A stretch of DNA of 24,951 bases from a virus: the IMG/VR virus record IMGVR_UViG_3300028114_000095, positions 1 through 24,951 of that record; one strand, written 5' to 3'. A program made the translations under genes and the position numbers. A model generated the notes under the pieces. That model had not been told where the DNA came from. It made no database searches and saw only the letters and a program-made list of their open reading frames with translations. Below are positions 1 to 24,951 of the stretch, one piece after another (within the stretch, counting starts at the first letter, position 1; every line of letters begins with the position of its first letter).

Positions 1-2821
1 TTTCCAGTGCCTGACTAATTATTCTTTCAAAATCTTCTTGAGTTACAACTACACCTCTATATGCTGCAGACTTTAGCGCCTTTCCAACTGCAGTTCCAAA
101 TCTAAGTAAGTCTGGATCATTTGGATTAAGGCCTGCCTGTGCAGCAAAATCTGTTGTAAACCTTGTTCTATTTTGACCTATCCACTGTGCACCTTCTGCT
201 CCAGTCATTCTGTCTTGATTAAATGCAGCTGGCATTGGAAACACCATATTACTTAATCCAGTTACTGGTGCACCTGGAACTCTGTCTGCTAGTCTTGTTC
301 CAACTGTTGTACCTTCAAATGCCTTTACTTGTTCTGGAGTTAGTGTAATCTTAGGCAATCCATGCGCCATTACTGCGCCAGCATTTCCTTCAAAACCACC
401 TTGTGCTGCCTTTGTGCTTTTTGCTAATTCAGTTACATTACTGGCTGCCATAGCTTTTTCAAGGCCTGACTTGGTAATCTTTGCACCTTTTTCAAGTTCC
501 GATGTCATATCTTCTAGTACTTTAAATATAACATCATCAATGTTAGAGACTACTCCGCCTAGTTGTTGTATTTGTGCTATAAATCTTCTTACTGAAGGGA
601 TTGAGGCTTGTCTTACTGGAAACTCTCTTCCGCCAAAAGAAAATGCTCCAGGGGTTCCGTCTTCTTTTCCAAACTCATATCCAGGTATGTTTCCTGCAAT
701 CATTGCATTAATAAGTGGACCATACTTTTTACTCATCTTTGTTGGTATTACTGTCTCTCCAGGCATCAAGAGTGCTAGTTCAGAATCTTGATTTCCTGTA
801 CCGCCAACGGTTAATGGTCTTCCGTCTGCAAACTTTTTAATTGGTCCACGAGTAATGGGTGGAGCTACTGGAACAAATTGTGACTGAGCTGCAATTGCTC
901 TTTGATATGCTCGTGTTAGTGCATTAACTGCTGTTGTTTCAGAGGTAAATGTTTGTGCAAGTTTAGTGTGAACCTGATCAAGAGATGCTGCAACTGCTGC
1001 TGCATTTCTTTGTTCAGTGGTCATATACTGAACTTCAGTTCCTAGAATTGCAGTTGCCTGTCCAGTTTTATTAAATGATGACTTTAAAAATGAAAAAAGT
1101 TTAATCATGTTTGCAAGACCGTTCATGACCAAACCAACTGTCATCAACAAGACTGGCCCAAGGCCTGCAACTATTCCAGTAAGTACAACTATAATCTTTT
1201 TAGTATTATCACTAAAACCATTAAACTTGTCTAATACTTTTGTAATAAATTCAGCAATTGGTGTTACTGCTTTTAAGAATTGTTCTCCAAGCGGAATAAG
1301 AGATAGCTTTAGATTTTCAACAGCACCCTTAAATTTATTCATAGCAGACTCTGAAGTCATGCCTAATTCTTTTTCTGCCAAACCTGCAAGTTCTTGAACT
1401 GAAGCTCCAGCTAAATCAAGAACACGAGATGCTTGAGTTCCTTCTTTTGTTACGTTTGCAAATAGTGTAGAAAGACGTGCAAACTGAAACTTTCCAAACA
1501 TTTGCTCAATGGCTTGAGCTCTATTAAGTGGATCAAGCATGTTTAAAGCTGTTGCAAATTCAACAACAGTTTTCTTAAGATCACCCTTATTATCTAAAAC
1601 TATCTTTTTTGCATTAATTCCAAAACTCAAAAGCATATCGTTTGCTTTGCCAGTTGGATTAATTAAAGATGCAAGTCCTGACTTAAGTGCGTTAGCACCT
1701 TCTGATGCATTAATTCCACCTTCCTTCATAGCAGTCATAAGGAAAGCTAAATCTTTAACATCACCACCAAGTTGTTGAACAACTGGAGCTGCTTTTGGAA
1801 TAGCTGTTGAAATGTCATCAAGAGAAAGTACTGTTTGGTTTTCTACTGCGTTAAGAAAGTCAATTGATTCCGAAAGATTTTCCGAAGACATTGAGAAAGC
1901 ATTTTGTAATGCAATAGTTGTTTCAAGTGCTTTTTGGCTTTCTACCTGACCAAGAATAGAAAGTCTGGTTGCTGCTGCTGTCTGTCTTTGTAGATCAACA
2001 CCTTTAAAGCCTGCTGCTGCAGCTTCTGCTGCTAGACCAACGGTTGTTGAAACTGCAATGCCATATTTAGTAAACTCTTTACCCAGCTCTTGAATATCCT
2101 TTAATGCTTGCTGTGATTCTCCAGTGGGTGTAAATAAATCTCCATAGACCTTCTTAAATCTAATAGCCTGTGTTTCCATATCCATGAATGTTTTGGAAGC
2201 AGCAGATCCAACTGCAATAAGTGGCAATGTAAAACCAACCATAAGCTGGCGTCCTGCCCATTGGGTATTTTTACCAAAGTTAAGAAGGTTGGTTGATCCT
2301 TGTTTTAAAAGTTGATTTAAGATTGCTTGCTTTTGAGCAGCTATCTGTGTTCTTGTTCCAAGATCAGTCATATCAAGAGCTAGAGGTCTAACAGCAATTG
2401 ACCTCATTGCTCCGCTAGCATCACGACCTAGACGAATATACTGTGTTTGTAAATCTTTTACATTTTCTCTTGCTACTTTATTTATGGTGTCATGTTCAGT
2501 CTTAAATAGTCTGCCGAAAGTTTTTGTTGCACCACCAGCGTATCTAAAATATTCTCCTAGTGAGAATTTATTTTTTTCTAGGCTATTAGTAAAAGATTCA
2601 GTGGTAGTCCTTATTGTTCTTATTCCTGCTGAAAACTGACCAGTAGCGTTTATTGAATTAATTAATGTTTGCTGAAGCTGGGTAGAAACTGCATTAGCTG
2701 CAGCTCCACCCTTAGCCATTGAGGAATGAAAGGCTGATATCTGTCTCTGCAAGTTTTTGATACTAGCAAGTGCTTGAGCAGTATCAATGTTTACTTGAAT
2801 ATTGGACTGAGTATCAGCCAT
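1..2821 (-). CDS. Phage tail tape measure protein (3' end outside window)
   Basis: 940 codons are open from the ATG at 2821 to the window edge, with no stop. The protein sets tail length and helps DNA passage in siphoviruses. Visible residues of about 175-400 match the TP901-1-type tape-measure core: a segment rich in Ala/Gly helices with the motif AAAAGFKG and the pattern LMTAMKEGGINASEGANALK. A strongly hydrophobic stretch lies at about residues 543-580 (IIVVLTGIVAGLGPVLL), as is usual for these proteins. The N-terminus is helical with many Gln/Asn. The start is supported by AGAGG eight bases upstream. It follows the two tail assembly chaperone genes, the canonical position for a tape measure. 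No lytic domain is seen in the visible part; the missing C-terminus could carry one. Confidence 0.93.
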   Translation of the reverse strand, partial: MADTQSNIQVNIDTAQALASIKNLQRQISAFHSSMAKGGAAANAVSTQLQQTLINSINATGQFSAGIRTIRTTTESFTNSLEKNKFSLGEYFRYAGGATKTFGRLFKTEHDTINKVARENVKDLQTQYIRLGRDASGAMRSIAVRPLALDMTDLGTRTQIAAQKQAILNQLLKQGSTNLLNFGKNTQWAGRQLMVGFTLPLIAVGSAASKTFMDMETQAIRFKKVYGDLFTPTGESQQALKDIQELGKEFTKYGIAVSTTVGLAAEAAAAGFKGVDLQRQTAAATRLSILGQVESQKALETTIALQNAFSMSSENLSESIDFLNAVENQTVLSLDDISTAIPKAAPVVQQLGGDVKDLAFLMTAMKEGGINASEGANALKSGLASLINPTGKANDMLLSFGINAKKIVLDNKGDLKKTVVEFATALNMLDPLNRAQAIEQMFGKFQFARLSTLFANVTKEGTQASRVLDLAGASVQELAGLAEKELGMTSESAMNKFKGAVENLKLSLIPLGEQFLKAVTPIAEFITKVLDKFNGFSDNTKKIIVVLTGIVAGLGPVLLMTVGLVMNGLANMIKLFSFLKSSFNKTGQATAILGTEVQYMTTEQRNAAAVAASLDQVHTKLAQTFTSETTAVNALTRAYQRAIAAQSQFVPVAPPITRGPIKKFADGRPLTVGGTGNQDSELALLMPGETVIPTKMSKKYGPLINAMIAGNIPGYEFGKEDGTPGAFSFGGREFPVRQASIPSVRRFIAQIQQLGGVVSNIDDVIFKVLEDMTSELEKGAKITKSGLEKAMAASNVTELAKSTKAAQGGFEGNAGAVMAHGLPKITLTPEQVKAFEGTTVGTRLADRVPGAPVTGLSNMVFPMPAAFNQDRMTGAEGAQWIGQNRTRFTTDFAAQAGLNPNDPDLLRFGTAVGKALKSAAYRGVVVTQEDFERIISQALE

Positions 2822-2845
2822 TCACTATACCTCTTTATTTAGTTA

Positions 2846-3169
2846 TTATTCATTACCGCTGAACATTGTTGCTGCATCAGAAATCTTAATTCCTGAAGCT
2901 ACTTCAACAATCTCATAAACGGTAGGCAAATCAATGTTATCTTCAAGTACTGAAATGTCTGTAGCTAGCTCTGGCTTGTACTGCTCCATTGCAATTAGAA
3001 CACATTCCATTAGCAGGTCAATAGACTTTTCGTTGTCATCTACTACTGCTGCTATACCCTCAAACTTTGCCATAAACTTTCTCAAAAGTGAAATTTTAAG
3101 CGGTCTTAAAGTTATTTCTGTACCATCAATTAGCTTGATCTTCTGTGCTTCGTGCACTGTTGTTGCCAT
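2846..3169 (-). CDS. Short tail assembly chaperone (G-like)
   Basis: 107 aa from the ATG at 3169, which has GGGAGG at good spacing; an in-frame ATG at 3196 overlaps the promoter and is less likely. The protein is helical and acidic and is a clear paralogue of the N-terminal ~97 residues of the gene ending at 3796: both share DGTE near residue 15, then PLKI, then IAMxQY, then LEDNID and PTVxEI. I estimate about 45 % identity by eye. Gene order (chaperone, then tape measure 25 nt downstream) is the classic position of the lambda G/T proteins, which coat the tape measure during tail assembly. Unlike lambda, no slippery heptamer or overlapping T frame follows: the gene simply stops. The function is inferred from synteny and paralogy. 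Confidence 0.82.
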   Translation of the reverse strand: MATTVHEAQKIKLIDGTEITLRPLKISLLRKFMAKFEGIAAVVDDNEKSIDLLMECVLIAMEQYKPELATDISVLEDNIDLPTVYEIVEVASGIKISDAATMFSGNE

Positions 3170-3195
3170 GTTGATCCCTCCCATAGGTTTAAACA

Positions 3196-3204
3196 ATTAT
3201 ACCA
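3196..3204 (-). promoter_or_regulatory. Extended -10 promoter for short chaperone
   Basis: TGG followed by TATAAT on the minus strand, between the stop of the HNH gene (3212) and the chaperone start. The predicted transcript has a leader of about 20 nt containing the GGGAGG site. No -35 is evident. The motif recurs at most transcription starts in this window. Confidence 0.6.
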
Positions 3205-3211
3205 TATACGC

Positions 3212-3754
3212 TTAGTTTTTAAGGTAGTTTATTGCATTTTTTAGAAGTTCTGGGTCATCATTAAAATTACCAAGACCTATATTGCATTTTTGACAAAGCA
3301 TTCCTCTTACAGACCCAGTGGAGTGGTTGTGGTCTATACAAAAATTTTTACGTCCAAACCCTGGTGAATCAGTGCCACAAATATCACAGAAACCACTATG
3401 ATTATTAATAATTTTTATAGCGTTGTCATCTATAGATATTTTTTGAGTTTTCATTTCATAGTGCATTCCACACAATCTCTTTGCTACGTGTTTTCTCTCA
3501 CATCCTATAACTGAACATGATTTTGTTACCTTTACGTATTCTGTGGTTCCAGTCTTTATTAGCCTCCTATAATGTAACTCACATAAACCTTTTGATCTTG
3601 ACTGCTTATTACAGTTATCTATATAGCATACCTTGGGGATAAATGTATGTACTTTATCAGCACTTCCATATTTTTTAAATCTACGATAGTGCTTATCACA
3701 ATACCCAAGCGATATTGATTTATTTGTGCAACTATCAAAAGAACATGTTTTCAT
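3212..3754 (-). CDS. HNH endonuclease, endonuclease VII family, with three CCCH zinc motifs
   Basis: 180 aa. The C-terminal ~60 residues form a recombination endonuclease VII-type fold: C123xxC126, then DHNH at 141-144, then GxVRGMLC and C154xxC157N. This is a DNA-cutting His-Me (beta-beta-alpha metal) nuclease. The N-terminal ~100 residues carry three near-identical zinc-binding motifs C-x4-C-x9-C-x2-H (C4/C9/C19/H22, C43/C48/C58/H61, C80/C85/C95/H98), probably for DNA binding. It is free-standing and sits between two paralogous tail chaperone genes, typical of a homing endonuclease that spreads between phages; that mobility is inferred. There is no Shine-Dalgarno; the start ATG lies six bases after an extended -10, so the mRNA is probably leaderless. 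Confidence 0.88.
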   Translation of the reverse strand: MKTCSFDSCTNKSISLGYCDKHYRRFKKYGSADKVHTFIPKVCYIDNCNKQSRSKGLCELHYRRLIKTGTTEYVKVTKSCSVIGCERKHVAKRLCGMHYEMKTQKISIDDNAIKIINNHSGFCDICGTDSPGFGRKNFCIDHNHSTGSVRGMLCQKCNIGLGNFNDDPELLKNAINYLKN

Positions 3755-3760
3755 TGTATA

Positions 3761-3769
3761 AGTATATCA
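3761..3769 (-). promoter_or_regulatory. Extended -10 promoter, leaderless, for HNH gene
   Basis: TGA followed by TATACT; six bases (TATACA) separate it from the ATG at 3754. A transcription start 6-7 bases after the hexamer falls on the start codon, and no ribosome site could fit. The geometry is identical to that of the plus-strand HNH gene at 8443. Confidence 0.65.
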
Positions 3770-3795
3770 CACATTCCCATTCCATTTTCAATTAA

Positions 3796-4512
3796 TTATT
3801 TTAAAAGATTTGGGTCTCTTTCATCGTTGTAATCTAAGCCATATCCAATTCCAAACCCTGCTTTTTTAGCATTTTGTCCTTGAAGTGCTAATACATCGTT
3901 ACTATCACTTGTTGCTCCATTACTAAATATTCTAGCCTTCATATCTTCCCATTCTTTTTGTCCACGATCAGACCCAGATGCTTCATCTAAATCTACCCCT
4001 TGAATAGCTGCAAAGAACTTTTTCTCTTGATAATCTAATTCTCTCTTACTTGATATTATTGCCATTATTTCTGATAAAGATAAAGATGCTTCTAACTCTT
4101 TGTAGTCTTTCCATATACCCAGTAAAAATACCTCTGATTCTAGCTTTGCTAAATCAAACTCTTCCCATGATGGACCTGGATCACCTTTTTGTGCCTGCTC
4201 TTTAACATCAGATTCTTCATCACCACCTATTTTAATATTTCCAGCAATGTCTAGTATTTCGTGTACAGTTGGCATGTCTATATTATCTTCTAAATCTTCT
4301 ATACTAGAAGATATCTTTGGATAATATTGTTTCATTGCAATTCTTGTACACTCTAATAAAACCCGCATTGCCTCATCGTCATTCTTAGTTTCTTTTATAT
4401 GCTTAAAAGCATCCATAAATTCTCGTAAATATTTAATTTTTAACGGCATAGCCTCTACCTCTGTACCGTCAAATAAATAAATATTTTTTGTTTTATATAT
4501 CTCTGTAGCCAT
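3796..4512 (-). CDS. Long tail assembly chaperone (G-T fusion type)
   Basis: 238 aa. Residues 1-97 are paralogous to the short chaperone gene ending at 2846. Residues ~115-180 resemble the T domain of actinophage tail assembly chaperones: a Trp/Leu-rich helical part (SWEEFDLAKLESEVFLLG) followed by LSEIM, KRELDYQEKKFFAAIQG and VDLDE. The tail end is low-complexity and Gly/Asn-rich. In most siphoviruses this long form is made by a programmed frameshift from the short gene; here it is one uninterrupted frame. I looked for a slippery site near the G/T boundary (codons CAA AAA GGT around residue 108) and it does not form a proper heptamer. No ribosome site is visible; TGGTAAACT ends nine bases before the ATG, so a leaderless or near-leaderless start is likely. 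Confidence 0.8.
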   Translation of the reverse strand: MATEIYKTKNIYLFDGTEVEAMPLKIKYLREFMDAFKHIKETKNDDEAMRVLLECTRIAMKQYYPKISSSIEDLEDNIDMPTVHEILDIAGNIKIGGDEESDVKEQAQKGDPGPSWEEFDLAKLESEVFLLGIWKDYKELEASLSLSEIMAIISSKRELDYQEKKFFAAIQGVDLDEASGSDRGQKEWEDMKARIFSNGATSDSNDVLALQGQNAKKAGFGIGYGLDYNDERDPNLLK

Positions 4513-4521
4513 AGTATATTA

Positions 4522-4530
4522 AGTTTACCA
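4522..4530 (-). promoter_or_regulatory. Probable extended -10 promoter for long chaperone
   Basis: TGG followed by TAAACT, a weaker match to the window-wide TGnTATAAT motif, ending nine bases before the ATG at 4512. It lies immediately after the intrinsic terminator of the major tail gene, as expected for a new transcription unit. Confidence 0.45.
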
Positions 4531-4566
4531 CAAAAACAACAAAGCCCACCTCATTACAAGGTGGGC
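4531..4566 (-). terminator. Intrinsic terminator after major tail protein gene
   Basis: On the minus strand GCCCACCT and AGGTGGGC form a perfect 8-bp stem with a 7-base loop (4566-4544), followed by a U-rich run (TTTGTTGTTTTTG). It lies 21 nt downstream of the stop at 4587. Confidence 0.9.
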
Positions 4567-4586
4567 CAAGTCGTATTATTTAATTA

Positions 4587-5222
4587 TTATGAACCTAGGG
4601 TCCAAGTACGATCAACGATCTTACCGTATGATCCTGATCCATCCTCTGGAAGAAGACGGAATGAAACTTCAAACATTGAAGCCTCATCACGCTTTGCAGA
4701 TACTGTTACATTCTCAATTGAGAGTGCACGATAAGCTGTGTAAACACGCTCTACGTATGCTGAATCTTCGCAGTCACCAGTTCCTGGTCCTACTGCAACG
4801 ATACCACGCTCAACTGGACATTCTCCAATTTCACCTGCAGAAAGGTTAAGAGCTCTTCCTGTTGATGATAACTTGTTTCCTTCAATTTGTGTATCATTTG
4901 ATGCCAATGCATAAAGCAAGTTCTCTAGAGTTGCTTCAGCAAATGCTGTAGCAAGATTTACTTGCATTCCTTGCTTGTAAAGCTTAGCAACGTCAAGAAG
5001 TTGGTCAACCTGTACTTCACCGAAATCAGGTTGGAACTGCAATTCAAGACCGTTCATGGTGTAACCTACGTTTGTATAAAATGCATCATCTGCGAGAGTC
5101 TCTCTAAACGATTCACTTGATACTGCTGTCTCCAATGTATTTGGAGTCAGAACTTCATCTGCAATAAAAAGTGCAGCTGCACCAACAATAATGTTGGTAT
5201 TAGTTCCACGACTGTATGCCAT
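4587..5222 (-). CDS. Major tail protein
   Basis: 211 aa, starting at ATG 5222 with AAGAGG nine bases upstream. The beta-rich sequence includes an N-terminal GTNTNIIVGAAALFIA, a central helix-rich part (LLDVAKLYKQGMQVNLATAFAEATLENLLYAL split over residues ~70-108) and a C-terminal sheet (VSAKRDEASMFEVSFRLLPE). This matches the tail-tube protein pattern of actinobacterial siphoviruses, and the position is right: after the connector/tail-completion genes and before the chaperones and tape measure. It polymerises into the tail tube. It has its own promoter and its own terminator, consistent with high expression. No Ig-like extension is present. The identification rests on synteny and general pattern rather than a catalytic motif. 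Confidence 0.82.
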   Translation of the reverse strand: MAYSRGTNTNIIVGAAALFIADEVLTPNTLETAVSSESFRETLADDAFYTNVGYTMNGLELQFQPDFGEVQVDQLLDVAKLYKQGMQVNLATAFAEATLENLLYALASNDTQIEGNKLSSTGRALNLSAGEIGECPVERGIVAVGPGTGDCEDSAYVERVYTAYRALSIENVTVSAKRDEASMFEVSFRLLPEDGSGSYGKIVDRTWTLGS

Positions 5223-5285
5223 TTATTTTACCTCTTTCTATTAGGGTATATATTAAGTTGTACGGCGTTTTGTTTCCTCAAAACA

Positions 5286-5294
5286 ATTATAACA
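5286..5294 (-). promoter_or_regulatory. Extended -10 promoter for major tail protein
   Basis: TGT followed by TATAAT, about 64 nt before the ATG at 5222. A perfect 6-bp inverted repeat (GTTTTG/CAAAAC, 5267-5284) overlaps the expected transcription start and could be an operator or a 5' hairpin. Confidence 0.6.
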
Positions 5295-5299
5295 GCCTT

Positions 5300-5926
5300 T
5301 TATATAACTATTCTTTTAGTCTTTCCGTTTATTGATGCTACCTCATAGCCCTGCCCACTAGAAGGGGGTGTCTCTGGAGACCAGTTATTTGAGGTTAGTT
5401 CTGGCATCTGGTGGTACTCAAAATCAATAATTATCTTATTTCCACCATAAGTACGGGCAGTTCCAAAGTCTATGATATCTCTTGTCTCTTCAAGCTGGTA
5501 TATCTTAAAGTTATGAAAATAGAACATATTTTCTATTAAATTTGGGATTGCTTCTGTACCTATATTTATGGCTCTATTTGAGCACCAGTTATTTACTTCT
5601 TCTGCTGTTTCATCTAGGCGATCCATAAGTCTAAGAACAGCCTCTTGTATTTGAACCATATTTTCTATGGTATTTTCTGCGGTAGCATAAAAATAATATA
5701 ATATTTGCTCACTTTTAATGTGTGGCAGAGTTTTACGGTTCATCTTTACAAGTCTATCCCATGTGCCCATAACACCAGCTGCTGGAAATGACCCAGTTAG
5801 GTCATCTAGTATTGAGGGGGTTGAAGGAAATAGGGGAACTTCAATGTTGGTTAGCAAAGGAATCTTATCTTCAAGATATTTATTAACCCAGAGAACGGGT
5901 GTATTTAAAAGTGAATCATTAGCCAT
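5300..5926 (-). CDS. Probable tail terminator / tail completion protein
   Basis: 208 aa. There is no signature motif. The protein begins with a helical region containing NTPVLWVNKYLED, has a mixed middle, and ends in a sheet-rich segment (KIYQLEETRDIIDFG, then IIDFEYHQMP). It is the last gene before the major tail protein, where siphoviruses encode the tail terminator (lambda gpU / SPP1 gp17 role) that caps the tube and joins it to the head. Its ATG overlaps the previous stop as TAATG (1-nt overlap), so it is probably translated by reinitiation. The role is inferred from position and size; it could instead be another neck protein. Confidence 0.55.
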   Translation of the reverse strand: MANDSLLNTPVLWVNKYLEDKIPLLTNIEVPLFPSTPSILDDLTGSFPAAGVMGTWDRLVKMNRKTLPHIKSEQILYYFYATAENTIENMVQIQEAVLRLMDRLDETAEEVNNWCSNRAINIGTEAIPNLIENMFYFHNFKIYQLEETRDIIDFGTARTYGGNKIIIDFEYHQMPELTSNNWSPETPPSSGQGYEVASINGKTKRIVI

Positions 5927-6597
5927 TATCTAATCCCCGCATTCGCTATCCATCTATAACCAACCTGCAAACCTTTTGATCTGCCCATTGTTTTTCCTGA
6001 TGCTAAATTTCTTTTATAAACTTGTGGGTTACTTAAGTATTCATGCAAACCACTTGTTTTTAAAAATGCTTGTGTAAAATATCTATTAAAAAATGTGTCT
6101 ACAACTTTTTGAAAAGAGCCTGTTGTCTCTATTCCTCCAGGTGAATCTACTACAACCTCGCCTTTAGTAAAGAATGTTTCTCCACCATCTTCAAAAACCA
6201 ACACGCTTGATCTTGTTGGTCTAATGGTTACTGGAGTTCCTTGTTCCATAATTTTAGCCTTGTTATAAAAAGGTACTGATGAGCCATCCTTAATTGATGT
6301 TGATTGCTTCATCGTTGACACAAACGAAAGGCCAAGGTTGCTTATTGTGTAGTTTATATCATATAGACGTGCATCAGGACTTCCCACTTTAGACCATTCA
6401 TATATATGGTGTAGTGCTTTTGGATTTACCCTGGCATTTGTGTCAATATATTCTTCTAGTAATTCTTTTGTCATTATTCCTATGTTGTTCAAAAACTTTG
6501 TTTTTCCTGCTTTGATACCGTCTAAAAATCCAACAGAGTAATCAATAATATTTTTCATCTCTTTTTTGAACATGACGTCATTCATTATAACTTTCAT
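5926..6597 (-). CDS. Probable neck / tail-completion protein (HK97 gp10-like position)
   Basis: 223 aa, basic at the C-terminus (KRNLASGKTMGRSKG then GYRWIANAG). The N-terminal half is helical (FKKEMKNIIDYSVGFLDGIKAGKTKF) and the middle is beta-rich (PVTIRPTRSSVLVFEDGG). It lies between the putative stopper and putative tail terminator, the slot used by HK97 gp10-like proteins. It is joined to both neighbours by TAATG overlaps. I do not recognise a motif that proves the family, so the role is inferred from gene order. An internal ATG four codons in is an alternative start. Confidence 0.5.
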   Translation of the reverse strand: MKVIMNDVMFKKEMKNIIDYSVGFLDGIKAGKTKFLNNIGIMTKELLEEYIDTNARVNPKALHHIYEWSKVGSPDARLYDINYTISNLGLSFVSTMKQSTSIKDGSSVPFYNKAKIMEQGTPVTIRPTRSSVLVFEDGGETFFTKGEVVVDSPGGIETTGSFQKVVDTFFNRYFTQAFLKTSGLHEYLSNPQVYKRNLASGKTMGRSKGLQVGYRWIANAGIR

Positions 6598-7043
6598 TAG
6601 AGGTCACTTGCCTGATTCTCTGATCTTCGCAATACAACCTTATAGTATTCAACATTTCCAAATGGACCCACTATAGCTTCGCTTGATGCTATTTCATAAA
6701 GGGTGGACTTGCCATCTCTTGTTCCAGAGGTTTCCATGTATATATTGCTTTGCTGCTGTGTTCTAATATTTGTAACTACAACATTTGTAATTGAGTTTCT
6801 TGCATTATTAGAGGCTATACGAAGGTCAGTCTTTGTCCTACCAAGTAAAATATTTTCTTTGCTGATATTAACATTTGGCTTTACTTCTTCTGAAGCAGAT
6901 TGCCCAGTTGGAGCAAAATTACAGGCTATGGACCTATCAAGAACCCATTGTTTTTTTAAGTTGCCGTATGCTCCTTGATCAACTATTGGGTAATAGATGT
7001 CTGCAAGCATTGGGTACATAAAGTCTGTTGCTTCGCATTGCAT
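6597..7043 (-). CDS. Probable head-closure (stopper) protein
   Basis: 148 aa. An all-beta-looking sequence with IYYPIVDQGAYGNLKK, a central VVVTNIRTQQQSNIYME segment and a C-terminal GPFGNVEYYKVVLRRSENQ. Size and position, directly after the putative adaptor and before the gp10-like gene, fit the stopper that plugs the portal after packaging (SPP1 gp16 role). The start overlaps the upstream stop as TAATG and has no ribosome site of its own, so translation coupling is likely. The function is inferred from synteny. Confidence 0.55.
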   Translation of the reverse strand: MQCEATDFMYPMLADIYYPIVDQGAYGNLKKQWVLDRSIACNFAPTGQSASEEVKPNVNISKENILLGRTKTDLRIASNNARNSITNVVVTNIRTQQQSNIYMETSGTRDGKSTLYEIASSEAIVGPFGNVEYYKVVLRRSENQASDL

Positions 7044-8005
7044 TAAAGAATACCAATTCTTGTTATACTCTTCTTGTATTTATCAAGGATCTTGTCAACT
7101 AGCATATTTCCAGTACCGTCTAAAACTGTTTTATCAAACTGAATTCTAAACTGTTCTGTATTATAAGCAGTTACATATCTCTTGTAATAATCTATTTTTC
7201 CACATTTAATATCTTCAATTAACATCATTGCTGCTTCATAAATGTCGTGTGGAACAACCTTATATCCTATTTCAAGTAAGAACAAATAGTCCCAACCTTC
7301 TGGAAATGCTACTCCAGTAGAAAATGTATATGCATTTTCGCTGTAGTCTGTATCGTAAACATTAAATGAATCTGATGGAGCAACTTGAAGATTTAAACCT
7401 TTTTGCTGAGACCTATTTTCAATTAGACCTGTTGTTTGTGCATTTTTAACAATGGCAGTTTTATCTTTACTTAGATCGTATGACCATTCACCAAGAACAG
7501 GTTCTGCTAGACTTGCATCATAAACTAAAGATGAGTTTTCATAAGCTTGTAAAATTTTGTAAACTCTGTCCCAGATAGGTAGGTAGTCAGTAGCTTGTCC
7601 AGTGGTATCAAGCCACTCTACTTTATAATAAAATCCACCAGTTACAGAGTCAATGATTGCTCTTGCTATTCTTTCATACTGTGCGTACTCAGCTATTTCT
7701 GATGCAGTAGTTCCAAGCTTTTGAGGATTAACGTAAGGTCTTTTAATTTCTAGGTTATCTTCAACCACTATTGAGTCTTGCTCTCTTAGTTCCTGATAAA
7801 CAACCAAGTAGTAGCTATCGTCATACTTAGTAAGATCTCCAGAAACCTCTATGGCAATCTTTGAATCTGCAGAAGAGTCTACCTCATACTCTGCAAGAAT
7901 ATCATTTCTATCTTTATCCATGATTTCTACTATATGTTCCGTATTTGGTTCTGCGACGGTATACGTAATAAGAATAGGATATGGTGGGACTCTTAAAGCT
8001 TCCAT
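7043..8005 (-). CDS. Probable head-tail adaptor (connector) protein
   Basis: 320 aa. The N-terminal ~100 residues are beta-rich (PYPILITYTVAEPNTEHIVE, then IEVSGDLTKYDDSYYLVVYQ) and may be an extra domain. The C-terminus is helical (DIYEAAMMLIEDIKCGKIDYYKR, broken here after residue ~285, then a KILDKYKKSI tail), resembling the helical adaptors (HK97 gp6 / SPP1 gp15 class) that bind under the portal. It starts three bases after the stop of the upstream small gene. It is longer than usual adaptors (~100-200 aa), the excess being N-terminal. Assigned by position and C-terminal pattern. Confidence 0.55.
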   Translation of the reverse strand: MEALRVPPYPILITYTVAEPNTEHIVEIMDKDRNDILAEYEVDSSADSKIAIEVSGDLTKYDDSYYLVVYQELREQDSIVVEDNLEIKRPYVNPQKLGTTASEIAEYAQYERIARAIIDSVTGGFYYKVEWLDTTGQATDYLPIWDRVYKILQAYENSSLVYDASLAEPVLGEWSYDLSKDKTAIVKNAQTTGLIENRSQQKGLNLQVAPSDSFNVYDTDYSENAYTFSTGVAFPEGWDYLFLLEIGYKVVPHDIYEAAMMLIEDIKCGKIDYYKRYVTAYNTEQFRIQFDKTVLDGTGNMLVDKILDKYKKSITRIGIL

Positions 8006-8008
8006 GGG

Positions 8009-8347
8009 TTATTTACCGTATGCTCTCTTCACTTCTTCTGGGGTGGCTGTACGAACGGACTTGTTTGTTACCCATTTTTCAGCCTCCTCTACAGTGACTA
8101 TGTTATAGCCCTTAGTCAACTCTCCAACACCATTCCAGCTCATGTTACGCAATGAATATATAGCAACCTTTTCTGTTGGTGTTTTTTTTTTAACTACTGG
8201 CTCTTTTGTTTCTTTTGGTACAAAACTAAAAATTACTTCTAATATATCTTTTTTTGTGCTTACCCCGAATAGGTCAATATTGTTTTTCTTTGCATAAGAT
8301 CTTAGCTCAAATACAGTTTTGTTATTTAATTCATCTATTAATGACAT
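8009..8347 (-). CDS. Small head-region protein with SAP/Rho-N-like N-terminus
   Basis: 112 aa from ATG 8347, which has GGAGG six bases upstream; a GTG at 8359 is in frame but overlaps the ribosome site. Residues 1-45 (LIDELNNKTVFELRSYAKKN, then KKDILEVIF) look like a SAP/Rho-N-type helical nucleic-acid-binding or assembly domain. A Lys/Thr/Pro linker follows, then a C-terminal domain with WNGVGELTKGYNIV, EEAEKWV and a PEEVKRAYG end. The C-terminal pattern recurs, as I recall, in small genes between capsid and connector genes of actinophages. The role is unknown; a decoration or head-completion function is possible. It has its own extended -10 promoter. Confidence 0.65.
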   Translation of the reverse strand: MSLIDELNNKTVFELRSYAKKNNIDLFGVSTKKDILEVIFSFVPKETKEPVVKKKTPTEKVAIYSLRNMSWNGVGELTKGYNIVTVEEAEKWVTNKSVRTATPEEVKRAYGK

Positions 8348-8363
8348 TGTGACCTCCACTGCT

Positions 8364-8372
8364 ATTATATCA
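8364..8372 (-). promoter_or_regulatory. Extended -10 promoter of connector operon
   Basis: TGA followed by TATAAT. The expected start, 6-7 bases later, leaves a leader of only about 10 nt that is almost entirely the GGAGG ribosome site. It points away from the HNH promoter at 8428-8436. A TAGTACTA palindrome (8382-8389) lies between the two. Confidence 0.65.
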
Positions 8373-8427
8373 GAATATGAGTAGTACTATCACTTTATTT
8401 AAAATGGGGGGGTTATGGGAGAATATC

Positions 8428-8436
8428 TGATATAAT
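8428..8436 (+). promoter_or_regulatory. Extended -10 promoter, leaderless, for plus-strand HNH gene
   Basis: TGA followed by TATAAT, then six bases (GTAAAT) and the ATG at 8443. No ribosome site is possible. A run of seven G sits where a -35 would be, so the extended -10 must carry recognition. Confidence 0.7.
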
Positions 8437-8442
8437 GTAAAT

Positions 8443-8808
8443 ATGAGAACCTGCATACACTGTAAAAATACTATGGAAGAAAAAAAATTTGTCAATAAAG
8501 GAAATGGAAGACGTGTAAACGTTTGCCATTCTTGTAGATATAAAACTAGAAACCAAGATTATAAAGATAGACGTGGAGCAAGGCAAAATGGATATACCTT
8601 TATCAAAGGACAAAAACAAAAATTATTTTCAGACCAAAGTGGTTTGTGTGCTATTTGTAAATCTTTTGAAAATCTAGTTGTAGATCATGATCATGCTACT
8701 GGAGAAGTTCGTGGGCTATTATGTCGTAATTGTAATATTGGCTTAGGAATGATGAAAGACAGCCCCGATATTCTCAGGGCTGCCTCTCTATATCTTATTA
8801 GAGAATAA
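8443..8808 (+). CDS. HNH endonuclease, endonuclease VII family
   Basis: 121 aa and the only gene on the plus strand. An N-terminal zinc ribbon (C4xxC7 ... C28xxC31) is followed by a basic linker and an endonuclease VII domain: C69xxC72, DHDH at 81-84, ATGEVRGLLC, C94xxC97NIGLG. It is related to the HNH gene ending at 3212 in the C-terminal domain (both share GxVRGxLCxxCNIGLG) but has a different N-terminus. It is probably a free-standing homing endonuclease inserted between the capsid gene and the connector operon, in antisense orientation. Its stop is 14 nt from the capsid-gene stop (convergent). The start codon follows an extended -10 by six bases, predicting a leaderless mRNA. Confidence 0.88.
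   Translation: MRTCIHCKNTMEEKKFVNKGNGRRVNVCHSCRYKTRNQDYKDRRGARQNGYTFIKGQKQKLFSDQSGLCAICKSFENLVVDHDHATGEVRGLLCRNCNIGLGMMKDSPDILRAASLYLIRE
8751..8782 (-). terminator. Candidate terminator of capsid gene inside the antisense HNH gene
   Basis: CAGCCC and GGGCTG (8760-8765 / 8777-8782) form a 6-bp GC stem with an 11-base loop. On the minus strand the stem is followed by TCTTTC, a weak U-rich tract. It lies about 40 nt beyond the capsid stop at 8823, inside the last codons of the plus-strand HNH gene. The weak U tract keeps confidence low. Confidence 0.35.
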
Positions 8809-8822
8809 ACTCTATAGATTGA

Positions 8823-9950
8823 TTATGATTCTGATGCTGCGTCTGCGTAAGCAACTGCATCAAGCTCTTCCCACTGAAGACCAAAGCGGACGAATACTGT
8901 GTATTCAATTGTGTCCTTCTTTGGCTGGTAGGTACGGTTTACAGTGATATCACGCTGGAATCCCCATACACGGTTTGAAGGGAATGTAAGGTCTACATAA
9001 CCTGCTGGGTAGTATGGAACTTCCTGAACGTCAACACCAAGAACACGTGTTGTACGTGCTCCACCAAATGTCTGAGCTCCACCATCTAGGTAAGCCTGAC
9101 GATTTGCTTGTGTTGATCCTGCCATTTGTCCTGCAAATGCTTCTGCAACTGCATCAGCAAGTGTACCGTTGTTCTTAACGATACCCTGGAATGCATCTGT
9201 ACCAGCATAGAACTTTAGGTTGTTCTTGATTGCACGGTACTTGCGTGGCATTGCAAGAATGATATCCTGCATAACTTCTGGTGTCCATGCATTGTTAGAA
9301 ACTGTCACGATTGACTCGTGAGCATCTCCATCAGTCTTTACACGGCTTACGAAGCCTTCCATGATTGAAAGGAAGTCGCCTGTTGATCCATCGCCGTTAA
9401 TAGCGAGGTCTTCAATATCGTTAGCGAAAGCATTGGTCATCAAGCGAACTAGATGATCTTCAAGTGCTGCACCTTCAATATTATCTTCAAGCGCTTCTGT
9501 TGAAACTTCCCAGTCAAGACGAATCTTCTTGGTTGTAAGCTCAACCTTAGAGAATGTTGCACCTGCATTTGAAAATGTAGGCTGTGCCTGTGCTGCTGCA
9601 CGGATGACACGCTCTCCAACGTTAACCTTCTCAAGTTCCATTGTGTTAGCTCTCATTGTGACTCTACGGCCATCTTTAGCGAGGACAGTTGCATCCCATA
9701 CGTAATCAATGAAGCGACGTGCTTGCTCTGGTGCTAGAATACCACCTGGTGTACCAGATGGATTTACTGCGTTTGCTCCAGTAGTGACTCCAAAGTTTGC
9801 TGTGGCAATGTTACCAAGCGAAGCTGCTGGAGATAGATTTCCATCAGGTCCTTGTGCTACTGCACCACCAATTCCACCTGATACGGCAACGCCATCACCT
9901 GTGGGATGATTAAAAGACTTTTGAAGATCTGTATTATTTTGTTCTGACAT
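8823..9950 (-). CDS. Major capsid protein (HK97 fold)
   Basis: 375 aa from ATG 9950, eight bases after a perfect AGGAGG; the in-frame GTG at 9959 overlaps that site and is rejected. The N-terminal ~75 residues are Gly/Ala/Asn-rich and may be flexible or removed by the protease. The rest shows the HK97-type pattern: a basic E-loop-like segment (residues ~90-120), KIRLDWEVSTEALEDN, then NAFANDIEDLAINGDGSTGD (spine helix with the common INGDG turn), a P-domain and a C-terminal sheet (DTIEYTVFVRFGLQWEEL). It forms the icosahedral shell. It follows the protease/scaffold gene by 18-26 nt, the standard order. The very strong ribosome site fits the high copy number. Confidence 0.92.
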   Translation of the reverse strand: MSEQNNTDLQKSFNHPTGDGVAVSGGIGGAVAQGPDGNLSPAASLGNIATANFGVTTGANAVNPSGTPGGILAPEQARRFIDYVWDATVLAKDGRRVTMRANTMELEKVNVGERVIRAAAQAQPTFSNAGATFSKVELTTKKIRLDWEVSTEALEDNIEGAALEDHLVRLMTNAFANDIEDLAINGDGSTGDFLSIMEGFVSRVKTDGDAHESIVTVSNNAWTPEVMQDIILAMPRKYRAIKNNLKFYAGTDAFQGIVKNNGTLADAVAEAFAGQMAGSTQANRQAYLDGGAQTFGGARTTRVLGVDVQEVPYYPAGYVDLTFPSNRVWGFQRDITVNRTYQPKKDTIEYTVFVRFGLQWEELDAVAYADAASES

Positions 9951-9975
9951 ATTATTCACCTCCTAGTGATTTTAT

Positions 9976-10509
9976 TTAGTTAAATAGGTCGGAATTTGTG
10001 AGGAAACGTCCGCCCCATAGGGATTTCTGAATCACTTTTGGTGATTCCTGTACAATCTCGCCGAGATCGCCAGACTTACGGAAAGCTGTATCTGCAACTA
10101 CGGCATCAACTGTCTTTCCAAACTCATTAAAACTGCCCTTAACTTCCTTAACCTCATTGGTTACGGACTCAAGAGACTTTGTGATTGCATCAACATTAAC
10201 CTGCATAGCCTTTACTGTTGCTGCTAGATCGCTCAAGGCATTAGTTACAGAGTTCTGAATATCAGAAACTGCTTTAGCAACTTCTGCTGTTGCTGACGCA
10301 ACCTCAACAATTGCTTCATCAGCCTTCTCTGTTACTTCTTCAATAGAAGGAGCAGTACCCTCTTCAACTGCAGCATCTGACTTTTCAGTTACAACTTCTG
10401 CTGCAACCTCTGGTGTTTCTGCGACAATCTCTGCTGGAGCCTCTGGAGCAACCTCAACTGTTTCAACTTCTGGAGTTGCTTCTGCAACTACATCTGTATT
10501 TTCTGTCAT
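9976..10509 (-). CDS. Nested scaffold protein from internal start
   Basis: An in-frame ATG at 10509 (codon 254 of the protease-scaffold gene) is preceded by AAAGGAGG with an 8-base spacer, one of the best ribosome sites in the window. It would produce a 177-aa protein made only of the Ala/Glu-rich scaffold part. The full-length gene lacks a ribosome site, so the short product should be more abundant. The arrangement parallels lambda C/Nu3, where the scaffold is translated from inside the protease gene. The placement exactly at the linker/scaffold border supports it. It is a prediction from sequence, not proof of expression. Confidence 0.65.
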   Translation of the reverse strand: MTENTDVVAEATPEVETVEVAPEAPAEIVAETPEVAAEVVTEKSDAAVEEGTAPSIEEVTEKADEAIVEVASATAEVAKAVSDIQNSVTNALSDLAATVKAMQVNVDAITKSLESVTNEVKEVKGSFNEFGKTVDAVVADTAFRKSGDLGEIVQESPKVIQKSLWGGRFLTNSDLFN

Positions 10510-11268
10510 AGGATTATCCTCCTTTGCTATCTTAATTGTTCTAATGCCTTTTGCACTATCAACTAAGAACTTTATCATTGTGGTTTTTTCTGAATCATTT
10601 TTTTCAACAAATCCAATATTTTTCATTTCTTCGCCAGATATTGGGCTAAGCTCTGTTTCGTTTTCAGATACAGTTATAAGTCCAGACTCTTGATCCCAGA
10701 ATACGTTTTCAACAATAGTGTTTGCTGATGATCCTGTTATTGTATTTACACCGTCAACTTTTTCAACTGACATAATATTTGCAAACTGATTTGCAGGGGA
10801 ATCAACAAGACTCAACTCTATCAAATCATATTCCTTAATAACTCTAATGGACTTCTCTAGATCTTCATCATAAGCATCATCCCACTTGTTCATTCTTCCA
10901 CCAATTGAAAAACCAGTATAGGTTCCATCAAGAACTTTTTCCCAAGCATCTTGTGCACCCTTTGAAATGTAAGCTGAAACAAAAACGCCCTTGTAGAACT
11001 TCTTTGACTCTGGATCAAAATATTTTTCTTCTTTAAATGAAACCATCTTTCCTATTGCTGATGGCTGATGCATTTCTCTAATGTTCCCACGGAATTTTGC
11101 AAAAGCTTCCATAGATGCTTCTGTTGTTACGATGTCATCTTGCTTGTCTAGGTTATCTAGAGATGCAAAACCAGAAACAATACGACGGCCTTCATCAACC
11201 TTTGTAAGAGGCATTGATAGGCGAACACTATCACCTTGGGTGGTCCAATGAGCTTTATTTATATTCAT
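9976..11268 (-). CDS. Prohead protease fused to scaffold
   Basis: 430 aa. Residues ~15-165 are an HK97-type (S78/U35) prohead protease: FASLDNLDKQDDIV, then REMHQP with the catalytic His at 67, then GFSIGGR with the nucleophile Ser at 121, then the E151-L-S-L-V-D-S-P-A-N block. A linker follows (166-253). Residues 254-430 are an Ala/Glu/Val-rich, probably coiled-coil scaffold (many EVA/APE repeats, then SVTNALSDLAATVKAMQ). The protease cuts the scaffold and capsid N-terminus during maturation. There is no ribosome site at the first ATG; TGGTATAAT lies nine bases before it. A strong internal start at 10509 could give free scaffold (separate entry). Confidence 0.9.
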   Translation of the reverse strand: MNINKAHWTTQGDSVRLSMPLTKVDEGRRIVSGFASLDNLDKQDDIVTTEASMEAFAKFRGNIREMHQPSAIGKMVSFKEEKYFDPESKKFYKGVFVSAYISKGAQDAWEKVLDGTYTGFSIGGRMNKWDDAYDEDLEKSIRVIKEYDLIELSLVDSPANQFANIMSVEKVDGVNTITGSSANTIVENVFWDQESGLITVSENETELSPISGEEMKNIGFVEKNDSEKTTMIKFLVDSAKGIRTIKIAKEDNPMTENTDVVAEATPEVETVEVAPEAPAEIVAETPEVAAEVVTEKSDAAVEEGTAPSIEEVTEKADEAIVEVASATAEVAKAVSDIQNSVTNALSDLAATVKAMQVNVDAITKSLESVTNEVKEVKGSFNEFGKTVDAVVADTAFRKSGDLGEIVQESPKVIQKSLWGGRFLTNSDLFN

Positions 11269-11277
11269 AGCGTTTCT

Positions 11278-11286
11278 ATTATACCA
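11278..11286 (-). promoter_or_regulatory. Extended -10 promoter for protease-scaffold gene
   Basis: TGG followed by TATAAT, nine bases before ATG 11268. The predicted leader is 0-3 nt. It lies between the portal stop (11309) and the protease. Confidence 0.6.
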
Positions 11287-11308
11287 AACCTTTTATAACT
11301 TTTCTTAA

Positions 11309-12919
11309 TTATTGAGACGATCTACCTTCACCCTGTGCATTACGCCCAGTTGTTGTTGCAGGACCATCGGATTGGTTATTTGCTCTTTCTGAATCCCTTG
11401 ATCTATTACCAGCACTGTTGGCTGCAGCATCTGTAGCCTGTCTTGCAGACATAATAAATGGAGCGTCTCCATCTGGATGCTGTGGAAGACCAATAGCTTC
11501 ACGAGCCTCATTTGGCATCATGACCTGAGTCTTAACATATCTCTCAAGAATCTGTGACTGAGTAATCTCGTCAGTTAGAGTGAGTTCATTAAACTTAAGT
11601 TCAAGGATATCTGTCTTTTCCTTAATGATCTTGCTAATTACTTTATTTAGGTGTCCTTGAGCTGGACGAGATACCTGCTCTTTAAATGTTCTGTCTTGTG
11701 CAATTGATGCTGCGATTGCTGCTGAGTCAGTACCGCCAAGTTTTGAAATTGGAACCTGATGTGCAACAAGAATATCATCACGATTTTGCTTACGGTACTC
11801 TTTAAATGATCCATCCTGAATACCGTTCTCAATTGGCTTCATATCAAACTCAACCTTGTTCTGGTCTGTATCACCAGGAAGTGGGATGTAAAGAGTTCTA
11901 TGAGATTGTGCCTTAAGTCCTGTTTGCAAGAAACGGAACATCTTGTCTTCTGCTTCTCCAGATAGCTTTGCACCCTTAAGTGTTACGACATATCGTGGAA
12001 CAGCCTTATTCTCAAAATAATCAATATTGTATTGTGATGCAAGCTGATCACCAATCAATGATGGTAGTGCTGCAATAATGTCAGGGATTCCATAATATGT
12101 ATTGAGTGGAGAATATTCTTTGATATGAATGATTTCATTTGGACGTGGATCATCTGTTACTGGGTTAGTATTCTTTGCACCAAAGTTTCTAAAGTAAACA
12201 ATTTTTTGTCCAATGATCTGCATGTATCCATCACGTAAACGACGGATACGAACAGTAGTTGAAGGGATGTGGCCAATGTAGCCAATATCTCCGTTAACAG
12301 TGCGACCTACTTCAATATACCCATTTCCAGTAGACTCAACGTCTGTATAAACCTTTTCCATTGTCTTGGTAAAAGAATCATCATCATTTAGGTTTTCTAG
12401 CCAGTCACGCATTTCAAGCTTCATTCTTTCAATACGCTTACGAGCACGACCAACTGCCAACTCATCATCTTTATTTTCAAGACTTAGCATTGTACGATCT
12501 GTTACTTCAAATGAATATCCAAGTCCAACAATATTGGCTACCTTAGCATCAATAGCAGCATGGTTAGCAAATGAAGTATCATAAAAATTTGCAAGTTCAT
12601 AAAGATTATATGGTGGAGTAATTACATCATAAATTCCATATCCATTACGATATACCGTTCCAGGGTTGATAGCTTTTGATCCAGCATCTACTCCAGAAGG
12701 AGTTGCATTTGCTGAATCAAGATATGCTGGGTTATTTATATCTAGTGCTTTTCCAATGTTTCTTGCAGTTCTTCTACGAAAGTTTTGATCTAGTCCAGCA
12801 TAGTCTTTTAGAATATCCCAAGATTTATTGAATGGGTCTTGGTCTTTAAATGGATTTTCTTTTTCAGCCTGTGTATTTAAGCTGGCAGAAATGTATGTGT
12901 AGTCTTCATCATTACTCAT
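11309..12919 (-). CDS. Portal protein
   Basis: 536 aa from ATG 12919, seven bases after AAAGAGG; it overlaps the upstream stop by 8 nt. The dodecameric portal is the DNA entry gate. Visible features: PYNLYELANFYDTSFANHAAIDAKVANIVG (residues ~100-130, portal wing), SFTKTMEKVYTDVESTGNGYIEVGR, a beta-rich part, then NEIIHIKEYSPLNTYYG, IPDIIAALPSL, a clip/stem helix with the FKEQVSRPAQGHLNKVISK segment, and a Gly/Ser/Asn/Arg-rich disordered tail of ~45 residues. The sequence fits the PBSX/HK97-like portal group. The protease and capsid genes follow, confirming the head module. The in-frame ATG at 12937 is upstream of the ribosome site and less likely. Confidence 0.92.
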   Translation of the reverse strand: MSNDEDYTYISASLNTQAEKENPFKDQDPFNKSWDILKDYAGLDQNFRRRTARNIGKALDINNPAYLDSANATPSGVDAGSKAINPGTVYRNGYGIYDVITPPYNLYELANFYDTSFANHAAIDAKVANIVGLGYSFEVTDRTMLSLENKDDELAVGRARKRIERMKLEMRDWLENLNDDDSFTKTMEKVYTDVESTGNGYIEVGRTVNGDIGYIGHIPSTTVRIRRLRDGYMQIIGQKIVYFRNFGAKNTNPVTDDPRPNEIIHIKEYSPLNTYYGIPDIIAALPSLIGDQLASQYNIDYFENKAVPRYVVTLKGAKLSGEAEDKMFRFLQTGLKAQSHRTLYIPLPGDTDQNKVEFDMKPIENGIQDGSFKEYRKQNRDDILVAHQVPISKLGGTDSAAIAASIAQDRTFKEQVSRPAQGHLNKVISKIIKEKTDILELKFNELTLTDEITQSQILERYVKTQVMMPNEAREAIGLPQHPDGDAPFIMSARQATDAAANSAGNRSRDSERANNQSDGPATTTGRNAQGEGRSSQ

Positions 12920-13319
12920 CAAATGCCTCTTTTCCATGAGTCTTTAAAGTCTGTTGTGCTGCATGCCATGCACCCAAATCATTCACTGATGGAATTAAGC
13001 CATTGACCATACGATCAAGTTGCTCTGAATGCTCTTCTTCACTAATTCTTGTTAGTCCAGCAACGAACACTGCATCACCATCACCTGGATCTCCAAAGTG
13101 TCTTGCTGCATCTTTTAATTCAGAAATTTTAGAGATATCACCACGCATGGACTCAATGTTAAGCACACTGCCTTCTCCGTCAGTAAACCACTTTCCAGAA
13201 GCCTTTTTGTAAACGTATAGGCCCCAGTCATAGTTCTTTTCAATTACCTTTTTTCGGACATTACCAACAATAGGCAAGCCAGTCTTTTGATTAATTAATG
13301 GATTATTTGTTGTACTCAT
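12912..13319 (-). CDS. Conserved phage protein of unknown function, upstream of portal
   Basis: 135 aa from ATG 13319, chosen because TGGTATACT ends seven bases upstream; the ATG at 13325 is only one base from that hexamer and could not be transcribed from it. The sequence has an N-terminal segment with KKVIEKNYDWGLYVYKKASG, then GKWFTDGEGSVLN and FGDPGDGDAVF, and a helical C-terminus. There is no motif I recognise. It overlaps the portal start by 8 nt, so the two are translationally linked and it may act in head assembly. No terminase features are present (no Walker motif, no nuclease residues). Confidence 0.75.
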   Translation of the reverse strand: MSTTNNPLINQKTGLPIVGNVRKKVIEKNYDWGLYVYKKASGKWFTDGEGSVLNIESMRGDISKISELKDAARHFGDPGDGDAVFVAGLTRISEEEHSEQLDRMVNGLIPSVNDLGAWHAAQQTLKTHGKEAFDE

Positions 13320-13326
13320 AACCATA

Positions 13327-13335
13327 AGTATACCA
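13327..13335 (-). promoter_or_regulatory. Extended -10 promoter, leaderless, for head operon
   Basis: TGG followed by TATACT, seven bases before ATG 13319, with no ribosome site between. It lies between the nrdJ stop (13367) and the first head gene. Confidence 0.6.
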
Positions 13336-13366
13336 TATTGCTAAGAATCTGTGCAGACTGCAACCA

Positions 13367-15400
13367 TTAATACAGCTTTATCTCACATGCGTCTGTAGAG
13401 CAATATTTCTCTGACTCAGCGTCAAGATTGTCATTGCCGTCATAGATAGCAGACCAATCAATCTTGCCAATCTTGCCCACGTAAGAGTTATATTCTTCTC
13501 GTGTGATTTCTGAGTATGGTTGCTGAGGATAGACCTTATCTCCCATTGGTAGGAATGACACCGCCTTTAACTGTCCCTCGTACATGTTGAGTGCTGGAGC
13601 AATAAACTTCTTTTCAGTCTCCTTGTCAAATGAAAGTGTCACAGAAACACCATTATCTGACCAGTACTTCTGAGCAGTTGCTGCTAGACCAATCTTCTCA
13701 AATAGGCTTACCTGCTTCTCAGAACGCTTGTGTCCTGATGCAACTGGGAAGTATACTACTGAGGTATTTGCTGATACTAGATCTGGTTCAATTTTATATC
13801 CCGCTGCTTTAAATAAATGCAACATTGGATCTTGATCTCCAAAACGAATAGCACGAAGATAGAATTCTCCACCAGGTCCCCAGTGAACTCCAGGAGTAGC
13901 ACCAGAAAGAAGTGATACAGATCCTGATGGCTTGACGGTAGTTACACGAACTGACTCACGAACACATAGCCACTCTGAATATGAATGATCATATTGACGA
14001 ATTGTATTATATCCTTCGTCCATCCATTCACGAGTTGTTGGAAGACCGTGCTCATCAGCAAATGCAGCAATACCTGTAAGTGATGTACCAATACGACGAT
14101 TACGTTGCATGATACCGTTTGTCTGCTGCCAGTGTGTTGGCATAAGAGTTACAGTCTTTCCATAAAGGTAGGCAAACTTTAATGTCTTTAAGAAATCTTC
14201 TTTAGAATCATGACGATTAAGATGAACTTCTACTAGTGTGCATAATTCATAACTCTCAAGTGGTTGTTCAGCACATGGATTAAATCCCATGATACGAGCA
14301 TCTTTATAATCTGGAGCATCTGCAAGTCTTCCATAATTACGAGCAACATCAAGCCAGATAAATCCTGGTTCTCCGTTGTCTGCAATTAAATCTACATAAT
14401 CTTCATACTTAGTTCCAATTTCAGCAGCAATAGAATTATTACTCATCCAAGCCCAACCTGGCTTTTCTGGATCATATGAATTTCTTTCAGGAAATACTTC
14501 TGGATTTTTAAGATTAATAAAACCTTCATCTTCTGGAACGCCAAGTGCAAGGGTAGCAGAACGACGAACATTTCCAGAAACAACACAAGTACCAATAAGA
14601 TTTACAAGGTCTACAATGGCACGGCTATCAAGGGCTTCTCCTGCTCTAGAACCGATTACATTACGAATCCGTGTATGGAGATCAATAAGTGGTTCTGGAC
14701 CGCTTGCAACGCCTCCAAAGCCCTTAATAGGGGCACCTAGAGGTCGGATGAGGTCATAGTTAAACTGTTGAATAGGTTGGTTTTGACGAAGGAATGAATT
14801 AATAAGTAATCTAACAGACTCTACCCATCCTTCACGAGTATCTGGGATTTCATAGATATATGCTGGCTCAGTTGGAGCATAAATAGACATTTGCTTGTCT
14901 TGTCCAAGGGTATCAAACCCTACACCAATACCTAACATTAATGCATCCATTACCCAAGCAAATAATGCACCTGGATCATTACGATCAAGATCACGAGTAG
15001 ATACCATTGCACAGTTTTGAAGTGAAGCAGAGTTACGTTTCTCCATAGTCATTGGAGTACCAAATGCCCATAGACCACGACCTGGAGGAGTCCACTTCAA
15101 CTCAAACATTCTTTGGAATGCCTCTTGTGCTGACTTCTGAGCCTTGTTATCATTCCATGGAAGACGGTTGTCTTTGGCATGGTTCTTCTGAACTGAGTAC
15201 ATACCTTCAATTACACGACGGCATACTTCATGCCAGCGCTCTTTGGTTCCATCTTCTTTAACACGAGAATAGGTACGAATAAATGTAATCTCTCCCAGTG
15301 AGTTAGAGCCTGCATCTGAAAATCCAAATGGTGCTGGAGTTAGTGAGTACTTGGTTACAAAGTCCTCTGATAGACGGAATGAGAATACGCTTTCTGACAT
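13367..15400 (-). CDS. nrdJ: Adenosylcobalamin-dependent ribonucleotide reductase (class II, monomeric)
   Basis: 677 aa. It reduces ribonucleotides to deoxyribonucleotides using a cobalamin-generated thiyl radical, without oxygen dependence. Key residues match the Lactobacillus leichmannii enzyme in spacing: C130 and C387 (substrate-reducing pair), NPCAE with radical C376 and E378 (offsets +2 and +11 from C376, as in C408/E410/C419), and a C-terminal swinging pair C667-x4-C672 in YCSTDAC. Other family blocks are CVVSGNVRRSA (272-282), a Gly-rich RNRRIGTSLTGIA (433-445) and KPSGSVSLLSG (490-500). There is no intein or truncation. It is slightly shorter than the ~740-aa bacterial type. A weak ribosome site (GAAAGG, ten bases) precedes ATG 15400. 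It forms its own unit: terminator upstream, promoter at 15462-15470. Confidence 0.95.
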   Translation of the reverse strand: MSESVFSFRLSEDFVTKYSLTPAPFGFSDAGSNSLGEITFIRTYSRVKEDGTKERWHEVCRRVIEGMYSVQKNHAKDNRLPWNDNKAQKSAQEAFQRMFELKWTPPGRGLWAFGTPMTMEKRNSASLQNCAMVSTRDLDRNDPGALFAWVMDALMLGIGVGFDTLGQDKQMSIYAPTEPAYIYEIPDTREGWVESVRLLINSFLRQNQPIQQFNYDLIRPLGAPIKGFGGVASGPEPLIDLHTRIRNVIGSRAGEALDSRAIVDLVNLIGTCVVSGNVRRSATLALGVPEDEGFINLKNPEVFPERNSYDPEKPGWAWMSNNSIAAEIGTKYEDYVDLIADNGEPGFIWLDVARNYGRLADAPDYKDARIMGFNPCAEQPLESYELCTLVEVHLNRHDSKEDFLKTLKFAYLYGKTVTLMPTHWQQTNGIMQRNRRIGTSLTGIAAFADEHGLPTTREWMDEGYNTIRQYDHSYSEWLCVRESVRVTTVKPSGSVSLLSGATPGVHWGPGGEFYLRAIRFGDQDPMLHLFKAAGYKIEPDLVSANTSVVYFPVASGHKRSEKQVSLFEKIGLAATAQKYWSDNGVSVTLSFDKETEKKFIAPALNMYEGQLKAVSFLPMGDKVYPQQPYSEITREEYNSYVGKIGKIDWSAIYDGNDNLDAESEKYCSTDACEIKLY

Positions 15401-15435
15401 TTATTATGTACCTTTCAAAATAAAATTAAGTGAGC

Positions 15436-15454
15436 ACTTCACGTTTTCTGAAGT
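15436..15454 (-). promoter_or_regulatory. Hairpin at the 5' end of nrdJ mRNA
   Basis: ACTTCA and TGAAGT form a perfect 6-bp stem with a 7-base loop, starting at the transcription start predicted from the -10 at 15462-15467. It could stabilise the mRNA or act as an operator. The ~55-nt leader is too short for a cobalamin riboswitch. Confidence 0.35.
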
Positions 15455-15461
15455 AGTGTTA

Positions 15462-15470
15462 AGTATATCA
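15462..15470 (-). promoter_or_regulatory. Extended -10 promoter for nrdJ
   Basis: TGA followed by TATACT, placed just after the terminator at 15475-15508 and ~62 nt before ATG 15400. Confidence 0.6.
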
Positions 15471-15474
15471 TGGT

Positions 15475-15508
15475 TTTAAAAAGAAAAACACGCTCAAACA
15501 GAACGTGT
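15475..15508 (-). terminator. Intrinsic terminator of the oxygenase cassette
   Basis: ACACGTTC and GAGCGTGT pair in an 8-bp stem (one G-U) with a 5-base loop, followed by TTTTTCTTTTT on the minus strand. It lies about 58 nt downstream of the last oxygenase stop (15566) and separates the cassette from nrdJ. Confidence 0.9.
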
Positions 15509-15565
15509 AAATCTTTACTTTAAGGTTACAGCTTTACATTATGAAAAGTAATACATTGTTATTTG

Positions 15566-16198
15566 TTAGTTTGTTTTATTTACCCAATGTGTAGTATACA
15601 TATACTTTACTCCAGATAGCACTGGTTTTGATTCATGGATGTACGGCTGTTGAGATGGGAACATCACTAGGCTGCCTGCTTTAGGCTTAATGGTAACATT
15701 TTGATTTGGAAAGCTAATCTCTCCGCCTTCATAATCATCATTTAGATACACAACAAAAGAATATCTAAGATTAGAGTCTCCGTCTTGACCATCATAGTGG
15801 TGCCCCATACCTTTTCCAGAGTCATACCTGTTTAAAGATATATAGTTTAGATCTAGATTAATTTCAGATTGATCAATTTTGTTAAACTTGCAAAAATTAA
15901 TAGCGCACATCTCTGGTGCCATAAGCAAGCTGTTTATTATATAAAGAGTATTTTTATCTAATAAATCATCTCCAGTAGATTTTTTTAAATTAGAAACATT
16001 GATAAACTTTTTTTGACCATACATGGTTGACATATCGTTACTAGAATACCATGGCTCCCATTTTGGTATTCTTATATGAGATTTTTCGTCTAAATCTATC
16101 GTGTTTGTTAAATCCAATAGTTCTGTTTCGTAGCTAATAACATTTTCAAAGTAATAGATGCCATCTTGAACACTTTTTAAATCAAACATAGTGTACAT
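15566..16198 (-). CDS. 2OG-Fe(II) dioxygenase, prolyl-4-hydroxylase-like (fifth of cassette)
   Basis: 210 aa. A double-stranded beta-helix oxygenase with iron ligands H134-x-D136 and H188 and a basic residue K198 positioned for 2-oxoglutarate. The family blocks are clear: VYLNDDYEGGEISFP (150-164), KPKAGSLVMFPS (171-182), and a distal block around HESKPVLSG. Such enzymes couple 2-oxoglutarate decarboxylation to hydroxylation of a protein side chain or small molecule; the substrate here is unknown. The ATG follows the upstream stop directly, with AAGGTGAT encoded in the end of the upstream gene as ribosome site. It is the last gene before the terminator. Confidence 0.9.
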   Translation of the reverse strand: MYTMFDLKSVQDGIYYFENVISYETELLDLTNTIDLDEKSHIRIPKWEPWYSSNDMSTMYGQKKFINVSNLKKSTGDDLLDKNTLYIINSLLMAPEMCAINFCKFNKIDQSEINLDLNYISLNRYDSGKGMGHHYDGQDGDSNLRYSFVVYLNDDYEGGEISFPNQNVTIKPKAGSLVMFPSQQPYIHESKPVLSGVKYMYTTHWVNKTN

Positions 16199-16957
16199 TT
16201 ATTTATCACCTTCTACATCTTTTGCTGGATATTTAGACCCATCAGACTTTATTCGTAAACCATCTTGTCTTATTTCTTCCCACTGTTTTTGTTCTTCTTT
16301 TTGATATGCCCTCACCTTAGCAAGCTCTTCTGCCCAAGCATCTCTAACTTCTTGTGGATAATCTGACTCTTCTCTATCATCCCAGAATGAACCTAGAGTG
16401 TATCTGATTGATTTCTTAACTGTTGTAACCTCATGCATATTCTCAAAGCCTCCAGCAAACGTGGCAAGTTTTCCAGCTTGTGGAATTATTGTTAAACCAT
16501 TCTTAAAGTTTAAAACACCATCTTCAAAGTCATCATTGAGATAAATAAATGTTGCATATCTGCTTCTAGTAAATGCTCCAGAATGTCCGTCATTATCAGT
16601 ATTATCTGAATGCATATTTGCAAATGCTCCTGGAGCCCATCGTTGAGAGTGCCAGCTTATCTGTGACATTTGTTCAGGATTTTTATCAGCCATATCTGCT
16701 GTTGCATTAATCACCCTTTGTCTTAAAACCTGAAAAAAGTCTCCTGGAAGTCCACAAGCAATTGTATCTGGGTCATTTACTTCTGGCATTCCAGATGAGT
16801 ATGACTCATAAAAAGAAATTGGCATCCATGATAGTTCGCCCTTTTCCATCTTTATGTCTAACACCTTTATGATAGACTCACATTCTTCTTTAGTAAGAAA
16901 GTTTTCATAAGTTACAATGTCTGATTTATGTCTTGTTATAATCATATCTCTTTCCAT
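16199..16957 (-). CDS. 2OG-Fe(II) dioxygenase, prolyl-4-hydroxylase-like (fourth of cassette)
   Basis: 252 aa. The N-terminal IVTYENFLTKEECESII is the usual start of phage oxygenases of this type. Iron ligands are H116-x-D118 and H175, with R185 for 2-oxoglutarate. The block YLNDDFEDGVLNF (139-151) shows the conserved loop. A charged helical extension of ~55 residues (WAEELAKVRAYQKEEQKQWE and on) follows the catalytic domain and is absent from the paralogues; it may bind a partner. The start overlaps the upstream stop as TAATG, with AAAGGAGA about nine bases before it. MII at codon 5 is an alternative start. Confidence 0.9.
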   Translation of the reverse strand: MERDMIITRHKSDIVTYENFLTKEECESIIKVLDIKMEKGELSWMPISFYESYSSGMPEVNDPDTIACGLPGDFFQVLRQRVINATADMADKNPEQMSQISWHSQRWAPGAFANMHSDNTDNDGHSGAFTRSRYATFIYLNDDFEDGVLNFKNGLTIIPQAGKLATFAGGFENMHEVTTVKKSIRYTLGSFWDDREESDYPQEVRDAWAEELAKVRAYQKEEQKQWEEIRQDGLRIKSDGSKYPAKDVEGDK

Positions 16958-17772
16958 TATTTCTTATCTCCTTTTATGTTGGGCAATTCATCATACAAGA
17001 CTGGTTTTCCATTTTGTAAATATCTCATATTTTTTGGATCTTCGTACTTAATTCTTTCAGCTTCCATTTGAGCCCATTTGTATGCACCAAAAGTTTTTTG
17101 ATTGTTTAGCCATTCTTTAGTTCCATCAAATGGAATCATGACAAAATTTCTTACAAAAAATTTTTCATTCTTTTCAATAGTTTTTACACCATGATAATAT
17201 GGCTCTGTAGATGGAAACACCAGTATGTCTCCAGCGACTGGCTTATGATTAATGAGTTTATCGTCTATAAAGAATTCAATGTCTCCACCATCATAATCAT
17301 CATTTATATACATTGTGCATGTTATAAAAAACTTCTCTCCAGGCATATCTTTTTGAGAGGTTATGTGATCTGTATGATACTGCATAGTCATTTTATTATT
17401 CATTAGATCAAGTGAAGGATTATACTTGGAATAAGAACATCCACTAAACCTCCACCCATCTGGCAGATTTATACCCTGTCTTTCTACATAATCTAAAATT
17501 ACCTTATTGTATGCATCTTCTACTTCATCAACAAATGCTTTTTCTTTTATGAACATTTCTTCATCTGTCTGCTCTGATGTAATTTCACGCATATCTTTCT
17601 TTTGAGTGTATGTACCAAAGTGTGCCCATGGATCCCATGTTTTTAAGAAATACTTTCCCTGTGATGTTTTTTCTGACTCACTCATTACCTTATACATTTG
17701 CTCAGGGCTTTTTAATACATTTCTGTATACGTCTACTTTTGGGTAAATCTCTACATATTCTAGTTTGCTCAT
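16957..17772 (-). CDS. 2OG-Fe(II) dioxygenase (third of cassette, divergent)
   Basis: 271 aa from ATG 17772, chosen for the ATGA overlap with the upstream stop and the AGGAGA ribosome site; a longer frame from 17808 lies wholly inside the upstream gene. Iron ligands are H133-x-D135 and H194, with R208. The block MYINDDYDGGDIEFF and the HKPVAGDILVFPS segment are family hallmarks. It is the most divergent of the five: the sugar/peptide-facing N-terminal part is long (about 130 residues before the HxD) and contains KTWDPWAHFGTYTQKKDM. The C-terminal ~60 residues are helical and basic/acidic. The substrate is unknown. Confidence 0.9.
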   Translation of the reverse strand: MSKLEYVEIYPKVDVYRNVLKSPEQMYKVMSESEKTSQGKYFLKTWDPWAHFGTYTQKKDMREITSEQTDEEMFIKEKAFVDEVEDAYNKVILDYVERQGINLPDGWRFSGCSYSKYNPSLDLMNNKMTMQYHTDHITSQKDMPGEKFFITCTMYINDDYDGGDIEFFIDDKLINHKPVAGDILVFPSTEPYYHGVKTIEKNEKFFVRNFVMIPFDGTKEWLNNQKTFGAYKWAQMEAERIKYEDPKNMRYLQNGKPVLYDELPNIKGDKK

Positions 17773-18446
17773 GGTTGTCTTTCTCCTGTATGTTTCATTA
17801 TAGTCCAAAAAAATGGTGATGTAAATCTATGTCCAGATTTTACTGGTCTTACGCCGTGAACATAATACCTATCTCCTGGGAAAAAGTATGCTGCTCCAGC
17901 TTTTGGTTTGAACTCAATACCTTGAAGTGGAAAATAAAGCTCACCACCTTCATATTCGTCATTAAAATAAAATAAAGATGCTATGTCATAATGTGGAAAA
18001 TCGTTTGGTCTTCCACGCTCTTCTCCAATATGAAATTCTTTATCTGCATGAGGTTCTTGTCTTGCACCTACTGGCCAACGAACAATAGCTGGACCAGTTT
18101 CACGAACATCAACCTGAAAAAATTTATCTACCTCTATTTTAAGCCTTCTAATCATATCTTGAATTAAGTCTAAAATAGAAGGATCTGACTTCATTAAAGA
18201 AAAATATGTTGCCACTCTATTAGCCCAAATGTTTGCATCATACAAAACAAGACCATCTTCATCTTTGTGACTTTCAGTAATATCCCAAACTTTATTGTTC
18301 ATTGCAAAATCTGATAATCTTTTTCTTTCTTCTAGTGTTAAAAAATTTTCTAATTCTACAATATTGTCCATAGAATTACCAAAAAATCCAGACGGCGTTG
18401 CTGACACTGGAGCGCCAACCAAGTGGTTTTTATTTGTTATTTCCAT
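17769..18446 (-). CDS. 2OG-Fe(II) dioxygenase, prolyl-4-hydroxylase-like (second of cassette)
   Basis: 225 aa, starting at ATG 18446 with GGGAGG six bases upstream. It begins with a short Gly/Pro/Ser lead, then IVELENFLTLEERKRL. Iron ligands are H133-x-D135 and H197, with R207 for 2-oxoglutarate. Family blocks: FYFNDEYEGGELYFP (159-173), FKPKAGAAYFFPGD (179-192) and VHGVRPVKSGHRFTS. The ligand region REPHADKEF-like (ARQEPHADKEFH) matches phage enzymes whose substrates are unknown. It is the first gene after a 67-nt gap holding a possible promoter, and is joined to the next oxygenase by an ATGA overlap. Confidence 0.9.
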   Translation of the reverse strand: MEITNKNHLVGAPVSATPSGFFGNSMDNIVELENFLTLEERKRLSDFAMNNKVWDITESHKDEDGLVLYDANIWANRVATYFSLMKSDPSILDLIQDMIRRLKIEVDKFFQVDVRETGPAIVRWPVGARQEPHADKEFHIGEERGRPNDFPHYDIASLFYFNDEYEGGELYFPLQGIEFKPKAGAAYFFPGDRYYVHGVRPVKSGHRFTSPFFWTIMKHTGERQP

Positions 18447-18484
18447 ATCTTACCTCCCTAATACATGCGACTATTTATATATCT

Positions 18485-18493
18485 ATTCTACCA
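18485..18493 (-). promoter_or_regulatory. Possible extended -10 promoter inside oxygenase cassette
   Basis: TGG followed by TAGAAT, about 38 nt before ATG 18446. The same TGGTAGAAT lies upstream of the first oxygenase (19910-19918), so the two may be co-regulated. TAGAAT is a weaker hexamer than TATAAT. Confidence 0.4.
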
Positions 18494-18513
18494 TTTTTAT
18501 ATAAAATAAAAAT
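18493..18513. repeat. Perfect 8-bp inverted repeat beside the -10
   Basis: ATTTTTAT and ATAAAAAT separated by five bases, lying exactly between the DUF6065 stop (18514) and the -10 at 18485-18493. It is wholly A/T, so a terminator role is unlikely; an operator is possible. Confidence 0.4.
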
Positions 18514-19215
18514 CTATTTATTTTCAACAACCTTTAGCCTAATTGACTTTACTTCATGTGATCCTATGCTTTTTCCATCTGGGTCTACAGAATCTCTATA
18601 AAAATTAGACCACTTACCCTGTTTATTTAGCTCATAAACTATGCTGGAATAGTCAAAATCATTAAAATGGTCTGTTGGTAAATCCTTGATAGACTTAACT
18701 ACCATTTCAGAATTATTAATGTTTCCCAAAGATATTGGCAAAATAGATATCACAGGAGTTCCTGCTTTAATTGTAATTTCTACATTTGGCCTAGTTATTC
18801 TCCATGCACATGGCAACTCCCCCTTATAAAAGGAAGTACTTATGAGAGTTGTAAATGGTTGAATACCATCAATAAATTGATTGGGAACTGGCATCTGCAA
18901 TATGCTTGTATTTTGATCAGTTCTAAACATCAGTCCAGTATTAAAACTAATTGTGGCATTTGATCTTCCAGTAGAAACATATTCATTGCCAGACAATACC
19001 CTTACATGGTCTGGACTAGTGTCTGATATTCCGTCCCAAATAAAAGTGATGTCTTCTGGAAAAGATATTCCCCATCCAAGACCGTTAGTTAGGGTAACTG
19101 GAAAACACTTGTATGCGTGGGCATCCCATGTTTCATCCATCCATTCTCTTTTAATAGAAAGAGGATCTAGTTTCCCATATCCCTCTCTAAGTTCATAAAC
19201 ATCTATTGTGTACAT
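18514..19215 (-). CDS. DUF6065 family protein
   Basis: 233 aa. The pattern matches DUF6065 as I know it: EWMDETWDAHAYKCFPVTLT and NGLGWGI (24-50), then a FNTGLMFRT block (91-99), PVPNQFIDGIQPF (109-121), a region ending in WRITRP (138-143), and IKAGTPVISILPI (149-161). The function of the family is not known; the sheet-rich pattern is compatible with a beta-barrel fold but no metal triad is evident. It sits between the first and second oxygenases, with its ATG overlapping the upstream stop as TAATG, so it is co-translated with the oxygenases and probably acts in the same process. Full length by comparison with the family (~230-250 aa). Confidence 0.75.
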   Translation of the reverse strand: MYTIDVYELREGYGKLDPLSIKREWMDETWDAHAYKCFPVTLTNGLGWGISFPEDITFIWDGISDTSPDHVRVLSGNEYVSTGRSNATISFNTGLMFRTDQNTSILQMPVPNQFIDGIQPFTTLISTSFYKGELPCAWRITRPNVEITIKAGTPVISILPISLGNINNSEMVVKSIKDLPTDHFNDFDYSSIVYELNKQGKWSNFYRDSVDPDGKSIGSHEVKSIRLKVVENK

Positions 19216-19868
19216 TATGGATTTAGTCTTTTTTGAATCAATGACTGATATTCTATATTGTGAGTATTATCATTATAATCTAACATAGTTACAATAGAAT
19301 ATTTTAATCCACTAGTTACTGGCATTGCTCTATGTGAGAATAAATATGTTGATGGGAATATGTATAAATCTCCAGCCTTGGGCTTTATGTTAACATTAAG
19401 CTTTGGAAAAAACAACTCTCCACCCTCATAGTCATCATTGGGGTAAGCAACTAATGAAACTGTTGCTATATATGAAAAACCATGGTCTGCATGTTCTTGA
19501 AAATGTTGTCCTGGGCCATATTTAATAAAATTCATTGCTTCCCAATATTCCATTTTAATGTTGTACATTGTGCAATAATCAGTTACGGCATTAATCTGTG
19601 CGTTATAGGCATCCTGCCAAATATTATTTAGTTCAACATCTTGAGGACCAATACTTGGATTTGTGTTTTTTTGAATTTTAAAGTCTAGGCAATCCCTATA
19701 TTCTGGAAATTTTTGTTGATAGCCAACCATTGCCTCTTGCCATGACTGTTGCGGATTTTTTTTAATAAAATCTTCAACTCTTTCTATTATGTTTAAATCT
19801 TTTTTAATTACATCTCTATAAACAAATATGCCAGGAAATATTTCTTCTTTATTTAAGAAAGATTGCAT
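19215..19868 (-). CDS. 2OG-Fe(II) dioxygenase, prolyl-4-hydroxylase-like (first of cassette)
   Basis: 217 aa. Iron ligands are H126-x-D128 and H179, with K189 as probable 2-oxoglutarate anchor. Family blocks: KYGPGQHFQEHADHG (116-130), AYPNDDYEGGELFFP (141-155), IKPKAGDLYIFPS (161-173) and HRAMPVTSGLKYSIVT. The KYGPGQxFxxHxD context is that of canonical prolyl-4-hydroxylase-like phage enzymes. A ribosome site AGGGG lies about eleven bases before ATG 19868. It is the first oxygenase in the direction of transcription and is followed by the DUF6065 gene with a TAATG overlap. Confidence 0.91.
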   Translation of the reverse strand: MQSFLNKEEIFPGIFVYRDVIKKDLNIIERVEDFIKKNPQQSWQEAMVGYQQKFPEYRDCLDFKIQKNTNPSIGPQDVELNNIWQDAYNAQINAVTDYCTMYNIKMEYWEAMNFIKYGPGQHFQEHADHGFSYIATVSLVAYPNDDYEGGELFFPKLNVNIKPKAGDLYIFPSTYLFSHRAMPVTSGLKYSIVTMLDYNDNTHNIEYQSLIQKRLNP

Positions 19869-19909
19869 TTTTATTTTACCCCTATCTATGTATATAATCT
19901 ATATATGTA

Positions 19910-19918
19910 ATTCTACCA
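19910..19918 (-). promoter_or_regulatory. Possible extended -10 promoter for oxygenase cassette
   Basis: TGG followed by TAGAAT, overlapping the stop codon of the zinc-ribbon gene and about 42 nt before ATG 19868. It is identical in nine bases to the element at 18485-18493. Confidence 0.4.
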
Positions 19919-20152
19919 CTTTTTCAGTGGGCATGTTGCAATTTCTATTTTTGCTTTTACTTTCATAAAACATCCACATTTTTTGCACTGGTGAGTTAGT
20001 TTTATTAATTCTGGGCAAGCCTCACATATGCTTAGCCTATGCTCTAGCTTTTCTTGACTTACATGTTCTATTTTTGGATTTAATATATCCCAGGGTCTTG
20101 CTTCTCCTAGGTTTTGCTTATATCTTTCCCAAGGAGTTAAGCTATCAGTCAT
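19913..20152 (-). CDS. Small zinc-ribbon protein
   Basis: 79 aa. Six cysteines in the second half, C43xxC46, C56xxC59xC61 and C74, form a probable zinc ribbon ending in the motif ATCPLKKW. The N-terminus has SLTPWERYKQNLGEARPWD. Small proteins with RLxxCxxCP ... CxxCGC ... CPxxKW occur, as I recall, in cyanophages and other aquatic phages near tail-fibre or oxygenase genes; the function is unknown. The start at ATG 20152 overlaps the upstream gene by 8 nt and has no strong ribosome site, so it is probably coupled. It could be a metal or RNA/protein-binding accessory. Confidence 0.8.
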   Translation of the reverse strand: MTDSLTPWERYKQNLGEARPWDILNPKIEHVSQEKLEHRLSICEACPELIKLTHQCKKCGCFMKVKAKIEIATCPLKKW

Positions 20153-20384
20153 CTACAATATCAAATCTATAATTGTTAACTATTGCTTCTGCAATATATT
20201 CTGGAACACCTAGTTTTAGCTGATCTTCACCATTAAGTTTATAATTTATGTGAAAATTCTTACCAGAATTGCTTGGCTTTATTTGATACTCTATATTGCT
20301 TTCTAAATTTTCAAAAAATGTTATTAAAACACTATCTTTTGTAGAAAACAATATATTTTCATCTTTATATACGTTCATTATCAT
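20145..20384 (-). CDS. Small protein of unknown function
   Basis: 79 aa, not recognised. It is mixed alpha/beta: an N-terminal strand-rich part (NVYKDENILFSTKDSVLITF), then IEYQIKPSN, a HINYKLNG strand and a C-terminal helix (PEYIAEAIVNNY) with an acidic end. There is no ribosome site; ATG 20384 follows TGGTATAAT by six bases, predicting a leaderless mRNA and arguing strongly that this is a real first gene of a unit. It overlaps the zinc-ribbon gene by 8 nt. MNV at codon 3 is an alternative start. Confidence 0.72.
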   Translation of the reverse strand: MIMNVYKDENILFSTKDSVLITFFENLESNIEYQIKPSNSGKNFHINYKLNGEDQLKLGVPEYIAEAIVNNYRFDIVDD

Positions 20385-20390
20385 AGTTTT

Positions 20391-20399
20391 ATTATACCA
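20391..20399 (-). promoter_or_regulatory. Extended -10 promoter, leaderless, heading the small-protein/oxygenase unit
   Basis: TGG followed by TATAAT, then six bases (AAAACT) and ATG 20384. The geometry is the same as for both HNH genes. Confidence 0.65.
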
Positions 20400-20404
20400 T
20401 ATCT

Positions 20405-21238
20405 CTAGTCGTCACACCAAAAGTCGCATGGGCCACAGCCATATTCACATGGTCCGTACAGGCAGCAGATGCCGCATACTTGGCATCCAAATGAAGGTGG
20501 GAAGAACGGTGGTGAGAAAAAGCTTGGTGGGAAGAACGGTGGGAAGAACGGTGGGAAGAACGGTGGGAAGAACGGTGGTGAGAAAAAGCTTGGTGCTAAA
20601 GTTGTTACGTTATTTGAAGCGGGAGATGCAAGTGAATTTCCGTTGCCATTTGTTGCTACTACGGTATATGTCTGTGATGTTCCTGCAGTATCAGCAATTA
20701 CAATTGGAGATGAGGCTCCTGTACCAGTTGTTGCATCGCTTCCAGTAACTGTATATCCAGTGATTGCCTTACCGCCATTTGCTGGTGCAGTAAAAGCAAC
20801 AGAGTTTTGATTAACCTGGGCAGTTGCTGTTGGAGCTGACATTGTTGCTGGAACAGTTGTAGCTGTTACAGAAGATGATGTTGCTGAAACAGAAGATCCT
20901 GAAGCATTAGTTCCTACTACTGTAAACGTATAACTTGTTGCTGATGCTAGTCCTTGAAAAGTATAAGTTGTACCTGAAGTTCCAGTATTAACAGTATATG
21001 TTGATGGGGTTGTAGTAATTGTATAAGAAGTGGCTGCTGGAGATCCTGCTGGAAGTGTCCAAGAAAGATTTACAGATGCTCCAGTTCCAGCAGCAGAAGC
21101 TGCAGAAGTTGTATTGGCTGTAGCTAAGTATGGTCTACTTGTACCAACATCAGTAGCTGTTAATGAAGTTACCTGAGATGGTACTAGAAAGTCATTTGAT
21201 GCTTGGGACTTCTTGCCTATCTTCTTACCTGCTGCCAT
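20405..21238 (-). CDS. Fibre-associated protein: two FN3-like domains, PPFF repeat, Cys-rich end
   Basis: 277 aa. The order is: a basic N-terminus (1-12); two fibronectin-III-like beta-sandwich domains (about 20-130 and 131-215, with SYTITTTPSTYTV, LASATSYTFTVVGTNASG and ITGYTVTGS as typical strands); a Pro/Phe repeat with PPFF units (216-250); and a C-terminal segment with eight cysteines in 24 residues (252-275), including CQVC, CGIC and CGPC. FN3-like domains in phages usually sit on tail or capsid surfaces and bind carbohydrate or cell envelope. The start at ATG 21238 has AAAGGGG about nine bases before it. It follows the large fibre gene by 21 nt. The exact role is unknown; a fibre tip or adhesin is likely. 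Confidence 0.75.
   Translation of the reverse strand: MAAGKKIGKKSQASNDFLVPSQVTSLTATDVGTSRPYLATANTTSAASAAGTGASVNLSWTLPAGSPAATSYTITTTPSTYTVNTGTSGTTYTFQGLASATSYTFTVVGTNASGSSVSATSSSVTATTVPATMSAPTATAQVNQNSVAFTAPANGGKAITGYTVTGSDATTGTGASSPIVIADTAGTSQTYTVVATNGNGNSLASPASNNVTTLAPSFFSPPFFPPFFPPFFPPFFPPSFFSPPFFPPSFGCQVCGICCLYGPCEYGCGPCDFWCDD
20496..20591. repeat. 12-bp tandem repeats encoding PPFF
   Basis: The unit GGTGGGAAGAAC (plus strand) occurs once at 20496-20507 and four times in tandem at 20526-20573. Each block is followed by an identical 18-bp element (20508-20525 and 20574-20591). On the minus strand the 12-bp unit encodes Pro-Pro-Phe-Phe in frame. The units are exact copies, so copy number can change by multiples of four residues without a frameshift. 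Confidence 0.95.
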
Positions 21239-21259
21239 TTTTTATTCCCCTTTATCCTA

Positions 21260-23665
21260 TTACGCTGTCAAGTCGCCGAAGACAACCCATGTATTTGCTG
21301 CTCTCTTAAAGAGAGTTGCAGATGACCAAGTTGTACGAAGTTTTAAGCCTGGTGTTGCATTTACTGTTGTAGTTCCAGGTGTTACTGCTGCAATTGTTAC
21401 CTGACCTGTTCCAGTTTGAAGAATATCAATAGATGTTCCGATTGGATAATTTAGTGTAGCATCTGTAGGAATTGAAAGAGTAATCGCTGAAGATGATGAC
21501 ATTTCAATTAAATCATCTCTTTCAGTTAGTTCTGAAAGTGTATATGATGCTGTCTTCTGAATAATTGGTGTACGTGAAGGAACACCTTCTGTTGTCTGTG
21601 TTCCATCTGAGAAAGCAACTCCTGAAAGTGAAGGAGTGGCAACTACAGAAACTTCATTTCCGCTTACAGAAATATTTGTGCCTGCTGTAATTGTTCCTGA
21701 TCCTGAGAATTGATAAACATCAATGTTGTCTGTTCCTACAACAAATGTTGTTGGATCGGCTACTACTTGAATCCATCCAGTTCCAGCGTTTGTTCCATCT
21801 TGAACAAAGATATATGCTCCTGGAATTTCTGATGCTTCATCGCAATATCCACAGCGAGTAAGTACATAAGGAGTAGAGGCAGATCCCATGTTTGAAATAA
21901 AATATCTACCATTTTGAGCCTTGTTAGTTTGGTTCTTTACAAGAATACCCTTGCCAACAGCCCATCCACTTGCTCCACCTGCTTCTGCAGGAAATGCACC
22001 GTTCGTGTTGTGTGTAAGTGTTGCTCCAACGCCTGCTGTTCCATTGCTATATGTAGCGTCAATGTTTGCTGTTGTTGCTCCAAGTACCTGTGGCTTTGCA
22101 ATAATTCCAGATGCTGTGTTATCAACATACTGCTTAGTTGCTGCGTGTAACGATGATGATGGATCGGCGTGAAGCGTTATAGCGCCAGTAAATGTTGCTC
22201 CTGATAGGTTTGCCTTTAGATCAAGTGCTGTTTGTGTTGCAGTTGAAACTGGCTTGTCTGCATCTGAAGTATTATTAACACTTCCAAGTCCTACATCTGA
22301 ACTTGTAATTCCAGTAGGTGTGTTGATGACTGGAGAGGTTAAAGTTTTATTTGTAAGAGTTTCAGTCTTAGAGGCAGTTGATTTATCATCTAATTGTGTT
22401 TGAATGGAAGAAGTAACACCATCAAGGTATCCAATTTCAGTATCAGAAACATTTGCAACAACTGCTTGCTTATTATTTAGCTGAGTTTGAATTGCAGAAG
22501 TTACGCCATTAACATAACCTATTTCTATTGAAGAAACATCGCCTATTGAGGTTGTTGATGGAAGAACTACGTCTCCAGTAAATGATGGTGAAGCAAGAGG
22601 TGCTTTATCAGTAATCTGAGTTTGAATAGCTGAGGTTACTCCAGTTAGATAGTTAATTTGTGTTGCAGTTACAGTAACACCAGATATGTTTGAAGGAGCA
22701 ATAGAAATAGTATTGTCTGAACTAGAGATAGTTTTATTGCTTAATGTTTCACTGAATGCTCCTAAATTAACTCCATTTATCTTGTAAGACTTTCCAGAAG
22801 GAAGGTTTAGGCTTTCTGATGAAGACCATGTATCAGATGAGTCATTGTATGAAAAAGTTTTATCTGTAGTGCCCTTAACAGTTATTCCACCACCGCTTGC
22901 TGTTATATTTGTTGGAAACTCTGTTGCTGCTAAAATTATATTTTTATCTGTAATAACAAGTTCATTAGATACTAAATATGTTGTAGCTCCATTTACTGTA
23001 AGATTACCAGAAACTGCAAGGTTTCCACTGCCATCAGATAGAACCAATGTTCCTGTTGCATCAGGGAATGTAATTGTTCTATCTGCTGTAGGGTTTGTTA
23101 CTGTAAGAGTAGTTTCGTGAGCATCTGCAGACGAACCTTCAAAGATTATAGATGAATCATTAAATGTAGCTCCAGTAATTGTCGGGCTAGTTAATGTTTT
23201 ATTTGTAAGGGTCTGTACTCCATCATTGGTTGTTACAGTTGAATCAATATTAAATTGATCAGTAGAAGCATTCCAGTCAAGTCCAGTACCTGCTGCAGAA
23301 GCTGAATCAAAAGTTGCATTAGCTGCTGCTGAATCTACATATTCTTGTGTGGCAATCGTTCCTGTTGAATCTGGAAGAGTTAAAATTCTATCAGCAGTTG
23401 GATCTGTAACCTGAACTGTCGTCTCAAAAGCATTCGCAGTTGCACCTTCAAAAACAATGCTTGAGCCAAATGCTGGGTTTACTGTTGAGTTAGCATCAAT
23501 GAAGTAATCAAGGTTGATCCAGTGATTTGTTCCATCACCAATTTTAAATTTATTTGTGTCGGTTTCAAATCCGATTTCACCAGCATTGAGGATAGGACCG
23601 TTGCCAGAGTTTGTAGAAACCCATTGAGCTGCAGTTCCTCTGCGCTGTTGCATTCTTGTTGCCAT
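21260..23665 (-). CDS. Large tail fibre protein
   Basis: 801 aa, start at ATG 23665 with GAGGAG eight bases upstream. The N-terminus (RRGTAAQW, then LNAGEIGFETDTNKFKIGDG) is the beta-hub seen at the head of many phage fibres. The body is repeat-rich: TLTNKTLTSP blocks; three copies of a GYxxGVTSxIQTQLxxK segment (about residues 330-425); an ATKQYVD coiled-coil element; and a domain around 570-630 (GRYFISN, VLTRCGYCDEASEIPGAYIF, GTGWIQVV) common in siphovirus fibres. The C-terminus is a sheet (SYTLSELTERDDLIEM, then FKRAANTWVVFGDL). It trimerises and binds the host surface; the receptor is unknown. The middle domain is also found in the partial gene at the right edge, so the two fibres are paralogous. 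Confidence 0.88.
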   Translation of the reverse strand: MATRMQQRRGTAAQWVSTNSGNGPILNAGEIGFETDTNKFKIGDGTNHWINLDYFIDANSTVNPAFGSSIVFEGATANAFETTVQVTDPTADRILTLPDSTGTIATQEYVDSAAANATFDSASAAGTGLDWNASTDQFNIDSTVTTNDGVQTLTNKTLTSPTITGATFNDSSIIFEGSSADAHETTLTVTNPTADRTITFPDATGTLVLSDGSGNLAVSGNLTVNGATTYLVSNELVITDKNIILAATEFPTNITASGGGITVKGTTDKTFSYNDSSDTWSSSESLNLPSGKSYKINGVNLGAFSETLSNKTISSSDNTISIAPSNISGVTVTATQINYLTGVTSAIQTQITDKAPLASPSFTGDVVLPSTTSIGDVSSIEIGYVNGVTSAIQTQLNNKQAVVANVSDTEIGYLDGVTSSIQTQLDDKSTASKTETLTNKTLTSPVINTPTGITSSDVGLGSVNNTSDADKPVSTATQTALDLKANLSGATFTGAITLHADPSSSLHAATKQYVDNTASGIIAKPQVLGATTANIDATYSNGTAGVGATLTHNTNGAFPAEAGGASGWAVGKGILVKNQTNKAQNGRYFISNMGSASTPYVLTRCGYCDEASEIPGAYIFVQDGTNAGTGWIQVVADPTTFVVGTDNIDVYQFSGSGTITAGTNISVSGNEVSVVATPSLSGVAFSDGTQTTEGVPSRTPIIQKTASYTLSELTERDDLIEMSSSSAITLSIPTDATLNYPIGTSIDILQTGTGQVTIAAVTPGTTTVNATPGLKLRTTWSSATLFKRAANTWVVFGDLTA

Positions 23666-23697
23666 TTATAGTCTCCTCGTTAGTGGTCTCTTGTAGT

Positions 23698-23706
23698 ATT
23701 ATATCA
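23698..23706 (-). promoter_or_regulatory. Extended -10 promoter for large fibre
   Basis: TGA followed by TATAAT, about 32 nt before ATG 23665, giving a ~25-nt leader that contains the GAGGAG site. Confidence 0.6.
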
Positions 23707-23727
23707 GATAATTAACTAAAATTATCT
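23706..23727. repeat. Perfect 8-bp inverted repeat next to the fibre promoter
   Basis: AGATAATT and AATTATCT with a 6-base spacer. It covers the stop codon of the upstream fibre gene and abuts the TG of the extended -10, the same relation as the inverted repeat at 18493-18513. Possible operator. Confidence 0.4.
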
Positions 23728-24173
23728 AATGGGCTTCCGCCGTCGTAGCTGTTATTCCAGTATTCTGAATCGTAAAATCCAGCAATTTCTGTAGATGTAA
23801 ATATTGAATCATAAAATCCTGCATCTTGGAATATTGAAACAATAAGTCCTGTTCCATCAATTGCAGTATCGTGGATATGCTGTCTAAGGTCAGCGGTATC
23901 TGAAAATGTAGCAATCATGATCCATTCAGCCTGATCAGTAGAATATACAGATATGTGGCGTGATTCTGTATCAAACCATAACTGCCCATTTACTGGAGTT
24001 GCTGGTGCTGTTGATGCTGGTGCAGCAACGGCTCCCTTGCTATCTACATATAGTTTTGTTGTTGCGTGTGTGTTTTCGGTAGGAGTAGCAACTGTAACGG
24101 TTCCTCCAAAGGTACCGCCCTGGTTTACATCTAAACCATGCTTTACTTTAAAATCTTTATTTACAGTTGCCAC
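23712..24173 (-). CDS. Small fibre / tail protein
   Basis: 153 aa from a GTG start at 24173, eight bases after AAGAGG. Residues ~1-50 (FKVKHGLDVNQGGTF, then ENTHATTKLYVDSK) are the fibre motif also found in the 801-aa fibre (ATKQYVD). The middle (PVNGQLWFDTESRHISVYSTDQAEWI) resembles a fibre knob module. The end has two copies of an AGFYDS element (about 117-140). The three neighbouring genes are fibre genes, so a role in the fibre or baseplate is likely. No chaperone signature is seen. Confidence 0.72.
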   Translation of the reverse strand: MATVNKDFKVKHGLDVNQGGTFGGTVTVATPTENTHATTKLYVDSKGAVAAPASTAPATPVNGQLWFDTESRHISVYSTDQAEWIMIATFSDTADLRQHIHDTAIDGTGLIVSIFQDAGFYDSIFTSTEIAGFYDSEYWNNSYDGGSPLDNFS

Positions 24174-24192
24174 TTCTAGCCTCTTTTCCTAA

Positions 24193-24951
24193 TTATGCTT
24201 CAATATAAATCTTGTGTACTTTAACAGCAGTATCTGCTGCTGCACCAGTTACCTGAAGAAGAACGTTTCCACCGTTGTAAACAGCGTTAGTTGTTCCTAG
24301 TTCAGCATTGCTGATTACATCTGCATATTCTGTTAAGTAAACGTTATTTAATCCATCAACTGTAACTAGAACTTCAATTACTTCAATATCGTTACCCTTT
24401 TTCATCTGTACGATATATTTAGCACTTGAATATGTTGCTACTGACCATGTATCAATTGTTGTTGCTGATGTTGAAGCGGTAGCAAGAGCAGTTCCTATAA
24501 GAGCATCTGTAAGAGTTACAGATCCAACTGTTACACCGCTAAATGATGGAGTTGCTCCTGAATGTAAATCTTGTGGACCAGATAATGTAATTGCACCAGT
24601 TGATGCAGTTGCAGAAATTTGGTTTGCTGTGCCAGTGATTGAAAGTACACCTTCGTTTGTAACTGCATCACCAGTAATGCTGATACCAGTTCCAGCGGTA
24701 ACGTTTAGTGTGTTTCCTGTCTTAGAAAGACCATCACCTGCAACAACTTGTCCTAATCCAGTAAACTGGGTAAAGGTAAGTGTTGTAGTGCCAACTGTAA
24801 TTGCGCCATCTGTAGTTAATACATATCCAGAATCTGCGTTAACAGTTCCTTCTTCTACGAATACCGCAAAACTTGCAGTAAGTTCTGCACCTGTATCTGC
24901 ATCAGTAGAGCGATCTGGAGCACCAGATGCTTTAACTACATAAATACCGTT
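24193..24951 (-). CDS. Tail fibre / adhesin (5' end outside window)
   Basis: 252 codons, open to the right edge; the true start lies upstream, and the in-frame ATG at 24405 is internal. Residues visible first (NGIYVVKASG, then AVFVEEGTVNADSGYVL, FTQFTGLGQVVAGDG) match the domain at about 570-660 of the 801-aa fibre. A repeat-rich middle (GITGDAVT-like, TLTDALIG) is followed by a C-terminal domain (SAKYIVQMKKGNDIEVIEVL, then VYLTEYADVI, VLLQVTGAAADTAVKV) that I know from fibres of cyanophage and other aquatic phages. It is probably the receptor-contact end of a longer fibre. It ends 19 nt before the small fibre gene. Confidence 0.8.
   Translation of the reverse strand, partial: NGIYVVKASGAPDRSTDADTGAELTASFAVFVEEGTVNADSGYVLTTDGAITVGTTTLTFTQFTGLGQVVAGDGLSKTGNTLNVTAGTGISITGDAVTNEGVLSITGTANQISATASTGAITLSGPQDLHSGATPSFSGVTVGSVTLTDALIGTALATASTSATTIDTWSVATYSSAKYIVQMKKGNDIEVIEVLVTVDGLNNVYLTEYADVISNAELGTTNAVYNGGNVLLQVTGAAADTAVKVHKIYIEA

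Follow-up and report, generated by a model that had tools for sequence, protein, structure and literature searches.

A tailed-phage fragment of a bacterial virus known from environmental DNA alone carries a cassette of five intact 2OG-Fe(II) oxygenase genes and a DUF6065 gene, all on the minus strand, and this cassette co-occurs specifically with Pro-Pro arrays, one of which forms the C-terminal part of the protein encoded directly upstream. It is likely, to judge from sequence comparison and predicted structures, that the cassette serves the phage as a prolyl-hydroxylation system for a single tail-associated repeat protein, with the DUF6065 protein as partner. The array is probably what the cassette enzymes modify, as the enzyme set tracks paired prolines.

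Anatomy of the cassette and its neighbours

The features of the window (the whole stretch of 24,951 nucleotides that was analysed) that bear on the argument are the following.

15488..15508, minus strand: terminator-like hairpin after OX1 (8 pairs, 4 of them G-C, then a T-run)
15566..16198, minus strand: OX1, 2OG-Fe(II) oxygenase, 210 aa (PF13640, 56.5 bits)
16199..16957, minus strand: OX2, 2OG-Fe(II) oxygenase with C-terminal extension, 252 aa (PF13640, 32.3 bits)
16957..17772, minus strand: OX3, 2OG-Fe(II) oxygenase with C-terminal extension (PF13640, 35.3 bits)
17769..18446, minus strand: OX4, 2OG-Fe(II) oxygenase, 225 aa (PF13640, 36.2 bits)
18447..18513, minus strand: gap between DUF6065 and OX4, 67 bp (read from the sequence)
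18514..19215, minus strand: DUF6065 protein, 233 aa, predicted dUTPase-like fold (PF19541, 109 bits; model)
19215..19868, minus strand: OX5, 2OG-Fe(II) oxygenase, 217 aa (PF13640, 50.1 bits; model)
19913..20152, minus strand: DUF6171 zinc-ribbon protein, 79 aa, six Cys; neighbour, outside the cassette core (PF19668, 32.7 bits)
20145..20384, minus strand: 79-aa protein without family match; neighbour, outside the cassette core
20405..21238, minus strand: fn3-domain tail-associated protein with C-terminal Pro-Pro array, proposed substrate (fn3, 41.8 bits)
20408-20488, minus strand: Cys-rich tail with 8 Cys, after the Pro-Pro array
20489..20587, minus strand: Pro-Pro array FFSPP(FFPP)4SFFSPPFFPPSF (ends placed by counting residues)
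21260..23665, minus strand: tail fibre gene directly upstream of the fn3 gene (PHROG tail fiber and minor tail matches)

The order OX5-DUF6065-OX4-OX3-OX2-OX1 is seen again in many contigs, and chance grouping is thereby excluded. The first-pass annotation described the genes as tightly joined and co-translated with DUF6065. Four joints are tight (OX2/OX1 abutting; OX3/OX2, TAATG; OX4/OX3, ATGA; OX5/DUF6065, TAATG), but two are looser, with 67 bp from DUF6065 to OX4 and 44 bp from the zinc-ribbon gene to OX5. Since those 67 bp (in which a promoter scan finds no match) separate DUF6065 from OX4, coupling to DUF6065 is confined to OX5 and does not extend to the other oxygenases. For OX3 the most likely start is ATG 17772, overlapping the OX4 stop, where the ORF tool instead takes TTG 17808. 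The hairpin at 15508-15488, which had been read as a strong closing terminator, is well placed, but terminator-like sites in the region are no commoner than in shuffled sequence (3, against a shuffle mean of 2.7).

The two small genes that had been counted into the cassette do not belong to its core. Among 80 loci, it is only in L006-L008, close relatives of the window, that both adjoin the cassette; the zinc ribbon touches it without the other 79-aa gene in L011 and L012. Where they occur elsewhere in the 80 loci these genes mostly sit upstream of tail fibre genes, in L058 beside another oxygenase-like ORF. The six-Cys protein is a DUF6171 match (32.7 bits, against a cut-off of 27); the 79-aa protein at 20145..20384 matches no family at E up to 1 in Pfam or at E up to 0.1 in PHROGs.

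The cassette is real, but ending its span at 20384 had missed the neighbour at 20405-21238, the fn3-domain protein whose C-terminal FFSPP(FFPP)4SFFSPPFFPP tracks it. A tandem repeat with a 12-bp unit (20526-20578) lies inside the array coding region. The array carrier gene is located in the tail module, the window copy adjoining the tail fibre gene. Across relatives, the N-terminal part that carries the array may be fn3, PASTA or another, and the genes upstream of these varied array proteins match tail or virion PHROGs in eight of ten cases. From such sequence context we infer that the array protein is carried on the virion.

Family and fold of the oxygenases and DUF6065

The initial reading of five intact oxygenases, each with HxD...H plus a basic residue, together with a DUF6065 gene, is borne out. 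PF13640 matches all five above its cut-off, H-x-D and the distal H are kept in aligned columns in all five, and the residue ten positions after the distal H, read by eye from the alignment, is K, R, K, R and K. The OX1 profile is nearest to the PKHD-type hydroxylase 3dkq (E 2.5e-9), slightly ahead of the prolyl 4-hydroxylase 5c5t (E 4.4e-9), and the OX5 profile is nearest to prolyl hydroxylases. Prolyl hydroxylases are also the top structural matches of the OX5 model (pLDDT 91.5). Foldseek places the PBCV-1 (chlorovirus) enzyme first (E 6e-10), with the mimivirus lysyl hydroxylase 6ax7 among the matches, and VIA places first the algal prolyl 4-hydroxylase (P4H) bound to (Ser-Pro)5 (3gze, Z 17.5, rmsd 2.7, 171 aligned), with the Pseudomonas P4H in complex with EF-Tu among the best (4iw3, Z 16.7) and AlkB, a nucleic acid enzyme, close behind the prolyl hydroxylases (Z 15.4). 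By model and profile for OX5, and by profile for OX1 (with the PKHD-type enzyme slightly ahead), the closest solved relatives are prolyl hydroxylases, and for the OX5 model peptide prolyl hydroxylases.

Two of these matches bring other targets to mind. EF-Tu and ribosomal proteins are known substrates of prolyl hydroxylases, and ribosome stalling at Pro-Pro is established. Enzymes that allowed long Pro-Pro arrays to be translated, by hydroxylating a translation factor or a ribosomal protein of the host, would fit the rank of the EF-Tu complex and would account for the dependence on Pro-Pro that is described below. However, it is hard to see why a single factor should need at least five different enzymes, and bacteria already possess EF-P for Pro-Pro; we regard this reading as distinctly improbable. 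The AlkB match, in turn, would suit enzymes that modify or repair DNA (AlkB- or TET-like) or draw down 2-oxoglutarate, and for the cyanophage members of the family PMC3037559 suggests roles in DNA repair and in 2OG modulation. Prolyl hydroxylases nevertheless outscore the alternatives by profile and fold, and such a role predicts no dependence on a Pro-Pro array, which makes it very improbable here.

The DUF6065 protein is assigned by PF19541 (109.3 bits, against a cut-off of 26.6). Its model (pLDDT 92.8) matches dUTPases by Foldseek (E 3e-5) and by VIA-align (Z 10.8), and the fold, which is predicted to be that of the trimeric dUTPase family, comes with an apparent replacement. In the column that we take to be that of the catalytic Asp of motif 3 (placed by eye), 46 of 51 DUF6065 sequences have S or P and the others N or T. 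With this Asp apparently replaced, hydrolysis of dUTP by DUF6065 would be unlikely. All 80 DUF6065-anchored loci (the best 80 of 173 relatives in IMG/VR) have at least one oxygenase, in agreement with the first-pass suggestion that the cassette behaves as one system; DUF6065 apart from oxygenases, which would have counted against that suggestion, did not turn up among them. A tblastn search of 50,697 named phage records (E up to 1e-3) returned no DUF6065 match, and the name was not found in openly licensed papers. Scanning bacterial sequences with exact peptide patterns of the window's DUF6065, which reach close relatives only, gave one match, on a contig that is filed in a Chitinophagaceae MAG and looks like phage DNA, carrying the array and the cassette as they are here (gene names by eye).

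Co-occurrence of Pro-Pro arrays and oxygenases

IMG/VR was sampled in four ways: by the FFPPFFPP pattern, by portal relatives, by DUF6065-anchored loci and by homologues of the fn3 protein. In-frame FFPPFFPP loci have an oxygenase in the examined stretch in 86 of 117 cases, against 0 of 106 for a PEPEPEPE control. A same-strand oxygenase lies within 3 kb downstream in 61/73 and upstream in 2/48 of the FFPPFFPP sample (control, 0/62 and 0/57). Whole-record searches of 40 of the 120 control records found PF13640 in none. Thirty-one array loci lack an oxygenase in the stretch; 20 of their records were searched whole, and 18 have one while two do not. In G063 (56 kb), the array is present and an oxygenase was not found.

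Portal relatives were searched as whole records because most stretches end before the array's place (partial stretches alone show oxygenases in 9/80 and the array in 0/80). Among 20 such contigs, ten have both array and oxygenase, nine have neither, one has the array only and none has the oxygenase only (p 1.2e-4). Streptomyces phage Daubenski, a cultured portal relative, has neither an array nor a PF13640 match.

The fn3 homologues offer the sharpest comparison. IMG/VR yielded 582 (80 kept in one search), and the sample comprises 108 distinct homologues for which 3 kb or more of downstream sequence is available, a Pro-Pro array being defined by two or more Pro-Pro. An oxygenase follows within 3 kb in 81 of 82 homologues with a Pro-Pro array and in 6 of 26 with another array (Fisher p 1.5e-15, a value that ignores kinship). 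Among homologues with 5 kb or more of downstream sequence, at least two oxygenases follow within 5 kb in 70/71 of the former and in 0/26 of the latter, whose arrays are aromatic with fewer than two Pro-Pro, and the figures for DUF6065 within 5 kb are likewise 70/71 and 0/26. The 26 occupy the same kind of site: a tail fibre gene is beside all of them, and RNR lies downstream in 16 of the 26 stretches. One oxygenase is found within 3 kb in six of them and within 5 kb in 12. One homologue with a Pro-Pro array, L605, has no oxygenase. When gains and losses of array and cassette are placed on two trees, each provides four independent pairs, of which 3.7 on average change in the same direction and none in the opposite one (p 0.125 on each tree).

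Tail loci recombine often, and array and oxygenase are close neighbours (median distance 515 bp in the FFPPFFPP sample), so that the array gene and the cassette could travel without a functional tie, swapped as one block while the enzymes act elsewhere in the cell. The existence of oxygenases in phages without arrays, and in one DUF6065 clade without arrays, would suit such linked passengers. Against them, the tie holds on unrelated N-terminal carriers and in G009, where array and oxygenase are ~13 kb apart in one record, and at the same kind of site the cassette is absent from all 26 homologues whose arrays have fewer than two Pro-Pro. Co-transfer as the whole explanation is accordingly unlikely. 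The array might, alternatively, be the substrate with Phe, Tyr or His beside Pro as the modified residue: Phe is as abundant as Pro in the arrays, and the single oxygenase within 5 kb of 12 of the 26 homologues could be so understood. Yet the cassette follows Pro-Pro, Phe-rich arrays without Pro-Pro have no cassette, and the fold is that of prolyl hydroxylases; this is the least probable reading that we considered.

The exceptions deserve their own account. Eight named phages with 2OG oxygenases were examined and none has an FFPP array (three show one isolated loose-pattern match); such enzymes therefore have other uses. Among 40 cassettes with upstream sequence, one clade (L028, L030) combines DUF6065 and oxygenases with no array found, and five searched records of that clade have none either, one showing an isolated match. 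Arrays with more Pro-Pro contexts are not followed by more oxygenases within the next 8 kb (rho -0.30; 56 distinct arrays). This indirect test lends no support to the original proposal of different substrates, and, as the count does not rise with Pro-Pro units either, an explanation by dosage or array complexity was set aside. Arrays with single-Pro steps (FFP then non-P) have more oxygenases (rho 0.57, uncorrected for lineage or multiple comparisons). Collagen was dismissed as substrate, collagen-like proteins occurring in just 10 of 120 array-anchored loci, as was a sulfotransferase guess, without support from Pfam or PDB, for a gene that some loci have between the array and the cassette.

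A proposed mechanism and its relatives

In the prolyl-hydroxylation system that we favour, five peptide prolyl hydroxylases would act during infection on the prolines in FFPP and FFxPPx units of the C-terminal Pro-Pro array of the fn3-domain protein, whose gene is the upstream neighbour of the cassette and adjoins the tail fibre gene. DUF6065, with its predicted dUTPase fold, would take part without acting as an enzyme, probably as a trimeric scaffold. Once hydroxylated, the array would be stiffened into a polyproline-II rod, its very hydrophobic Phe-Pro chain would become soluble, and hydroxyl groups would be available as handles for later modification, much as in extensins or collagen. More tentatively, and with considerable doubt, the product may be pictured as a multiply hydroxylated aromatic-hydroxyproline polymer that tips or coats the tail fibres and would be to the phage what extensin is to plants or adhesive to mussels. 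Between five and ten different oxygenases would add 4-Hyp, 3-Hyp and perhaps dihydroxyproline or hydroxylated Phe, while the dUTPase-fold pseudoenzyme would keep three chains in register as they are modified. The arrangement would be modular, the same tail protein exchanging a Pro-Pro array with cassette for a Pro-Pro-poor aromatic array without one.

To our knowledge, hydroxyproline-rich structural proteins come mainly from eukaryotes and their large viruses. The Pro-Pro and aromatic repeats of this array resemble, as we see it, those of plant extensins, and the algal Cr-P4H bound to (Ser-Pro)5 is the best VIA match of OX5. Extensin-type proteins differ in being eukaryotic, glycosylated products of the secretory pathway. 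The PBCV-1 prolyl 4-hydroxylase (vCPH, 5c5t) is, like OX5, virus-encoded, and is a peptide prolyl hydroxylase; PBCV-1 is an algal virus, however, and the phage system combines at least five paralogous enzymes with DUF6065 and with a dedicated array protein encoded next to them. PMC9301287 cites Eriksson 1999, whose title claims 4-hydroxyproline in viral proteins together with peptide substrates, and describes the viral use of such enzymes as not known or cryptic, which agrees with the first-pass remark that aquatic phages carry these genes without known substrates. Cyanophage and pelagiphage 2OG-Fe(II) oxygenases (PHROG 61) belong to the same broad family as the cassette enzymes and occur, according to PMC9599517 and PMC3037559, as several non-orthologous copies per genome with function left open. 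Those of pelagiphages differ in being nearby but non-adjacent, often beside ferrochelatase (PMC9599517). Collagen modification by viruses and phages shares the idea of a repeat protein with a prolyl or lysyl hydroxylase, but the array is not Gly-X-Y. Titles and abstract openings of openly licensed papers, among them PMC3368898 on prophage-borne collagen-like proteins of E. coli, yielded no measured hydroxyproline and, for phage proteins, no FFPP repeats or hydroxyproline measurements.

Aquatic phage genomes commonly encode 2OG-Fe(II) oxygenases, whose use is called cryptic, or guessed to be DNA repair or 2OG control, in PMC9301287, PMC9599517 and PMC3037559. For many uncultured phages the array provides a specific and short candidate substrate, and versions of the same fn3 protein that bear a Pro-Pro-poor array and no cassette serve as natural negative controls. 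DUF6065 gains a predicted fold and a genomic context. If the proposal is true, phages produce hydroxyproline-rich structural proteins, and FFPP-type arrays with their enzymes could offer a compact route to hydroxyproline polymers in bacteria.

Cassette, neighbouring genes and predicted folds

In the window, a virus record of 24,951 bases, genes for protease and ribonucleotide reductase (RNR) accompany those for head, portal and tail, and all its long ORFs with assigned function lie on the minus strand. The best named matches of its portal are to Streptomyces phages (46-47%), so an actinobacterial host is possible. The genes that matter here are:

15566-19868, minus strand: OX1-OX5, five 2OG-Fe(II) oxygenase ORFs, PF13640 above cut-off
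18514-19215, minus strand: DUF6065 gene, between OX5 and OX4
20405-21238, minus strand: fn3-domain array gene (fn3 match), next upstream of the region singled out by the first-pass annotation
21260-23665, minus strand: tail fibre gene (PHROG match), preceding the fn3-array gene

The five intact oxygenases claimed by that annotation stand, since all five ORFs exceed the PF13640 cut-off and the iron triad is conserved at aligned positions in every one; the tight packing that it also claimed is found at most joints, but 67 bp precede OX4 and 44 bp precede OX5. The fn3-array protein ends in FFSPP(FFPP)4SFFSPPFFPPSF and a tail with 8 Cys. Proline-rich repeats are a typical substrate of peptide prolyl hydroxylases, and the co-occurrence of array and oxygenase was therefore tested. 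Within the array (20489-20587), 12 of 15 Phe codons are TTC (60 of 298 in the other genes counted) and five of 14 Pro codons are CCG (6 of 277); the FFPP units of array-anchored loci have the same TTC bias (1918/2204). Repeat homogenisation or avoidance of T runs might have left this codon signature.

The OX5 model (pLDDT 91.5) has as its top Foldseek matches the PBCV-1 prolyl hydroxylase, an algal P4H, a Dictyostelium PHD and a Bacillus P4H. VIA places first the algal P4H bound to (Ser-Pro)5 (Z 17.5, rmsd 2.7, 171 residues); prolyl hydroxylases of HIF type and from Pseudomonas follow at Z 16-17, and AlkB scores Z 15.4. The OX5 and OX1 profiles match P4Hs in the PDB. In structure, the DUF6065 model (pLDDT 92.8) is matched best by dUTPases: Foldseek gives E 3e-5, and VIA gives Z 10.8 with an rmsd of 5.1 over 122 (2.8 over 116 in a row of equal score). 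At residue 126, the column in which we place the motif-3 Asp, 50 of 51 sequences have Ser, Pro or Asn, and the protein is provisionally taken as a non-dUTPase; its predicted fold would suggest trimer and scaffold roles. In 58 loci a second, weakly DUF6065-like family sits somewhere from the array to the final oxygenase, in L069 (10680-11438) between DUF6065 and OX4. By eye, a protein in a stretch without oxygenase (L216:6609-7373) resembles this second family. At 20 loci (L026:4567-5175 was tested) a PF05118 aspartyl/asparaginyl beta-hydroxylase-type oxygenase separates the array gene from OX5, and a glutathione peroxidase gene lies near one cassette (L173:10802-11449).

Co-occurrence of array and oxygenases in IMG/VR

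The association of DUF6065 with oxygenases that the first-pass annotation had proposed is borne out: among the best 80 of 173 DUF6065 relatives, all 80 stretches have at least one oxygenase and 55 also an FFPP-type array, which lies within 3 kb upstream in 38 of the 40 cassettes whose upstream sequence extends for 2.5 kb or more. The recurrent gene order is tail fibre, fn3-array gene, OX5, DUF6065, OX4, OX3, OX2, OX1. By eye, a contig in a Chitinophagaceae MAG (L406) looks like phage DNA: tail fibre and fn3-FFPP genes come first, then two oxygenases, DUF6065 and OX4, and the contig is likely to have been mis-binned. Points against the array as substrate include the named oxygenase-bearing phages examined, which have no FFPP-type array, and one DUF6065 clade that lacks the array. 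This group, in whose stretches DUF6065 and several oxygenases but no array were found, comprises L028-L030, L032, L033, L051-L054, L056, L065, L074, L075, L078-L080 and L085.

A DNA pattern for FFPPFFPP yielded at least 120 stretches, 117 in frame, which were searched with an oxygenase profile made from ORFs of the DUF6065-anchored sample. Among the matches listed, 86 of the 117 have an oxygenase and 63 have DUF6065; the oxygenase is on the same strand within 3 kb downstream in 61 of 73 loci with at least that much sequence, within 3 kb upstream in 2 of 48, and present in 35 of 40 non-identical arrays with 5 kb downstream. With PEPEPEPE as the control (120 stretches, of which 106 are in frame), no oxygenase turned up overall (0/106), downstream (0/62) or upstream (0/57). 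When the whole records of 20 of the 31 oxygenase-less array loci were searched with Pfam's model, 18 matched, 17 above cut-off, and two had no oxygenase match; 40 whole control records, of the 120 loci, contained no PF13640-type oxygenase. Collagen-like Gly-X-Y proteins (examples are in L181, L049:15959-17107, L097 and L199) occur in 10 of 120 array-anchored stretches and in one of the 80 DUF6065-anchored stretches (best 80 of 173).

A further sample, 80 relatives of the portal (78-98% identical), was chosen blind to array and enzyme. An oxygenase is found in 9 of these 80 stretches and an array in none, most of them stopping short of the array position, and whole records of 20 portal contigs of at least 22 kb were therefore searched, runs of matches being scored as array and isolated matches as no array, with four DUF6065-anchored records left out of the count. 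Ten have both, nine neither, one (G063) the array only and none the oxygenase only (Fisher p 1.2e-4; when restricted to the 10 contigs of 45 kb or longer, p 0.048; both values are inflated by kinship). L224, a fragment of 24 kb whose edge carries a weak oxygenase match, may be misfiled under 'neither'. The portal tree has four independent pairs in which array and oxygenase change jointly and none in which they change oppositely, a number of pairs that cannot give significance.

Homologous fn3 proteins with two kinds of array

Array gene and cassette, being adjacent, can move together, and they might then be mere linked passengers. Homologues fetched with the fn3 part alone (alignment A5; best 80 of 582) bear on this: of the 73 with 3 kb downstream, 69 have array and oxygenase within 3 kb, four have neither and none is discordant. 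Over whole stretches of these 80, two without array have a more distant oxygenase, and one array homologue, with only 227 bp downstream, has none. In place of a Pro-Pro array, the exceptional homologues bear aromatic repeats (FGFTPFGAFGF, YSFTPYSFVP, FYNYSN), and two proteins of this type served as further queries to widen the class. The enlarged set of 169 loci, less 49 duplicates and 12 with under 3 kb downstream, left 108, divided into 82 with at least two Pro-Pro (L439, with two, included) and 26 with fewer (L504 and L521 having one each). Pro-Pro-poor aromatic arrays (FGFTPF, FGAFGAF, FYNYSN) are seen on homologous tail-region proteins in L504:5992-6711, L514:5995-6837, L520, L558 and others.

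An oxygenase lies within 3 kb downstream in 81 of the 82 Pro-Pro homologues (the exception is L605) and in 6 of the 26 others. Within 5 kb, among homologues with that much sequence downstream, 70 of 71 of the Pro-Pro class have at least two oxygenases, and 70 of 71 have DUF6065, against 0 of 26 in both cases for the Pro-Pro-poor class, 12 of which have a single oxygenase. These 12 enzymes are short (161-190 aa) and weakly OX4- or OX1-like, and six come after RNR. Both kinds of array gene occupy the same kind of site, since in the Pro-Pro-poor class a tail fibre gene directly precedes the fn3 gene(s) in 26 of 26 and 16 of 26 stretches have RNR downstream. On the fn3 tree, made by a quick method, there are four changes of array state and four independent pairs, on average 3.7 concordant and none opposite.

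Array carriers and known viral hydroxylases

The N-terminal partners of the array include fn3, other parts and PASTA, whose match exceeds the cut-off in L049 and falls short of it in L147 and L155. The partners in 102 of 121 array ORFs fall into 20 clusters at 50% identity, the largest with 66 members, and 12 clusters have an oxygenase in the stretch. Because the array rides on such varied N-terminal parts, its link with oxygenases spans more than one lineage, even with so large a main cluster. At diverse loci, 8 of 10 genes upstream of array proteins match tail or virion PHROGs. C-terminal to some arrays (L035:6730-8055, L045:7940-9283, L013:6776-8062) there is a weak Intein_splicing/Hint match, below the Pfam cut-off, and self-processing after the array is conceivable in these proteins.

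Pelagiphages are reported to have eight 2OG genes that are not orthologous to one another, often accompanied by ferrochelatase (PMC9599517), and 2OG control and DNA repair have been suggested for cyanophage 2OG oxygenases (PMC3037559); EGLN3 is the commonest human structural match among phage proteins (PMC12774648). The literature searched yielded no phage system with many oxygenases, DUF6065 and a dedicated Pro-Pro array. Prolyl hydroxylation by a virus is reportedly known from a chlorovirus, so this kind of modification is already known; the same kind of chemistry is proposed here for the oxygenases of the window, which would act on the Pro-Pro array.
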